Below, piece by piece: positions 1 to 64,000 of a stretch of 64,000 bases of DNA. Within the stretch, counting starts at the first letter, position 1, and every line of letters starts with the position of its first letter. Origin of the DNA: Streptomyces griseus subsp. griseus (GTDB lineage: Bacteria > Actinomycetota > Actinomycetes > Streptomycetales > Streptomycetaceae); assembly GCF_003610995.1 (NCBI RefSeq), contig NZ_CP032543.1, positions 6,696,001-6,760,000 of the forward strand. Reading direction: 5' to 3'. Both the position numbers and the translations under genes were made by a program. The notes under the pieces were generated by a model. The model saw only the letters and a program-made list of their open reading frames with translations. It had not been told where the DNA came from and did no database searches.

Positions 1-431
1 TGGAGGACGAGGAGATCGTCGCGGGCGCCCGGCGCACCGGTGATCTGCTGCGGGAGCGGCTCGCCGCCCTGGTGGACCGCTACGAGCTGCTGCACGAGGT
101 GCGCGGGCGCGGGCTGATGATCGGCATCGAGTTCGGCCGCCCCACCTCGCTGAAGCTCCGCGGCCGCTGGACCATGCTCCAGGCGGCCCGCAAGGGACTC
201 TTCGCCCAGATGGTCGTGGTGCCGCTGCTCCGGAAGCACCGCATCCTCACCCAGGTCTCCGGCGACCACCTGGAAGTGATCAAGCTGATCCCGCCGCTGA
301 CCATCGGGGAGGCGGAGGTGGAGCGCTTCGTAGCGGCCTTCACCGAGGTCATGGACGACGCGCACAGCGGTGGCGGCCTGATGTGGGACTTCGGCCGGAC
401 CCTGGTCAAGCAGGCCATGGCCAACCGCTGA
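1..431 (+). CDS. Class III aminotransferase, C-terminal part (5' end outside window)
   Basis: The open frame enters from the left edge (first full codon at base 3) and ends with TGA at 429-431, giving about 142 residues. The segment EVRGRGLMIGIEF is the typical C-terminal small-domain motif of PLP-dependent class III (acetylornithine/GABA/diaminopimelate-like) aminotransferases, and the tail HLEVIKLIPPLTIGEAEVE also fits that fold. The PLP lysine lies outside the window, so the substrate cannot be judged. An XRE-cupin regulator follows about 58 bp downstream. Such regulators often control neighbouring amine or polyamine catabolism aminotransferases, which is only a contextual hint here. Confidence 0.85.
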   Translation, partial: EDEEIVAGARRTGDLLRERLAALVDRYELLHEVRGRGLMIGIEFGRPTSLKLRGRWTMLQAARKGLFAQMVVVPLLRKHRILTQVSGDHLEVIKLIPPLTIGEAEVERFVAAFTEVMDDAHSGGGLMWDFGRTLVKQAMANR

Positions 432-433
432 GT

Positions 434-450
434 ATTGCCTCTGAGGCAAT
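434..450. promoter_or_regulatory. Perfect 17-bp palindrome, probable operator
   Basis: ATTGCCTC-T-GAGGCAAT is a perfect inverted repeat. It lies just after the aminotransferase stop and 40 bp before the XRE-cupin regulator start. The half-site reappears as TTTGCCT at 454-460. The position fits autoregulation by that regulator. This is inference from symmetry and placement. Confidence 0.6.
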
Positions 451-489
451 CCATTTGCCTGGGAGGAAAGTTCCTGGCCCAATGGAACC

Positions 490-1098
490 ATGAAACCACC
501 GGACGAAGGGGCGGCCGAGGAGCTCCCCGGCGTCGCACCCCGACTGCGCGACCTGCGCCGAGGCCGCGGCTTCACCCTGGAGACCGCCGCCCAGCGGGCC
601 GGACTCTCCCCGGCCCACCTCTCCCGGCTGGAGACCGGCCGCAGACAGCCCTCGCTGCCGATGCTGCTGGGCCTGGCCCGCGTCTACGGTACGACGGTCT
701 CCGAGCTGCTCGGCGAGAAGCCGCCCGAGCGGGAGGCGGTCATCCGGGGCGGCGCCTTCGAGGGCGCCGAGGCCGACGGCTGGATGTACCGCCGGGCGGG
801 CGGCTCCGGCCGCGCCATGCAGGCGCTGCGGGTCCGGGTCCCGTACGGCGCCCAGGGTGATCTGGTCCGCGTGCACCCCGGCGAGGAGTGGCTGTACCTC
901 CTGGGCGGGCGGCTGCGGGTCGCGCTGGGGGAGACCGTGCACGATCTGGACCCGGGCGACAGCGCCCACTTCGACTCGCTCACCCCGCACCGCATCGCGG
1001 CCCTGGACCGGGGCGGGGCGGAGCTGCTCTTCGTCCACTCCCTGCTGCAGAGCCCCGCGGCCGAGCTCTGTCTCGGCAACGCACTCCACGCGCGCTGA
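490..1098 (+). CDS. XRE-family transcriptional regulator with cupin domain
   Basis: 202 residues. An N-terminal helix-turn-helix (about residues 15-70; GFTLETAAQRAGLSPAHLSRLE and QPSLPMLLGLARVYG) is followed by a small-barrel cupin domain (about 105-185; VHPGEEWLYLLGGRLRVALG and LDPGDSAHFDSLTPH). This architecture is common in regulators of amine and amino-acid catabolism, with the cupin as ligand sensor. ATG 490 is chosen because the helix-turn-helix needs this N-terminus. A palindrome at 434-450 is a likely binding site. A small membrane protein gene follows 43 bp downstream and is probably co-transcribed. Confidence 0.9.
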   Translation: MKPPDEGAAEELPGVAPRLRDLRRGRGFTLETAAQRAGLSPAHLSRLETGRRQPSLPMLLGLARVYGTTVSELLGEKPPEREAVIRGGAFEGAEADGWMYRRAGGSGRAMQALRVRVPYGAQGDLVRVHPGEEWLYLLGGRLRVALGETVHDLDPGDSAHFDSLTPHRIAALDRGGAELLFVHSLLQSPAAELCLGNALHAR

Positions 1099-1141
1099 CC
1101 CCTTCGTCCCACCGGCCGCGAGGCCGGCAGAGAGGACCGTC

Positions 1142-1318
1142 ATGTCCGATTCCGAGCACTACGACCCGCTCACCCCGAGGCGCCCGAAGGCGGCGAAGGA
1201 CACGCAGGAGCGCCGGATGCCGCGCGGTCTGGTGATCCGGCTCTTCGCCTACCTGGTGGTCGGCCACGTGATCGCGGCCTTCCTCTACCTGCTCTTCGCG
1301 GTGGCGGGCGCCAAGTAG
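1142..1318 (+). CDS. Small single-span membrane protein (DUF6126-like)
   Basis: 58 residues: a charged N-terminal half followed by one hydrophobic helix (about 30-55, VIRLFAYLVVGHVIAAFLYLLF). The start is preceded by a purine-rich AGAGGA. From memory, small proteins of this type (DUF6126) commonly sit directly behind XRE-cupin regulators in Streptomyces, which matches this arrangement. No function is known to me. It converges with the phosphatase gene, leaving only 4 bp between the two stops. Confidence 0.7.
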   Translation: MSDSEHYDPLTPRRPKAAKDTQERRMPRGLVIRLFAYLVVGHVIAAFLYLLFAVAGAK

Positions 1319-1322
1319 ACCG

Positions 1323-2135
1323 TCAGCCCTGGTCGAGGAGGCGTTCGCGCAGCCGTTCCCGGGTCTGGGGCGAGAGGCCCAGCCCCTCCGTCAGATAGCG
1401 GTCGGTCGTGCCCCAGGTCTCGTCGATGGCGGCGTACGCCGCCGCGAGGTAGGAGGACTGCGCCCCGAAGAGCGGGTTGAGCAGCTCCATCACCTCGGCG
1501 GACATCCCTACCTCGGACATGTCCGTGCGCTTCACCTTGTACCGGCGGTGGGGGTCGTTGGACTTGAGGTAGTCCGCCTCGATCGCCTCGCGCTCCACGC
1601 CGACGGCGAGCAGCGAGACCGCGATGGACAGACCGGCCCGGTCCTTGCCCGCCGCGCAGTGCATCAGGGCGGGCACGCTGTCCTCGGCCAGGGCGTGCAG
1701 CACCCGGCTGTGCTCGGCGGTGCGGTCCACGATGGTCGACCGGTACATGGTGATCATGCGCTCGGTGCCCTTGCCGTCGGCGAGGATGGAGCGCAGCTGC
1801 TCGATGTTTCCGTCGCGCACGAGCCGCCAGAACTCGGCTCCGTCGGCCGGGTCGGAGAGGGGAATGCTGACATTGCGGACACCGGCCAGCTCGATGTCGT
1901 ATCCGTCGAGTCGGTGGTCGGCGGAGTTGCGGAAGTCGAAGACGGTGTGCAGCCCGAGCCCGCCGAGGAAGAGCGCGTCCTCGGCGGTGGCGTGCGCCAG
2001 GTGGCCGCTGCGGTAGAGCCTGCCGAAGGCCGTGCGCCGCCCGTCCGTGGTGGGGAGCCCGCCCACGTCGCGGAAGTTGCGGACTCCGGTCAGTGCGGTC
2101 TCGGTCGGCGGGACCTGCGGCACCTGCTGCGTCAC
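1323..2135 (-). CDS. Tyrosine/serine protein phosphatase
   Basis: 270 residues. The P-loop HCAAGKDRAG (nucleophile Cys160, Arg166) is the CX5R signature of the Y_phosphatase3 (LipA/PtpB-like) family, and the N-terminal VRNFRDVGGLPTTDG is also diagnostic of it. It should dephosphorylate phosphotyrosine, and possibly phosphoserine or phosphoinositides, in the cytoplasm; no signal peptide is seen. It is transcribed alone, towards the small membrane protein gene. Confidence 0.93.
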   Translation of the reverse strand: MTQQVPQVPPTETALTGVRNFRDVGGLPTTDGRRTAFGRLYRSGHLAHATAEDALFLGGLGLHTVFDFRNSADHRLDGYDIELAGVRNVSIPLSDPADGAEFWRLVRDGNIEQLRSILADGKGTERMITMYRSTIVDRTAEHSRVLHALAEDSVPALMHCAAGKDRAGLSIAVSLLAVGVEREAIEADYLKSNDPHRRYKVKRTDMSEVGMSAEVMELLNPLFGAQSSYLAAAYAAIDETWGTTDRYLTEGLGLSPQTRERLRERLLDQG

Positions 2136-2529
2136 GGTGGCTCCTGGAATCTCTGGCGTCGGCGCGGCTCTCCGGCGAGGGCGCTCCTGCGACGATACGA
2201 CATCGGTGCACGGTGAAATCGGCGAACTGCTGACGGTGCGTCAGGTTTGGCGCCCACCCCATGTCCGTATTGATGTATTTCGTAGAACATGCCCCGATAA
2301 TGGGGGAGATGAGATTTCGCAGGTGAGCGGGATCATATCCGTGACGGACCGTGGCTGCGGTGCCCGGGCGTTTTTCCGGGATCCGTACGGAAAGCCAAGA
2401 TCCGTAATCCACGGAGTGTGACGGGAAATCCGAAGCGAAATGGAATCGATGTTTCCGGCGTGCAACCGACGGCTTGTTCCTGTCGTCCTGACTCGTTTAC
2501 GGTCACCGTCAATCCGGACGGACCGCCTA

Positions 2530-2700
2530 ATCCTGCCGCCGACCGGAATTCGCACCCACCCACTCACGTGTGGCAGGAGCGGGGGAACCAGGTAAGCCGC
2601 CGGCCCGGAGCGATCCGGACCGGCTCGGGGTGAAGTCGCCACCCGGCGACCGGGCATCTCCAGCCCGAACCCGACAGCTCACCTCGCAGGCGCCGGAGAG
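2530..2700 (+). promoter_or_regulatory. c-di-AMP riboswitch (ydaO/yuaA type) leader
   Basis: The leader before the LysM/M23 gene carries the conserved actinobacterial ydaO elements in order: AGGAGCGGGGGAACCA near 2575, GGGGTGAA near 2626, then GGCGACCGGGCATCTCCAGC and CCCGAACCCGACAGCTCACC, ending in CGCAGGCG near 2690. In Streptomyces this riboswitch controls resuscitation-promoting factor and cell-wall hydrolase genes, switching them off at high c-di-AMP. The placement immediately before a cell-wall peptidase fits exactly. The outer boundaries are approximate. The rest of 2,136-2,710 shows no gene and presumably holds the promoters. Confidence 0.9.
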
Positions 2701-2710
2701 GAAATTCCCC

Positions 2711-3694
2711 ATGCCCGCAAAGGGTAAGCACCGTCGTCCCAAGTCCGGCCCGATCCACCGCGGCGTCCTCGCCGCGGGCACCGGCGGCGCCGTACTCGCC
2801 CTCCCGCTGATCGGCGCCACCGGCGCCCACGCCGCGGAGAAGGCGGCCCCCGCAGTCAAGCCCGCCGCCGTGCAGAGCGCCCAGCAGGCCGCACCGCAGT
2901 CCGCGCCCACCACGGCGAAGAAGGCCGCCCCGAAGACGTACTCCGTCGTCTCCGGCGACTACCTCGCCAAGATCGCGGCAGAGCACCAGGTCAAGGGCGG
3001 CTGGCAGAAGCTCTACCAGGACAACCGCTCCACCGTCGGCGGGAACCCCAGCCTGATCTTCCCGGGCATGAAGCTGACCCTCGGCGCCAAGGCGCCCGGC
3101 TCCGCCGCGCCTTCGCAGGCCGAGAAGGCCGCCCCGGCGCCCAAGGCAGCCCCGAAGGCAGCCCCGAAGGCCGCCCCGAAGAAGGCCGAGCCGGCCCCCA
3201 AGGGTGACACCATCTCGGCCGACGAGTCCGACGCCGCAGCCCGGTCCGGCACCTCCGCCCGGACCGGCTCCTCGCAGTCCACCGGCTCCGGCTGGACCGC
3301 CCCGCTGGCCAACGCCAACGTCACCACCCAGTACCGCGCTTCCGGCTCCAGCTGGTCCAGCGGCTACCACACCGGCTCTGACTTCCAGGCCGCCTCCGGC
3401 ACCCCCGTCAAGGCCATCGGCCCGGGCACCGTCGTCTCGGCCGGCTGGAGTGGCTCGTACGGCAACGAGGTCGTCATCAAGCACGAGGACGGCATGTACT
3501 CCCAGTACGCCCACCAGTCCTCGCTGAGCGTCTCCGCCGGCCAGACCGTCACCGGCGGCCAGCAGATCGGCCTCTCCGGCTCCACCGGCAACTCCACCGG
3601 ACCGCACCTCCACTTCGAGGTCCGCACCGGCCCGGGCTACGGCTCGGACGTCGACCCGGTCGCCTACCTGCGGCAGCACGGCGTGTCCCTCTGA
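2711..3694 (+). CDS. Secreted LysM / M23 peptidoglycan endopeptidase
   Basis: 327 residues. A signal peptide (about 1-42, ending GATGAHAA) is followed by a LysM domain (about 76-122; YSVVSGDYLAKIAAEH and IFPGMKLTLG), an Ala/Pro/Lys-rich linker and a C-terminal M23 domain (about 215-325). Zinc ligands are visible in HTGSDF and HLHFEVR. It should bind peptidoglycan and cut peptide cross-links outside the cell. ATG 2711 is chosen because it opens the signal peptide directly after the riboswitch; upstream in-frame codons lie inside the riboswitch. A strong terminator follows at 3,719-3,748. Confidence 0.95.
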   Translation: MPAKGKHRRPKSGPIHRGVLAAGTGGAVLALPLIGATGAHAAEKAAPAVKPAAVQSAQQAAPQSAPTTAKKAAPKTYSVVSGDYLAKIAAEHQVKGGWQKLYQDNRSTVGGNPSLIFPGMKLTLGAKAPGSAAPSQAEKAAPAPKAAPKAAPKAAPKKAEPAPKGDTISADESDAAARSGTSARTGSSQSTGSGWTAPLANANVTTQYRASGSSWSSGYHTGSDFQAASGTPVKAIGPGTVVSAGWSGSYGNEVVIKHEDGMYSQYAHQSSLSVSAGQTVTGGQQIGLSGSTGNSTGPHLHFEVRTGPGYGSDVDPVAYLRQHGVSL

Positions 3695-3718
3695 CCCGAG
3701 GGCGCCAAGGAGTGATCG

Positions 3719-3748
3719 AGGGGCGGTGCGCTGCGGCGCACCGCCCCT
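3719..3748 (+). terminator. Intrinsic terminator after the M23 peptidase gene
   Basis: A perfect 13-bp stem (AGGGGCGGTGCGC) with a TGCG loop lies 24 bp after the peptidase stop. The T-tract is weak, as usual in Streptomyces. Confidence 0.85.
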
Positions 3749-3856
3749 CCGCTTATTCCGGGTTTACCAAAAACTGACCGGGTGGTCTATCTCACCACCC
3801 GTCAACCCTATATTACGGTCGCGTAGGTCACATTGAACGGTGCAGGATATGTGCTT

Positions 3857-4684
3857 GTGGCAGACGATTCGAGAACCCAGCAGCAGAACATCATCGGGTC
3901 GTACGCGGCGATCGGGGACAGTTTCACCGAAGGCGTCGGAGACCCCGGCCCCGACGGCACCTTCGTCGGCTGGGCGGACCGGTTCGCGGTTCTGCTCGCC
4001 GACCGGCTCCCGGCGACCGACGCGGCGACGAACCCGGACGAGACCCGGCACGGGAATTTCCGTTACGCCAATCTCGCCGTACGCGGACGCCTCCTCGACC
4101 AGATCGTCGAGGAGCAGATCCCGCGCGCCAAGGAGCTGGCCCCCGACCTGGTCAGCTTCTGTGCGGGCGGCAACGACATCATCCGGCCCGGCACCGACCC
4201 CGACGACCTCGCCGAGCGTTTCGAGCGGGCCGTCGCGGACCTCACGAACGCGGTCGGCACCGTCATGGTCACCACCGGCTTCGACACCCGGGGCGTCCCG
4301 GTCCTGCGCCATATGCGCGGCAAGATCGCCACGTACAACGTCCACCTGAGGGCCATCGCCGACCGCTACCAGTGCCCCGTACTCGACCTGTGGTCGCTGC
4401 GCTCGGTCCAGGACCGGCGCGCCTGGGACGCCGACCGGCTCCATCTCTCGCCCGAGGGCCACACCCGTGTCGCGCTGCGCGCCGCCCAGGTCCTCGGCCA
4501 CGAGGTGCCCGCAGACCCGGACCAGCCCTGGCCGCCGCAGGCCCAGCGCCGCCCCTTCGACGAGCGGCGCGACAACATCCAGTGGGCCCGGGAGTACCTG
4601 GTGCCGTGGATCGGCCGGCGGCTTCGCGGCGAATCGTCCGGCGACCATGTCGAGGCGAAGCGGCCGGACCTGCTGCCGCTGTAG
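3857..4684 (+). CDS. SGNH/GDSL-family hydrolase
   Basis: About 275 residues. Block I AIGDSFTEG (Ser nucleophile), block III CAGGNDI (oxyanion Asn) and block V DRLHLSPEGH (catalytic Asp/His) are all present, so it is an intact SGNH esterase or acylhydrolase. No signal peptide is seen, so it is probably cytoplasmic. GTG 3857 is preferred because GCAGGA lies 9 bp upstream; TTG 3833 and GTG 3851 are in-frame alternatives. The substrate is unknown. It ends 3 bp before the convergent radical SAM gene. Confidence 0.88.
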   Translation: MADDSRTQQQNIIGSYAAIGDSFTEGVGDPGPDGTFVGWADRFAVLLADRLPATDAATNPDETRHGNFRYANLAVRGRLLDQIVEEQIPRAKELAPDLVSFCAGGNDIIRPGTDPDDLAERFERAVADLTNAVGTVMVTTGFDTRGVPVLRHMRGKIATYNVHLRAIADRYQCPVLDLWSLRSVQDRRAWDADRLHLSPEGHTRVALRAAQVLGHEVPADPDQPWPPQAQRRPFDERRDNIQWAREYLVPWIGRRLRGESSGDHVEAKRPDLLPL

Positions 4685-4687
4685 CGG

Positions 4688-5605
4688 TCAGGGCTCCAGC
4701 AGGGGAAGCGCACGCCGGAGCGGGCCCGTGGGGAGGGGCCCGGTCGGCGGCTTGCCCGCGCCGGCCCCGGCGGGTATCCGCTCCAGGACGCCGCCCGCGA
4801 ACACGTCGTACAGCGGCAGTGTCTCCAGGTGCACATAGCCGATGTGACAGTCGCACACGGCGAGCGGACAGGCCCGGGGGCGCAGCGCCGCGCGGTAGCT
4901 GCCGTCGTAGAGGTTGCCCAGCTCCGCCTTGACGAAGTGGCAGCGGCGCACCGTGCCCTCACCGTCCACCGAGATCACCGATTCGCCCGTCCGGCAGGGC
5001 AGCCCCGCCGAGCGGTGCGGATGCCTGCTGTACGGGAAGAGCGGGTCCAGCTCCGTCCACCGCTCGGCCTCCGCGTCGGTGTACGTATGCCCCTCGGCGG
5101 CGTTCACCCAGAGGTAGACCTCGGCGGGCAGTGCGGCGCGCAGCCGCCGCGCCTCGTCGAGGTGCTCGTCGAACCCCACCACGCCCACGCTGAACCGGAT
5201 CCCGCGCTCGGACAGCTCCCGGCAGCGGCCGAGGAACCGCTCGTACGGTGTCTGCCCCGGGTGGTACGTGCACCAGAGCGCGACCCGCTCCGGATCGGCG
5301 TCCGCGAGCCACGCGGTGCGGCCGCTGAGGTTCGTCTGGATGGCGACCCGGCCGATGTGCGGCAACTGGGAGAGCTCGGTCAGCGCGCGCCGGTACCAGG
5401 AGCGCACCAGGCCCTCGCCCCACGGCGTGAACAGCACGGAGAGCCGGTCACCGGTCTGCGCCGCCGCCCACGCCGTGAACCGCTCCAGCGCCTCCCGGTC
5501 GGAGGTCAACTGCGCCCGGCTGTCCCGCCGTTTGGCGAACGGGCAGTACGGACAGTCGTAGTCGCACGAGGCCAGCGGGCCCCGGTAGAGGATGGTCAGG
5601 TCCAT
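4688..5605 (-). CDS. STM4011-family radical SAM protein
   Basis: 305 residues. CDYDCPYC near the N-terminus (Cys14, Cys18, Cys21) is the CX3CX2C motif that binds the SAM-cleaving 4Fe-4S cluster. C-terminal cysteines (CPLAVCDC, GLPCRTG, RRCHF) could hold an auxiliary cluster, which is an inference. The family is named after Salmonella STM4011 and occurs with STM4012-4015. The reaction is unknown. It is the last gene of the six-gene minus-strand operon, 7 bp after the STM4012-like gene. A peptide- or protein-modifying role is plausible but unproven. Confidence 0.9.
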   Translation of the reverse strand: MDLTILYRGPLASCDYDCPYCPFAKRRDSRAQLTSDREALERFTAWAAAQTGDRLSVLFTPWGEGLVRSWYRRALTELSQLPHIGRVAIQTNLSGRTAWLADADPERVALWCTYHPGQTPYERFLGRCRELSERGIRFSVGVVGFDEHLDEARRLRAALPAEVYLWVNAAEGHTYTDAEAERWTELDPLFPYSRHPHRSAGLPCRTGESVISVDGEGTVRRCHFVKAELGNLYDGSYRAALRPRACPLAVCDCHIGYVHLETLPLYDVFAGGVLERIPAGAGAGKPPTGPLPTGPLRRALPLLEP

Positions 5606-5612
5606 GCCCCGC

Positions 5613-6989
5613 TCACTTCCGCTCGTACGCGGCCATCGCGGCCCGTACCCCGGGGGAGAACAGCGCCGGACCCAGCGCGTCCGAGTGGGCCAGCCCCAGC
5701 GGGGAGAGCCGCAGGAGACCCTCCGGTGCCCGGGTGTCCAGCCAGCCCCGGTCCGCGAACCGCTCCAGCTCGGCGGGGAAATCCTCGCGCGGGTCCGTGC
5801 CGAAGCGGGCGCGGTAGTCGGCCACGGGCAGACCGGCCGTCTGGAGCAGGGACTGGAGGAGGTGGCGCCTGCGGGCCTCGGCCACGTCGACGTGTCTGCC
5901 GACCTCGGCCCGGGAGAAGTCCTCGGCGGTGGTGAAGCGGTCGATGATGGAGCGGATCTCCCGCATGTCGACGGCGTAGTCGAAGGAGTAGTGCAGCGCC
6001 GCCGTGTAGGAACGGGCCCCGCAGCCGAGCCCGATCATGCCGTCGGTCTGGCACGCGTAGTCCTCGGGGCCGTCCTGCGCCTCCAAAGGGGCGTCGGCGC
6101 GGCGGAACATCCGCATCGACACCTGCTCGTAGCCGTGCGCCAGCAGATGGTCCCGGCCCACCGCGTAGAGCCGCAGCCGCTGCTCGTCCCAGGCGGCCTG
6201 CTCCAGGGCCTCCGCCTCCGGGCCACTCCCGCCGCCGCCCAGCCGGTGCAGACCGGTCAGCGGGCGGACGTACAGCGGGTAGAGATACAGCTCCTCCGGC
6301 CGCCAGGCCAGCGCGGCGTCCAGCGAGGTGAGCCAGGTGCGCTCGGTCTGGCCGTCGATGCCGTAGATCAGGTCGATGTTCAGCACCGGTGTCCGGGCGT
6401 CCCGGATCCGGCCGAGCGCCGCCTCCACCTCGGCCCGGCGCTGCGGCCGGACGGCGGCCCGGGCCTCCTCGTCCACGAAGCTCTGCACGCCGATGCTCAC
6501 CCGGGTCGTACCCCGGTCGGCCAGCACGGCCAGCCGGTCGGCGGTCGCGGTGGACGGGGACGTCTCCACCGACAGCGGCACCGCGAGCAGGTCGGCGCCC
6601 ATGCGCTTCTCCGCGATGTCGCAGAGCCGCTCCAGCTCAGCCGCGGTCAGGAAGGTCGGCGTCCCGCCGCCGAACGCCGCCGCCGCGAACCGCACCGGCT
6701 CGTCGTCGCCGAGCGCGTCCCGTACGGCCACGGCCTGCCGGTCCAGGGCGTCGAGATAGCGGGTCGTCAGCTCCTCGGGCGCGCCGATCCGGGTGAAGAG
6801 ATTGCAGAAGCCGCAGCGGACCTCGCAGAAGGGGATGTGGAGGTAGAGGGAGAGGGCGTTCTTGGGCTCCGCCGCCCACAGCTCACGCAGCGCGGGCCGG
6901 TCCGTCAGGGGGCGGTAGGCGGTCTTGTGCGGATAGGCGTAGACGTAACTCTCGTACGGCCTCACGGCGGGAGGCGCGGTGGTGGTCAT
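5613..6989 (-). CDS. STM4012-family radical SAM protein (HemN/HemW-like)
   Basis: 458 residues. HIPFCEVRCGFC (Cys55, Cys59, Cys62) is the CX3CX2C cluster motif in the HemN-type context. The motifs AAFGGGTPTFL (glycine-rich SAM-binding) and SIGVQSFVDEEA are also HemN/HemW-like. Coproporphyrinogen oxidase or haem-chaperone paralogs share this core, but the operon context points to the STM4012 family of unknown reaction. Its ATG overlaps the preceding hydrolase stop by one base (TGATG), implying translational coupling. Confidence 0.92.
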   Translation of the reverse strand: MTTTAPPAVRPYESYVYAYPHKTAYRPLTDRPALRELWAAEPKNALSLYLHIPFCEVRCGFCNLFTRIGAPEELTTRYLDALDRQAVAVRDALGDDEPVRFAAAAFGGGTPTFLTAAELERLCDIAEKRMGADLLAVPLSVETSPSTATADRLAVLADRGTTRVSIGVQSFVDEEARAAVRPQRRAEVEAALGRIRDARTPVLNIDLIYGIDGQTERTWLTSLDAALAWRPEELYLYPLYVRPLTGLHRLGGGGSGPEAEALEQAAWDEQRLRLYAVGRDHLLAHGYEQVSMRMFRRADAPLEAQDGPEDYACQTDGMIGLGCGARSYTAALHYSFDYAVDMREIRSIIDRFTTAEDFSRAEVGRHVDVAEARRRHLLQSLLQTAGLPVADYRARFGTDPREDFPAELERFADRGWLDTRAPEGLLRLSPLGLAHSDALGPALFSPGVRAAMAAYERK

Positions 6990-7834
6990 CAGGAGGCCCC
7001 CGGTTCGAGGAAGAAATGGGCGTACGGCACGGTCCAGACGGCTTCGTGGCCGAGCCGGTGGCCGGTGTAGCCGTCGTCGCCGTACGTCGTGCCGTGGTCG
7101 GAGCAGACGATGGCGAAGCAGCGGCGGCGGCTGCTCGCGGCGGCGAAGAGCCGGCCGATGTGCCGGTCGACGTACTCCAGGGCGGCGGCGTGCGTGGCCC
7201 GGGAGTCACCGGCCTCACGGGTCGCGCCCGGGGTGTGGAACCAGTTCGGCTGGTGCAGCGCGGACACATTGACGAAGAGGAGGAGCCGCTGCTCCTCGGG
7301 GAGCCCGGCCACCACCTTCTCCGCCCGGGTCACCTGCTCCTCGAACGAGGTCGGTGAGGCGACACCGAACTCCGGCTCCCAGTGGCTCTCCTGGAACATA
7401 CCGGGCAGCACCGACCCCAGCGGTCCCTGCTTGTTGAAGAACCCGACGCCGCCGATGCAGACCGTGCGATACCCCTCGGCGGCGAGCCCCGACACCAGGT
7501 CCGGGGTGTCGAAGACGAACGTGCCGTCCGCCGTCGTCTCGCTGCCCGCGAAGCGCGCCGCGAACAGTCTCGGATGCGGGCCGGGGGCGGCGGGCGTCGG
7601 CAGGAAACCGGCGAACATCGCCTGGTGCGAGGCGTAGGTGAAGCTGCCCGGCGCATGCCGCCTCTCCCAGACACCGCCGGGGAGACGCGCGGCCAGGTTG
7701 GGGATGCGCCCGGCGGCGGCCAGCTCGGCGGCGACATCGTGGCGCAGCGTGTCCAGGGTGACCAGCAGCAGGTCATGGCTGCCCACGACCTCGGCCATAT
7801 CGGGTCGTGGGAGATCAGGGAGACGTGACGGCAT
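6989..7834 (-). CDS. STM4013/SEN3800-family hydrolase (alkaline phosphatase/sulfatase fold)
   Basis: 281 residues. TLDTLRHDV near the N-terminus and CSDHGTTYGDDG near the C-terminus are the metal-binding motifs of the sulfatase/alkaline-phosphatase superfamily, with the Asp-His pair present. It probably hydrolyses a phosphate or sulfate ester or a phosphodiester, perhaps on the product of the radical SAM enzymes (inference). ATG 7834 is chosen because AACGAGGA lies just upstream and because longer starts run deep into the STM4014-like gene. As called it overlaps that gene by 20 bp. Confidence 0.85.
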   Translation of the reverse strand: MPSRLPDLPRPDMAEVVGSHDLLLVTLDTLRHDVAAELAAAGRIPNLAARLPGGVWERRHAPGSFTYASHQAMFAGFLPTPAAPGPHPRLFAARFAGSETTADGTFVFDTPDLVSGLAAEGYRTVCIGGVGFFNKQGPLGSVLPGMFQESHWEPEFGVASPTSFEEQVTRAEKVVAGLPEEQRLLLFVNVSALHQPNWFHTPGATREAGDSRATHAAALEYVDRHIGRLFAAASSRRRCFAIVCSDHGTTYGDDGYTGHRLGHEAVWTVPYAHFFLEPGAS

Positions 7835-8972
7835 GGTCGTTCCTCGTTCGGTCCAGTACGGCGGCGACCTGCGCCGCATAGGTGTCCAGCCCCTCGGCAC
7901 CGCTGCCCGGCAGCCCGGTCAGCCCGGGCAGCAGATCACCGAAGGCGTTGACCTCACCGACGGCGAAGCGCCGCCAGCCGGCCGCGGGCAGCAGATCGAC
8001 GCCCACACAGAGCGTCCCGGGGAAGCAGGCGGCGGCCCGCTCGCACACCGCCAGCGCCTCGCGCCAGCAGCCGCCCACCGCCGACACGGCGGCCCGGACC
8101 TCGTCGAGATCGCCGCGGGCGCCCCCGAGATGGAGGTTGGTCATGGGGGAGAGGCTGGTGCGCACGACGGCATGGGTGGCCCGGCCGCCGACCACCACGA
8201 TCCGCAGATCGGCGGCCCGCCCCCGCTGGGACGCCTTCGGCAGCCAGCGTTCGATGTGCAGCCCGTCCGGGGCGAGCGCGTCCACGAGCGCGCCCACCTC
8301 CTGCTCCGTGGTGTACCGCCGGACCCTCAGCGAGTTGTACAGCCGCCCCTCGGCGTCGCGTTCCACCGAGGTGCTCGCCCGGACCCGGCCGGGACCCGCC
8401 GTCTCCACCGCCAGCACCCCCGAGGCGGAGGAGCCGTGCGCGAGCTTCACGAACGCCCGGGGCATCCGGTGCTCCCGCATCAGCGCCCGTACGTCGGACC
8501 AGCCCCGCACCTCCGCCGCGTCCGGGCCGGACGTGGGCGACGGGGGAACCGGCACCTCCGCAGCCGCCAGGCGGGCGTGGCAGAGCCGCTTGTCGAAGAG
8601 CGCGGCGAGGTCACCGGGCGAGGAGAGCGTCTCGGCACCGGCCGCCGAGGCCGCCCGCGCCACCTCGCCGACCGCAGTGCGGAACCCGGCGTACCACCGC
8701 GCGGACCCCTCCACCCGGGTCGGATCGTCGACCCCGCGCAGCAGCCGCTCCACCTCCGCGTTCTCGCCGGGCGAGTCGATCCGTACGGTCTCGCCCGGCT
8801 CGAACGCCGCCTCGCCGCGCAGCACCTGGAGCCAGGGCACCACCCGGGCCGGCTCCAGCCCGGCGGCCCGCACGGCCTCCCGGAAGAAGGCGACCCGGCG
8901 GTTCTCCGGATTGCCCACGACCGCGAGACGCGGGGCCGCCACGCTGCCCGGGCTACTCGCTGACGGCGACAT
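7815..8972 (-). CDS. STM4014-family protein, ATP-grasp-like ligase
   Basis: 385 residues. The central AFVKLAHGSSASGVLAVE resembles the ATP-grasp nucleotide-binding lysine and glycine-rich loop. The C-terminal GVDLLPAAGWRRFAVGEVNAFGD resembles the Glu/Asn metal-binding end of ATP-grasp enzymes. Members of that superfamily join a carboxylate to an amine or thiol. If this is right, the operon pairs a ligase with two radical SAM enzymes, as in peptide-modification pathways. Assignment to the fold is by motif reading only. It overlaps its neighbours at both ends by about 20 bp. Confidence 0.78.
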   Translation of the reverse strand: MSPSASSPGSVAAPRLAVVGNPENRRVAFFREAVRAAGLEPARVVPWLQVLRGEAAFEPGETVRIDSPGENAEVERLLRGVDDPTRVEGSARWYAGFRTAVGEVARAASAAGAETLSSPGDLAALFDKRLCHARLAAAEVPVPPSPTSGPDAAEVRGWSDVRALMREHRMPRAFVKLAHGSSASGVLAVETAGPGRVRASTSVERDAEGRLYNSLRVRRYTTEQEVGALVDALAPDGLHIERWLPKASQRGRAADLRIVVVGGRATHAVVRTSLSPMTNLHLGGARGDLDEVRAAVSAVGGCWREALAVCERAAACFPGTLCVGVDLLPAAGWRRFAVGEVNAFGDLLPGLTGLPGSGAEGLDTYAAQVAAVLDRTRNDHAVTSP

Positions 8973-9900
8973 AGCGCTCCGGTTCCTCGTCCGGGTCCGC
9001 GTAGTCCTCCTCGGCCTCGTCGCCCTCCACCACGGCCGGGGCGCACGCGACCCTGATCCGCTCCAGCACCGGGCCGCTGAGGTAGTGGTGGCGCAGGTCG
9101 AGAGTGGAGAGGTGGTTCAGCGGCTGCCCGTTCAGCAGGGCCTCCCCGCCGATGTCGCTGAGGGTGCCCATGGAGAGCGCCAGGGTATCCAGCTGGGCGA
9201 CGACGGGCGCCGACGCCACGGCCGCCGCTATCCCGTCCTGGAGCTCGCTGTTCTGCAGGCCCAGGTGGCGCAGCCGGGGCAACGTGCCGCCCGACAGGAC
9301 CGGCCCGATGTCCTCCACCGTGGCATCCGCGCCGTACCACGAGCTGCCGAACCACAGGTCCAGCCGCTCCAGCGCGGGCAGTTCACTCGCGGCGACCGCC
9401 CGCACCAGATCGCCGGGCAGCCCGCCCGACTCGAAGCGCAGCGACTTCAGCGCCGTATGGCGGACCGGCCGCAGCGCCAGCCCGTCCTCGCCGCAGCCGC
9501 GCACCGTGAACTCCTCCAACCACGGCAGCGCTTCGAGAACCGGGGTGACGTCGCACATCTGCAGCCACGACACCTCGCACTCCTCACTCACCACATCGGC
9601 GAGGAACAGCCCCCGCAGGGCCGGAAAACGGTCCGCGTGCGCGACCAGCAGGTCCCGCACGGGCTCGAAGGAGCTGTAGTCCCCGTCCCACCACGGGCCG
9701 ATGAGGAGTGCCCGGACCTGTGCCGTGTCGACGCTGTCGAGGAACCGCTGCCACAGGACGGCGAAGTCCGTCTGTTCGTCGTAGTCGGTCTCCAGCCGCC
9801 AGGCCACCGTGTCGGCGGCTGGCCGGGCCCCGGACGCCGCCCAGGTATGGACCGGCAGGCCGTTGAAGTGGTCAGGATGCTCGATATCGATGTAGGTCAT
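8953..9900 (-). CDS. STM4015-family leucine-rich protein (copy 2)
   Basis: 315 residues. The C-terminal two-thirds contain leucine-rich-repeat-like units (LPALERLDLWFG, LPRLRHLGLQNSELQ, LNHLSTLDLRHHYLSG). The N-terminus (HPDHFNGLPVHTW) matches the family start. It closely parallels the adjacent gene at 9,907-10,860, with only 6 bp between them, so this is a tandem duplication. The function is unknown; LRR proteins usually mediate protein-protein contacts, so a substrate-recognition or scaffold role is possible. Confidence 0.85.
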   Translation of the reverse strand: MTYIDIEHPDHFNGLPVHTWAASGARPAADTVAWRLETDYDEQTDFAVLWQRFLDSVDTAQVRALLIGPWWDGDYSSFEPVRDLLVAHADRFPALRGLFLADVVSEECEVSWLQMCDVTPVLEALPWLEEFTVRGCGEDGLALRPVRHTALKSLRFESGGLPGDLVRAVAASELPALERLDLWFGSSWYGADATVEDIGPVLSGGTLPRLRHLGLQNSELQDGIAAAVASAPVVAQLDTLALSMGTLSDIGGEALLNGQPLNHLSTLDLRHHYLSGPVLERIRVACAPAVVEGDEAEEDYADPDEEPERYVAVSE

Positions 9901-9906
9901 GACACC

Positions 9907-10860
9907 TCACTCCGAGACGGCCGTGTAGCGGCCCTCGGCGCCGCGGTTGTCCCACGGCTCGTTCCGCTCGGACAGATCGACGCGCACCCCGTGCGGCTCC
10001 AGGGCCGAGCGGACCCGCTGCTCCATCGCCTCCGTGAGGAAGTGGTGGTGGAGGTCCAGCAGGTCGAGGTGGGTGAGCGGCTGTCCTGCGAGGAGCGCGG
10101 CCGCGCCCTCGTCGCCCAGCGTCCCGTTCGACAGGTCGAGGGTCTTGAGCTGGGCCACGACCGGAGCGGACGCGACCGCCGCCGCGATCTCGTTCTGCAC
10201 CTCGCTGTTGCGCAGCCCCAGGTGGTGCAGGCGGGGGAACCGGGTGCCCGAGAGCAGCGGCGCCAGGTCCGCCACATCGGTGTCGCCGCCGTAGGCCGAG
10301 ATGCCGAGCCAGAGGTCCAGCCGCTCCAGCGCGGGCAGCTCGCTGTCCAGCACCCCTCGGACCACCTGGACGGGCAGACCGCCCGCCTGGATGGTCAGCG
10401 ACCGCAGCCGGTCGTGCTTCGTCGGCGGGAACACCAGGTCGGTGCCGCCCCGGACCCCGAACTCGGTCAGCGCGGGGAAGGCGGCCAGCAGCGCCGTCAC
10501 ATCCGACTGCTCGATCCAGGTGATCTCGGCCTGCTCCGCCTCCAGATCCCCGACGAACACCGCCTCCAGCGAGGTCAGCCGCTCGGCGGCGGCGATCACC
10601 AGGCTGATCGGCACCGAGGAGTTCTCCTCGTACGCCTCGCCCCACTGGCCGATGATCAGCACCCTGACCCCGGCCGGATCGACCGCGTCCAGGAAGGCGG
10701 CGAACTCCTGCTCCCAGCTCTGGTCCTCGTCGTCGTAGGGATCGACGGAGATGCGCCAGGCCACATCACCGGCCGCGGGCCGGTCGGCCTGGCGGTCCTT
10801 GTGCTGGAAGTCGACGGCCGGAAGGCCGCCGAACGCTTGCAGATGCTGGGCACCGTACAT
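9907..10860 (-). CDS. STM4015-family leucine-rich protein (copy 1, first gene of operon)
   Basis: 317 residues. It has the same layout as its downstream paralog: MYGAQHLQAFGGLPAVDF at the start, then repeats such as LPALERLDLWLG, FPRLHHLGLRNSEVQ and LTHLDLLDLHHHFL. ATG 10860 is preferred over the far upstream in-frame codon because AGGAG lies 8 bp before it and it matches the paralog start. A promoter-like TTGTCAGTG-N8-TAAACC lies about 42-64 bp upstream on the minus strand. Confidence 0.87.
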   Translation of the reverse strand: MYGAQHLQAFGGLPAVDFQHKDRQADRPAAGDVAWRISVDPYDDEDQSWEQEFAAFLDAVDPAGVRVLIIGQWGEAYEENSSVPISLVIAAAERLTSLEAVFVGDLEAEQAEITWIEQSDVTALLAAFPALTEFGVRGGTDLVFPPTKHDRLRSLTIQAGGLPVQVVRGVLDSELPALERLDLWLGISAYGGDTDVADLAPLLSGTRFPRLHHLGLRNSEVQNEIAAAVASAPVVAQLKTLDLSNGTLGDEGAAALLAGQPLTHLDLLDLHHHFLTEAMEQRVRSALEPHGVRVDLSERNEPWDNRGAEGRYTAVSE

Positions 10861-10901
10861 CGCACTGAGCTCCTGGTCCTGGGGACGGCTGATGTCCGCA
10901 A

Positions 10902-10924
10902 GGTTTATCAAGCCGCACTGACAA
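10902..10924 (-). promoter_or_regulatory. PafBC-type (RecA-independent DNA-damage) promoter of the STM4015-4011 operon
   Basis: Read on the minus strand, TTGTCAGTG (10,924-10,916), 8 bp, then TAAACC (10,907-10,902). The published actinobacterial RecA-NDp consensus is tTGTCRgtg-N8-TAnnnT. The nine-base -35 part is a full match and the spacing is exact; only the last base of the -10 hexamer differs (the next base is T). Predicted transcription starts about 35 bp before the first gene. Confidence 0.7.
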
Positions 10925-10987
10925 CGCCGCGACCGGGACCGCTTCGAGCCGGTCGTCCGACGTCTCCGGGCCCGCGCGCAGGGCCCG

Positions 10988-11010
10988 TTGTCAGACCCTG
11001 CCCGTAGCGT
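10988..11010 (+). promoter_or_regulatory. Second PafBC-type promoter, rightward
   Basis: TTGTCAGAC (10,988-10,996), 8 bp, then TAGCGT (11,005-11,010). It fits TTGTCR-N3-N8-TAnnnT with two changes in the gtg triplet. It lies about 50 bp before the GTG of the GHAH protein gene and back to back with the leftward site. Confidence 0.62.
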
Positions 11011-11058
11011 TTTTCCCGTGGTCGGCACAGCGGGTGCCGCGACCGAGGGGAGACGTCT

Positions 11059-11385
11059 GTGTACCGGCAGGGCGATGTACTGATCATGGCGCTGGAGGAG
11101 TCGGCGGTGCCCGCCCCCTTCCTCAAGGCATCGGGCGAACTGCGCGACGGGCGGGGGCGGCTGGTGCTCGCGCTGGGGGAGGTGACCGGGCACGCCCACG
11201 CCGTGCAGGGGCCCGGCCGGCTGATCCGGGAGGCGGGACCGTTCGGCCCGATGCTGCTCCATCTCCCCGAGGGCGGACGGGTGGTGCACGAGGAGCACGC
11301 CACGATCGCGCTGCCGCAGGGCTGGTTCCGGGTGGTGCGCCAGCGGGAGTACGCGCCCGGCGCGATCCGCATCGTCGCGGACTGA
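11059..11385 (+). CDS. Small conserved protein with GHAH and HEEH motifs
   Basis: 108 residues from GTG 11059, with GGGGAG 8 bp upstream. Notable motifs are YRQGDVLI at the start, LGEVTGHAHAV in the middle, VVHEEHATIALPQGWFRVVRQREY near the end, and a final Asp. The four His residues in GHAH and HEEH look like metal ligands on a small beta-rich domain; this is inference. I do not know a function. It lies 100 bp before a DUF6745 gene and shares a divergent, apparently damage-inducible control region with the STM4015 operon. Confidence 0.75.
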   Translation: MYRQGDVLIMALEESAVPAPFLKASGELRDGRGRLVLALGEVTGHAHAVQGPGRLIREAGPFGPMLLHLPEGGRVVHEEHATIALPQGWFRVVRQREYAPGAIRIVAD

Positions 11386-11399
11386 CCGCTACCGGGGCC

Positions 11400-11421
11400 G
11401 GCGGCCGCTCTCGTGGCCGCC
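11400..11421 (+). terminator. Short hairpin between the GHAH gene and the DUF6745 gene
   Basis: GGCGGCC-N8-GGCCGCC starts 14 bp after the GHAH gene stop and has no T-tract. It may be an attenuator or an mRNA-stabilising stem rather than a full terminator, because the DUF6745 gene follows in the same direction without a clear promoter. Confidence 0.4.
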
Positions 11422-11485
11422 ACCACAGACCCACCAGCACAGACACCGACAATCAGACCGAGCACAACAGGGGACGGGACAACCG

Positions 11486-12487
11486 ATGCAGCACGTGAAT
11501 TCCTGGCGGGACGTGGCGGCGGCGACCGGCACGGCGGACCGGGCGGCCGCCGAGGAGGGCGTGCGCCGCGCCTACCGCACCGCCGGGCTCGCCGAGCCCG
11601 AGCGGATCGTCTGGGCCGGATCGCCCAGGGCGGCCGTCGAAGCCGTCGAGAAGCTGACCGACGCCGGACGGTCGGTGCGCGAAGAGGTCCGCACCCGGCC
11701 GTGGGCCGAGGAGCGCCGCCGGATGTACGACGAGCTGGGCCCGGCCGGCTGGTCCGCTCTCTGGTCCGCCACCGGGGCCCAGCTCTGGGAGACCACGGCC
11801 GCGCTCGCCGAGCGCATCCGGTCCGGCGTCGTCGCCGATCTGGCACCCAGGCCGGAGGACGAGGGCGGTGTGCGGCTGGTCCTCCTCGACGCGGTCCTCG
11901 GCCAGCACGACGCCGCCTGGCTCGCCGCCTTCGACGGGCGCGGCGACCGGCTCACCGGCCTGGCCGAGGTCGCGCGGAACGCGGGCTGGTGGTGGCCGTA
12001 CGAGAAGGCCGTGGTCATCAGCGAGCGGCCCGAGGTCCTGCACCGCGACGAGGCGGGCAGACTCGACCACGGGGCCGGTCCTGCCCTCGCCTACCCGGAC
12101 GGGTTCGCCCTGTACGCATGGCGGGGCATGCCGGTGCCCGCCGCGTTCCTGGCGGAGCTGGCGTCCCTCACCCCGCAGCGGATACGCGAGGAGGAGAACG
12201 CGGAGCTGCGCCGCGTGATGCTGGAGTTCTACGGCTACGACCGCTACCTCACGGAGTCGGGGGCCGAGCCCGTCCACCGCGACGAGACGGGCATCCTCTG
12301 GCGCATCGCGCTCGAAGGCGACGAGGACGTGGTGATGGTCGAGGTGGTCAACTCCACCCCGGAGCCCGACGGCACCCACCGCACCTACTGGCTCCGCGTA
12401 CCGCCCACGACGCGGACCGCGAAGGACGGGGTCGCCTGGACGTTCGGACTGGACGGCGCCGCCTACGCGCCGGTACGTCAGACCTGA
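11486..12487 (+). CDS. DUF6745 domain protein
   Basis: 333 residues. Segments typical of DUF6745 as I remember it: IVWAGSPRAAV, NAGWWWPYEKAVVISERPEVLHRDEAGRLDH, GPALAYPDGFALYAWRGMPVPAAFL, and near the end VHRDETGILWRIAL. No signal peptide or membrane segment is present and the function is unknown. The HRDEAGRLDH and HRDETGILW repeats are internally similar. Co-orientation with the GHAH gene suggests a two-gene unit. Confidence 0.8.
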   Translation: MQHVNSWRDVAAATGTADRAAAEEGVRRAYRTAGLAEPERIVWAGSPRAAVEAVEKLTDAGRSVREEVRTRPWAEERRRMYDELGPAGWSALWSATGAQLWETTAALAERIRSGVVADLAPRPEDEGGVRLVLLDAVLGQHDAAWLAAFDGRGDRLTGLAEVARNAGWWWPYEKAVVISERPEVLHRDEAGRLDHGAGPALAYPDGFALYAWRGMPVPAAFLAELASLTPQRIREEENAELRRVMLEFYGYDRYLTESGAEPVHRDETGILWRIALEGDEDVVMVEVVNSTPEPDGTHRTYWLRVPPTTRTAKDGVAWTFGLDGAAYAPVRQT

Positions 12488-12589
12488 CGCGCCGGACCTG
12501 ACCCGAGCCGCACTTGACAGTCCTGTTGCGCCACACGGTGGGCCGGACCCCTTCGGACCTGGCGCGTCGGCGTCGGCCCGGCAGACGTG

Positions 12590-13201
12590 TCAGCCGGTCA
12601 GCGCGGCGTGGTCGATGCCCAGCTCGCGGGCGAGCGCGTCATCGGTCCAGCGCAGCATCGTGGTCCGGGAGAGCGGACCGGCGTAGGAGGTCATCTGCAC
12701 GGCCAGACCGTCCAGCAGGGCGGTCAGCCGCCAGGCCGCCGACTCCGGGTCCTCGCACCGGAACTCACCGGCGGCGGCGCCCTCCGCGATGACCTCGGCC
12801 AGCTCCGCCTTCCACCGCTGGTCGAGGTGGCCCGCCACCTCGCGCAGGGCGGGCTCGCGCAGGGAGGCCGCCCACCCCTCGATCCACAGCCGCCACCCCT
12901 TGGCCTGCCCGGTCGGCGCGTACCATCGCACGGCGGCCCGCAGGCGGCGTACGGCGGTGGTGCGGCGGGCCAGCAGCCTCCGCAGCTGGGCGAGGTCGGA
13001 CTCGGCCGCGTACGAGAAGGCGGCGGAGACCAGCTTCTCCTTGGTCGAGAAGTGGTAGAGCACCAGCGCGTTGCTCACCCCCAGCGCGGACGCCACATCG
13101 GCGATCCGCACGGAGGAGGCCCCGCGGATCTCGATCTGTTCGACCGTCGCCTTCAACAGCTCCTCGCGCCGTTCCGCCACGTTCAACCGGACTCTTGCCA
13201 C
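12590..13201 (-). CDS. TetR/AcrR-family regulator
   Basis: 203 residues. The N-terminal helix-turn-helix reads IEIRGASSVRIADVASALGVSNALVLYHFSTKEKL (about 25-60). The C-terminal ligand domain (KGWRLWIEGWAASLREP, then AAWRLTALLDGLAVQM) resembles the BetI-like TetR C-terminal group. The target and ligand are unknown. It is divergent from the PPOX gene with about 150 bp between. Confidence 0.9.
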   Translation of the reverse strand: MARVRLNVAERREELLKATVEQIEIRGASSVRIADVASALGVSNALVLYHFSTKEKLVSAAFSYAAESDLAQLRRLLARRTTAVRRLRAAVRWYAPTGQAKGWRLWIEGWAASLREPALREVAGHLDQRWKAELAEVIAEGAAAGEFRCEDPESAAWRLTALLDGLAVQMTSYAGPLSRTTMLRWTDDALARELGIDHAALTG

Positions 13202-13214
13202 CCGGCCACCCTAG

Positions 13215-13790
<576 letters not shown>

Positions 13791-13921
13791 ACCGCCACCG
13801 AGCGGATCGCGGCGAGCCCCGACGGGGATCCCGCCCACCGCGTGCCGGGTCCCGCCGGCCGGGGCGGCTGCCCCGTTCACCTTTCTCTTCTCGCCCTGTC
13901 GGACAGTCCGACGATAATGAG

Positions 13922-15157
13922 ATGACACCGACTCCCCCAGGAGATGTTGTGACCGGCGCCGACTACTTTGTCCCCTTCCGTACGAAACTGCGTTCGATGC
14001 GCTCCGAACCCTTCGGGGCCGATCCCGCCGGAGCGCGGATGCAGCGCATCCTCAGCTCGCCGAACTTCGCCGACGGCGTGTTCCAGAATCCGCTGGGGGC
14101 CCGGACCAGGCCGTCCGGGTCCGGGCTGGAGTTCGCCAAGGTCTACTTCCAGAAGGAGCAGCGGATCCGCAGGGCGCCGGCGGGCCCCGTCCCGGTCCAT
14201 GCCACCACCCTCGCGGACCTGGCCGCACCGCCCGCCACCGGGCTGCGGCTGACCTGGATGGGCCACTCCAGCGTCCTCGCCGAGATCGACGGCAGCCGGG
14301 TCCTGTTCGACCCGGTGTGGGGCGACCGGTGTTCCCCGTTCCCGTTCGCCGGACCCAAGCGCCTGCACCCGGTGCCGGTGCCGCTGGCCGTGCTCGGCCC
14401 GGTCGACGTGGTGGTGATCTCCCACGACCACTACGACCACCTCGACCTGCCGACGATCCGCGCGCTGGCGGGCACGGACACCGTCTTCGCCGTGCCGCTC
14501 GGGGTCGGCGCCCATCTGGAGCGCTGGGGGGTGGCGCCCGACCGGCTGCGCGAGCTCGACTGGAACGAGACCGCCGAGGTCAACGGCATCAGCCTCACCG
14601 CCACGCCCGCCCGCCACTTCTGCGGCCGCGGCCTGCGGAACAACCAGCACACCCTGTGGGCCTCCTGGGCGGTCTCCGGCCCGGAGCACCGGATCTACCA
14701 CAGCGGTGATACCGGCTACTTCCCCGGCTTCCGGGACATCGGCGCCGAGCACGGCCCCTTCGACGCCACGATGATCCAGATCGGCGCCTACTCGGAGTAC
14801 TGGCCGGACATCCACATGACCCCCGCCGAGGGGATGCGGGCGCATCTGGACCTCCAGGGCGGCCGCCCGCACGGGGTGATGCTGCCGATCCACTGGGGCA
14901 CCTTCAACCTCGCCCCGCACGCCTGGGCCGAGCCCGGCGAGTGGACGAAGGACGCCGCCGAGGAGGCCGAACAGGCGGCGGCGTTCCCCCGCCCGGGCGA
15001 ACCCTTCGAACCTGCCGGAACGCTCCCGGTGGAGCCCTGGTGGCGGGCCGTCTCCGCCCCGATGGCCGACCCGAAGTGGCGTACGACGGCACCGGACGCG
15101 GTCCCGGACGGCGCACCGGTCGCGCGGCGCGACCTCGATGTGGCCGGGGAGTGCTGA
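13922..15157 (+). CDS. MBL-fold metallohydrolase (NAPE-PLD/UlaG-like)
   Basis: 411 residues. ISHDHYDHLD is the HxHxDH zinc motif. WMGHSSVLAEIDG before it, HSGDTGYFPGF and LPIHWGTFNLAPH complete the metallo-beta-lactamase core. The N-terminal region and overall size match N-acyl-phosphatidylethanolamine phospholipase D-like enzymes of actinobacteria. The substrate is unproven. There is no signal peptide, though a positively charged N-terminus could favour membrane association. GTG 13949 is an alternative, shorter start. Confidence 0.88.
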   Translation: MTPTPPGDVVTGADYFVPFRTKLRSMRSEPFGADPAGARMQRILSSPNFADGVFQNPLGARTRPSGSGLEFAKVYFQKEQRIRRAPAGPVPVHATTLADLAAPPATGLRLTWMGHSSVLAEIDGSRVLFDPVWGDRCSPFPFAGPKRLHPVPVPLAVLGPVDVVVISHDHYDHLDLPTIRALAGTDTVFAVPLGVGAHLERWGVAPDRLRELDWNETAEVNGISLTATPARHFCGRGLRNNQHTLWASWAVSGPEHRIYHSGDTGYFPGFRDIGAEHGPFDATMIQIGAYSEYWPDIHMTPAEGMRAHLDLQGGRPHGVMLPIHWGTFNLAPHAWAEPGEWTKDAAEEAEQAAAFPRPGEPFEPAGTLPVEPWWRAVSAPMADPKWRTTAPDAVPDGAPVARRDLDVAGEC

Positions 15158-16102
15158 CGGCGGGAGCCGGGGAGCGGTGACAGCGGGAGCCGGGGAGTGG
15201 TGAACCGTGGGGGCCGGGCGGGCACCCACCCCCGGCTCCATGACGGACCTGTCCCCAGCCGCTCTCCGTCCCCGGCTCCCGGACGGACCAAGCTCTGGCC
15301 GCGCTGCGTCGGCGCGGACTCGCGGGCCGGTTCGCGCTCGTCGGTGGGTGCGAGCGGCATGGACGAGGGCCCGCCCGCCGGGGTGCGGCTCTCCTTGTCC
15401 CTGATCACTTCGCAGGCCCGCGCGGAAGCCGGGTAGGGCGCCTAGGTCATGGGGGAGTAGGTGTCGTTCTCATACGTCACCGAGCGCTCGTTGCGGGCTC
15501 CCCGGGGCCCCTCCACTCTGGCGGTGTCGGGACCTGGGCATCGGTGATGCGGGCCCAGGCGGATCAGCAGCGAGGGCTGTGGGGCAGTTCGACGCAGGTG
15601 CGGCCCGGCCAGGTCGCGGCAGCCGTCCAGGACCCGATATGCCAACCCGTCGGCTCCGAATCCTTGCCGCGGCACTCGGATTCCAGGCATGGCGGTTCGC
15701 CGACCGTCGTCTCCCGGTTCTGCCCCTCCGCCTCGGTACCGCCGAATATCCAGCCGTCGTCAGTATTCCGGCCACCGGCGCGGTGCAGGCGGAGAACATG
15801 CAGACGAGGGTCGTCCGCGTACGGAAGGCCCGGGGCTTCGGGGGATCGCCCGCCCGCGGAGCCGCCTCCGCGGCCCTTTCGGGCCTGGAGCCTCCGGTGG
15901 TGCCTCGTCATCGCGGGCAGCCGTCCCGCGGGGGGAAGGGGTGCCTCCCGACCCGGGGCTCCGGCCGTCCCGCTCCTGCTCCCGCTGGCTCGACGGAGCC
16001 GTCGCGGGGACCCCCGGTTCTCTCCCGAAGAGGTGGTCGAACCGGAGCGGGCCGGCACCCCGGGGCAGGGGCGCCGGTCCGCGAGGCCGTGCTGTGCGGC
16101 TG
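15158..16102. other. Long stretch without a recognisable gene
   Basis: Nearly 950 bp lie between the MBL hydrolase and the GAPDH terminator. Open frames on both strands exist but read as low-complexity Arg/Pro/Gly, typical of high-GC shadow frames, with no motif I recognise. The first 60 bp contain a repeated phrase (GGGAGCCGGGGAG twice, 15,162 and 15,186). Confidence 0.6.
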
Positions 16103-16122
16103 CCCCCTCCTCACGGAGGGGG
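16103..16122 (-). terminator. Terminator after the GAPDH gene
   Basis: A perfect 8-bp stem CCCCCTCC/GGAGGGGG with a TCAC loop lies 14 bp beyond the GAPDH stop on the minus strand. Confidence 0.75.
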
Positions 16123-16135
16123 GCCCGGTGGAGTG

Positions 16136-17581
16136 TCAGACGGCCGGGGCCGGGTACGTCGGGTACTCCACGCCGGAGACGTGCTGGACGACCCGGATGA
16201 CCTGGCACGAGTAGCCGAACTCGTTGTCGTACCAGAGGTAGAGGATCGCGTTGTCGCCGTCGACCTTGGTGGCGCCCGCGTCGACGATCGAGGCGTGGCG
16301 CGAGCCGATGAAGTCGCTGGAGACCGCGTCGGGGGCGCTGATGAAGTCGATCTGGCGCTTGAGCGGCGAGGCCAGCGACACGTTGCGGAGGTAGTCGAGG
16401 ACCTCCACGCGGTTGGTCTCGCGCCCCAGGCGCAGGCTCAGGATCGCGATCGAGACGTCCGGCACCGGGACGCGGATGGAGCTGCCGGTGATCGGTGCGT
16501 CCAGGTCGGGCAGCGCCTTGGCGACGGCCGAGGCGGCACCGGTCTCGGTGATGACCATGTTGAGCGCCGCCGAGCGGCCGCGCCGGTCGGAGCTGTGGTA
16601 ATTGTCCAGCAGGTTCTGGTCGTTGGTGTACGAGTGGACGGTCTCGACGTGGCCGCGCAGGACGCCGTACTCGTCCGCCATCGCCTTGAGCGGCGGGACG
16701 ATCGCGTTGGTGGTGCAGGACGCGCAGGACAGGACCTGCTCGTCGTCCTTGATCGTGTCGTGGTTGACCCCGTGGACGATGTTGGGGACGTCGCCCTTGC
16801 CCGGCGCGGTCAGGACGACCTTGGCGATGCCCGGGCGCAGGTGGTTCGAGAGCCCCGCGCGGTCGCGCCACCGGCCGGTGTTGTCGATCAGGATGGCGTC
16901 CTTGATCCCGTGCTCGGTGTAGTCCACCGACGTCGGGTCGTCCGAGTAGATCACCTTGATCTCGTTGCCGTTGGCGATGATCTTGCTGTTCGCCTCGTCG
17001 ACGGTGATCGTGCCGGAGAACTGGCCGTGGATCGAGTCGCGCCGCAGCAGTGAGGCGCGCTTGACGATGTCCTGGCCGGAGCCCTTGCGTACGACGATGG
17101 CGCGCAGCCGCAGTCCGTTGCCGGAACCGGCCTTCTCGATGAGGAGGCGGGCGATGAGGCGGCCGATGCGGCCGAAGCCGTAGAGGACGACATCGCGCGA
17201 GTCGCGGCGCTCGATCTTGTTGGCACCGGTCGCGCCGGCGACGGCCTCGGCGGTGAACTCCTCCACGCTCAGGCCGCGGTCGTCGGCGCGGAACGTCGCG
17301 GCCAGCATGCCTATGTCGATCTGGGAGGGGCCGAGGTCGAGTGTCGTCAGCGCCCGCAGGAACGGCATCGTCTCGGTGACCGAGAGTTCCTCACCGGCGA
17401 TCTGCCGGGCGAAGCGGTGGGTCTTGAGGATGCTGACCACCGACTTGTTCACCAGGGAGCGGCTGTGCAGCAGGACGTTCACGTCCTGCTCGCGGTGCAG
17501 CTTCCCGATGATCGGGATCATCGACTCCGCGATCTCCTCGCGGTGCATCCAGTTGGTGAACGAGTCGTCATTGACAGTCAC
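16136..17581 (-). CDS. gap: Glyceraldehyde-3-phosphate dehydrogenase, long N-terminally extended form
   Basis: 481 residues against about 335 for classical GAPDH. An N-terminal extension of about 130 residues precedes the Rossmann start YGFGRIGR (about 134-141). The catalytic motif SCASCTTNA is intact with Cys289 as nucleophile, and the C-terminal LWYDNEFGYSCQVIR is diagnostic. It oxidises glyceraldehyde-3-phosphate with NAD(P) and phosphate, and it could run in the gluconeogenic direction. The extended type is a known second GAPDH class in actinobacteria. ATG 17581 suits the conserved start MTVNDDSFTNWMHREE. It is a single gene with its own terminator. Confidence 0.95.
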   Translation of the reverse strand: MTVNDDSFTNWMHREEIAESMIPIIGKLHREQDVNVLLHSRSLVNKSVVSILKTHRFARQIAGEELSVTETMPFLRALTTLDLGPSQIDIGMLAATFRADDRGLSVEEFTAEAVAGATGANKIERRDSRDVVLYGFGRIGRLIARLLIEKAGSGNGLRLRAIVVRKGSGQDIVKRASLLRRDSIHGQFSGTITVDEANSKIIANGNEIKVIYSDDPTSVDYTEHGIKDAILIDNTGRWRDRAGLSNHLRPGIAKVVLTAPGKGDVPNIVHGVNHDTIKDDEQVLSCASCTTNAIVPPLKAMADEYGVLRGHVETVHSYTNDQNLLDNYHSSDRRGRSAALNMVITETGAASAVAKALPDLDAPITGSSIRVPVPDVSIAILSLRLGRETNRVEVLDYLRNVSLASPLKRQIDFISAPDAVSSDFIGSRHASIVDAGATKVDGDNAILYLWYDNEFGYSCQVIRVVQHVSGVEYPTYPAPAV

Positions 17582-17880
17582 GTGTTTATCTTTCGAGCTA
17601 GGCGGCGCTCATATGGTAGCCGCCCCGGTCTGCTCATCCTTCAGGTGGCCCCGTCCGGGGAGCCGGGACGTGGACGCTCCGGGGTCAATGCGACGTAATC
17701 GGGCGCCCGTGCGAGAGGTCATACCAGAGCGGGACGGATGGCGGGCAAGTTCGACAACTGCCCGTCGCGCACAGGTTGGTGGCGACTACCGTGTGTGCTC
17801 GGTGATCAACGGGGGGCTCCCGGCTTCGGGTCCGCCCGGCCGATGCCCCCAGCCCGACCGACCACCGAAGGTGCCACCGC

Positions 17881-17934
17881 ATGAACGCCGACAGGAACGC
17901 CGATTCCTGGTGCCCCCTGTACCGAGGACGCTGA
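17881..17934 (+). CDS. Possible 17-residue leader peptide coupled to the conservon sensor gene
   Basis: ATG 17881 is preceded by AAGGTG at 7 bp, opens a 17-codon frame and stops at a TGA that overlaps the sensor gene ATG (TGATG). The spacing would couple translation of the sensor to this leader. There is no homology evidence; it could be chance. Confidence 0.3.
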   Translation: MNADRNADSWCPLYRGR

Positions 17935-19963
17935 TGTCTCAACTTCGCGCACCCGCCGCGCGACCGGACCGCCGTGAGGGCGGGCGGCACGGCCGCCCCG
18001 GCGCACGCACCCACTCGGCCCCGAGCAGGCCGCGTGCCGCCCAGCCGAACTCCGAGGGCCGTTTACGCCCCCAGTTGTTGCGCACCGCCCTGCTCCCCAC
18101 CATCGCCGCCCTGCTCAGCGGCGCGGCAGCCGTCATCTTCACCATCCGGGACGGCGCCGTCGACCCGTCCCCGAGCCTGTGGGCCGCGCTCGGCGGATCG
18201 GCCGCCCTGGCCGTCGCCGCCATCGCGGCCGCCTATCTCGGCGCCCACCGCGTGGCCAACGGCGTACTCGACCGGGCCCTGACGCTCCGCCGCGCCAGCG
18301 CCCAGGGTCAGGCCGACCTCCAGCGCGTGGTGGAGCAGCTCCGGGCCGGAGAACCCGTCGGCCCACGGCGCCCGCCGCAGCCGCCCGCCCCCGACGGCGA
18401 CGCCTTCGACCTGCTCGCCCAGGAGATGGGACGGGCCCAGGACGCCGCGGTCGCCGCCGTCGTCCAGGCCTCGCAGCTCTTCAGCTCCACCGGCAACGAA
18501 CAGAAGGTCGAGGTCTTCGTCAACCTCGCCCGGCGGCTCCAGTCCCTGGTCCACCGCGAGATCCAGATCCTCGACGAACTGGAGCACGAGGTCGAGGATC
18601 CCGACCTGCTCAAGGGCCTCTTCCACGTCGACCACCTGGCCACCCGCATCCGCCGCCATGCGGAGAACCTCGCCGTCCTCGGCGGGGCCGTCTCCCGGCG
18701 CCAGTGGAGCAACCCGGTCACCATGACCGAGGTGCTGCGCTCGGCCATCGCGGAGGTGGAGCAGTACCCCCGGGTCAAGCTGGTCCCCCGATGGAGGGCA
18801 CCCTGCGCGGCCACGCCGTCGCCGACGTGATCCACCTCCTGGCCGAACTGGTCGAGAACGCCACGGTGTTCTCCGCCCCGCACACCCAGGTCCTGCTCCG
18901 CGTCCAGCGCGTCACCGCCGGACTCGCGCTGGAGGTGGAGGACCGCGGCCTCGGCATGCCGGACCACGAGCAGAACCGGATGAACGCGCTCCTCTCCGAC
19001 CCCGACCAGGTCAACGTCGCCCACCTCCTCCAGGACGGCCGGATCGGCCTGTTCGTCGTCTCGGCCCTCGCCCGCCGCCACGGCATCGCGGTCCGGCTCC
19101 AGAGCAACATCTACGGCGGCACCCAGGCGGTCCTCGTCCTGCCGCAGACCCTCCTCGGGGCCGACCCGGACGCCGCGGCAGCGCCCGGCGCCGCCCCCGT
19201 ACCCCCGCCCGGAGCCGTACACCGGCCGCCCGCCGACGACGGACGTACGGCCCCGACCGCACCGCCGCAGGTCCAGGCCGCCCAGCCGCAGGCCGTCCCC
19301 GGTCCTCCCGCCCAGGCGCCCGCCGGTCACCCGCGCGACGCCCAGGCACCCGGCTCGCACGCGCACGCCGCACCGGAGAGCCGCACGCCGGGGCCCCGCG
19401 GCGAGGCCCCGCCCCTCCCGCTGCGCGCCGAACGCGTCGACCACCCCGCACCACCCGCGTCCGCCCCCGACCGCACCGCACCCTCGGCATCCGCCCCCGA
19501 CCGCCCCGCACCGGCCGCCTTCACGCCGGAGCATGCGGACGGCCCTGCCCCGGCCGCATTCGTCCCCGAGCGGGTCGACCGGCCCGCGCCGCCCGCCGCC
19601 CGCCCCGAACTGCCCAAGCGGGCCAACCAGGAGAGCCTCGTCCCGCAGTTGCGGGAGGCCCCCGCGCCCCGGGTCGAGGACGAGCACGCCCTGCACGACC
19701 CGGGCCTCATGGCCGCCTTCCGGCGCGGTGTCGACCTCGCCGAGGCGCAGACCGCCCAGGAGGAAGGGCCCGCCACGGGATACGGCGAGGCCACCGCTGT
19801 GCCGACCGCACTCGACGCCCCCCTGGAGCCCCTCGCCCCCCTTCCCGTACGCGGAACAGGCGAAGCGCGCACGCCCGCCGGCCGCCCGCAGACCGGGCAC
19901 GACCTCTTCCTGCCGGGCCACGCCGTGCCGGAACCCCGTAAAGACACGACCTTCAAGGAGTAG
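17934..19963 (+). pseudogene. Conservon sensor kinase-like ATP-binding protein (CvnA type), frameshifted
   Basis: The N-terminal part has two hydrophobic helices (LLRTALLPTIAALLSGAAAVIF and WAALGGSAALAVAAIAAAYLGA), then a helical dimerisation-like region. The frame breaks at the CCCCC run 18,785-18,789. One extra C joins KLVPP to MEGTLRGHAVADVIHLLAELVENATVF, the HATPase N-box, followed by DRGLGMPDHE and a Pro/Ala-rich tail of about 250 residues ending at 19,963. The rejoined protein is about 675 residues. It heads a conservon (sensor, roadblock, DUF742, GTPase), a membrane-associated signalling complex of actinomycetes. The break lies in a homopolymer, so error is likelier than loss. Confidence 0.82.
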
Positions 19964-19968
19964 ACACG

Positions 19969-20403
19969 ATGGCGAGCGACATGCAGGCCGGTCAGGTCTC
20001 GGACCTGGACTGGCTGCTGAGCGGACTGGTCCAACGCGTGCCCTATACGCGCAGCGCGGTGCTCCTCTCCGCCGACGGGCTGGTGAAATCCGTCCACGGC
20101 ATGGACCCCGACAGCGCCGACCACATGGCCGCCCTGGCCGCCGGTCTGTACTCCCTGGGCCGCAGCGCCGGTGCCCGCTTCGGCGACAACGGCGACGTCC
20201 GGCAGGTGGTCGTCGAACTCGACTCCACGCTCCTGTTCGTCTCCACCGCCGGATCCGGCACCTGTCTCGCCGTCCTCGCCGGACGCGAGGCGGACGCCGC
20301 GGTGCTCGGCTACGAGATGGCGATGCTGGTCAAGAGCGTCCGTCCCTATCTGATGACCCCGCTGCGGCAGCCGGCCGGGGCGCCCTTCACCCCGGGGCTG
20401 TGA
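19969..20403 (+). CDS. Roadblock/LC7-domain protein (CvnB type)
   Basis: 144 residues. The N-terminal LDWLLSGLVQRVPYTRSAVLLSADGLV and the following alternating beta-strands are the roadblock/LC7 fold, which in conservons acts as GTPase-activating or scaffold partner (MglB-like) of the small GTPase. It starts 5 bp after the sensor gene and ends 2 bp before the DUF742 gene. Confidence 0.92.
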   Translation: MASDMQAGQVSDLDWLLSGLVQRVPYTRSAVLLSADGLVKSVHGMDPDSADHMAALAAGLYSLGRSAGARFGDNGDVRQVVVELDSTLLFVSTAGSGTCLAVLAGREADAAVLGYEMAMLVKSVRPYLMTPLRQPAGAPFTPGL

Positions 20404-20405
20404 GG

Positions 20406-20776
20406 ATGCCGGCCCCGCAGGACGGGCCCCTGCTCGACGACGCGGCCGGCCGGCTGATCCGCCCGTACACCGTCAGCAACGGCCGCACCCGGCCGTCCAC
20501 CGGATTCGACCTGCTCTCCCTGGTCATGGCCACGGGCATCGAACCGGACATCCACCTCGGCCCGAACACACCGTGGCGCTCGGACTGTGCGAGGGCCCCA
20601 TGTCCGTCGCCGAGATCGCCGCACACCTCCGGCTGCCCGCGGTCGTCACCAAGGTCCTCCTCTCCGACCTGGTCGACTGCGGGGCGGTCACCGCGCACGC
20701 CCCCGCTTTCCATGACACGCCCACCGACCGATCCCTGCTGGAGGCAGTGCTCGATGGTTTACGACGACAGCTCTGA
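20406..20776 (+). pseudogene. DUF742 protein (CvnC type), frameshifted
   Basis: From ATG 20406 the frame gives MPAPQDGPLLDDAAGRLIRPYTVSNG, then IEPDIHLGP, and breaks at 20,561-20,565. One missing G there restores EHTVALGLCEGPMSVAEIAAHLRLP to the stop at 20,776, about 123 residues. DUF742 proteins carry a winged-helix-like fold and always accompany conservon GTPases. It overlaps the GTPase gene by 23 bp. Confidence 0.82.
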
Positions 20777-21377
20777 CCGCACCGGAACCACCGAGTTCTT
20801 CCCCGTGGCCCTCAAGGTCCTGGTCGCGGGCGGATTCGGCGTCGGCAAGACGACCTTCGTCGGTGCGGTCAGCGAAATCGCCCCGCTGAGCACCGAGGAG
20901 CTGCTGACCCAGGTCAGCGTGGGGACCGACAATCTCGACGGCGTCGAGTCCAAGACGGCCACCACCGTCGCCATGGACTTCGGCCGCATCACCCTCTCCG
21001 AACAGCACGTCCTCTATCTGTTCGGCACGCCGGGCCAGGAGCGGTTCTGGTTCATGTGGGACGAACTCTCCCAGGGCGCGCTCGGCGCCGTGGTGCTCGC
21101 CGACACCCGGCGGCTGGCGGAGTGCTTCGCCGCCGTTGACTTCTTCGAACGGCGCGGTATCGGATTCATCGTCGCAGTCAACGAGTTCGACGGCGCCTAC
21201 CGCTACGAGCCCGACGAGGTGCGCTCGGCACTCGACCTCGGACCCGAGGTGCCCGTCGTCCTGTGCGACGCGCGGATCGCCAGCTCCGGTACGGGGGCGC
21301 TGGTCACCCTCGTACAACATCTGATCAACGCCACTTCCGCGCCCGCTCCGCTCCAGGCCTTCGGGGCTCACCAGTGA
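20754..21377 (+). CDS. Conservon small GTPase (CvnD type)
   Basis: 207 residues. Walker A GGFGVGKTTF, the FGTPGQERF switch motif and NEFDGAY at the base-recognition position mark an MglA-like small GTP-binding protein. It should partner with the roadblock protein. Translation start ATG 20754 lies within the end of the DUF742 gene. Its stop overlaps the next gene by GTGA. Confidence 0.93.
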   Translation: MVYDDSSDRTGTTEFFPVALKVLVAGGFGVGKTTFVGAVSEIAPLSTEELLTQVSVGTDNLDGVESKTATTVAMDFGRITLSEQHVLYLFGTPGQERFWFMWDELSQGALGAVVLADTRRLAECFAAVDFFERRGIGFIVAVNEFDGAYRYEPDEVRSALDLGPEVPVVLCDARIASSGTGALVTLVQHLINATSAPAPLQAFGAHQ

Positions 21378-21958
21378 CGTCCTTCGCCACCGGCCGGATG
21401 CTGCTCACCCCCGCCGACCGGGACGGCCCGGCCCGCGCGGAGCGGCTGCGGCGGCTGGATCTCGGTGAACGGGCCGACGCCTCGTTCGACAGCTTCGACG
21501 CCTTCGCCGACAAGGTGGCCGAGGTGACCTCGTCGCCCTTCTCGATGGTCAACTTCATCGACGAGAACCGGCAGTTCTTCGCGGGGCTGCACACCCCGGC
21601 GGGCAACCGGGGCGGACGGGAGCTGGGGGCCGTCGCGGCGGGCAGCGGTCGCAGCGCCCGCTACATGGCGCGCGACCACGGCTACTGCCCGCACGTCGTC
21701 GTGCGGCGGAAGGCGCTCGTCCTGGACGATGTCTGCGACTACCCCCGGTTCGCCGGAAACCCGGTCGTCGACGACATAGGTGTCCGCTCCTACCTCGGCG
21801 CACCGCTCATCGACCGCACGGGCATCGCGCTGGGGACCGTCTGCGCCGTCGACACCGTGCCGCGCCCCTGGGGCCGGGCCGGCCTGGACACCATCAAGTC
21901 CCTCGCCCAGGAGCTGGTGCGTCAGATCGACCACCGGGAGGGCTACCGTCACCCGTGA
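21374..21958 (+). CDS. GAF-domain sensor protein at the end of the conservon
   Basis: 194 residues from GTG 21374, overlapping the GTPase stop. A GAF-type domain spans most of the protein (SSPFSMVNFIDENRQFFAGLHTP, then GYCPHVVVRRKALVLDDVCDYPRFAGNPVVDD and YLGAPLIDRTGIALGTVCAVD). It has no output domain and probably senses a small ligand or redox state. GAF proteins are a known optional fifth member of conservons. Confidence 0.88.
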   Translation: MTSFATGRMLLTPADRDGPARAERLRRLDLGERADASFDSFDAFADKVAEVTSSPFSMVNFIDENRQFFAGLHTPAGNRGGRELGAVAAGSGRSARYMARDHGYCPHVVVRRKALVLDDVCDYPRFAGNPVVDDIGVRSYLGAPLIDRTGIALGTVCAVDTVPRPWGRAGLDTIKSLAQELVRQIDHREGYRHP

Positions 21959-21975
21959 GCGTCAGGGCGGCTGCC

Positions 21976-23057
21976 TCAACTCCCGGGCGGAGCAGCCGTA
22001 CTGCCCCGCAGCACCACCTCCCCGTCGATCCGCACCACCCGCGACCGCCCCGCCCCCGAGGGGGTGCGCAGGGCCAGCGCGATCACGCGCTCGCCCATCT
22101 CGGTGAGCGGCAGCGCCACCGTGGTCAGCGGCGGCGACAACTCCCGTACGACGGGGATGTCGTCGAACCCGGCCAGCGACATGTCCTCCGGCACCCGCAC
22201 CCCCGCCTCGCGCAGCGCGGCCAGCGCACCGACCGCCATCACATCGGTCACCGCGAAGACACACGTCGGCCGGGGCCCGCCGGACGCCAGTAACCGCTGC
22301 GCCGCCAGGTGGCCGCCCTCCCGGGTGAACGCCCCCCGGACCACCCGGTCGAGGCCGATGCCCGCACCGGCGAGACCCTCGCGGAAACCGGCCAACCGGT
22401 CGGCCACCGTGGTCAGTTCGGGCGGCCCGGTCAGCACGGCGAACTCCCGGTGCCCGAGCGCCACCAGCGCCTTCGCCAGCTCCGCCGCTCCGGCCCGGTT
22501 CTCCGGCTGCACGGTGTCCACCCGGAGCGACCGGTGCCGGCTCACCACCGCGACCCGGCCGCCGGCGCGAACGTACGGATCCAGCTCCGCGTCCATCGCC
22601 CGCTCCCAGGCCCGGTCCTGGAAGCCGGAGCCGATCAGCAGGATGGCCCGGGCTCGCTGGGCCCGCAGCATCGAGACGTACGCGATCTCCCGGCCGGCTC
22701 ACGGAAGGTGGAGGCGAGCATCACCAGCAGGTCCTGTTCCGCCGCGGCCCGCATCACCCCGCTGGCGATGCCCGCGAAGTAGGGGTCGCTGACGTCGTGG
22801 CAGATCAGCCCCACCGCACGGTTGCCCTCGGAGCTGGCGAGGGCCTGGGCATGGGCGTTGGGGATGTAGCCGAGGAGATCGGCCGCTGCGTGGACCCGGC
22901 TGCGCAGATCGTCGCGGACCCGGGTGGTGCCGTTCAGCGCCCGGGACGCGGTGGCGAGGGAGACACCCGCCTCGCGGGCCACCGCGTCCAGGGTCACATG
23001 GGGGGCCGGTACGCGGCGACGCGTATCGGGGTGGAGAGGTGTTTCCCGTTCACTCAA
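21976..23057 (-). pseudogene. LacI-family transcriptional repressor, frameshifted
   Basis: The N-terminal helix-turn-helix (VTLDAVAREAGVSLATASRALNG, then LLGYIPNAHAQAL hinge) is read from ATG 23057. The frame breaks near 22,691-22,698 just after MLASTFREP. One missing base restores REIAYVSMLRAQRARAILLIGSGF and the full periplasmic-binding-protein-like domain (VFAVTDVMAVGALAALREAG, LAGFDDIPVVRELSPPLTTV) to 21,976. The joined repressor is about 360 residues. Two related palindromes, one in its own upstream region and one at 32,529, are likely operators. Confidence 0.85.
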
Positions 23058-23154
23058 CTCGACCCCCAGGGGTGCGGTGGTGGCAGGGCCCCGAAACTTC
23101 GGGACGACCTATTGACCGTGTGCGCGAACAGTCATTAGCGTGGCGGCACCTTAC

Positions 23155-23183
23155 CAGAAAGCGCTTTCTGAAAGCGCCTTCAG
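23155..23183. promoter_or_regulatory. LacI-type operator, two adjoining palindromes
   Basis: CAGAAAGCGCTTTCTG (23,155-23,170) is a perfect 16-bp palindrome with the CG centre typical of LacI/GalR sites. It runs directly into CTGAAAGCGCCTTCAG (23,168-23,183), a near-palindrome. Both lie between the divergent LacI and ABC importer genes. The same 14-bp core occurs upstream of the gene ending at 32,489. Confidence 0.82.
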
Positions 23184-23262
23184 CTCACCGCCGCCAGGAT
23201 CCGCCTGGATCACAGAATCGCACAACTCGTCACAACTGCCTCCGGATTCCAGGGAGTTCACC

Positions 23263-24125
23263 GTGAGTGAGAGCGCGTTGGCCAAGAGGCCCGCAGAGCC
23301 GGTGGGGTCGCCCGCCGGGCCGGCCCCACGGCGGGGGAGCGGCTGACCCGGGCCGCGGAACAGAGCTGGCGGCCGGTGGCGCTGCTGCTGGCCTGCTTCG
23401 CGCTCTGGTGGGTGATCGCGGCGGCCGAGCTGGTGGAGCCGTATCTCGTACCGTCGCCCGGCGCGACCCTGGATGTCCTCACGGGCAAGGCGGGTTACCT
23501 CTGGGAACACAGCTGGGTGACCACGTACGAGACGCTCCTCGGCTTCGTCATCGCGGTCGCCGTCGGGGTGTTCGCGGCGGTGGTGATGGTGTACTCCTCC
23601 ACCGTGGAGCGCACGCTCTACCCCATCCTCCTCTTCGCCCAGGTGGTGCCGAAGATCGCCATCGCCCCGCTCTTCGTGGTGTGGCTCGGCTTCGGCATCG
23701 GGCCCAAGATCCTCATCGCCGTCCTCATCGCCTTCTTCCCGGTGGTGATCTCGATGGTCACCGGGCTCAAGGCCGTCGACCCGGAGATGCTCCAACTCTC
23801 CGCCACGATGGGGGCGAAGCCCTGGCAGACCTTCCTGAAGATCCGCTTCCCGGCCTCGCTCCCGCATCTCTTCTCGGGCCTCAAGGTCGCCGTCACCCTC
23901 GCGGTCACCGGAGCGGTGGTGGGCGAGTTCGTGGGGGCGAACGAGGGGCTGGGCTATGTGATCCTCCAGGCCAACGGCAACCTCGACACCCCGATGCTCT
24001 TCGCAGGGCTGCTCGTGATGTCGCTGATCGGCGTCGTGCTCTTCGTCGTCGTCGAGATCGCCGAGAAGCTCCTGCTGCCGTGGCACGCCAGCCGCCGGGA
24101 GACCTCGGCGACCACCACGTACTGA
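23263..24125 (+). pseudogene. ABC transporter permease (NitT/TauT type), frameshifted near the start
   Basis: GTG 23263 gives SESALAKRPAEPVGSPAGPAPRRG, then the frame is lost at the GGGGG run 23,333-23,337. Adding one G continues ERLTRAAEQSWRPVALLLACFALWWVIA to the stop at 24,125, about 287 residues with around six membrane segments. The binding-protein-dependent permease motif region (LKAVDPEMLQLSATMGAKPWQTFLKIRFPASLPHLFSGLK) is the EAA loop. If the break is real, translation could begin at ATG 23376 and lose the cytoplasmic N-terminus. Confidence 0.85.
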
Positions 24126-24173
24126 CCGCTCACGTCGCTCCACGTATCGACCCGTTGCGAGAAGGGCCAGCCC

Positions 24174-25193
24174 ATGCACGCGCGCAGACTCCTGATCGGT
24201 GCCGTACCCCTCGTCCTGGTGGCGACCGCCTGCGGCGGCAACGACGCGTCGACCACCACCAGCGACTCCGGCAAGAAGCTGGACCGGGTCACGCTGACGC
24301 TCAACTGGTATCCGTACGGCGAACACGCCCCGTTCTACTACGGAAAGCAGCAGAAGATCTTCGAGAAGCACGGCATCGACCTGGACGTCCGGGCGGGCCA
24401 GGGCTCGCAGAAGACCGTCCAGGCGACCGCCGCCGGGCAGAGCGACTTCGGCTGGGCGGACACCCCGGCGCTGCTCGCGGGGGTGGACCAGGGCGTCAAG
24501 GTCAAGAGCCTCGGCGTCTTCCTCCAGACCACGCCCGCCTCCGTGCAGTTCTTCGAAGCGAAGGGCATCACCGCGCCCGGTGATCTCAAGGGCCGCACGA
24601 TCGCCGGGACAGCCGGGGACGCGCTCTCCAAGACCTTCCCGATCTTCCTGAAGAAGAACGGCGTCGGCGAATCGGACGTCAAGGTCCAGAACACCGACCC
24701 GGCGGGCAAGATCGCCGCAGTGATCTCCGGGAAGACCGACGGACTGCTCGGTTACGCCAGTGACCAGGGGCCCACCATGCAGGACAAGGCCAAGAAGCCG
24801 GTCTCCTACCTCCGGTTCTCCGAACACGGCCTGAACTTCTACTCCAACGGGCTCCTCGCCGGTCAGAAGATCCTCGCCGCGAAGCCGGAGTTGGCCGAGC
24901 GCATGGTGCGGGCGGTCAGCGAGGCATGGGCGGCGGCGGCGAAGGAGCCGGGTCCCGCGGTCGATGCGATGCAGGGCGCGTCCGAGCAACTGCCTCCGAA
25001 AACCGTCCTGTCGGAGCAGTTCGCCACGACGCTCACCCTGCTGCACACGGACGCGACCGAGGGCAAGGCGCCCGGCGTCAACACCGAGGCCGACTGGCAG
25101 CAGACCATCGACGTCTTCGCCGAGGCGGGCATGGTGGCCTCGCCGAAGGCCGTGACCGACTACTGGGACACGAAGACGGCGTTGAAGGGATGA
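24174..25193 (+). CDS. ABC transporter substrate-binding lipoprotein (NMT1/THI5-like)
   Basis: 339 residues. A lipoprotein signal with Cys20 (VLVATAC) is followed by the NMT1/THI5-like fold: LNWYPYGEHAPFYYGKQQKIFEKHGIDL, VQATAAGQSDFGWADTPALL, and DLKGRTIAGTAGDALSKTFPIF. This family binds thiamine pyrimidine precursors, riboflavin-like molecules, nitrate or sulfonates. The exact ligand is not evident. Its stop overlaps the ATPase start (ATGA). Confidence 0.92.
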   Translation: MHARRLLIGAVPLVLVATACGGNDASTTTSDSGKKLDRVTLTLNWYPYGEHAPFYYGKQQKIFEKHGIDLDVRAGQGSQKTVQATAAGQSDFGWADTPALLAGVDQGVKVKSLGVFLQTTPASVQFFEAKGITAPGDLKGRTIAGTAGDALSKTFPIFLKKNGVGESDVKVQNTDPAGKIAAVISGKTDGLLGYASDQGPTMQDKAKKPVSYLRFSEHGLNFYSNGLLAGQKILAAKPELAERMVRAVSEAWAAAAKEPGPAVDAMQGASEQLPPKTVLSEQFATTLTLLHTDATEGKAPGVNTEADWQQTIDVFAEAGMVASPKAVTDYWDTKTALKG

Positions 25194-26017
25194 CGGCGAT
25201 GCCGAAGGAGACGACGACAGCGCCCCCGCTTTCCAGGGGCGTCGGGGCGGCGGCGGTCCAACTGTCGGATGTGGCGGTGCGGTTCCGTAGCAAGAAGCGG
25301 GATGTCACGGCGCTGAGCGAGGTCTCGCTGGATGTGGCACCGGGTGAGTTCGTCGCCATCGTCGGCCCGTCGGGGTGCGGCAAGTCCACGCTGCTGAAGC
25401 TGGTGGCCGGGCTGCTCACGGCCTCCTCGGGCGAGGTCCTGCTCGGTGGCGAGCGGGTCGACGGGCCGCGCCACGACATCGGTTACGTCTTCCAGCGCGC
25501 GGCCCTGCTGGAGTGGCGCTCCGCGCTGCGGAACATCCTGCTCCAGGCCGAGATCCGCCGGATGCCGGCGGCACAGGCGCGCGGACGCGCCGACGAGCTG
25601 ATCCGGATGACGGGGCTGACCGGGTTCGAGGACGCCTACCCGCACGAGCTCTCCGGCGGGATGCAGCAACGGGTCGCGCTCTGCCGGGCGTTGCTCCACG
25701 AGCCGCCCGTCCTGCTGATGGACGAGCCGTTCGGCGCGCTGGACGCCCTGACCCGCGAGCAGATGAACACCGAACTGAACCGGATCTGGCGGTCCACCGG
25801 TACGACGGTGCTGCTGGTCACCCACTCGATATCGGAGGCCGTCTATCTGGCCGACCGGGTGGTCGTGATGAGTCCGCGCCCCGGCACGATCACGGAGATC
25901 ATCGAGGTGGGGCTGCCCGCCGAGCGCGACTACAGCGAGACGCTGGGGCGCCCGGAGTTCCGCGAGGCCGCGGCCCACATCCGCGACCTGTTGGGGGCGG
26001 TGTCGGCGCAGGACTGA
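25190..26017 (+). CDS. ABC transporter ATPase (NitT/TauT type)
   Basis: 275 residues from ATG 25190. Walker A GPSGCGKST, Q-loop VFQRAALLEW, signature LSGGMQQR, Walker B VLLMDEPFGALDALT and the H-loop THSISEAVYLADR are all intact. It energises import with the permease and lipoprotein encoded upstream. The three genes form one operon downstream of the LacI-type operators. Confidence 0.95.
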   Translation: MTAMPKETTTAPPLSRGVGAAAVQLSDVAVRFRSKKRDVTALSEVSLDVAPGEFVAIVGPSGCGKSTLLKLVAGLLTASSGEVLLGGERVDGPRHDIGYVFQRAALLEWRSALRNILLQAEIRRMPAAQARGRADELIRMTGLTGFEDAYPHELSGGMQQRVALCRALLHEPPVLLMDEPFGALDALTREQMNTELNRIWRSTGTTVLLVTHSISEAVYLADRVVVMSPRPGTITEIIEVGLPAERDYSETLGRPEFREAAAHIRDLLGAVSAQD

Positions 26018-26059
26018 GGGGGCGGGAGGTGCGGTTGCCGGGTGGGCGTAGGGGAGCGC

Positions 26060-26142
26060 CCGTCATGTGAGGTGCACGCGGGCGGGCCCATCGTGTGAGG
26101 GGGTACGCGGGCGGGCCCACGGTGTGAGGCGCGTACGGCGCC
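26060..26142. repeat. Short degenerate tandem repeat between convergent genes
   Basis: The phrase CGGGCGGGCCCA-N2-GTGTGAGG occurs at about 26,079 and 26,110, with a weaker third unit before it. It lies between the ATPase and TetR gene ends. No gene is present here. Confidence 0.45.
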
Positions 26143-26152
26143 CGCCCCTCCC

Positions 26153-26891
26153 TCACCCCAGCCCGACCGCGTCCTCCGGCATCTCCATGCGCGCGCCCAG
26201 CAGCGTGCGGCCCCGAGGTGCCACCCCGGCGAACTGGCCGGCCCGCCTCCAGGCTCACCGAGCCGTACGACTGGGTACAGGCCGGCACCGCGCCCGCCAC
26301 CGCCGAGGCCGCCCGGACCTCCCCGTCCGGAGCGCCCGCCGCCTCCGGCGCGTACCGGGACAGCCATGACCCCACCGTGCTGTCCGCCGCGAGCCAGGCG
26401 GTCATCCCGTCCGCCGTGGACGCCACGGCGGGTCCGGGACTGCCGGTGGCGAAGAGCGGGAGGAACGGGCCCAGCACCACGCGGGCCCGTTCCCATGTGT
26501 CGGCCGGGGCCACATGGCCGGGCACCGGGGCGCCCTGGACCAGCAGATCGCGGTGGGGCTCGGCGACCGCCCAGGCGCGGTGCGCAGCCGCCAGATCGTG
26601 CGGTCGCCCCCGTACGCCACGAGAGCCCTTGGCCGAGCGGTCCGCCGCCCGGGCCAACGCGGCCGCCGCATCGTCGTAGCCGTCCCTGATCAGGGAGTTG
26701 AGCAGATCGTCGCGGCTGGTGAAGTAGCGGTGGAGGGCAGGGCCGGAGAGGCCCGTCTCCTTGGCGATCCGGGTCAGCGCGAGGGCGGTGGTGCCGCCCT
26801 CCGCGAGCTGCCGCAGCGCCACGTCCTTGATCTCCGCGCGGGTCTGCTCCCGGTACCGGGCTCGCGGCCCCTTCTGGGCCCGTTCCATCAC
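26153..26891 (-). pseudogene. TetR/AcrR-family regulator (WHG-type C-terminus), frameshifted
   Basis: The N-terminal helix-turn-helix (LAEGGTTALALTRIAKETGLSGPALHRYFTSRDDLLNSL) and most of the ligand domain (AHRAWAVAEPHRDLLVQGAPVPG) are continuous from 26,891. Near 26,240 the frame departs. In the alternative frame the expected ending GGQFAGVAPRGRTLLGARMEM runs to a stop at 26,153. One surplus base explains it. The protein would be about 246 residues. It is divergent from the epimerase gene, its likely target. Confidence 0.78.
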
Positions 26892-26970
26892 GGGCTCGTC
26901 TCACTCACCGGCCGAGCGCACCTCTGTTACAGGGTCTAACAAGAGCTGTTGCGACTATCTATCGCGAGAG

Positions 26971-26988
26971 TTATGGTATCTAACATAA
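26971..26988. promoter_or_regulatory. Candidate operator between the TetR and epimerase genes
   Basis: The inverted repeat TTATG-N8-CATAA lies in an unusually AT-rich intergenic stretch, 80 bp from the TetR start and 68 bp from the epimerase start. TCTAAC occurs inside it and again near 26,935. The position suits a TetR site controlling both directions. Confidence 0.5.
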
Positions 26989-27055
26989 GTGATGAACTGT
27001 TCTGGCGGCGCGCTGGCAGCGCGGCCCGGACGGACCTATCCCGAAGGGGCACATC

Positions 27056-28006
27056 ATGACCACCGCACCCGCTCTGCACGCCGTCCTCGGCTCCGGACCC
27101 GCCGGTACGGCCCTGGCCACGGAGCTGGCCCGCCGGGGCCACCCGGTCCGGCTCGTCGACCGGTCGGGCGGCGGCCCGGAGATCGAAGGCGTCCAGCGGT
27201 GCGCCGCCGATGTCGCCACCGCCGAGGGGGCCCGGGCGGCCGTGGCCGGAGCCGCCGTCGTGTACCACTGCGTCAACGTCGGCTACCACCTCCAGGTGGA
27301 GGTGATGCCGAGGATCCAGGAGGCGGTGCTCGGGGCGGTTGAGCGGGAGGGTGCCCGGCTCGTCGTCCTGGACACGCTCTACCCGTACGGCGAGACGCAC
27401 GGCGCGGTGATGACCGAGGAGTCACCGTGGAACGCGACCACCCGCAAGGGCCGGATGCGCGCCGACCTCGACGGCCGCTACCTCGCCGCCCACCGCGAGG
27501 GCCGGCTCTCCGTCGTCCTCGGGCGCTCCGCCGACTTCGTCGGCCCCGGGGTCCTCAACTCCACGCTCGGCGGCGCGGTCTTCCCGGCCGCGCTGACCGG
27601 ACAGCCCGTGCCCGCCCTCGGCGACGTCGACCTGCCGCACAGCTACACGTACATCGAGGACGTCGCCACCGGCCTCGCCACCCTCGGGGAGCACCCGGAA
27701 GGTGACGGCAGGGTCTGGCACCTGCCCACCGCCCCGGCCCGCACCACCCGTCAGATCCTCGCCCTCGTCGAGGAGCGCACCGGCCACCCGCTGGAGCTGA
27801 CCGTGGTCCCCGAACCCCGGCCCTTCGGCCCCTTCGACGAGGTCTTCATGGCGGAGTACGCGGAGATGTTCTACCAGCACACCGAGGCACAGATCCTCGA
27901 CTCCTCGGCCATCGAGAGGTCCTTCGGACTCACCCCCACCCCGCTGGAGACGGCCATCGACGCCACCCTCGCCTGGTACGGGGAACTCCTCGCCGCGCAG
28001 CGCTGA
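27056..28006 (+). CDS. NAD-dependent epimerase/dehydratase-family protein
   Basis: 316 residues. An N-terminal Rossmann fold (VLGSGPAGTALATELARRGHPVRLVD) is followed by extended-SDR features: VYHCVNVGYH, LVVLDTLYPYGE where the active-site Tyr might be, and SYTYIEDVATGLATL. It is probably an NAD(P)-dependent oxidoreductase acting on a sugar or small metabolite. It is single and divergent from the TetR gene, which probably represses it. Confidence 0.87.
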   Translation: MTTAPALHAVLGSGPAGTALATELARRGHPVRLVDRSGGGPEIEGVQRCAADVATAEGARAAVAGAAVVYHCVNVGYHLQVEVMPRIQEAVLGAVEREGARLVVLDTLYPYGETHGAVMTEESPWNATTRKGRMRADLDGRYLAAHREGRLSVVLGRSADFVGPGVLNSTLGGAVFPAALTGQPVPALGDVDLPHSYTYIEDVATGLATLGEHPEGDGRVWHLPTAPARTTRQILALVEERTGHPLELTVVPEPRPFGPFDEVFMAEYAEMFYQHTEAQILDSSAIERSFGLTPTPLETAIDATLAWYGELLAAQR

Positions 28007-28104
28007 GCGCGTTCCGGCCCGGCCGGGCCCACGGTCCGGCCCCGGGCCTGGGACCGCACACCCGGGGCCGGACCGCACGCACCACCACCGCCCGGTGGCC
28101 ACCG

Positions 28105-28974
28105 TCAGTAGCGCAGCCTCGACAGATACCGGTAGCTGGCCCGGGCCGAGGCGAACGGGTCGGCCGGGGCGTCATGCTCCACCAGCCACTGCCGCACCCC
28201 GCCCTGCCGCGCGGTGTCGAACATCCCCGGGAAGTCCAGCACCCCCGACCCGACGTCCGCGAAGTCCCCGTTCGGTGCCATGTCCTTTACATGGAGCGCC
28301 GGGAACCGTCCGGGGTGCCGGACGAACAGCTCGCCGGGGGCGGAGGAGCCGCCCTTGGCCGCCCAGTACACATCCAGCTCGAAGCCGACCAGCTCCGGAT
28401 CGGTCTCGGCCAGCAGGATGTCGTACAGGCTGACCCCGTCCACCACTTCATGGTCGCCGCCGTGGTTGTGGTAGAGCAGCTTCAGCCCGGACTCCCGGGC
28501 GGCGAGCCCCGCCCGGTTGAACTGCCGTGCCACTTCCCGGTATCCGGCCGGGGAGTGCAGGGACCCCGGCAGGCTCGGCACCACGATCCACCGGCCGCCG
28601 AGGGTGCGGACGTCCTCCAGGGCCTGCGGGAGTCCCGGGCCGGTCACGATGTCGTAGCCGACGTGCTCCAGCACCGCCTTAAGGCGCACCCGGTCCAGCA
28701 TCTGCCGTATCGCGGCAGGGGAGTTGCCGTGCCGGCCGCTGACCCCGACCGTGGCGTATCCGATCTGGGCCAGCCTCTCCAGCGTCCCCGCGAAATCCGC
28801 CGCGAGCGGCGTCCGCATCGTGTACAGGTGCATCCCGATCCCGGACGGCGGGATGCGCCGGCAGCCCCGCCGCCCGGCCGCCGAGGCCGGGGCCGCGCCG
28901 CCGATGCCGACGGCGACGGCGACAGCGGCCGTACCGACTGCCCTGCCGAGAAAGGCTCTTCGTGTGCTGTTCAC
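28105..28974 (-). CDS. Secreted sugar phosphate isomerase/epimerase-like TIM-barrel protein
   Basis: 289 residues from GTG 28974. A twin-arginine signal (STRRAFLGRAV, hydrophobic, cut near PASAA) precedes a xylose-isomerase-like TIM barrel: LYTMRTPLAADFAGTLERLAQIGY, KLLYHNHGGDHE, GFELDVYWAAKGG and ALHVKDMAP (His/Glu/Asp metal ligands). Start choice rests on the Tat signal. It follows the ThuA gene by 14 bp in one operon and may act on the sugar product of that enzyme outside the cell (inference). Confidence 0.9.
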   Translation of the reverse strand: MNSTRRAFLGRAVGTAAVAVAVGIGGAAPASAAGRRGCRRIPPSGIGMHLYTMRTPLAADFAGTLERLAQIGYATVGVSGRHGNSPAAIRQMLDRVRLKAVLEHVGYDIVTGPGLPQALEDVRTLGGRWIVVPSLPGSLHSPAGYREVARQFNRAGLAARESGLKLLYHNHGGDHEVVDGVSLYDILLAETDPELVGFELDVYWAAKGGSSAPGELFVRHPGRFPALHVKDMAPNGDFADVGSGVLDFPGMFDTARQGGVRQWLVEHDAPADPFASARASYRYLSRLRY

Positions 28975-28988
28975 GCGCTCTCCGCCTC

Positions 28989-31900
28989 TCACTTCACGTC
29001 GATGCGCACGGCACCGGTGGTCGTGTCGCCCTTGTCGTCGGTGACCGTCAGGTGCGCGGTGTAGGCACCCTTGCGGTCGTAACGGTGGGTCGCCGTCGCC
29101 CCCTCGGGCCCGGTCGGCTTCACGTTGTCGCCGAAGTCCCAGTGGTACGAGGCGATCGTCCGGCCCTCCGCCGGTGCGACCGTGCTGCTCAGCGCGACGG
29201 TCAACGGCGCCGTCCCGGAAGCCGGTTCGGCCTCCACCGTCACCTCCGTACCGCCCGCCTTCTCCACGCCCGGCCCGTTGAAGCGCAGCCAGTCGACCGA
29301 GAGGAGGTCGGCCTTGCCGTCGCTCCACTCCGGGTTGGTGAAGACCGCGTACAGCGTGGTCGTGGAGCCCGGGTCCTTGAGCTCCGTCGTCGGCGAGATC
29401 AGCCGCTCCCAGCCGCCGGTGTTCGGAACGGTCACCGAACCGAGCAGCTCGCCGGTGGGGGAGCCGGCCCGGAACTCCACCGTGCCGCCGAGCCCGCCCG
29501 ACGACGCGCCGACCGTCACGGAGTCGACGCCCTTCAGGTTCACCGGATCGAAGGTGACCCAGTCGCCGTCCTCGATCTCGATGAGCCGCTTGCCACCCGA
29601 GGCGTCGGCCCGACTGCCCATCTCCGCACCGCCGTTGCGGCCACCGGTCGCGGTGAAGTGCTCGGCCTCGCGGTAGGAGGTGCGCAGGGTCAAGGAGGTG
29701 GAGCCGGTCAGCGCGGGGGCGTCCGGGGCGCCCTTGTCCTCGTACTGGGCGGTGATCCCGTAGTAGAGGTTCTGTCCCGGACCGTGGCTGTCGCCCGCGT
29801 CCGTGACGATCTCCCCGGTGCAGCCGGTGTAGTTGTCCAGCGGATGCAGATGGGTGTCATGGCCGAGCTGCGACTGCACCACGACCCGCGAGCAGTCGAT
29901 CGGACCGCTCTTCCCGTCCTCCTCGTCGGTCACCTCGACCGTGAAGGGGATGGTGTCACCGAAGCTGAACATCCCTCCGTCCGGCGGCTGTTGGATGGTC
30001 ACCTCGGGCCGGGTATTGCCCACGGTGATGTCCTGCACCGCCAGTGCCGTCAGCTCGTCGGGTCCGGTGACGGTGAGGCGGGCCGTGTGGAGCCCCTTGG
30101 CGGTGTACGTGTGCGAAGGGTTGGCCTCGGTCGAGTCCGTGGTGCCGTCACCGTCGAAGTCCCAGGCATAGGTGACCGGTTGGTCGCCCGGCAGCCCCGA
30201 TCCCTCGCTGGAGAACTCCACCGTGAGGGGGGCCGGACCGCTGTCCCGGTCGACGGAGAGCTTGGCGTCGGGCAGCCGGCCGTCACCGACGTGGTCGATC
30301 CGGTAGATGCCCGCGCCCTCGTTGCTGCCGCCCCGCCCGGTACCGCTGCCGAGCCCGAAGTCGATGACGTACAGCGCCCCGTCCGGACCGAAGTCCGCGT
30401 CGAAGGGCTGGTTCCACTCCATGTCCTCGAAGATGCCGTTGATGGAGTGGAGTTCGCCCGCCTTCACCGGGTCGAACCGGGGATCGGTGAAGGTCTGGTC
30501 CTCGCTCTGGAACGAGAACGTCTTGAACCACCGCCGGGTCAACTCGTAGCTGAACGACTTCCCTTCGAAATACTCCGGGAACTTGGTGCGGTAGGTGTTG
30601 TCCGGGTCGTAGTCGTAGACCGGTCCGGCCATCGGCCCGCCGCCCCCGGTGCCCAGCTCCGGGAACTCGGCCGAGGCGGAGTACGCGTACCAGACCGTGG
30701 CGGGCTGGGCGGGCGGCAGCTCACGCAGCCCGGTGTTGTTCGGCGAGTCGTTGACCGGTGCCGCACAGTCGAACTTCGGGCCGGACTTCTTCGCCGCGAA
30801 GTCGTAGTCGTTGAAGGGGGTGTTGTTCCCGATGCAGTACGGCCACCCGAAGTTCCCCGCCTCGGTGATACGGGTGTACTCGACGGTCCCCTCGGGCCCC
30901 CGGTCCGCCACCGCCGCCCGCGCGTCGGGGCCGTAGTCCGCGACCATCAGCGCGCCGCTGCGCGGGTCGGTGGTGATCCGGAACGGGTTGCGCATCCCCA
31001 TCGCGTAGATCTCCGCACGAGTCTTCTCCGTGCCCGGGGCGAAGAGGTTCCCCTCCGGCACGGTGTACGTCCCGTCGTCCTGCGGCGTGATCCGCAGGAT
31101 CTTGCCGCGCAGGTCGTTCGTATTGCCCGCGGTCATCTGCGCGTCCCAGGCGCGCCGCCCCTCGCCCTCGTCGATCGGCGTGAAGCCGTCCGAGGCGAAC
31201 GGGTCGGTGTTGTCGCCGGTGGCCGCGTACAGGTTGCCGTCCTTGTCGAAGGCGAGCGAACCGGCCATGTGCGAGTTGGCCCGGCCCTCGCCCCGCAGCG
31301 TCGGAACGGTCAACAGCCGCTTCTCGGAACCCGGATCGACGGTGCTGCCGTCCACGGTGAAGCGCGACAGGTTGAGCCGTTTCTCGACCTTGTCGGAGTA
31401 GAGCAGATAGAGCCAGTTGTTCTCCGCGAACCCCGGATCCAGGGTCAGCCCCAGCAGGCCGTCGGACTGGCTGGTCATCTCCGGCGTGTACGCGAAGTCC
31501 AGCGCGGTCGAGACCTTCATCGTCTCCTGGTCGATCACCTTCAGCTTGCCGGTCCGCTGGGCGAAGAACACCCGGCGGTCGGGGGCGATCGCCAGCTCGA
31601 ACGGGTCGGCCAGGTCGCTCGTCGCGAGCGCCGTCCGCTGGAAGGAACCGGTGCGGGTCGCGGTGCAGTCGCCCTCGGCCGCGCCCGCCGCCCACTGGAT
31701 GCCGCCGAGGAGGTGTTGCACGAAGGCCTCCTCCTCGAAGGCCGCCTTGTCATGCCCGCCCGCGGTGAACCAGGAGCGCCCGCCGTCGTAGTTCTGGCAC
31801 CAGGAGAACGGGTGGTCCACTCCCTCGTCGAGGCCGGTGACCCCGTCACGCACCTTGATCTGTGCGAGTGTATGCACCTTGGAGGTCGGATTGGAGCGCC

Positions 31901-32489
31901 AGTTGTACCACTCCTCCGTCCGCTCCCAGAGGTCCGGCAGATGCTCCGTGGAGGGGTGGGCGCGGTCCAGGACCTTGACCCGGCCCGTCTGCACCTCGGG
32001 GTGCTGGTCGAAGATCGCGCCGACCAGGCCCTCGTACCAGTCCCAGTCCCGCTCACTGGCGGACGCGGCGTGCACGCCCACCCAGCCGCCGCCCGCGCGG
32101 ATGAACCGCTGGAGCGCGGACCGTTCGTCGGCGGTGAGCAAGTCGCCTTTCTCCGGAGTGGAGTTGGTGTTGTTGAAGACGATGGCCTGGAAGCGGCCGA
32201 GATCGGCGTCGTTGAAGACGGCGGAGTCCTCGGTGGCCTCCACCTCGAAGCCGTGATCGGCCCCGAGCTTCCGCACCGCCTCGATCCCGGCCGGAATGGA
32301 GTCATGGGCGAAGTTCGTGACCTCGGAGTAGACGAGCACCCGGTAGGGGGCCGCCGCCCGCGCCTCCGGCGGCGCCGCCACCAGCAGGGCGAGGACCAGA
32401 GCCAGGAGCGAGGTGACGGCGATGAGGGGGGACGGGGCGCCGGAAGAACGGCCGACACGGCCGGCCCGGCGTAACGAAGGGCGTTTCAT
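28989..32489 (-). CDS. Large secreted ThuA / PQQ-type sugar dehydrogenase / PKD / CBM6 protein
   Basis: 1166 residues. A signal or anchor (about 20-46) leads to a ThuA domain (about 48-275; VLVYSEVTNFAHDSIPAG, GGWVGVHAAS), a glucose/sorbosone-dehydrogenase beta-propeller (about 285-690; FELAIAPDRRVFFAQRTGKL, HMAGSLAFDKDGNLYAATGDNTDPF), a PKD domain (about 740-815; VTYAWDFDGDGTTDS), a CBM6-like module (about 940-1065; SYREAEHFTATGG, IEDGDWVTFDPVNLKGV) and a second PKD domain (about 1085-1166). It likely oxidises or binds carbohydrate at the cell surface. A LacI-type palindrome lies 40 bp upstream. Confidence 0.93.
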   Translation of the reverse strand: MKRPSLRRAGRVGRSSGAPSPLIAVTSLLALVLALLVAAPPEARAAAPYRVLVYSEVTNFAHDSIPAGIEAVRKLGADHGFEVEATEDSAVFNDADLGRFQAIVFNNTNSTPEKGDLLTADERSALQRFIRAGGGWVGVHAASASERDWDWYEGLVGAIFDQHPEVQTGRVKVLDRAHPSTEHLPDLWERTEEWYNWRSNPTSKVHTLAQIKVRDGVTGLDEGVDHPFSWCQNYDGGRSWFTAGGHDKAAFEEEAFVQHLLGGIQWAAGAAEGDCTATRTGSFQRTALATSDLADPFELAIAPDRRVFFAQRTGKLKVIDQETMKVSTALDFAYTPEMTSQSDGLLGLTLDPGFAENNWLYLLYSDKVEKRLNLSRFTVDGSTVDPGSEKRLLTVPTLRGEGRANSHMAGSLAFDKDGNLYAATGDNTDPFASDGFTPIDEGEGRRAWDAQMTAGNTNDLRGKILRITPQDDGTYTVPEGNLFAPGTEKTRAEIYAMGMRNPFRITTDPRSGALMVADYGPDARAAVADRGPEGTVEYTRITEAGNFGWPYCIGNNTPFNDYDFAAKKSGPKFDCAAPVNDSPNNTGLRELPPAQPATVWYAYSASAEFPELGTGGGGPMAGPVYDYDPDNTYRTKFPEYFEGKSFSYELTRRWFKTFSFQSEDQTFTDPRFDPVKAGELHSINGIFEDMEWNQPFDADFGPDGALYVIDFGLGSGTGRGGSNEGAGIYRIDHVGDGRLPDAKLSVDRDSGPAPLTVEFSSEGSGLPGDQPVTYAWDFDGDGTTDSTEANPSHTYTAKGLHTARLTVTGPDELTALAVQDITVGNTRPEVTIQQPPDGGMFSFGDTIPFTVEVTDEEDGKSGPIDCSRVVVQSQLGHDTHLHPLDNYTGCTGEIVTDAGDSHGPGQNLYYGITAQYEDKGAPDAPALTGSTSLTLRTSYREAEHFTATGGRNGGAEMGSRADASGGKRLIEIEDGDWVTFDPVNLKGVDSVTVGASSGGLGGTVEFRAGSPTGELLGSVTVPNTGGWERLISPTTELKDPGSTTTLYAVFTNPEWSDGKADLLSVDWLRFNGPGVEKAGGTEVTVEAEPASGTAPLTVALSSTVAPAEGRTIASYHWDFGDNVKPTGPEGATATHRYDRKGAYTAHLTVTDDKGDTTTGAVRIDVK

Positions 32490-32528
32490 GGGGCGCTCCC
32501 TGTGCGGTAGAGGCCGACTGTGGGGTGT

Positions 32529-32542
32529 AGAAAGCGCTTTCT
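32529..32542. promoter_or_regulatory. LacI-type operator upstream of the ThuA/sugar dehydrogenase operon
   Basis: AGAAAGCGCTTTCT is a perfect 14-bp palindrome, identical to the core of the site at 23,155-23,170. It lies 40 bp before the ThuA gene start, so one LacI repressor probably controls both operons. Confidence 0.8.
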
Positions 32543-32711
32543 GAAGTACGCCGCTCAGCGTAGGTTCACCCCTCCGACGGGGTCAATGGGTCTGAGGGCT
32601 CCGCCGGTCCGGGTGCGGCGGAGGTTCCGGCCGGGGGTGGATGCCGGTCCCGGGCGTTACGGTCGAATCCCGGCAACGGCCGCCGGGGCGCGAGCGATCG
32701 GAGCACCGGGA

Positions 32712-33095
32712 ATGACCGCCAGGAGCAAGACCCCGCTCACCGCGGCCGACGTCCGCTCGGCCGCGCTGTCCCTGCCCGACACCACGGAGAAGCTCGCCTG
32801 GGGACGGCCCACGTTCCGGGTGGCGGGCAAGGTCTTCGCCTCGCTGGGCGACGACGACACGGCGATGGGGGTGAAGTGCCCCAAGGAGGACCGGGCGGAG
32901 CTGATCGCCACCGAGCCGGAGAAGTTCTTCCTGAAGGAGGGCCACGACGACAACTACGGCTGGCTCCGGGTCCGGCTGTCCGCCCTGGACGGTGCGGGCG
33001 AGCTCACCGCCATCCTCACGGACGCCTGGCGCCAGGTCGCTCCGCGCCGCCTGCTGGCGGCGCATCCGGAGCTGGAGGGGGCGGGGGAGGGGTGA
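32712..33095 (+). CDS. MmcQ/YjbR-family protein
   Basis: 127 residues. The core ALSLPDTTEKLAWGRPTFRVAGKVFASLGDDDTAMGVKCPKEDRAEL followed by WLRVRLSALDG is the MmcQ/YjbR fold, a CyaY-like DNA-binding-associated domain of unclear role. ATG 32712 opens the conserved region; upstream in-frame codons reach into the promoter of the divergent ThuA gene. Confidence 0.88.
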   Translation: MTARSKTPLTAADVRSAALSLPDTTEKLAWGRPTFRVAGKVFASLGDDDTAMGVKCPKEDRAELIATEPEKFFLKEGHDDNYGWLRVRLSALDGAGELTAILTDAWRQVAPRRLLAAHPELEGAGEG

Positions 33096-33345
33096 GGGGG
33101 CGCGCGCGTGGCGCCCGAGGGGTGCGGGGCGGTGGTCGTCGGGATGCGCCCGGCCGCAGGTCCGCCGGCTCAGCCTCGACCGGCGAGGGGTCACGGCAGG
33201 GGCCTGGCGGGCGCGGACCCTGCCGGCGGTGTCCGGCGGGTACGGGGCGACGGTGGCTGAGACCCGCCTGGCGCGGCACCGTACCGACGTGGCCCCGCCG
33301 GCGCCCCCCGGGAGACGAGATCCCCACCGCCATCAACCCCGCCCC

Positions 33346-34248
33346 TCACCCCCGCAGAAACCCGGTGATCCGCTCCCGCAGCCCCCGCGCATCCAGCCCG
33401 TGCGCCGACAGGTGCTCCTCCATCTGCCCGTACCGTCGCAGCTCGGCGCGCCCCACCCCCAGGCCGAGGACCCGGTGCGGCAGCTCCATGAGCGCCTCGC
33501 CGGCCCGGGACGTCGAGGTGCCCGCCAGATAGGGCTCCACGATCACCACATCGGCGCCCGGACCGGCGCCCACGGCACGGCGCAGGCCCACCGCGTCGAA
33601 CGGCCGTACGGTGCCGGCGTACAGCACGCTCACATCCAGCCCCTCGGTCGCGGCGAGGACGTTGTCCAGCATCGGGCCGACCGCGACGACGGTCCCGCCC
33701 TGCCCCTCGCGTACGACGGAGAAGCCCCCGGTACCGTCCACGTGCCGCGCCTCCCGGTTCGCCTGGAGGGAGAGGCGTACGTACACACGATCGTCCCCGC
33801 CCACCGCTCCCCGCAGCAGTGCCTCGGCCTCGTCGGGGTGGCCCGGCACATGGACGGTCCAGCCGTCCAGCGTGTCCAGGAGCGCCACGTCGCCCGGCGC
33901 CATATGGGTGAAGCCCCCGGCGGGCCAGTCGTACGAGCCCACGGCGCTGACCAGGATCCCGCCCACCCCCTGATGGCCGAAGTCCAGCTTGACCTGCTCG
34001 AACGGCCGCTCCACCAGGAAGCTGGCGAAGGTGTGCACGATCGGCCGCATCCCGGTGAGCGCCATCCCCGCTCCGGCCCCGATGAGCAGCTGCTCCCGAA
34101 TGCCGACGTTGATCACCCGGTCCGGGTGGGCCCGCCGGGCCGGTGCGAAGCCGTCGGCGCTGATGTCGGCGAGCACGACGGCCAGCCGGTCCTCCTCGGC
34201 CAGGAGCTGAGTGGTGGTGGCGATGAAGCGGTCACGCATGGTGTCCAT
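33346..34248 (-). CDS. Transketolase C-terminal subunit (pyrimidine-binding plus C-domain)
   Basis: 300 residues from ATG 34248. RVINVGIREQLLIGAGAGMALTGMRPIVHTFASF is the Pyr-domain core with the catalytic Glu, and the later ADVVIVEPYLAGTS starts the C-terminal domain. It forms the second half of a split transketolase with the gene 65 bp upstream. Split transketolases occur in secondary metabolism and unusual sugar pathways; the donor and acceptor sugars are unknown. Confidence 0.92.
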   Translation of the reverse strand: MDTMRDRFIATTTQLLAEEDRLAVVLADISADGFAPARRAHPDRVINVGIREQLLIGAGAGMALTGMRPIVHTFASFLVERPFEQVKLDFGHQGVGGILVSAVGSYDWPAGGFTHMAPGDVALLDTLDGWTVHVPGHPDEAEALLRGAVGGDDRVYVRLSLQANREARHVDGTGGFSVVREGQGGTVVAVGPMLDNVLAATEGLDVSVLYAGTVRPFDAVGLRRAVGAGPGADVVIVEPYLAGTSTSRAGEALMELPHRVLGLGVGRAELRRYGQMEEHLSAHGLDARGLRERITGFLRG

Positions 34249-34313
34249 GAAGGGGTCCTCCTGGGAATCCGCCGGTCGCGGACCGGCCTGGGCTGCGGTT
34301 CTACGGGGGTGGG

Positions 34314-35033
34314 TCAGGCCTTGGGTTCGACCCGGGCCACCACGGCGCGGGGCCGGCCGGGATGGGGCGCCGTGAACGCCGCGTACAGGGCTTCGTGGTC
34401 GCGGCCGTCCACCGTCGCCGCCGACCACCCGGCGGCCTCGAACCGGGAGGCGATGCCGCCGGGCCAGCCGTGGGTGGCGGAGGCGTTGTCGATCACCACC
34501 GTGTGCAGCTGGTCAAGACCGGCCGGCCCGGCGTGGGCGATGGCCTCGTGGTTGCTGCCCTCGTCCAGCTCGGCGTCGCCGACCAGCACCCAGACCCGGG
34601 GATCGGTGAGCCCCTGGGCCCGGAGCCCGAGGACGGTCCCGACGGCCAGCGGCAGGCCGTGCCCCAGCGAGCCGCTGCCGATCTCCACACCCGGGACGAG
34701 GAGCCGGTCCGGGTGGTGGCCGAGCGGCGAACCGTACGTTCCGAAGCCGCGCAGCACCTCCTCGTCGAAGAACCCGTGGGCCGCCAGCACGGCGTAGTAC
34801 GCCATGGGGCCGTGCCCCTTGGAGAGGAGGAAGCGGTCGCGATCGGGGTCGTCGGCGGTGGCGGGCGTCACACGTAGCACCCGGTCGTAGAGCACCCACA
34901 GCGCGTCCGTCGTCGAGTGCGCGGCGGGTGCGTGCTTCTCGGCGCCGGTCATCAGGGAGATCAGGCGGCCGAGGCCGTGGAAGTCGGGGGAGGGGCGGAG
35001 GCCGCGTACCGGCGCGGCGGTCGTGTTCGTCAT
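34314..35033 (-). CDS. Transketolase N-terminal subunit (TPP-binding)
   Basis: 239 residues. GHGLPLAVG and VLVGDAELDEGSNHEAIAHA (GDAE-N motif) bind thiamine diphosphate and Mg. The protein ends where the pyrimidine domain of a full transketolase would begin, consistent with a two-subunit enzyme. It is the first gene of the pair. A MerR-like dyad lies directly upstream. Confidence 0.92.
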   Translation of the reverse strand: MTNTTAAPVRGLRPSPDFHGLGRLISLMTGAEKHAPAAHSTTDALWVLYDRVLRVTPATADDPDRDRFLLSKGHGPMAYYAVLAAHGFFDEEVLRGFGTYGSPLGHHPDRLLVPGVEIGSGSLGHGLPLAVGTVLGLRAQGLTDPRVWVLVGDAELDEGSNHEAIAHAGPAGLDQLHTVVIDNASATHGWPGGIASRFEAAGWSAATVDGRDHEALYAAFTAPHPGRPRAVVARVEPKA

Positions 35034-35048
35034 GACACCGAGCGTTCA

Positions 35049-35068
35049 ACATCAACCAAGGTTGAGGT
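35049..35068. promoter_or_regulatory. MerR-type dyad upstream of the split transketolase
   Basis: ACATCAACC-N2-GGTTGAGGT is an almost perfect 20-bp inverted repeat lying 16 bp before the transketolase start. Long dyads of the form ACCTCAACC/GGTTGAGGT are typical of MerR-family activators, which bind between -35 and -10. A minus-strand TTGACC at 35,072-35,067 overlaps its edge. The regulator is not in the window. Confidence 0.55.
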
Positions 35069-35160
35069 CAACCGTGGAAAGCGGTTCGTGACCACCTGCC
35101 CAAGTGCGGTATTGTTCTCATGCACGTTCGGCCACGGGAAACCCCAGGTCAGACGGGCAC

Positions 35161-35235
<75 letters not shown>

Positions 35236-35253
35236 TGGAGACAGTCGCAGATC

Positions 35254-35285
35254 AGGGCCGGTTTCGGAGCAATCCGAAACCGGCC
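35254..35285. terminator. Terminator hairpin shared by tRNA-Pro and the integrase gene
   Basis: A 13-bp perfect stem GGGCCGGTTTCGG/CCGAAACCGGCCC with a 6-nt loop, flanked by GATCA and TGATC. It lies 19 bp after the tRNA and about 60 bp beyond the convergent integrase stop. Its right arm and flank recur at 60,261-60,281. Confidence 0.85.
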
Positions 35286-35344
35286 CTTGATCATTTCTGG
35301 GGACCAGTTGGGGACCAACTGGAGGTGCGACGTCCCTGACCGTG

Positions 35345-36565
35345 TCAACGGGTCATGACGACGGGGCCCGGCAGCGAGCGTGGTGCGCGCAGCGCGCTGA
35401 AGTGAGCCGAGAGCGCAGCCCCGGCCGCCGTGATCTTGCGGACGTCCGGGTGGAGGTAGCGCTGGGTGGTGGTCAGCGAACCGTGGCCGGCGATCCTGCG
35501 GAGCACGTGTACCGGGACCCCGGCGTCGGCGAACCAGGTCAGCGCGGTGTGCCGTAGGTCGTGGCGGCGCAGCTGCTCGTAGCCGAGCTTGGTGACCACG
35601 TCGTCCCAGTGTGTGGCGTCGCGCAGGACGGCTGTGGAGATGCGTCCGCCTCGTGGGCCGGTGAACAGGCCGGCGTCCGGATTGGGGCCGGCGGACAGGA
35701 TGCGTTGCGCGACGAGGGGGCGGATCTCCTCGACGATGGGAACCTTGCGGGCCCGCTTGCCCTTGGTGCCTTTGTCGGTCAGCCCGCCGGGGGCGGGTGT
35801 GGTCTGACGGCGAACGGTCCAGATCCACTGGGTGGTGTCGATGTCTCCGATGCGGCAGCCGGAGATCTCGCCGATCCGTGCGGCGGTGCACGCGGCGAAG
35901 ATGACCACGTCTCCCCAGCCGCGGTACTCGTCGTGGGAGGCGGCCACGAGTGCGTCGGCCAGTGCGACGAGTGTTTCCCACTCGGGCAGGGCGAGCGCGC
36001 GTGGGTCGAGGAGTTCGTCCTCGGCCTGCTTGTAGAGCTTCTGCCAGCCGGTCACCCGGGCGGGGTTCACCTTGATGATGCCGTCGCGGACTGCCTGCTC
36101 CATGACGCGGACCAGGACGGCGATGGTGTTCTTGACCGTTGAGCGGCTGAGCTCGTCGGCGATCCAGTTCTGCACGGTTCGGTCGACAGCACCGTTGGTG
36201 ATCATCCGGACCGCGAGGTGGCCCAGGGCGGGCACGACGCGCATCCGCCAGCCTGACAGGTAGGGATCGAGCGTTTTCAACTCCAGGCCGCGCAACGCGA
36301 GGTCCATGTTCGCGTTGCCGTACTCGGCGAGCTTCATGGTGGCGAGCGACGGGGACAGCCCTGCCTCAGCCGCTTCGATGATGGACTGGAGCCACTCCTG
36401 CGCTTCGTCCTCGTCCGCCTTCCCCTCCGACAGGGACAGGCGCCGCTTCGTAGCCGGGTCGAACCAGCGGACCCGCGCACGGTACGGGTTGGGGCGATCA
36501 GGCCGGTACTCGATGTCGGTCGTGAGTCGGACACCGACCGGCACAACGGCTTTCTCGGCCGTCAT
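35345..36565 (-). CDS. Tyrosine recombinase (site-specific integrase) of the island
   Basis: 406 residues from ATG 36565. The catalytic set is visible: first Arg in AACTAARIGEI, HDLRHTALTWF (His-X2-Arg), and the C-terminal LRRIAGHGSLTTTQRYLHP with Tyr nucleophile. The N-terminal region holds the SAM-like core-binding domain. It should integrate and excise the element at tRNA-Pro, as pSAM2-type elements do. The start overlaps the upstream excisionase-like gene by ATGA. Confidence 0.95.
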   Translation of the reverse strand: MTAEKAVVPVGVRLTTDIEYRPDRPNPYRARVRWFDPATKRRLSLSEGKADEDEAQEWLQSIIEAAEAGLSPSLATMKLAEYGNANMDLALRGLELKTLDPYLSGWRMRVVPALGHLAVRMITNGAVDRTVQNWIADELSRSTVKNTIAVLVRVMEQAVRDGIIKVNPARVTGWQKLYKQAEDELLDPRALALPEWETLVALADALVAASHDEYRGWGDVVIFAACTAARIGEISGCRIGDIDTTQWIWTVRRQTTPAPGGLTDKGTKGKRARKVPIVEEIRPLVAQRILSAGPNPDAGLFTGPRGGRISTAVLRDATHWDDVVTKLGYEQLRRHDLRHTALTWFADAGVPVHVLRRIAGHGSLTTTQRYLHPDVRKITAAGAALSAHFSALRAPRSLPGPVVMTR

Positions 36566-36861
36566 GCGTCTCCGCGCGGAACGGTCCGGCGGCAACGCGG
36601 CCATTCCTCAACGTCGACCGCGCTATACACGATGACGCGTTCCGAAACCGCAACGAACGGCGGGCCCTGGGGCGGCCGGGCGGTGCGCCAACGGCGCAGA
36701 GTCGAGGTGTCTACGCGCAGGCGGGCGGCAAGGTCGCGTGTCGAATACCAGACATTGGCCAGGAGAGGCGATTGGCTATCATCTAGGATGAATTGGGCCT
36801 CTTTCTCATTCTCTGTGTGCGCCTGATGGTCTGTGTAGGCTGCTGTCGGTCCGATGGGCAA
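36562..36861 (-). CDS. Excisionase-like helix-turn-helix protein
   Basis: The C-terminal 60 residues (YSTRDLAARLRVDTSTLRRWRTARPPQGPPFVAVSERVIVYSAVDVEEW) form a MerR-like winged helix typical of Xis proteins encoded beside integrases. No ATG or GTG suits the frame. TTG 36859-36861 with GGAGAT upstream is the best start (99 residues), so the 5' end is uncertain. Confidence 0.72.
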   Translation of the reverse strand: MPIGPTAAYTDHQAHTENEKEAQFILDDSQSPLLANVWYSTRDLAARLRVDTSTLRRWRTARPPQGPPFVAVSERVIVYSAVDVEEWPRCRRTVPRGDA

Positions 36862-37658
36862 GAGCGGTAGATCTCCGGGGGTAAGGAGAGCATCAGAGGG
36901 ATGCAGTGAAATGCGGCCGACGACGGGCGACGCAGCCCGCAGGTGGAGAGTTGGGGGATCCTGCGTGCGCCGGAAGCGGTGATTCCCTTCTGGTGAACTG
37001 ATCCGCAGTGGTGCTCGGGGCAAACGGTGGACAACAATCGTCTGCAGACACACCGGTTTGACTAATCGTCGATGGGCGGCTAAGTTGCCGACGCTTGCGG
37101 AAGTGAGTGTCAGGTGCTGTGCCGAGAGAATGCTTCTCGATGACGCATCAGGTGGAATGCTTGGCCATCCTGGAGCCCGCCGCAAAGGGCGCCTGACCTG
37201 CAGGTTCGGAGCGTGTGCGCTATGCGCATTGCTGGTGTTACGGGCGATATCTTGACGCTGAAATGACGCTCTCCGAGGTATCTTGGCGCTCGTTCTGATG
37301 GGTCATCAGGTGCATCCCGCCGCTGGTCAGGCGGGCTCCTGACTGTACGGGTTCGGCAAAGTGCCGGAATTTCGTAGTGCTGAGCGGTCCCACTCAGTCA
37401 CCTGCGCAGAGTTCCAGCAGGTTCTTCGTCTGCTGGTGATACACGCCTCCCATGGCCCCTGACCAGCGGAAACGGCCACTACGCGGCCGAGCCGTAGGCG
37501 GCTGGTCCGCGTATGGCCCGGAATCTTGGTCGGCACGGAGTGCACCCCTGATTGTCAGCCCGTGGTGGCGGCGAGTTGGCGGGTCGCTCCGGAACCGGCT
37601 TGGCGCCGTGGCGGCGGGAACAATGGCAAGGGCTGGAACGAAATGCCTTCCGCCCAGT
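36862..37658. other. Stretch without a recognisable gene, lower GC
   Basis: About 800 bp upstream of the excisionase gene hold only short unsupported frames. Base composition is visibly lower in GC than in the flanking core. A degenerate CRISPR-like array begins at its right end. Confidence 0.55.
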
Positions 37659-37873
37659 GGAACACCCCCGCGTCGGCAGGGAGGACCGCCACCCGCGCCG
37701 AGCGCCCTCCCTGGCGAGCGGAGCGTCCTCGCGTTCGCGGGGGTGATGCGCAGGTCGGTAAGGGCTACGGGTCCCCGTCGCAGTCCTCCCCGTCGACGCG
37801 GGGGTGATCCGCCGTCATCTGGCGGGACGGCCGCATCGACTTCGTCCTCCCCGCCGACGCGAGGGTGATCCGC
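37659..37873 (+). CRISPR. Degenerate type I-E-like CRISPR remnant (three direct repeats, one inverted)
   Basis: Repeat-like units GTCCTCCCCGTCGACGCGGG followed by GGTGATCCGC end at 37,751, 37,812 and 37,873, an exact 61-bp period as expected for about 29-bp repeats with 32-bp spacers. The first unit lacks 3 bp and has two or three changes; the third has GAG for GGG. A fourth unit at 37,659-37,686 is in reverse orientation. The GGAACACCCCCGCG-type repeat is typical of actinobacterial I-E arrays. There are no cas genes nearby. The last spacer runs straight into coding sequence. Confidence 0.68.
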
Positions 37874-37874
37874 G

Positions 37875-37958
37875 GATCTGGACAGCTGGCTCGACAACGC
37901 GGACGACGACCCGGGCATGGGGCCCGCCGGACTTCACCTGCTGTCGGTGCGGCAGTGA
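37875..37958 (+). pseudogene. C-terminal fragment of a gene truncated at the CRISPR remnant
   Basis: The frame DLDSWLDNADDDPGMGPAGLHL ends in a TGA that overlaps the next start (GTGA). It reads as a normal acidic protein tail but has no start; its upstream part is replaced by CRISPR-like repeats. The parent gene is not identifiable. Confidence 0.45.
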
Positions 37959-38056
37959 AGTACCGGGTGCTCGCCGTGGTGGTGTGGGTCGTGGGCATGG
38001 CCGCCGTCTTCGGCCTCACCGTTCTTCTCCAGCATCTCGGCTGGTATCCGCGATGA
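37955..38056 (+). CDS. 33-residue single-span membrane peptide
   Basis: From GTG 37955: a short basic start, then one hydrophobic helix (VLAVVVWVVGMAAVFGLTVLL) and LGWYPR. It is coupled to the preceding truncated frame by GTGA overlap. Similar tiny membrane proteins occur in Streptomyces conjugative elements; that is only a contextual guess. Confidence 0.55.
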   Translation: MKYRVLAVVVWVVGMAAVFGLTVLLQHLGWYPR

Positions 38057-38125
38057 GCTTAGGGTCGCGCACACAGCAGAAACGGCGGCCTTCTCCGTAT
38101 ACTGGCCGCGGTAAGCTCAAATGCC

Positions 38126-38365
38126 ATGATCGACGAGCTGCACCAGCAACTGGCCAAGTACGACTGGGCCGTGAGCAAGGCGAACAACATCGACCGGACC
38201 TTGCCCGAGAGGGAGCGGTGGGCCCTGGGCGTCGCGGCTCCTGGCCTGGCGGCGCACGCACCGAGCAATCGCACCAACCCGACGTGCACCGGATGCCCTG
38301 GTGAACCGTGGCCGTGCAGCACTGCCACGGGCGCCATGGTGATGGCCGACTCGAAGTACAACTAG
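38126..38365 (+). CDS. Hypothetical protein interrupted at the IS5-family element
   Basis: 79 residues. The first part (IDELHQQLAKYDWAVSKANNI) looks like a normal amphipathic helix; the second half is less convincing. Its stop lies exactly at the left edge of the insertion sequence, so the natural end may have been lost. Confidence 0.4.
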   Translation: MIDELHQQLAKYDWAVSKANNIDRTLPERERWALGVAAPGLAAHAPSNRTNPTCTGCPGEPWPCSTATGAMVMADSKYN

Positions 38366-39615
38366 AGCGTGTCTCTTTGATGGGTTGATCAGTTGATCGG
38401 AGGCGTCTGTCCGGTTAGTGATCACTGATGCGATGTGGGACCGGATCGAGCCGTTGATGCCGGCCGATCCGATCCGCGGGCGGCGGTGGGCCGACCACCG
38501 TCGCACCCTTGAGGCCATCGCGTGGAAGTACCGCACCTGCTCGCCCTGGCGGGCCCTGCGGGACGAACTCGGCTCGTTCCAGACCGCTCATAAGCGACTG
38601 CTCAGGTGGGCCGTGGACGGCACTTGGGAACGGATTCTCGCGGCACTTTTGAAAGTAGCCGATGCCGGTGACGACATCGGCTGGACCGTGTCGGTGGACT
38701 CTACGGTTTGCCGGGCCCACCAGCACGCCGCCGGAGCCAGGAGAAAGGGGTTCCGGATCGGGCTGAGCTAGACGACCACGCGCTCGGTCGTTCCCGCGGC
38801 GGCCTGAGTACGAAGGTCCACCTCGTCAGCGACAGCGATGCACGACCCCTCGTCCTTCGCGTCACCGCTGGCCAGGCAGGCGACGCCCCGGACTTCGAGG
38901 CCATCATGGCGGGCATCCGTGGTCCGCGAAGCGGACCCGGAAGACCGAAGACCCGACCAGATGCTGTCCTGGCGGACCGCGCGTACTCGTCTCGCGCGAT
39001 CCGGAGTCATCTCCGCCGGCGCGGGATCCGCGCTGTCGTTACCCAGCCGTCCGACCAGGTAGGCCACCGCCTGCGACGGGGCCGCCCCGGTGGCCGCCCG
39101 CCCGCTTTCGACGCCGAAACATACGGGCAGCGCAACGCGGTCGAGCGGTGCATCAACCGGTTCAAGCAGTGGCGCGGGCTCGCCATGCGAACCGACAAGC
39201 TCGCCACCGCCTATCAGGCCGCATTCCACCTCGCCGCCATCCTCATCTGGGCAGAAGATGACCTGACTCAGCAGGCGGGCCGGCCGTGACGGAAACGATC
39301 GCCCCACGCTGCTGCCAGTGCGCGAAGATGACCTCATGGACGACCTCGTCAGGTCTCTTCGGGACCGCAACATGGCGGACAATCACACCTATGCCGAGGT
39401 GGCTCACCGCTTCGGCGGCGACGCCCTCCTCGACAGCCACCTGCCGATGCTCGACCTGGGCGACATGTTGGCCAGGGAGTACGAAGCCATGGATCCGGCG
39501 GATGCACGCCAGGCAGGTCTCGCGTACGCGCTCAACATGCTGGCGCAGTCGTACGCCGAGCACCCCGACTACCGCCAGGAGTGGCGTCCTCAGGCCCCAT
39601 CAAGGAGACACGCTC
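38365..39615 (+). mobile_element. IS5-family insertion sequence with passenger ORF
   Basis: The left end GAGCGTGTCTCTTTGATGGG (38,365) and the reverse complement of the right end, GAGCGTGTCTCCTTGATGGG (to 39,615), match at 19 of 20 positions. The 1,251-bp interval holds a transposase in two overlapping frames and then an unrelated reading frame. No matching target duplication is seen (CTA left, CGG right), so the element or its flanks may have rearranged. Confidence 0.75.
38418..39289 (+). CDS. IS5-family transposase made from two overlapping frames
   Basis: The first frame (38,418-38,771) gives WDRIEPLMPADPIRGRRWADHRRTLEAIAWKYRT, the DUF4096 N-terminus, and the DDE Asp in VSVDSTV. The second frame (to 39,289) carries HLVSDSDARPLVLRVTAGQAGD, VLADRAYSS (second Asp) and the ERCINRFKQWRGLAMRTDK region (Glu). 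The switch lies near GAGAAAGGGG at 38,741, typical programmed frameshifting for this family. The catalytic set appears intact. Confidence 0.88.
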
Positions 39616-39830
39616 CGGGCGACCTCGCCCACCCACGATCTCGGCACGAACGTCATGAAGTTGTCTACTGGGTGGCACTGACCTGCACCGATGCGGCTGT
39701 ATCCACTCCTGAACTGCGCGGACACGTCTTTCAGTTCTTTCGGGTTCTTGCCGCGTTACGTGCTCGATTCTCCCCACGCGCTCCCCAGGACTGTCTACAC
39801 TCCCCAGATTCTCCCCAGGAGGGGCTCTGA
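39336..39830 (+). CDS. Passenger ORF of the IS, DUF6221-like
   Basis: From ATG 39336: MDDLVRSLRDRN at the start and LAQSYAEHPDYRQEWRP near residue 90. That start and ending recall DUF6221 proteins of Streptomyces, from memory. The DUF-like part lies between the IS inverted repeats. The frame then runs on past the IS end to 39,830 with unrelated sequence, so the natural C-terminus has probably been lost. Confidence 0.5.
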   Translation: MDDLVRSLRDRNMADNHTYAEVAHRFGGDALLDSHLPMLDLGDMLAREYEAMDPADARQAGLAYALNMLAQSYAEHPDYRQEWRPQAPSRRHAPGDLAHPRSRHERHEVVYWVALTCTDAAVSTPELRGHVFQFFRVLAALRARFSPRAPQDCLHSPDSPQEGL

Positions 39831-39890
39831 GGGCGGGCATGGTGGCATGGGGCATCGTGCCCTCGGCGGCGACGGCAAGGGTACGTTGAG

Positions 39891-40379
39891 TTACTGCCCG
39901 CGGGCAGGGTGAATCCCGGCGCCGAGCGGATGAGGCACCGGGGCCAGGTCCCGGAGCGGCGTGGTGGGGCCACGGTGATGCAGAAGAACACAGACCCGGC
40001 GGAAATCCGTGACCAGTGCCAGGGCATTGGGCGCGCGCTCCGCGTCCATCCGGTGCGTCACGAGGAAGTCCCGCAGGTACGGACAGCACGTAGCCCACCA
40101 TCGCGGCCCGCCCTCGCCGGCCGAGGTGAGAGCGTCGAGAAAGGCGGCGTTCACTGCTGGCAGGCGACCGGACAGCTCTGCCCGCAGATGGTCGCGGATC
40201 ACGTAGTGCAGGGACAGGGTCCCGCGCGCTACACCGGGGTGGAGGCTGAGAAGGGACAGGTCGGCCATCTGCCGGAACAGGCTGAGGGAGGCGGCCTCGT
40301 CGAGGCTGGCAGCCCCCTCCCACAGACGGGCTGCCAGCGCGATCGCTACCGCCTCGTCCTCGGCGAGGACCCTAAGCTC
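39891..40379 (-). pseudogene. Fragment of a STAND/NB-ARC-type ATPase regulator
   Basis: The open frame gives LAARLWEGAASLDEAASLSLFRQMADLSLLS, then LHYVIRDHLRAELS and VNAAFLDAL. These are the winged-helix segments that follow NB-ARC domains in large actinobacterial regulators. No start, P-loop or sensor repeats are present, so it is a remnant of a gene of which both ends are gone. Confidence 0.55.
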
Positions 40380-40470
40380 CGCAAATCTCTCCTCTCCACC
40401 GGGGGGACCCTATGGGTTTCGTCAAGGGAATCGGGCTGCGTTTTCGTGAGTGGCGAGGCAGCATGGCGTG

Positions 40471-40953
40471 ATGCCTGACCTGCTGTGGGATGACGTGAAG
40501 AGCTTCTTTGCTCCAGATCTGATGGGGGCGCTGCCGGACGTCCGTGTCCCGGATGCCTCGGTGGAGGACTGGCAGGCAGGGCTTGATCTCGTTCGGTCGC
40601 AGGGGTGGTCGTGCGAGTACTCCGAGGACGGTGTTGCGGTCCGGCTGCCGAGAGCTGCGGACATGCTGGCCCGCGGTGAGGGTGCCGACGTGTTGCTGAG
40701 GGTCTGGCCGGTCCCTGGATTCCTAGTGATCTTTCGGGCGTATGAGGCTGGCTCGGTCGACTTCGACGTTGATCTGCGGGAGTTGCAGGGGCAGGACGGC
40801 GTGGATGTGCTGTGCCGTCTGCTGCGGGCAATCGGGCGTCGGCTCGGCAAGCCGGTACTGCTGAGCCCGGAGTCTGACCCGCTCCACCCGGTTCTCGGCT
40901 TCGACGTCGAGGCCGACCGTGTGGTGCTGCTGGGTGACCCGCAGGTCATGTGA
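40471..40953 (+). CDS. Hypothetical protein, immunity-like
   Basis: 160 residues from ATG 40471: LLWDDVKSFFAPDLMGALPDVRVPD at the start and ELQGQDGVDVLCRLLRAIGRRLGKPVLL near the end. It is acidic, cytoplasmic, and of a conserved type I remember as orphan genes near toxin loci in Streptomyces. The function is unknown. It ends 8 bp into the convergent IS110 gene. Confidence 0.72.
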   Translation: MPDLLWDDVKSFFAPDLMGALPDVRVPDASVEDWQAGLDLVRSQGWSCEYSEDGVAVRLPRAADMLARGEGADVLLRVWPVPGFLVIFRAYEAGSVDFDVDLRELQGQDGVDVLCRLLRAIGRRLGKPVLLSPESDPLHPVLGFDVEADRVVLLGDPQVM

Positions 40954-42181
40954 CGGCCACTGGCCGCAGCTCGTAGAAGGTGCTGTCGCGGAGCATCGCG
41001 AAGAGCACGTCGGCTCGTCGTCTGGCGAGGCAGAGAAGGGCTTGGGTGTGGTACTTGCCCTGCTTGATCTTCTTGTCGTAGTAGGTGCGGGAGGCGGGAT
41101 CGGCCAGGGCGGCGAACGCATAGAGGAAGAACGCCCGTTTGAGCTGCTTGCTTCCGCGGCGGGAGGGTTGTTCTCCGCGGATCGAGGAGCCCGAGCTGCG
41201 GTTGGCCGGGGCGAGGCCGGCGTAGGAGGCGAGGTGGGCGGCGATCGGGAAACCGCTGCCGTCGCCGACGTCGATGAGGATCCTGGCTCCGGTCCTGACG
41301 CCGACCCCGGGCATGGACGTCAGGACCTTGGAAAGAGCAGTGGGCATCCAGCAGTTCCTCGATTCTGGTGGCCAGGAGTTTGCGCTGGTCGAGGACGGCG
41401 CTGAGGGAAGTGGCGAGGCTGGGCACGATGAGCCCGACCGCGTCGGTGCCGGGAACGACGACGGTCTGTTCGTCCAGGGCGGTGAATATGTCTTCGACCA
41501 GGCGCTCGGCCATTCGCGCGGCCTTCGGATGTATGAGGGTGATCAGCCGTCGGTGTCCGGCCTTGCGTATCTGGGCCGGGGATCCGAACCGTTCCAGCAG
41601 CATCAGGACGGCAGGGTGCTGGATGCGCGGGCCCACAACTCGCTCCAGGTGCGGGTGGATCTGGGTCAGTAGCCCGCGGAGCCGGCTCGCGACCCGGGTT
41701 GCCTCACCCGCGAGGTCGTCGTCGAAGCCCACGATCATCTCCAGTTCGGCGATGGTCTCGTTTTCGAGTTCGATGGCGCGGAGGGTGTGCGGCATCGCTC
41801 GGGCCGCGTCCGCGATGATGAACGCGTCCCTCGCGTCGGTCTTGGCCTCGCCGGGGTAGAGATCGGCGATCCGCCGCATCGTGAGCCCGGGTAGGTAGGC
41901 GACCTTGCAGCCTGCGTCGCGGGCCACGGCCAGTGGCAGGGCGCCGATGGAGCGGGCTGGCCGACCACGACGAGTACGGTGCCGTGCTTCGCGATCAGCT
42001 TGGCGAACACCTCGCGGAGTTTGGGTTCGCTGTTGAGCAGCCGCCTGTCGAGGGCCTTCTTGCCGGCCGGGGTCAGCGCGATGGCGTGGTGTTCGCCCTT
42101 GCCGACGTCCAGGCCGAGGAAGGCGCCGATGCCACTGGTGTCGATCACAAGCACTCTCCGGTCGTACGGTCCCGGCCTCAC
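40946..42181 (-). pseudogene. IS110-family transposase, broken by two frameshifts
   Basis: The N-terminus (FLGLDVGKGEHHAIALTPAGKKAL) has the RuvC-like Asp; the middle reads YPGEAKTDARDAFIIADAARAM; the C-terminus has LTSMPGVGVRTGARILIDVGDG, SYAGLAPANRSSGSS and LKRAFFLYAFAAL, the transposase_20 domain. The frame changes near 41,955 and again near 41,345. Either the element is dead or, as elsewhere in this window, single bases were lost in sequencing. IS110 elements lack long terminal repeats, so the ends are undefined. Confidence 0.85.
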
Positions 42182-42861
42182 CTGCAGGCACCCACATTAC
42201 GAAGAACCTCCCCGCCTCCCGGAGGAGTTGGAGGTCATGCCCCTCATCAGCGGTCTACCAGTGCCTCCGGGAGCGGTGACACCCCCCCAGATCATGCGAA
42301 CTACAAGGGGGAGCTGTCATGCCGTCCCGGAGGCCGGGCATCCCATTGCGGAGCTGATCAAGAAGGTAATGGGGGGGAAGGAGTTCGGTGGCGGCGCCGT
42401 ACGGTCCTGGTCGACGTCCTGGCCTACGTCGGCTCCCCGCTGCAGGCGGTCCTGGCCACCGACGACCGGGACACCGCCCTCCAAGTGGTAGAAGACCCTC
42501 CAGCCTCGAGATGTGGAGGGCATCGGCCAAGCCGAGCAGCAGCCCGTACCCGTTCGGCGGCCGGAGTGTGTGGCGCAAGATCCGGCACGCGGACACCGCG
42601 GACGCGGGGGTGGCGTGCCGTCGTAGGCGCAGCAGAGCGACGGGCAGGGCGCTGGTACGGCGGGAGCTTGCGCCTGCGGCCAAGGACGAGTGCGGCTCTG
42701 TAGGGCACCAACGAGGCCCCTGTCCCGATAGGTTGATACTTCGAGCATCATGCCAGCCTCGCCATGGCTGCTGTCGGCTCACTTCTCCCCAACTGGCGCT
42801 CGCACGGGGGTGTTGAGAACGGACGAGGCTACTGTTCGCCAGATGGGATGATCGGTTGGTG
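42182..42861. other. No clear gene
   Basis: About 680 bp between the IS110 element and the membrane protein gene. Frames in several registers are long but Arg/Pro/Ala-rich and lack motifs. A possible protein-like segment on the minus strand (about 42,520-42,660, LADALHISRLEG) is too weak to call. Confidence 0.45.
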
Positions 42862-43834
42862 ATGAGATGGAGGGGGGCTCCTCTGGCTGCGCGCTATAGG
42901 CGGCAGGCGGATGAGGCGATACGGAAGCTGCGTGAAGACGCAGAAGTACTTGGAATCGGTCCTGTGCCGGGTCCGGTTCGGGTGGCCCTGCGGCGCTATC
43001 ACCAACGTCGGGTACGAACGTGGGTCTTGTATGGCCTGTTCACCTACATCTGCCTTCGCGTCATCGGTGAGGGGCTGTCGATCTACGTGAAGCAAGCAGA
43101 CGAACATGCCGAGCGGTTTCCGTACTACAGCGATGCGAAGGCTCTGTCTGTTTGGCTCATCGGTGACGTTGGCGCCGGCGCTATTGCCTTGCTGCTGCTG
43201 ACATATCCTTTGTGGTCACTTCTGGCTTCCGTCGCCCGGATGTGCGGCGCAGGTTGCTACACCTTCGAGCGTGTGACCGTCTGGACGCACTTGATCGGGC
43301 AGTGCGCGGACATAGTGCGGTGCCCTTCCGGAAGTCGTGATGCTCACCTCCGAGCTCTGTCCCTTCGACTTCCAGTTATGCGCGTACGAGGCGCTCGGAT
43401 GTCACGGGGGTCTGTCCCCTTCCTGTCGCGGCGTAACGGACCGTTGAAAAGCCACGCGGCCCAGGTTGTAGGGGCGTTGCGTGCCGCTGAGGCCGAATCG
43501 GACAAGGACCCGCAAAAGGCAGCGCACGACCTTGGGCGCATGGGTGACGATCAGCGAACGGTACGCCACGGGGCGGCTCGGAGCGCTCCTGGATGAAAGG
43601 GACCTCGGAGAGCCGCATCGGATGGATGATGCCGTGCGCCTGTCTCTCACGGTCGTTCTGGTCGCGGCGATCGTCGTAGCGGCAGCGCGGCAGGGGATGC
43701 CCGAGCCGGCCGCGATTGCTGCCGCGGTGGTGGTGGCGGCGATCATCTATCGGAACGCGGCTGCTGGTGGAGTCGCGGGTGTCGGCTTGATCGTCCTAGA
43801 GCTGCTGCTGGGCGCTTTCTTCCCCGGCAAATAG
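42862..43834 (+). pseudogene. Membrane protein of unknown function, frameshifted
   Basis: The N-terminal frame has hydrophobic spans (TWVLYGLFTYICLRVIGEGLSI and VWLIGDVGAGAIALLLLTYPLW). After KDPQKAAHDLG the sequence resumes one register over as AWVTISERYATGRLGALLDERDL, followed by two more spans to the stop at 43,834. One extra G at 43,534-43,536 accounts for the change. The joined protein is about 323 residues with four spans. No family is recognised. Confidence 0.65.
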
Positions 43835-43866
43835 TGAACTCCGGGCGACGCAGGCTGGCAGGTCCT

Positions 43867-44700
43867 TAGAAGTCATCTCATTTGGTGAGTCTGCGGTAGC
43901 GGATGAGGGTGCGGGCGATGCTGGTGGAGGCGAGGAAGTGGTCGGCTTTGCGTTCGTAGCGTCGGTGGAGGCGGCGGCAGCCGGTGAGCCTGGCCATGGT
44001 GCGGTCCACGGTCCAGCGGTGGCGGGCCAGCCGTTGCGAGGGCTCGACGCCCTTGCGGGCGATGCAGTGCCGGATAGCTCGCTGTCCCAGCCATTGCCGC
44101 AGATGGCGGTAGTCGTAGCCCTTGTCGGCGCGGAGTTTGCCGGGTTTGCGTCGGCGAGGTCCTCGGCGAGACCGGATCGGAGGTATGCCCTTCACGAGCG
44201 GGATCAGGGCCTGGCTGTCGTGGACGTTGGCCCCGGAGACGCCGACGGACAGGGGCAGACCGGTGCGCTCGGTGATCAGATGGATCTTCGACCCATACTT
44301 GCCCCGGTCGACAGGATTCGGGCCTGTCAGGTCCCCCTTTTCAGAGCTCGCATGTTCACCGAGTCGATCGCGCACCGCGACCAGTCCAGGTCGGCGCGGG
44401 GACCGAGTTCGTCGAGGACCACGCGGTGGAGCTTGGCCCAGACTCTGGCCTTCGTCCACTCAGTGAACCTGCGGTGGGCTGTCGCGCCGGATGGCCCGAG
44501 CGACGCAGCGGACAGTTGCTGCCATGTACAGCCTGATGTCTCTACGAACACGATCGCTGCCAGCACCTCGCAGTCACCGTAACGACGCCGGCCACCACCC
44601 TGCGGTCGCGATGGCGCTTCCGGAACCACGTGCTGGAACAACTGCCACAACTCATCTGGCACCAACCGCTCGACGATCCCCACGCCGGGAGGCTACCCAC
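43867..44700 (-). mobile_element. IS5-family insertion sequence, copy A
   Basis: It holds a two-frame IS5 transposase. Its 3' end (CTTAGAAGTCATCTCATTT, 43,867-43,885) is repeated in inverted orientation at the end of copy B (56,854-56,872). The other end runs into an unrelated transposase fragment, so the outer terminus near 44,700 is approximate. Confidence 0.75.
43878..44683 (-). CDS. IS5-family transposase (programmed frameshift), copy A
   Basis: The first frame (44,683 to 44,327) gives VPDELWQLFQHVVPEAPSRPQGGGRRRYGDCEVLAAIVFVE and CAIDSVNMRALKRG with the first catalytic Asp. The second frame (to 43,878) gives PNPVDRGKYGSKIHLITERTGLPL, LRADKGYDYRHLR (second Asp) and RWTVDRTMARL with the terminal acidic position. 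The switch is at A-AAA-GGG-GGA (about 44,332-44,342), the usual slippery sequence of this group. Confidence 0.88.
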
Positions 44701-45148
44701 CGCAGGGGGGGAGGACCGTAGTCAGTGGCCCATTCGGAGGCGCTCGTCGAACCGAAGCAGCACCCGTACCAGACGCCACACTCCAGCCACCGCTCCGAGA
44801 AGTCCGCCGCCTGCCAACACGCCTCTCCCTGCCGTGCCAGAATTGCATCCTTTCCCGCGTGAGCGGGCGGACGAGGCGGAGCTGAGCATGCGCGGCCAGG
44901 ACGAGCCATGTCCAGCGGTCGGCGGGCTGCGAGTCCCACACTTTGGGCCGGGTCCATCCGAGCGTCTGCTTGAGTAGTCGGAAGGGGTGCTCCACGTCGA
45001 ACCGGCGAAGGAACGCCTGCCAACAACAGTCGACGCGGTAAGGATCGGCGCCGGTGCCCGACCACCACAGCCAGACGGGCTTGTTCACACCGCCGCGTTG
45101 CACGCGCTCGCGGATGCAGCCCTCCTTGGCGAACTCTGGGCGTTCCAT
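44693..45148 (-). pseudogene. C-terminal fragment of a second transposase (NF041680-like)
   Basis: The frame reads CCWQAFLRRFDVEHPFRLLKQTLGWTRPKVWDSQPADRWTWLVLAAHAQLRLVRPL, the end of an IS4-like putative transposase family common in Streptomyces. The N-terminal DDE part is absent. It abuts IS5 copy A, which probably truncated it. Confidence 0.6.
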
Positions 45149-45415
45149 GGTGCGGGCGGAGGCGGTGTTGTTGAGGGAGCGGGCCTCCGAGACCGGGTGC
45201 AGGTGGAGGTCGTCGAAGGCGCAGGCCAGCAGCGGTGCGGTCTCGGTGCCGAAGCCGTTGCCCCAGAAAGCCGGGTTAGGGCGAAGCTGAATCTTGTGGC
45301 ACGGGGCTGGTGGGGGTTCAGGGCGAGCCTGCCGAAGTTGCCGAGGGCTTCCTCCCCTCAGCCCGCCGCGCCGCGCGACGGGCTGAGTATCTCTTTGTAG
45401 TTGCCGGTCACTCCG

Positions 45416-47179
45416 TCAGGTGGTGGTTCCGTTGATGGTGATGCTGGTGGCGGCCACCCAGTAGCCCGTAAGGACACCGGCGGTGATCTGGAACATGGGC
45501 CGTCCGTTGACGATGGCGCGGCGGTCGGTGGGTGCGTTGGACGGAGTAGCGAAGGAGACGGTGCGGATGGACGCGTCGGTGCCGTCTTCGGTGAAGCGGT
45601 AGACGTCGACTTCCCTGTTTCCGCCGGGGAAGGTGAGCGTGCGCTGGGGGAAGTAGGTGGTGGTGAGGTACTGGCCTCGGAGGAAGGAGGCTGGCCAGAT
45701 TTCTCCGACCCACCAGCCGGTGTGGGCTCCGGCGCTGATGCGGTAGTAGATGCCCCGGTCCTGGATCCGGCGGCGCATGTCCGTGGGAGCCTGTGTTGCC
45801 CGGGTGAAGGTGACTTTCTTCATCTCCAGCTGTGCGTCCTGTTTGGCCTTATCCCACCCTCCGTCGGCCTTGGTGTCCAGCCGGTACAGGGTGTGGGTGG
45901 CGGCTGCGAAGGCGATGTTGGATCCGTCGCGCAGGAAGGGGGAGGGGAAGTCGTCTGTGAGGACGTCGGTGTGGTGGGCGAAGTCAGGACTGCCGGTCTG
46001 CCAGTGCATTTGGCGGAAGAGATTGATGTGGTGCTGGTGGTAGCTCGGAGTCGGAATCCGGTGTGTCTGACAGTAGTAGGAATGCCAGCGGATGTTCCGC
46101 AGGAGCGGGAAGTAGCGCGCTATGGTGGTCGCGGAGCCGTCGTACAGCGCCAGCGCGACTTCGCTGCCGGTGGCCACGTAGTAGTCCCACAGGCCGAACA
46201 TGGCGAAGATCATGCCGTTGTAGGTAAAGTCGCCTGTGCCGGGTTGCGCGCCAGGGTACTCCTGGATCCACAGATAGCCTGCCGAGTCCTTGTGGACCAC
46301 CCAGGGGGAACCGTCGTCCCCGCGCAGCAGCGAGGCGAATGCGGCGTCTGCTCCCTGCCGGTACAGGGCTCGCTCTTCCTGGGTGATGGCGTCCAGTTGG
46401 GAGAGCTGAATGAACATGCTGATGGCTTCGCCCTGGGCCATGCCGGAGTACCAAGGCGCCTTGTAGTCGACACCGGAGTGCGTCTCATGCTTGTAGTCGA
46501 ACGGGTAGGGGAAGTACCACGCCCCACGGGCTTCGACCCGCCGGTCGATCAGCCGCTTCGCCTGCGCCCTGGCCCGGGTGAGGAAAAGTGCCTTGCGGGT
46601 GGCACTGCTCTCGGTGCGGTAGCTGGCGATGCAGCCGAGCGCGAACTGGATCTGTGTCACGGGCTGGTCGTAGCCCGGTAGGCCGGCGCCGTCGCGCACC
46701 TGGACGACACCCTCGGTGTCAAGGAACACCGTGTTCGTGTTGGGAGTGATGTCCTCCCATCGCTTGGGCCGGTCCCGCCACGGCCGCATGGCTTCCGGGA
46801 GGTCGGCCACGACCTGGTAGCCCGTCTGGTTGAACGTGAACGGTAGTGAGGTGGGAACGCCTTCGGCCGCGCGTCGTGCGGAGATGGCGTCTTGAGCGTA
46901 GGGGATGCTGCGGCTGGGCCGCGAGATACGGCCACCGCCGGTTTGGTCGGGAAGCGTGGGCAGAGGGGCGTCACCGGTGACGCTGCGGGGCACGCTCAGC
47001 GCCAGAGCTCGGGGCACCCCCCGCAGGGGGTCCGATACGGTTGCCCGTCCATGCCCGGGGACGGGTGCTGCCAGTGCGGTGGCGGCAGGGCCGGCGAAGG
47101 TTCCTCCGGCGGCGATGGCCAGACCACCGGCCAGACCCATGAGAGTACGGCGGTCGATGCCGTCGCGGGATTCGGACAT
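45416..47179 (-). CDS. Secreted D-glucuronyl C5-epimerase-family protein
   Basis: 587 residues. A twin-arginine-like signal (DRRTLMGLAGGLAIAAGG) is followed by a helical C5-epimerase-type domain: WYFPYPFDYKHETHSGVDYKAPWYSGMAQGEAISMFIQLSQL, then LYRQGADAAFASLL and GYLWIQEYP. Related enzymes epimerise glucuronate in heparan-type polysaccharides; bacterial members may act on surface glycans. The C-terminal 150 residues contain a short repeated phrase (RRRIQDRGIYYRISAGAHTGWWVGE versus RRAIVNGRPMFQITAGVLTGYWVAA). It lies in the island as a single cargo gene. Confidence 0.85.
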   Translation of the reverse strand: MSESRDGIDRRTLMGLAGGLAIAAGGTFAGPAATALAAPVPGHGRATVSDPLRGVPRALALSVPRSVTGDAPLPTLPDQTGGGRISRPSRSIPYAQDAISARRAAEGVPTSLPFTFNQTGYQVVADLPEAMRPWRDRPKRWEDITPNTNTVFLDTEGVVQVRDGAGLPGYDQPVTQIQFALGCIASYRTESSATRKALFLTRARAQAKRLIDRRVEARGAWYFPYPFDYKHETHSGVDYKAPWYSGMAQGEAISMFIQLSQLDAITQEERALYRQGADAAFASLLRGDDGSPWVVHKDSAGYLWIQEYPGAQPGTGDFTYNGMIFAMFGLWDYYVATGSEVALALYDGSATTIARYFPLLRNIRWHSYYCQTHRIPTPSYHQHHINLFRQMHWQTGSPDFAHHTDVLTDDFPSPFLRDGSNIAFAAATHTLYRLDTKADGGWDKAKQDAQLEMKKVTFTRATQAPTDMRRRIQDRGIYYRISAGAHTGWWVGEIWPASFLRGQYLTTTYFPQRTLTFPGGNREVDVYRFTEDGTDASIRTVSFATPSNAPTDRRAIVNGRPMFQITAGVLTGYWVAATSITINGTTT

Positions 47180-47372
47180 GATGTGGCTTCCCTCGTATCA
47201 ATGGAGTGCGGCGGCCGACGGCCAGCCTGACTTGATAGCTGGTCGTGACAACTCTCGGAGCGTCGTGCGCGACTCAGCAGCATGCGGGATCCCGCGCCAC
47301 GGTTCACGACGGCGAGTTCTGTGCAGCCCCGGCAGGGGTGCCGCGAATCGCGGCACCCCTGCCAGGCGCTGG

Positions 47373-49526
47373 TCAGTTGTAGGAGCGCAGGAGCTTTGTG
47401 GTCGCAAATGACCAGGCGCCGGGATTCGAGGTCCAGCCGATGAGGCCGCCGTTGAACATGGCGTCAGCCTTCGCGGTCCAGGTGATCATTTGCACGGAGT
47501 TGTCCGCCCGGTGGGTCATGACGGCCAGGTCGTCGCGGCCGTCACCGTTGTAGTCACCAGTCACCATCTGCATACGTGCCACGTCGTAGGTCTTGGCACC
47601 GTCGAGCGTCACCTTAGCCGAGCCGAACTTGTTCTTCCCGTCCACCTTCTCGAACAACATGGTCGAGGTGCGGTCGGCACCGTCGTCGTAGCTGTACCAG
47701 ACCAGCACGTCATCGTGGCCGTCACCATCGAAGTCACCTGCCTGCGGGGTGGCATTCTCCCAGTGCCACGCCGTGCTCTCCCACCAGGGAAGACCCGGAG
47801 CAGAAAATCCGCCGTTGGGTAGCGTCCCGAACACGTAGGCCTTGACGCCCTGCGTGCCCTGCTTGTAGAAGACGCTCAGTTCCTCGCGACCGTCGCCGTT
47901 GAAGTCTCCGGTGACGAATTTCGTACTGGAACGCGCCCAGGAACCCGCAGGGGCGGTCCAGGACTCGAAGGGGGTGTTGAAGGTGCCGTTCGGCTTGGAC
48001 GTGAACGTGAACAGCTTGGTGACACCGGTCTTGGTGTTGGCGGACCATACGGCCATGTCGTCCCGGCCATCGCCGTCGAAATCACCGGCCTGCGGCGTCA
48101 TGTACGAGATGTGGAACTCACCACCTGGCAGGGCAGCCCACGCATGTGACGGCTCGGAGAAGCCACCGTCTGCCTGGCCCAGGGCCACGTAGGCCGTCAC
48201 ACTCGCATCGCTGTTTCCGTGCAGAGTGGCGATATCACCCCGGCCGTCCCCGTTGAAGTCGCCGGTGACGGACTTCATCGCCGATTCGTTCCACTTGTCC
48301 GTCGACGACGTGTAGGACTTCAACGGAGCAGCCAGGACACCTTCCTCCGTGGAGGCATCCTTCGACTTCGCCAGGAACGTGTACGTGGCATCGGACACCG
48401 CGTTCGGAAACGCGTACCAGGCACCTATATCACTTCGCCCGTCACCGTTGTAGTCGTGCCGGATCACCGTACCGCTGGACCACAGCGACTGCTGCTGCGC
48501 GTTGTAGATCACGAGGTTGCCGCGGTCGGTCAGTACGGCTGAGCCGCCGGCAGCGGCGGTCTTGGACTCCCACAGGGTGGTGGTGTCGGCGGCGTTGCGA
48601 ACAATGAGGTTGCCGCTGGTATCGAACCTCGCGGTGGCGCCCGCATTGCCGCCGGTACGCGTCGACCAAAGCGTCTTTCCCGCGTTGGACAGGATGACGA
48701 GGTCGCCGTCGCTCTGCATGGTCAGTACGCCGGAGGCGGAGACGAGGCTTTCTCCGGACCTGAGTTGCTGACCGGGGTTCAGACGTGAGCCGACTTTGAT
48801 GCTGTCGGCGCGCACAGCAACGGCGTTCGTACGAGTTTCGGTCTCGCCGAAGCAGCCACCCTGCAACGACCGGCTGGCAATAGCGACGAGTTCAGGCTTG
48901 CCGTTGTTGTCACGCAGAATCGGAGCGCCGGTGTCGCCCTTGCAGATGGCGTCATTGGCTGTCTTGCCGACGACGTTCACCTCTGAAGCGGTGACATCGT
49001 TGACTGCGAGGTCAGCGGTGTGCAGCTTGTTGGGCACCCACTGAGTCTTAGTCCGGCCGAAGCCGGCGGCGATCAGGGTGTCGCCGGGAGCAGCAGCATT
49101 GGCGGCAATCGCAACGGGTGCGATACCGGCGGCCGGTGTGGACAGACGAGCCATGGCTATGTCTTTGTCCGGCAGCGGAACTAGTTTGACGATCTCGCTG
49201 GTGTGCCCGCCTGTGGTAGCAAGGTCGTTGCGGCCCACGATGGCAGTCGTCTTGGCTGCGGGCTTGCCTACCTTCAGCTCGGTGGTACCACCGGTGAAGC
49301 AGCTGGCTGTCGTGAGGACCCACTGGGCATCGACGAGAGAGCCTGTGCAGGAACGCGCCGCCGCGCCGTCACCGAACTGAATTTTCGTCGTGAAGGTGTA
49401 GGCGTTGCCAGCGACTGCGTCACCGACGACCGCCTGAGCGGGCGTGGTGAGTGAGAGCGCGCCGACTGCGGTGGCCGCGGAGAGCAACGATACGACCCGC
49501 GCTCTGCGGGACGGTTGGATGTTCAC
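47373..49526 (-). CDS. Secreted trypsin-fold pseudoprotease with lectin and FG-GAP repeats
   Basis: 717 residues from GTG 49526, with AAAGGA 6 bp upstream. A signal peptide (to about Ala31) precedes a chymotrypsin-like domain (about 32-245), a bulb-lectin domain (about 250-360; LTMQSDGDLVILSNAGKTLWS) and at least six FG-GAP/VCBS units (DYNGDGRSDIGAW, DFNGDGRGDIATL, DFDGDGRDDMAVW, DFNGDGREELSVF and two more). The His position reads TTASC instead of TAAHC, and the Ser motif reads GDTGAP instead of GDSGGP, while the Asp (DIAMARL) remains. It is therefore probably not a protease but a binding protein. Confidence 0.88.
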   Translation of the reverse strand: MNIQPSRRARVVSLLSAATAVGALSLTTPAQAVVGDAVAGNAYTFTTKIQFGDGAAARSCTGSLVDAQWVLTTASCFTGGTTELKVGKPAAKTTAIVGRNDLATTGGHTSEIVKLVPLPDKDIAMARLSTPAAGIAPVAIAANAAAPGDTLIAAGFGRTKTQWVPNKLHTADLAVNDVTASEVNVVGKTANDAICKGDTGAPILRDNNGKPELVAIASRSLQGGCFGETETRTNAVAVRADSIKVGSRLNPGQQLRSGESLVSASGVLTMQSDGDLVILSNAGKTLWSTRTGGNAGATARFDTSGNLIVRNAADTTTLWESKTAAAGGSAVLTDRGNLVIYNAQQQSLWSSGTVIRHDYNGDGRSDIGAWYAFPNAVSDATYTFLAKSKDASTEEGVLAAPLKSYTSSTDKWNESAMKSVTGDFNGDGRGDIATLHGNSDASVTAYVALGQADGGFSEPSHAWAALPGGEFHISYMTPQAGDFDGDGRDDMAVWSANTKTGVTKLFTFTSKPNGTFNTPFESWTAPAGSWARSSTKFVTGDFNGDGREELSVFYKQGTQGVKAYVFGTLPNGGFSAPGLPWWESTAWHWENATPQAGDFDGDGHDDVLVWYSYDDGADRTSTMLFEKVDGKNKFGSAKVTLDGAKTYDVARMQMVTGDYNGDGRDDLAVMTHRADNSVQMITWTAKADAMFNGGLIGWTSNPGAWSFATTKLLRSYN

Positions 49527-49833
49527 ATGTGTTCCTTTTGCAGGTAGAACAAAGAGTTCGGCATGCCCACGCTGTAGAAGGGGTGGCCGACGTACGGCGC
49601 CGTGAGCAGGACTACTTACCACCTGGGGAAGCCAGAGGAGAGGGTCACTGGAGGTCAGCACACTGCGATGGGGGAATGGAGTGCCACCGGACACCCGCGG
49701 CTCTCCGCACCCATGCAGCGTGTCGCGAACGGACGAAATCGCTTAACCGACTGGTCTGACGTCCGGGACGCGGACAGCCAGCGGCGCCCGGGCGCTTGGT
49801 TGGGCAGACTCAAGCGTCCCGATGGACCAATAC

Positions 49834-50349
49834 TCAGCCGGTGACGCGGATCTCGACCAGAACCGATCGGAGGCCGGTGTCGCCGGACTCGCCGACTGAC
49901 GTGAGCTCATCGGCCGGAGCGTCAACCACGGTGCTTTTGCCCTCCGCAGTCAACGTGGCCCTCACAGGGTGAGCCTGAGTCCATATGTTGAAGGCATCAG
50001 GGAGCTCCAGGGTCAAGTAGCCCGACTTAGCGTCAGTCTTGAAGCAGAAGACTCCAGTGCGTGTTTCGATCGCGATATTTGAGGCGCCGACACAGTCGTT
50101 CAGGGCGGTCACATCAGTGAGCCAGACGTGGCCGTCTCCGTGCTTGAGCGTGACTCCGCGCTCTTGCTTCAGCTTGGCCGCGCCGGGGTGGATGAAGTCT
50201 TCGACCAACAGTGGCATTCCACCGGCGGCATTGGCGCGGTCGATGGCAGGGCCGGTGCGTGGAATCGCCAGCGCTGAAGCGCCTACTCCCACCACGAGGC
50301 CGGCCGTCAGACCGGCAAGGAGCGCTTTTCGGACAGGGAGTATCGACAT
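49834..50349 (-). CDS. Small secreted protein of unknown function
   Basis: 171 residues from ATG 50349. A signal peptide (LLAGLTAGLVVGVGASALA) precedes about 140 residues with two Cys (LNDCVGAS and VFCFKTD) that could form a disulfide. No family is recognised. About 300 bp without a gene lie between it and the lectin protein gene. Confidence 0.7.
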   Translation of the reverse strand: MSILPVRKALLAGLTAGLVVGVGASALAIPRTGPAIDRANAAGGMPLLVEDFIHPGAAKLKQERGVTLKHGDGHVWLTDVTALNDCVGASNIAIETRTGVFCFKTDAKSGYLTLELPDAFNIWTQAHPVRATLTAEGKSTVVDAPADELTSVGESGDTGLRSVLVEIRVTG

Positions 50350-50617
50350 GGGTTCCTCGGCAAGAGACATGTGAAGCAAATGTGACTACTAGGTAATCAC
50401 ATGCGATCACGATGTGTAAAGTTCATGTAATATCCACGCCGACTCTGCGTTGGCTCACACGCACCGGATGCCGACTATCAGGCCAGTTGGCCGCGCGACA
50501 ACCTCCGCACCTTTCGTCATCTCGCGCATAACGCTCCCAAAAGGGACATGTTTGCCCTTTGCCTCACTTCTACCCTTTAAGGCATGCAATGGAAACAAGC
50601 AACAAAAGGATCACTCA

Positions 50618-53600
50618 GTGACGAAATTTTCGCCGTTTACGCGGTCACGAAGAACGGGAAGAAGCCCACGGCCAAGCGGTACGCGGAGCCTTTTTTGTCG
50701 TTCCGCTGGAGTGACAGGTCTCACAATTGTCCTCTCGGCTGGCCTCCTTGGGTCAGCACCTACCGCTCTCGCCGTCGAGGATCCCTACGCCCCTGCTTTC
50801 CGCAGTCAGGTCGTCGAGATCTGGGAGGCCGGCGGTGCCGGCATCAAGGAGGCAGCTGAGCAGGCTTTGCTTGGCTCGGACGAGGACATCCAGCAGTTCC
50901 TGAACGACATGCCTACCATCCAGCTGATGGACAGTCGTGTGGACGTTTCTCGGGTGGTGAACGTAGGCGGCCCTGCGGTTCGAGACGCGGCCAAGGCTGC
51001 CCTGCGAGGCACACCGGAAGACGTAGAGAACTTCTTGGATTCAGGCTGGCAAGCTCCGCAGGAGCAGGACCGTCGGGTGGAAGCCAGCCGCGTCGTGCAC
51101 TTCGGCGGCCCGAGCGTGCAGGACGCAGGAAAGGCCGCCCTTCTGGGTACTCCTGATGACGTTAAGAAGTTCTTGCAGGTCGGACAGTACAAGGCGCAGG
51201 AAACTGACGAGCGCGTCGAAGTATCAAATCTTTACAGCTCCGGCGGTACCAACGTGAAGGCGGCTGCCAAGCTCGCCCTGCGGGGCACTCCACAAGACAT
51301 TGTGGAGTTCCTGGAGGTCGGACAGTTCGTGGCTCGCAACCGCGATCAGGAGTACGCTACAATTGCGCAATTGACCAAACAAGCCGAAACGGCCGGAAAA
51401 CAGGCAGAACAGGCCACAGAGAGGGCACAGGAAGCCTCCGCAAAAGCAACCACAGCTGCAGAGCTCGCCCAGGTTGCTGCAGAGAAGGCAGCAGAGGAAA
51501 CCGCAGCAGCGAAGGAAAACGCCGCTCTCGCCTCAGTAAAAGCCAAGCAGGCTGCAGACGCCGCACGTGCGGCGGCAGCAGCAGCGCAACAGGCTATCGG
51601 CGCGGCCAACGCTGCTAATGCCGCAGCGCGTCGCGCGTCTTTGGCCGCAGCACAGACAGCTGCTGCTGCAGCAGCAGCTGCAGCAGCAGCTGGGCGGGCG
51701 TCGAGCGCTGCCTATGCCGCGAGCCAGGACAAGGGCAAAGCACAAGCAGCCCGAGACCAAGCGGCCGAAGCAAGCAAGGCTGCCGACCTCGCAAGACGAT
51801 CGGCCAAGGCCGTGGAGCAGGCCGGCAAGGCATCGCGGGCGGCTGCTGATGCAGTCGCGGCCTCGCGCAGCGCGACAGGAAATGCCAACAAGGCGGCCGA
51901 CGCGGCCGACCAGGCCGCTGACTACGCGGCCGCTGCCGGCGGCTCCTCTGCTGAGGCCCGGGCGGCCGCGGCAGAGACTCGTCGCCACGCCAATGAGGCT
52001 AACCGTGCCGCCACCGCTGCCGAAGCACTAGCTCGGAAATCGGCCACGGCTGCAACCGAGGCTCGGGATGCGGCTAACTCCGCGGCAACTCACGCCGATA
52101 ACGCCGCAGAGCAAGCTAAGAAGGCCGCCGAACACGCCGGTGAAGCAGCCGACCAAGCTGCGGAGGCTACAAAGCAGGCCGCAGCAGCCAAGGTTGCCGC
52201 CGACGTCGCCACCAAAGCCGTGGCGACAGCACAGAAGACTTATAGCACTGCCCGCGAGATCGAGACCGAGGATCTGGCTACCCGCACCAATGCTGGCGTT
52301 GAGGCAGCACTGACACAGAAGACCTCAGCCGACACCTTCACGGTTGAGATCTCTGAGTCCGTGGTCGAGGGACAGTCAATCGTGGATGACACCAAGGCGT
52401 TGGCAGCTGAATCGCAGGCCCCTGGTGCGGATCAGGCGACGATCGCCGACAAAGGCCGTCGAGTCGCCTTGCGAGCAATGAAGCACTTCGGCTCGTGGCG
52501 TCAGGACGGGGCTGCCCAGGCACTGTCCGGTACCAATGCTGATGTCATCGCCTACCTGAACACCGGGTGGAGCAAGGCAGCTGCGGACGAGACGCGGCAG
52601 CAGGTCGCTGACCTCGCCTCATCCAGCCCTTACGAGGCCGTGCGAACCGCAGCGGCCCAGGCGCTCAATGGCACCGATCAGCAAATTCTTGCGTTCTACA
52701 CCACCGGTCAGCACGAAGCAGCCAATGCCGACTACCGAGTCTCCGTGTCCAAGCTTTTTAACGACGGAGGACCCGGCGTCAAGGACGCCGCGAAGAAGGC
52801 GCTCGAGGACGGCAGCCCCACTACGCTGCTCCGCTTCCTCAACAGTGGCCAGTATGAGGCCCGTCAAGCCGATAGTCGCGTGACAGCTAGCAAGCTGCAC
52901 AACGACGGCGGTCCTGAGGTGAAGTCCGCAGCGAAGATCGCACTGGCCGGATCTGCCAGCGAGGTCCACACTTTCGTTCGGGCTGGCCAATTCATGGCCG
53001 ATCGCAAGGACCAGCTTGCGTACAACCACGTCGCCCAGGTCGAACGTCTCATATCTGAGGGTCAAGGAATCGCGGCCAACGCGCGCAGAAACAGCTACCT
53101 TGCCGCCCAGTCGGCAGCCGAAGCACTGGGTGCCGCAGCAGACGCCGAGAAGGCGAAGAAGGCGGCAGCCCAAAGTGCGGTGGATGCCAAGGAATACGCT
53201 GACGACGCTGTTGCGGCCGCCAACCGGGCAGAGAACAGCGCCACGCAGGCAAAAGTATCTGCTAGCACCGCACGAGCAGCAGCCAACCGCGCCGACCAGG
53301 ACGCAGCAGCCGCACAGGAATCCGCATCTGAGGCAGAATTCTCGGCGGACTACGCACGTGCCTCTGCTACGGCTGCCACACAGTCCTCCGAAGATGCACG
53401 GCAGTCGGCTCTTGACGCAGGGAAAAGCGCCGCAGAAGCCGACAAGGTAGCGATGGCCGCGTGGAAAGATGCGGTTGAGAAACGTGAGAAGGAACTGGCC
53501 GAACAGCGCCGTCTGGCCGCAGAAGCGCGCGAGAAGCAAAGAGAAGAGGAGAGCAGGCCGCCGTGCTACCTTCACCCGACGAGGGACCACCTCCCGCCCT

Positions 53601-54598
53601 GCGCATTGAATGGAGGGAAGCTAGATCATCCTCCTATCGACCCGGTGCTGAAGGAATTCGCGTGGGAGGTCCTTGGGCTGAACGATGCCAAGGAGTGCGC
53701 CAAGAACCCTAGTCTCAGCAAGTGCGCCCTTGCAGCTCTTTCGGTCTCACCTCTCGGCAAGGCTAAGCTTGTCAAGAAGGGGGCAGATGCGATTGAAGAT
53801 ATCGCTGACGCCTCGCGCACGGCCAAAGTCATCAAGTGTGCCTCATGCTTTCTGGCCGGCACGGCAGTACTGATGGCGGACGGAAGCCGGCAGGATATCG
53901 AGACCCTGAAAATCGGGGATCAGGTCACCGCGACCGACCCGCTCACTGGCAAGACGGAAGTTCGTACCGTTGAAGCCGTCATCGTCACCGGTATGGACAG
54001 GTCTTTCAATGGCCTCTCCATCGGAACTTCACACGGCACCGAGCACCTGACGGCAACACACGAGCATCCGTTCTGGTCCCCATCTGAACAAGGATGGGTC
54101 GAGGCAGGTAACCTCCGGCCAGGAATGTCGCTACGCACCGTCGACGGAAGCTCAGCCATAGTTGACAAGAACCGTTCCTACACCGACCGCGCTCGGACCT
54201 ACAACCTGACCGTGGACGGGCTGCATACGTACTATGTGTACGCTGGCAACACGCCCCTACTGGTACACAACGACGTCTGCGGAGTGCGTGTTTCTCCCGT
54301 AGCTTCCGACTGGGCAACCAAGGGGGCCCACCTTCACGTCGGAGCGGACGAGGTGCACGTGTTCAGTCACGAGGGCGGCCTCGGAGCAAAGGGTATCCGG
54401 CTCAAGACTGGCATGGCGTCGGATAAAAGTGTCCAGAAAGTCCTCGACACTCTCAAGAGTAGCCCCGAGATACGCAGAGACGTGATCCAGAAGGCTCGGG
54501 CTGCGCAAGAGCACATGAACACCCATAACTGGGGAAACAACAAGAACCGAGCCGTAGAGCTACAGTTCCTGATTAAAGCATTGGAGAAGCTAGGATGA
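50618..54598 (+). CDS. Large secreted polymorphic toxin: ALF repeats, Ala-rich coiled coils, Hint domain, C-terminal toxin
   Basis: 1326 residues from GTG 50618 (AAAGGA at 7 bp). A signal peptide (about 1-52) is followed by ALF repeats (about 55-245; KAALRGTPEDVENFLDSG and similar), a long Ala-rich coiled coil (about 247-560), a second ALF block (about 610-810), a second coiled coil (about 815-990), a Hint self-cleaving domain (1077-1218; CFLAGTAVLMADGS to TPLLVHN) and a terminal domain of about 108 residues. The Hint Cys1077, THEHPFW and the final His-Asn support self-cleavage that frees the toxin. The toxin domain (WATKGAHLHVGADEVHVFSHEGG) is not one I can name. The next gene overlaps it by ATGA and is its likely immunity protein. 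Confidence 0.92.
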   Translation: MTKFSPFTRSRRTGRSPRPSGTRSLFCRSAGVTGLTIVLSAGLLGSAPTALAVEDPYAPAFRSQVVEIWEAGGAGIKEAAEQALLGSDEDIQQFLNDMPTIQLMDSRVDVSRVVNVGGPAVRDAAKAALRGTPEDVENFLDSGWQAPQEQDRRVEASRVVHFGGPSVQDAGKAALLGTPDDVKKFLQVGQYKAQETDERVEVSNLYSSGGTNVKAAAKLALRGTPQDIVEFLEVGQFVARNRDQEYATIAQLTKQAETAGKQAEQATERAQEASAKATTAAELAQVAAEKAAEETAAAKENAALASVKAKQAADAARAAAAAAQQAIGAANAANAAARRASLAAAQTAAAAAAAAAAAGRASSAAYAASQDKGKAQAARDQAAEASKAADLARRSAKAVEQAGKASRAAADAVAASRSATGNANKAADAADQAADYAAAAGGSSAEARAAAAETRRHANEANRAATAAEALARKSATAATEARDAANSAATHADNAAEQAKKAAEHAGEAADQAAEATKQAAAAKVAADVATKAVATAQKTYSTAREIETEDLATRTNAGVEAALTQKTSADTFTVEISESVVEGQSIVDDTKALAAESQAPGADQATIADKGRRVALRAMKHFGSWRQDGAAQALSGTNADVIAYLNTGWSKAAADETRQQVADLASSSPYEAVRTAAAQALNGTDQQILAFYTTGQHEAANADYRVSVSKLFNDGGPGVKDAAKKALEDGSPTTLLRFLNSGQYEARQADSRVTASKLHNDGGPEVKSAAKIALAGSASEVHTFVRAGQFMADRKDQLAYNHVAQVERLISEGQGIAANARRNSYLAAQSAAEALGAAADAEKAKKAAAQSAVDAKEYADDAVAAANRAENSATQAKVSASTARAAANRADQDAAAAQESASEAEFSADYARASATAATQSSEDARQSALDAGKSAAEADKVAMAAWKDAVEKREKELAEQRRLAAEAREKQREEESRPPCYLHPTRDHLPPCALNGGKLDHPPIDPVLKEFAWEVLGLNDAKECAKNPSLSKCALAALSVSPLGKAKLVKKGADAIEDIADASRTAKVIKCASCFLAGTAVLMADGSRQDIETLKIGDQVTATDPLTGKTEVRTVEAVIVTGMDRSFNGLSIGTSHGTEHLTATHEHPFWSPSEQGWVEAGNLRPGMSLRTVDGSSAIVDKNRSYTDRARTYNLTVDGLHTYYVYAGNTPLLVHNDVCGVRVSPVASDWATKGAHLHVGADEVHVFSHEGGLGAKGIRLKTGMASDKSVQKVLDTLKSSPEIRRDVIQKARAAQEHMNTHNWGNNKNRAVELQFLIKALEKLG

Positions 54599-55104
54599 CC
54601 GGCGCAGAATTCATCGCGTACGCTATCTCCACGGGATCGGCGTGTGGGGTTAAAGTCGGCGACAATATCGAGAAATTCGATTCCGCCATCCCGCTATCTC
54701 ACGTGGACGACGTCAGCGGTCGCGGAAGCTCCAAGACTCTGCGCCGGGACATCGGGCTCCTAGAGGCGACATTTGGCGGTAGTCCTGACTGGTCGTGCCA
54801 AGCCCTGTCATTGCAAATCCACAGAATGGTTCATTCAAAAGATTTGCGAGATGAAGTATTTGAAAAGCTGGATACCCGATTCGAACCGTTCACGAGCTGG
54901 GTCGATATCCAGTTCGAGTACGATCGAATCCCGGGAACCTCGCCACTCGATGAACTGGACGAAGCACCCGACTATCGCATCCTGCAGAATCGATCTTCCG
55001 GAGTATCAGTCCACATTGTGAACGACGCCCAAGCTGTTCGCGGCGACTATCCAGGAACCGGTGACATCTGGAGCCTGGAAATTATTTCTCCGCGTTTCAT
55101 GTAG
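54595..55104 (+). CDS. Probable immunity protein of the Hint toxin
   Basis: 169 residues. The ATG overlaps the toxin stop (ATGA), the standard toxin-immunity arrangement. It is acidic and cytoplasmic with no signal peptide; segments are SLQIHRMVHSKDLRDEVFEKLDTRFEPF and DYRILQNRSSGVSVHIVND. No family is recognised, consistent with a little-known toxin type. Confidence 0.78.
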   Translation: MTGAEFIAYAISTGSACGVKVGDNIEKFDSAIPLSHVDDVSGRGSSKTLRRDIGLLEATFGGSPDWSCQALSLQIHRMVHSKDLRDEVFEKLDTRFEPFTSWVDIQFEYDRIPGTSPLDELDEAPDYRILQNRSSGVSVHIVNDAQAVRGDYPGTGDIWSLEIISPRFM

Positions 55105-55183
55105 CGGAAACCCTGGGCGCCCCGCCAAGAAGTCTAGAAGCGGGGCGCCCAGGCGCCGATGGCCCGGAGCACCGAACCTGCCA

Positions 55184-55580
55184 TCAGCCACTGCACGCGC
55201 GCGGTTGCTGTGGAATCGAAGCGCTCCAGCGCAGCTGTGTCGCGGCTGCAGGAAGGTCGGGGATGACGTCCAGGCGACCAGTCTCCGCGTCGAAGGCTAC
55301 GGCCTGGACCCGCCCGGCGAGCTCGGGCGCGGCCGCAGCGAGGATGGCGTCGAAGTCGGCGAGGACGGATCCGCCGGCAGCCGGGGCGGCCATGTCGCGC
55401 TCGGTCATCATCATGCCGATGGCCGCACCGAGCCCGAGCGGCTCGCGGCCGTCACGGCGTACGACGGTGGTGGTGCGACGCTTCCGCTTCTTCGTCTGGG
55501 TAGTGCCGTTCTTCTTCGCCGCCTCCCGGGTCGCGATGAGGGCCTGACGGGCGAGGTCGCGCCGCTCAGCTCGCCGGTCA
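55184..55580 (-). pseudogene. DciA-like (DUF721) plasmid-type protein, frameshifted and truncated
   Basis: From ATG 55580 (MTGELSG) the frame breaks near 55,559. With one base added it continues DLARQALIATREAAKKNG to MMMTERDMAAPAAGGSVLADFDAILA, RVQAVAFDAETGRLDVIPD and LRWSA, then ends in unrelated residues. This is the DUF721 pattern of Streptomyces plasmids and conjugative elements. The start overlaps the preceding gene by ATGA. Confidence 0.65.
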
Positions 55581-56445
55581 TGCGATCACCGCCCTGGTGG
55601 CATCGCAGTCCAGCGGGCGTCCGGCGAGGCCGGGCAGCAGCTCCGTCCACGACGCGGGCCTGCGGGCCGGGGCGGCGGACTTCTCGTGCAGCTGCTTCAG
55701 TCGTGCCAACAGCAGGTGTTCGGCTACGCGCTCCCTCCCCGTGTCGGCGGCGTTCGTCGCGGCAGCAACGGCAGCAACGGCAGCAACGGCAGCAACGGCG
55801 GCCGCGCCGGTCGGGTGGTGCTGGAACCAGGGGCGGCCCTGCTACGCCCGGTACGCCCGGCGGGCCTCGGCTTCGGCCTGCGGAGTATGGCGCAGCACGG
55901 TCAGGGCGTCGTCCCGGTACGCGCCGATGGCCAGCTGCGCGGCCTGGAACGCGGTGAACGCGTAGGCGTCAGCAGCGGCCTGCGGATCGGCCTCCAGGGG
56001 TGGCCACGTCGGTGATCTCCAGGAAATGCCGCCGCCCGGCGGCGGTGCTGTCCTCGATGACCGTACGGGCCCCGGCGACGGCGGCCGCGATGCTGGCCGG
56101 ATTCGCTCAGGTCGGCGACCCCGGCCGCCGCGAGAAGGCTGGCCTCACCGATCAGGGCCTCGGTCTGCCGGAGGTGGTCGCACACCTCGCACAGCTCGGC
56201 CGTCCGGCAGCGCCCGCAGCCCTCGCACGCCAACGCCTTGCGGAGAACGTCGGCGGCGGCCGTGGCCTGGCACTCGTATTCCGCCTGCTCAGCGGCCTGC
56301 GCACGGGCCGCCTCGCGCCGGGCCCGCTCAGCACGATCCTGATCTTGGCGCCAGGCGAGATCCTCCGCCTCAATGGCGACCCGCTCGCGCAGCCGCTTCG
56401 CGAAGACGCGGCGGCGCTCGCCGTCGGCCAGGCCGGGCAGCTCCC
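55577..56445 (-). pseudogene. Decayed plasmid-type gene, cut by IS5 copy B
   Basis: Pieces in several frames look coding: LPGLADGERRRVFAKRLRERVAIEAEDLAWRQDQDR, LACEGCGRCRTAELCEVCDHLRQTEALI (a Cys cluster), and YAFTAFQAAQLAIGAYRDDALTVL. The last is followed by an in-frame TAG near 55,850. The 5' end is lost where IS5 copy B begins at 56,446. It probably belonged to the same replicon as the DciA-like gene. Confidence 0.5.
55761..55797. repeat. 9-bp tandem repeat, about four units
   Basis: GGCAGCAAC repeats four times without interruption. On the minus strand it encodes an Ala-Ala-Val run inside the decayed plasmid gene. Such arrays are prone to slippage. Confidence 0.85.
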
Positions 56446-56872
56446 GGTCGAAGATCCATCTGATCATCGAGCGCACCGGTCTGCCCCCGTCCGTCGGCGT
56501 CTCCGGGGCCAACGTCCACGACAGCCAGGCCCTGATCCCGCTCGTGAAGGGCATACCTCCGATCCGGTCTCGCCGAGGACCTCGCCGACGCAAACCCGGC
56601 AAACTCCGCGCCGACAAGGGCTACGACTACCGCCATCTGCGGCAATGGCTGGGACAGCGAGCTATCCGGCACCGCATCGCCCGCAAGGGCCTCGAGCCCT
56701 CGCAACGGCTGGCCCGCCACCGCTGGACCGTGGACCGCACCATGGCCAGGCTCACCGGCTGCCGCCGCCTCCACCGACGCTACGAACGCAAAGCCGACCA
56801 CTTCCTCGCCTCCACCAGCATCGCCCGCACCCTGATCCGCTACCGCAGACTCGCCAAATGAGATGACTTCTA
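56446..56872 (+). mobile_element. IS5-family insertion sequence, truncated copy B
   Basis: From 56,446 to 56,872 the sequence is nearly identical, in opposite orientation, to the 3' part of copy A (43,867-44,292). It encodes KIHLIIERTGLPPSVGVSGANVHD through RRLAK (stop at 56,861). The first half of the transposase is missing; the left junction falls inside the decayed plasmid gene. Confidence 0.85.
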
Positions 56873-57035
56873 AGGGCTGTCCCGCAATATCCGGCAGGCG
56901 CACGACGACAGCTACGGCACCTCGCCGCGTTGTCGGAACATCCTCATACATCCAGTACGTGGAAGTCCCTCCGCCTTGCGATGCACGGCATCTGACGCGG
57001 CGCCCTGATCTATCAGCAATTGCGGGACGGCCCTT
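56872..57035. mobile_element. MITE-like element, 164 bp
   Basis: The ends AAGGGCTGTCCCGCAAT (56,872) and ATTGCGGGACGGCCCTT (to 57,035) are inverted repeats matching at 16 of 17 positions. TA occurs directly outside both AGGGCTG-type ends, as expected for IS630/Tc1-type target duplication. The interior has no coding capacity. It sits directly beside IS5 copy B. Confidence 0.6.
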
Positions 57036-57171
57036 ACAGCTCGTTTCACAATGAGGGTGACGAGGAGCTTGCTGTCAAGCTCGACCTCGTCCGTAAGATC
57101 GCTCCATGCCTGCTGACAAACGTGTAACTCGGTCCATGTGTCGCGTCCAGCCGATATCAGATCCTCGGCCG

Positions 57172-57591
57172 ATGTCGGAGCTGCCTCAGCGGATCTGGTC
57201 AGATGAGGACTGGGAGCGAATCCAGCGTGGCTACGGGGCGCAGGACATGGACGAGAAGTGGGACGTCTTCACAGAGGGTGAGGTCGTCTTCTTCCATCGA
57301 AGCTGGACCGGTTACGGAGTCTTCGCGGCGACCTTCGCACCGGTTGATAGTGGTGGATGGCGAATCGCCAGCGTCGTGGTTGAGCGTGATGGCGAACGCT
57401 ACGGAGGCTCGGACGACGCCTACGACTGCGTCATGCTTGAGTTGGTGATCACTGCCATTGTGCTTGGCGAACCAGCGCCGAAGCTCCGATCGAGGCTGGT
57501 GGAGTTGACCCGTCGAAAGTCACGCTCCGCTGATGCCCCGGCCGGCGTGATTCAGCACAGCGCCTTGGGACTGCGCTCAGACTCCAACTGA
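57172..57591 (+). CDS. Hypothetical protein
   Basis: 139 residues from ATG 57172 (a longer start at 57,106 is in frame). Segments: RIWSDEDWERIQRGYGAQDMDEKWDVFTEGEVVFFHRSWTGYGVF. The WDVFTEGEVVFFHRSWTG pattern is like small immunity-type proteins found near polymorphic toxins; the assignment is tentative. An IS5 element follows 10 bp downstream. Confidence 0.68.
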   Translation: MSELPQRIWSDEDWERIQRGYGAQDMDEKWDVFTEGEVVFFHRSWTGYGVFAATFAPVDSGGWRIASVVVERDGERYGGSDDAYDCVMLELVITAIVLGEPAPKLRSRLVELTRRKSRSADAPAGVIQHSALGLRSDSN

Positions 57592-57601
57592 TCGTTCCAG
57601 G

Positions 57602-58464
57602 ATGAGTTCGCCGCGGGGCTTGGCGGTCGGGTCTGGTGGCGGCAGAGTGGTGCAGGTGTCGGATGATCTTGTGCCTGATGACCTGTGGGAACGCGTCGCC
57701 CCATTGCTGCCACCCCGTCCGCCGCGGCGTCATCGGTATCCCGGACGCCTGCCCGCGGACGATCGTGCCGCCCTGCGAGGCATCGTTTACGTGCTGCGCA
57801 AGAATGTGAGCTGGAGGGACGTGCCTGCCGAGCGGACCGGGTGCAGTGGGGTGACGGCCTGGCGGCGGCTGCAGGACTGGACCGAGGCCGGCGTCTGGCC
57901 CCGACTGCACGAGGTTCTTCTGGCCGAGCTGCGCAGGGCGGGTCTGTTGGACATGGACGACTGCGCGATCGACGGCTCGCACGTCCGGGCCCTGAAAGGG
58001 GGGCTCACACTGGACCTTCGCCGGTCGACCGTGCGCGGCCGGGCAGCAAGCACCATCTGATCACCGACCGGCACGGCACCCCTCTCGCCGTCTCGCTGAC
58101 CGGCGGAAACCGGCACGACGTCACCCAGCTGACGCCCCTGCTGGACGCGATCCCCCACATCCGCGGAGTCCGAGGGCGGCCTCGGCACCGGCCGGGTCGG
58201 CTGTTCGCCGACCGCGGCTACGACTACGACAAGTACCGGCGCATCCTCAGAGCCCGCGGCATCACACCGAAGATCGCCCGACGCGGCGTCCCGCACGGCT
58301 CCGGACTGGGCAAGACACGGTGGGTCGTCGAGCGGACCTTCGCCTGGCTCCGCCAGTTCAAACGCCTCCGCATCCGCTACGAGATACGCGCCGACCTCCA
58401 CCTCGGGCTGCTTCAACTCGCCTGCAGCATCATCTGCTTGCGACGCCTACGAACCTCATTCTGA
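57602..58464 (+). CDS. IS5-family transposase (programmed frameshift), different subgroup
   Basis: The first frame (from about 57,656) gives VPDDLWERVAPLLPPRPPRRHRYPGRLPADDRAALRGIVYVL and DDCAIDGSHVRALKGG. The second frame gives GPSPVDRARPGSKHHLITDRHGTPL, LFADRGYDYDKYRRILRARGI and KTRWVVERTFAWLRQFKRLRIRYE, so the DDE residues are complete. The shift lies at AAAGGGGGG (57,995-58,003). It ends at 58,464; inverted repeats were not located. Not the same subgroup as copies A and B. Confidence 0.88.
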
Positions 58465-58808
58465 AACGATCAGTTAGACGGTGTCCCCGCCGGCACCTAC
58501 CGGACCGGTAGCCGGCACGGTGTTCCTGCTTGGCCTGCGCAGCGCAATCTGAAACACGATCTGCGCGAACACGTGGTGCTCCTTTAGTTGCCGCCAGCCA
58601 ACTGCTCAAGCGGGACCTGAATATAGCGTTCGGTTTCAGGGAAAGTCGCCACGCTAGGGTTGTCTCCCACACCACTGACAACCGGCGTGCTGTCGGTGGG
58701 AACGCCGTGAGTCCCGATCTTCTGTGCGTGGTGGAGTAGCTGCCCGCCCTCGATCGGTGCGGGCAGACGTGATGCGCGACCGCCTCGGGGCCGAGAGGGC
58801 CCGCTGGA

Positions 58809-58846
58809 GGTCAAGGGGGCGCAGGTTCAAATCATGCCATCTCGAC
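58809..58846. other. Attachment site attR, degenerate tRNA-Pro 3' copy
   Basis: It matches the tRNA-Pro segment 35,198-35,235 at 33 of 38 positions. No acceptor 5' half or D-arm lies upstream, so it is not a functional tRNA. It probably marks the far end of the 23.6-kb element. The rest of 58,465-58,989 holds no gene I can support. Confidence 0.65.
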
Positions 58847-58989
58847 CATGCTTTTCGCAGCTCGGAGCCCGTTCTCTCATCCGTGGGAGCGCGGCCTTTC
58901 GCGCGTTCCGGGCCGTGGTGGTCGTAGCCGTGCGGTCCGGCCCGCACGGTTGGCCGTCTGCTCGGGCTCCCTGAGTATGTGAGATGCGG

Positions 58990-60201
58990 TCATGAGAGGT
59001 TGAGCCCCGCGTGGTCCCACTGATCGACCAGCATCTCTGCCGGTAGCGCGCTGCCGTCATGAGCAAGGCGCTGGACCGGCATGTTGTCGGAGGCGCATGC
59101 GAGCAGTTGCTCGGCGACGAGGTGGGGAACGAGCAGCGCTGTGGTGCCGGCCTTCCGATTGAAGGCCACCTGGTAGGTGGCGATGACCGCTGCTTCCCAC
59201 AAGGTGAGGGGGTCGCGTTTCGGCTCGCTGTGGTGGGTCCTGACGAGGAGGGGGCGCCTCCACCGCCATCAGCTGCCATGGCGTACTGACGGGGCGGCCG
59301 GCTTCTTCGCGTGCCTGACGGATCCAGTCGGCAGTGATTCGGCGGAAGGCGGCGTGGGCCTCGGGCTTCCCCTTACGGCGACGTCCGAAGGCGTCGTTGA
59401 CGACGGTGTAGACCGAGAAGTCCTGATCTTCCAGGCGGCGCCAGGACCAGATGGCTCGCCGACTCCACTCGTACCATGCTCGCCGGAAGGTCTTCTCCGC
59501 CTCCGCTCCCAACCCGGCGAGGCCGGGGTCTGCGGAGAACTTCGGCTCGGGCAGGATACGCACGGCAGCCGCCTCCAGCAGGCGGATCGGCTGCACGAGG
59601 GCCGCGAAGGCCCGACGCTCCTCGTCGAGGGCCGTGGCGAGGCGACTCTGGAGACCATCGGCCCAGGGGGCGAGGAAGGGGTACTCGGACACGGCCTCGT
59701 TGCTCCGTGCCAGGTAGGAGTGCAGCCGACGCCAGTGCTCGTGACGTCGGGAGCGGAAGTTGCGGGCGCGGTCGTATCGCTCCCATTCTTCGTCGTGCCC
59801 GGCCTCGTCGTCTTTCTCCTCCTCGTCGCCGGATTCGGTGGCGCGGGGTGGGTACTCGGCGACGGTGAGGGCGGTGGCGGCGTCACGCTCGGCCTCGAGG
59901 TCCTCCTCGTCCTTGGACCCCGGTCGAGCTAGATGTCGAGTGAACCCACTTCGCTCACAGCGGCGCCGAGCGGCAGGATGAGGCTGCCTGTGGGCAGAGG
60001 CTACCGACAGCTCGGGCAGAGCCGCGCCACGGCTTCGCCGAAGGAGACGTCGATCTGGTTCACGGAGGCGGCTGACCGCAGCGTGCGGCACTCGGGGCTC
60101 CCGTGGAGCTTGCCCTTGCCTGTCGCCGCGACGTGGCAGGTGATGAGGATGTCCCGGGTCAACCACAGGGGAACCTCAGGTGTAAAGAGAGAACCGAGCA
60201 T
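58990..60201 (-). pseudogene. Hypothetical protein, frameshifted at two or more points
   Basis: From ATG 60201: LGSLFTPEVPLWLTRDILITCHVAATGKGKLHGSPECRTL to a stop at 60,001, with CX2C at its end. The next frame holds an acidic segment (SKDEEDLEAERDAATALTV and GDEEEKDDEAGHDEEWERY) and a helical domain (FRRAWYEWSRRAIWSWRRLEDQDFSVYTVVNDAFGRRRKG). A missing C at 59,253-59,257 would join EAPP to LLVRTHHSEPKRDPLTLWEAAVIATYQVAFNRK and its ending at 58,990. The second half lacks its own start codon, so one protein of about 400 residues is likely. Family unknown. Confidence 0.55.
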
Positions 60202-60260
60202 GAAATGACGAAGCTCATCGCGAGTCGAGGACGTGTCGGCAGGCTATGCGCGGGCACTGC

Positions 60261-60281
60261 GAACCGGCCCTTGATCGTTTC
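60261..60281. repeat. Copy of the tRNA-Pro terminator arm
   Basis: This 21-bp segment, with the core AACCGGCCCTTGATC, matches 35,276-35,296 at 19 of 21 positions. It is the right arm and flank of the terminator beside tRNA-Pro. It may mark where the original chromosome resumes. Confidence 0.55.
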
Positions 60282-60412
60282 CGAAGGCTGTTCGATCCCG
60301 TCACCCCCTTCGGGGAGTCCTGGGCCACATCGGGGTGAGGCCGGAATGCCGCCGGTCCGCCGGAGTGTTGGCGAGGGGTGACGCATGACCCAGTCGATGA
60401 ACAGGACTCGAT

Positions 60413-61546
60413 GTGACCGACCTCGATGTGACCGCCCCCGGAACCGGCCGCGCGGCCGCCGCACTCTCCCGCCCCTTCGCCGTCCGCGGGCTCACCTCGC
60501 CCAACCGGATCGCCATGGCCCCCATGACCAGGCAGTTCTCCCCGGACGGTGTCCCCGGCCGGGACGTGGCGGACTACTACGCCCGGCGGGCCGCGGGCGG
60601 TGTGGGGCTGATCATCACCGAGGGCACCTACATCGGCCACGACTCCGCCGGGACCAGCGACCGGGTCCCCCGCTTCCACGGCGAGGACGCCTTGGCGGGC
60701 TGGGCCGATGCGGTGGACTCGGTGCACGGGGCGGGCGGCACGATCATCCCGCAGCTGTGGCACGTGGGCGTGGCCCGTACCGAGGGTACGCCCCCGGTGG
60801 TGGACGCCGAACCGGTCGGCCCCTCGGGCATCGCCCTGACCGGCGAGCCCAAGGGGCGCGCGATGACGCAGCGGGACCTCGACGACGTCATCGCCGCATT
60901 CGCCGAGGGGGCGGCGGCCGCCGAGCGCCTCGGCTTCGACGGCGTCGAACTGCACGGCGCACACGGCTACTTGATCGACCAGTTCCTGTGGGCCGGCAGC
61001 AACCGCCGTACCGACGCCTACGGCGGCGACCTGGTCGCCCGTACCCGGTTCGCGGCCGAGATCGTCGCGGCCTGCCGGGCGGCTGTCTCCGACGCGTTCC
61101 CGATCTTCTTCCGGATGTCCCAGTGGAAGATGAACGCGTACGAGGCCAAGCTCGCCCAGACGCCCGCCGAACTGGACTCCCTGCTCACGCCGTTGGCCGA
61201 GGCGGGCGTCGACGTCTTCCACGCCTCCACCCGCCGCTACTGGCTCCCGGAGTTCGACGGTTCCGATCTGAACCTCGCCGGCTGGGTGAAGAAGATCAGC
61301 GGCAGGCCGACGGTCACGGTCGGCTCGGTCGGCCTGGACGGCGACTTCTTCAGCGCCTTCGCGGGCAACGACTCGGCCGTCACCGGCGTCGACCAGCTCC
61401 TGGACCGCCTGGAGCGTGACGAGTTCGACCTGGTGGCCGTCGGCCGCGCGCTCATCGCCGACCCGGAGTGGGCGGCCAAGACCCTGGGCGGACGGACCGG
61501 GGACATCACGCCGTTCGACGCGGAGATGCTGAAGACGCTGCGCTGA
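60413..61546 (+). CDS. NADH:flavin oxidoreductase (Old Yellow Enzyme family)
   Basis: 377 residues from GTG 60413. SPNRIAMAPMTRQF, GGVGLIITEGTYI, FDGVELHGAHGYLIDQFLW (substrate His and Gly-rich part) and NRRTDAYGGD are hallmark motifs of OYE TIM barrels that bind FMN. It probably reduces alpha,beta-unsaturated carbonyls with NAD(P)H. This is the first normal core-type gene after the island. Confidence 0.95.
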   Translation: MTDLDVTAPGTGRAAAALSRPFAVRGLTSPNRIAMAPMTRQFSPDGVPGRDVADYYARRAAGGVGLIITEGTYIGHDSAGTSDRVPRFHGEDALAGWADAVDSVHGAGGTIIPQLWHVGVARTEGTPPVVDAEPVGPSGIALTGEPKGRAMTQRDLDDVIAAFAEGAAAAERLGFDGVELHGAHGYLIDQFLWAGSNRRTDAYGGDLVARTRFAAEIVAACRAAVSDAFPIFFRMSQWKMNAYEAKLAQTPAELDSLLTPLAEAGVDVFHASTRRYWLPEFDGSDLNLAGWVKKISGRPTVTVGSVGLDGDFFSAFAGNDSAVTGVDQLLDRLERDEFDLVAVGRALIADPEWAAKTLGGRTGDITPFDAEMLKTLR

Positions 61547-61625
61547 GCGGGGGTGTGACGGACTCCGGAGGATGCGGGGGCAGAGGCGTGCCTTCCCGTG
61601 GTGGCCGCGCGGACATTGCCCCGTG

Positions 61626-61717
61626 GGCACGCGGATCCGCCCTCGGCAGGCACGCGGATCCGCCCTCGGCAGGCACGCGGATCCGCCCTCGGCAGGCACG
61701 CGGACCCGCCCGTGGCG
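61626..61717. repeat. 23-bp tandem repeat, nearly four units
   Basis: The unit GGCACGCGGATCCGCCCTCG-GCA starts at 61,626, 61,649, 61,672 and 61,695. The first three are identical and the fourth has a few changes. Each contains the palindrome CGCGGATCCGC-like GGATCC centre. It lies between the OYE and phospholipase genes. Confidence 0.9.
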
Positions 61718-61825
61718 GGCCGTACCGCCCGCATTCATCGGCCCGTCACGACCCCTTCCCTTCTCCTGGGTTCTCTTGGAGCATTCTGTTCGCTTCTATT
61801 CCCCCACTCCTAGAGGCCCCCACAC

Positions 61826-63886
61826 ATGACTGAGATGAATCGGCGCAGGTTTCTCCAGATCGCCGGTGCGACCGCCGGATTCGGTGCCCTGGCGGGCAGC
61901 ATCGATCGCGCTGCCGCCATCCCCGCCCACCGGGCCAGCGGGACGATCCAGGATGTCGAGCACATCGTCGTCCTGATGCAGGAGAACCGTTCCTTCGACC
62001 ACTACTTCGGGGCGATGAAAGGGGTCCGGGGGTTCGGTGACCCGCGGCCCGTGACCCTGCCGAGCGGGAAGCCGGTGTGGCACCAGGAGGACGCCGCGGG
62101 CAAGGTGACGCTGCCGTTCCACCCGACCGCCGACGACCTCGGCATGCAGTTCCTCCAGGGCCTCAACCACGACTGGCCCGGCGGCCACCGGGCGTACAAC
62201 GGGGGGCGTTACGACCGGTGGATTCCGGCCAAGACCCCCACGACCATGGCCTATCTGACCCGTGAGGACATCCCGTTCCACTACGCGCTCGCCGACCGCT
62301 TCACCATCTGCGACGCCTACCACTGCTCCTTCATCGGGGCCACGGACCCCAACCGCTACTACCTCTGGTCCGGTTACACCGGCAACGACGGGACAGGCGG
62401 CGGTCCGGTGCTCGGGAACGAGGAGCAGGGGTACGGCTGGCGTACGTACCCCGAGCGGCTGGAGGAGGCCGGGGTCTCCTGGAAGATCTACCAGGACATC
62501 GGTGACGGGCTGGACGCGGCGGGCCGCTGGGGCTGGATCGACGACGCCTACCGGGGCAACTACGGCTGCAACTCGCTGCTCTACTTCCACAACTACCGGA
62601 ACGCCGAGCCCGGCGACCCGCTGTACGACAGAGCGCGCACCGGCACCGACGTCTCGGCCGGCGGCGGCTACTTCGACGCGATCGCCGCCGACGTACAGGG
62701 CGGGAAGCTGCCCCAGATATCCTGGGTCGCCGCCCCCGAGGCCTTCAGCGAGCACTCCAACTTCCCCTCCAACTACGGCGCCTGGTACATCGCCGGGCTG
62801 CTGGACGCCCTCACCTCCGACCCCGAGGTGTGGAGCCGTACCGCCCTGTTCATCACCTACGACGAGAACGACGGCTTCTTCGACCACGTCGTCCCGCCCT
62901 ATCCGCCGGCCTCCGCCGCCCAGGGCCTCTCCACGGCCGGGACCACCGCGGAGATCTACCCGGGCGGACCCTCGTACGGAACCGGTCCCTACGGGCTCGG
63001 CCCGCGTGTGCCGATGTTCGTCGTCTCGCCCTGGAGCACCGGCGGCTACGCCTGCTCCGAGGTCTTCGACCACACCTCCGTACTGCGGTTCATGGAAGAG
63101 CGCTTCGGTGTGCACGAGCCGAACATCTCGCCCTGGCGGCGGGCGGTCTGCGGCGACCTCACCTCCGCCTTCGACTTCGGCCGGTCCGCGCCCGCCCCCG
63201 ACGACCTGCCGGACACCTCCGCGTACGAGCCCCCGGACCGCAAGCGCCACCCCGACTACCGGCCCACCCCGCCGGCCGTCGGGGCCATGCCCGTCCAGGA
63301 ACCGGGCAGCCGGCCCACCCGGCCGCTCCCGTACGAGCCCTACGTCGACGGTGCGGTCGACACCGGTACCGGGAAGATCGCCCTCACCTTCAGCCCGGGG
63401 ACGGCGGCCGGGGCGCAGTTCTACGTCACCTCCGGCAACCGCACCGACGCCCCGTGGACGTACACGGCAGGTGCGGGCCTGACGCTGACCGACAGCTGGA
63501 ACTCCGCCTACTCCGGCGGCAGCCACGACCTCACCGTCCATGGCCCGAACGGCTTCCTGCGTACGTTCCGGAGCCCGGGCACCACCGCGGGACCCGAGGC
63601 CAGCGCCCGCCACAACGCCACCAGTGGCAACCTGGACCTCACGCTCACCAACTCCGGCGCCACGGACGCCGTACTGACGATCGCCAGCGCCTACGGGGGA
63701 GCGGAACAGGTCGTCACCGTACGGCCGGGAGCCACGGTCTCGCGCACGGTGGACCTGCGGGCGGGCAAGCGCTGGTACGACGTGTCCGTCACCGCCGACG
63801 GTCAGCCGGGGTTCCTCCGCCGGTTCGCGGGCCACGTCGAGACAGGCGCCACCGGGGTCAGTGATCCGGCGATCGTGACGGGCTGA
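61826..63886 (+). CDS. Secreted phospholipase C (phosphocholine-specific type)
   Basis: 686 residues. A Tat signal (NRRRFLQIAGATAGFGALAG) precedes a phosphoesterase domain: EHIVVLMQENRSFDHYFGAMKGVRGFGDPR, CDAYHCSFIGATDPNRYYLWSG, ITYDENDGFFDHVVPP. Two C-terminal DUF756-like modules (about 490-680; PYVDGAVDTGTGKIALTFS, then LDLTLTNSGATDAVLTI) complete the typical length. It releases phosphorylated head groups from phospholipids outside the cell. The start has AGAGG 11 bp upstream. Pho-regulated promoters are common for this family; none was identified here. Confidence 0.96.
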   Translation: MTEMNRRRFLQIAGATAGFGALAGSIDRAAAIPAHRASGTIQDVEHIVVLMQENRSFDHYFGAMKGVRGFGDPRPVTLPSGKPVWHQEDAAGKVTLPFHPTADDLGMQFLQGLNHDWPGGHRAYNGGRYDRWIPAKTPTTMAYLTREDIPFHYALADRFTICDAYHCSFIGATDPNRYYLWSGYTGNDGTGGGPVLGNEEQGYGWRTYPERLEEAGVSWKIYQDIGDGLDAAGRWGWIDDAYRGNYGCNSLLYFHNYRNAEPGDPLYDRARTGTDVSAGGGYFDAIAADVQGGKLPQISWVAAPEAFSEHSNFPSNYGAWYIAGLLDALTSDPEVWSRTALFITYDENDGFFDHVVPPYPPASAAQGLSTAGTTAEIYPGGPSYGTGPYGLGPRVPMFVVSPWSTGGYACSEVFDHTSVLRFMEERFGVHEPNISPWRRAVCGDLTSAFDFGRSAPAPDDLPDTSAYEPPDRKRHPDYRPTPPAVGAMPVQEPGSRPTRPLPYEPYVDGAVDTGTGKIALTFSPGTAAGAQFYVTSGNRTDAPWTYTAGAGLTLTDSWNSAYSGGSHDLTVHGPNGFLRTFRSPGTTAGPEASARHNATSGNLDLTLTNSGATDAVLTIASAYGGAEQVVTVRPGATVSRTVDLRAGKRWYDVSVTADGQPGFLRRFAGHVETGATGVSDPAIVTG

Positions 63887-63910
63887 GCCCTTCCCGAAAG
63901 CCGCTCAACG

Positions 63911-63955
63911 CGGTGGGAGCCGGGCCGGACCACCGGTCCCGCCCGGCTCCCACCG
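63911..63955 (+). terminator. Terminator after the phospholipase C gene
   Basis: A perfect 15-bp stem CGGTGGGAGCCGGGC/GCCCGGCTCCCACCG with a 15-nt loop, followed by TCTTT, 24 bp beyond the stop. Confidence 0.88.
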
Positions 63956-64000
63956 TCTTTCCCCGTTCTGGTACGCGGTGGGGTCAGGCGGCTCCGCCGT

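Follow-up and report, generated by a model that had tools for sequence, protein, structure and literature searches.

The 198-bp gap at positions 10861-11058 of the window (the whole 64,000-nucleotide stretch of Streptomyces griseus subsp. griseus DNA analyzed here) contains two divergent candidate promoters of the PafBC type. We consider it likely that these sites drive the transcription units on either side and that both units take part in the DNA-damage response. Because the promoter pattern is kept in many related bacteria, the genes of both units are probably an unrecognised part of this response. This supports the original prediction that both units are damage-response members, as a prediction and by sequence comparison.

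The gap separates the start of an STM4015 gene (10860, minus strand) from the start of the gene for a small protein, here called GHAH (11059, plus strand). To the left lie six minus-strand genes (4688-10860). They encode two STM4015 family proteins (9907-10860, the first gene of the operon, and 8953-9900; NF038076, 393 and 370 bits), an STM4014 family protein (7815-8972; NF038074, 466 bits), an STM4013/SEN3800 family hydrolase of the sulfatase/phosphodiesterase superfamily (6989-7900; NF038075, PF00884), a HemN-like STM4012 family radical SAM protein (5613-6989; NF006067, PF04055, PF06969) and an STM4011 family radical SAM protein (4688-5605; NF038073, 423 bits). The STM4014 protein weakly resembles RimK-type ATP-grasp ligases (rimK_fam, 24.6 bits, below its cut-off). 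To the right, on the plus strand, the 108-amino-acid GHAH protein (11059-11385) is followed by a DUF6745 protein (11486-12487; PF20530, 387 bits). These flanking genes agree with those named in the original prediction, STM4015-4011 leftward and GHAH/DUF6745 rightward.

The GHAH protein itself had no match in Pfam and NCBIfam searches, and its profile had none among solved structures at E values up to 1. Residues G44-H45-A46-H47 and H77-E78-E79-H80 are invariant across 38 aligned actinobacterial homologues. The predicted fold is beta-rich; we trust it moderately, since the best mean pLDDT was 83.5 and the five models spanned 55.6-83.5. An anti-phage system was considered and dropped, as PADLOC gave one weak hit over the eight proteins (STM4012, 18.8 bits). 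A phage origin was also dropped: among the eight, only GHAH (49 bits) and DUF6745 (40 bits) matched PHROG families.

Promoters of the PafBC type are described as carrying a "-26 motif" rather than a -35 element (PMC11804915). In Streptomyces, the recA promoter of S. rimosus reads TTGTCAGTGGC-N6-TAGggT (Ahel et al. 2002, as quoted in PMC2375139). The macrodomain gene SCO6735 of S. coelicolor is reported to have such a RecA-NDp promoter and to be UV-inducible (PMC5087735, PMC9411070). At the time, SCO6735 likewise had no known role, and its RecA-NDp promoter is conserved (PMC5087735); it has one promoter for one gene, whereas the gap studied here has a divergent pair serving two units. Thus the link between this motif and DNA damage in Streptomyces is already known, and the assignment of these two gene units is new. 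Judging by title, no open-access PMC paper found for STM4011 to STM4015 or DUF6745 treats them as such targets.

The two divergent sites of the original prediction, with their fixed spacing, were confirmed from the sequence. The leftward site, TTGTCAGTG-CGGCTTGA-TAAACC (10902-10924, minus strand), consists of the box TTGTCAGTG (10924-10916), eight bases and the -10 element TAAACC (10907-10902). The rightward site, TTGTCAGAC-CCTGCCCG-TAGCGT (10988-11010, plus strand), consists of TTGTCAGACC, seven bases and the -10 element TAGCGT (11005-11010). In both, 11 bases lie between TTGTCA and TA, and, as read from the sequence, neither -10 has a hexamer resembling a -35 at 17 bases upstream. They resemble RecA-NDp/PafBC promoters in the box, in the 11-base distance to the -10 and in the lack of a -35, and also in the repair genes found downstream of such sites and the presence of pafBC in the genome.

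Each site departs once from the consensus tTGTCRgtg-N8-TAnnnT, and both departures are conserved among orthologues. The left box is a complete TTGTCRGTG with the N8 spacing. The original prediction had called it a complete -35 element: the box sequence is indeed complete, but it is no sigma -35, lying 11 bases from the -10 at the position of the "-26 motif". The left -10 had also been read as TAnnnT, which is not the case, as TAAACC ends in C. Instead, an extended -10 TG (10910-10909) is present one base ahead of TA. The right site has a TTGTCR box (10988-10993), the N8 spacing and TANNNT, and carries GAC, the start of GACC, where the family has GTG. We filed it as a variant because the letters after the box were in lower case, that is, less strict, in the consensus of the original prediction.

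The regulator and its usual targets are present in the host, given a PafB/PafC pair and strict sites before repair genes. Two WYL proteins (PafB, PafC) are encoded between pafA and tatA/tatC, and both match solved PafB/PafC chains (7p5x, 6sj9; E values 7e-46 to 5e-56). The strict pattern TTGTCRGTG-N8-TANNNT has 19 sites in the 7.24-Mb genome and none with the reversed control. By our count, nine of the 19 lie ahead of genes with a recognisable role in repair or replication, namely recA, ung, nth, ogt, dnaN, a rarA-like gene, a PcrA-like N-terminus, a UvrD-like helicase and a YoaA/DinG-like helicase. At the other ten, the downstream gene has no recognised repair role or none could be assigned; they include a WGR protein, a SWIM protein, an ECF sigma factor, an ABC permease and unknowns, and one site (L001) is apparently inside a gene. 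The form TTGTCAGTG-N8-TA also occurs 19 times, the left site among them (reversed control 0), and TTGTCA-N11-TANNNT occurs 28 times (reversed control 3). For S. venezuelae, the authors of an initial search reported that it pointed to a lack of conservation of the mycobacterial PafBC motif (PMC9380542). The motif counts in this relative of S. venezuelae point in the opposite direction.

Conservation was examined in orthologous loci found with the STM4012 protein (80 loci listed of 530 confirmed candidates, nearly all from Streptomyces). Left counts omit two loci with no STM4015 upstream region (L070, L089), and right counts omit eight without a usable GHAH start. The first box base was relaxed to any base after the data had been seen, so strict counts are given alongside. 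The left site was present in 77 of 78 testable regions (56/78 with the strict first T), with L098 as the lone miss. The right site was present in all 72, always with TANNNT (strict TTGTCR, 62/72). The reversed patterns gave 0/78 and 0/72, and the background of strict sites was 3 in 2.59 million strand-bases. The counts come from related species and are not independent. When 68 gap sequences were aligned (the window plus 67 of the 80 loci), both sites stood out against a variable middle.

These results bear on the possibility that the motifs in the gap arose by chance or belong to ordinary housekeeping promoters. The loosest pattern used does give 3 control matches per genome. Against it are the absence of reversed matches in the orthologue tests, conservation of the motifs over families and the lack of a -35-like hexamer. 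We regard this explanation as very improbable.

The left promoter is the less canonical of the two. Its final -10 base in 77 orthologous sites is C in 74, A in 3 and T in none. By comparison, a final T is found in 18 of the 19 genomic TTGTCAGTG-N8-TA sites and is absent from the left site and its orthologues. The extended TG is present in 77/77 orthologous left sites versus 0/72 right sites, and may compensate for the missing final T. Among the 77 left sites of the 80-locus set, 74 retain GTG, while the first T of the box varies. The layout TGTCRGT-N6-TGNTANAMC was found at 50 places among the matches listed for 61 genomes, 36 of which had it (control 2); 21 of these places, in 20 stretches, were fetched and read. 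It precedes priA in a relative (G428), as TG-N-TA-N-A-M-C. Other places precede leucine-rich repeat (LRR) proteins resembling STM4015 by eye, or genes without a known repair link. The left layout thus extends beyond DNA repair genes.

Therefore, one could suppose that only the right promoter depends on PafBC and that the left is an extended -10 promoter (TG-N-TA-NANC) whose TGTCR box serves another activator. The -10 that never ends in T, the constant TG, the layout ahead of unrelated genes and the loss of GTG at six of the seven distant loci described below would fit this. The conservation of TGTC and of GTG (not TTG; 74/77), however, fits PafBC better than a sigma -35, the box spacing is fixed, and priA, a repair gene, shares the layout. 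We judge such an ordinary left promoter unlikely. The left site may work like the RecA-NDp family despite TAAACC, and we hold a PafBC-type left promoter to be fairly probable.

Two kinds of related site were seen in passing. Sites of the form TGTCAGTG-N5-TGGTA occur near chromosome ends, at both ends in G023 and at one end in G403 (L138, L143); the L138 site precedes a protein weakly similar to the beta-lactamase superfamily (20.5 bits, below the cut-off). TGTCAGT-N6-TTGATACAAC was noticed by eye ahead of short genes whose products start with MPN or MPS (L144, L147, L156), possibly a separate promoter class sharing the left layout.

For the right promoter, TTGTCR-N11-TANNNT has a single occurrence in the 64-kb window, the right site itself (0.06 expected). 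TTGTCAGACC occurs five times in the 7.24-Mb genome, each time with TANNNT at the correct distance. The other four sites are at an SCO1167-type helicase, a DUF4240 protein, a HAD-type hydrolase and a place with no assignable gene. Across the genus, TTGTCAGACC-N7-TANNNT was found in 84 of 101 genomes and its reversed control in none. The letters after the box in the 72 orthologous GHAH promoters were GACC in 63, GTG in 8 and GTCC in 1. A relative, G403, has six GACC sites: before ligA (187 bp ahead of the start codon we chose), an SCO1167-type helicase, exonuclease III (xth), pup, a conserved unknown protein and a protein without a family match. The conserved unknown protein has a GACC site in G403 (L131) and a GTG site in the window's genome (L004), the two proteins being 88% identical. 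Among the matches listed for TTGTCAGACC in the open-access PMC literature, none was on actinobacteria by title.

The sharpness of the GACC class could mean that a different activator, for example another WYL protein, reads it as a regulon of its own, and the genome has five WYL matches besides pafB and pafC. Yet GACC and GTG interchange at the same position in orthologous promoters, both box classes precede repair genes, and in G403 a site of the GACC class is found before pup itself. These points make a separate activator rather improbable, and the simplest reading is that one regulator accepts both boxes. That the right promoter is of the PafBC type is, on this comparative evidence, highly probable. 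Through the GACC box, the Streptomyces PafBC regulon would gain genes (ligA, xth and pup in one relative) that searches based on GTG overlook. The box is also relevant to whether Streptomyces has a PafBC-like, RecA/LexA-independent response, a point that PMC9380542 leaves undecided. The TTGTCAGACC-type promoter of pup (L132, G403:C1:1970387-1973887) was a side observation; it would link the Pup-proteasome system with the damage regulator whose genes neighbour pafA.

LexA control of the window's promoters was considered and dropped. The SOS box tCGAAC-N4-GNNCGa (PMC9380542) does not occur in 10860-11058, and the LexA-like matches in the window all fall outside that interval. Elsewhere, a LexA-like box directly follows the GHAH -10 in 7 of 72 orthologues (L072, L077, L079, L087, L092, L094, L097), with CGAACACG-N-GAACG in six and one variant. 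This suggests joint control of GHAH by PafBC and LexA in a group of species, and mycobacterial recA has been described as under both systems (PMC8223512). The same seven leaders and the recA example could be taken to mean that in some species GHAH responds to damage through LexA and not PafBC; with the box absent from the 65 other leaders and without a match in the window's gap, we think this most unlikely. In a separate matter, the LexA-bound S. venezuelae "radical SAM protein" vnz_31145, likened to UV cross-link repair enzymes, could not be connected with the operon.

If the mechanism shown in mycobacteria (PMC11804915) applies here, damage would leave single-stranded DNA, which would activate PafBC. 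PafBC would then insert between the housekeeping sigma factor and the promoter and read the -26 box, and RNA polymerase would start although the -35 is missing. PafBC binding and damage induction would be expected at both promoters. The left promoter would drive the STM4015-4015-4014-4013-4012-4011 operon from an estimated start near 10895, and the right promoter would drive GHAH-DUF6745 from near 11017. As there is one divergent PafBC-type promoter per unit, we propose that one signal induces both. The gap differs from other promoters of this family in its right GACC for GTG and in its left extended -10 without the final T.

Outside Streptomyces, the two units were analyzed separately. GHAH was found in 32 of 394 genomes of the class, a set that overlaps the 80 loci above (G107 and L025 are apparently the same contig). 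We examined 30 GHAH loci, including the window's own (L158); 14 are outside the genus, with 59-66% protein identity. NTGTCR-N11-TANNNT was present within 150 bp upstream of GHAH in 30/30 loci, and the reversed pattern in 0/30. Elsewhere the pattern was not seen in 190,320 strand-bases, and it appeared in 1 of 6000 shuffled regions (here and in the Deinococcus test below, shuffles preserve base composition only). The first box base was T in only 1 of the 14 loci outside the genus. Six GHAH loci of other families were read from end to end; there the two units are convergent, and every GHAH gene retains a box of its own. With the units tail to tail, a shared gap cannot explain the conservation of the box.

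For STM4015, the box was found in 7 of 9 further loci outside Streptomyces: in all five testable loci of these six, in Nonomuraea and in G204 (L192 was left out of these counts). TGTC and the spacing are kept at these seven distant sites, with TG in 7/7 and GTG in 1/7. In Embleya, the STM4015 site fails the pattern by one TGTC base in both loci, and a box is present before STM4012 instead. By its own terms, the original prediction would have been contradicted if orthologous operons lacked the motif upstream; the motif was in fact found there (left 77/78, right 72/72, GHAH 30/30, STM4015 7/9). We infer that the two units form one damage-wired module in actinobacteria.

The same module, a GHAH-like gene and DUF6745 opposite STM4015-4011, is carried by three Deinococcus plasmids. 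D. ficus, likewise on a plasmid, has GHAH and DUF6745 with no STM4015-4011 nearby. The radiation-desiccation response motif (RDRM) of D. radiodurans is given as TATGYYHTTARCRKA (PMC8533742). With at most two mismatches, an RDRM lies 27-62 bp upstream of the GHAH-like gene in 4/4 Deinococcus loci; no further match occurs across 66 kb of these loci, and shuffled versions of each region match at rates of 0.2-2%. The two-mismatch limit was chosen once a looser form, allowing up to five mismatches, had already revealed three of the four sites, so that D. ficus alone is a fresh test. No RDRM was found upstream of the three Deinococcus STM4015 operons. Likewise, no LexA-type box was found upstream in one locus each of Methylobacterium, Skermanella, Paenibacillus and Salmonella. 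With RDRM sites at 4/4 GHAH genes and 0/3 STM4015 operons, damage control is therefore supported in two phyla for GHAH-DUF6745 only, and for STM4015-4011 the support is limited to actinobacteria.

The Deinococcus GHAH-DUF6745 relatives are probably wired to DNA damage via DdrO, judging from the RDRM-type site near their start codon, which is their likeness to the DdrO/IrrE radiation-desiccation regulon. This regulon (PMC8533742) differs from the PafBC system by release from a repressor instead of activation, and by an unrelated regulator and motif. If true, damage control has evolved at least twice on the same genes, with PafBC in actinobacteria and DdrO in Deinococcus. Control by two unrelated damage regulators would argue strongly for a genuine role in surviving damage. 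A similar two-phylum pattern was noted for WGR proteins: a WGR-domain protein in the window's genome is preceded by a strict PafBC-type site (L019, G000:C1:7213134), and the WGR protein DR2173 is listed in the DdrO regulon of D. radiodurans (PMC8533742).

DNA damage thus becomes a testable condition of use for this conserved group of genes, which encode radical SAM enzymes, an ATP-grasp-like protein, a hydrolase and a small protein. The two radical SAM enzymes, the ATP-grasp-like protein and the hydrolase lead us to speculate that the module is a damage-induced modification or small-molecule pathway. We are evenly divided on the wider reading, in which the module crosses phyla (under PafBC in actinobacteria and, for at least its GHAH-DUF6745 half, under DdrO in Deinococcus) and its radical SAM enzymes make a damage-induced modification or a protective molecule outside the known repair pathways.

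A distant STM4013 homologue (45% identity) was also seen on a Streptomyces albidoflavus plasmid (L203), together with a radical SAM protein, a thymidylate kinase and a NUDIX hydrolase. This cluster is near genes annotated as lasso peptide biosynthesis.
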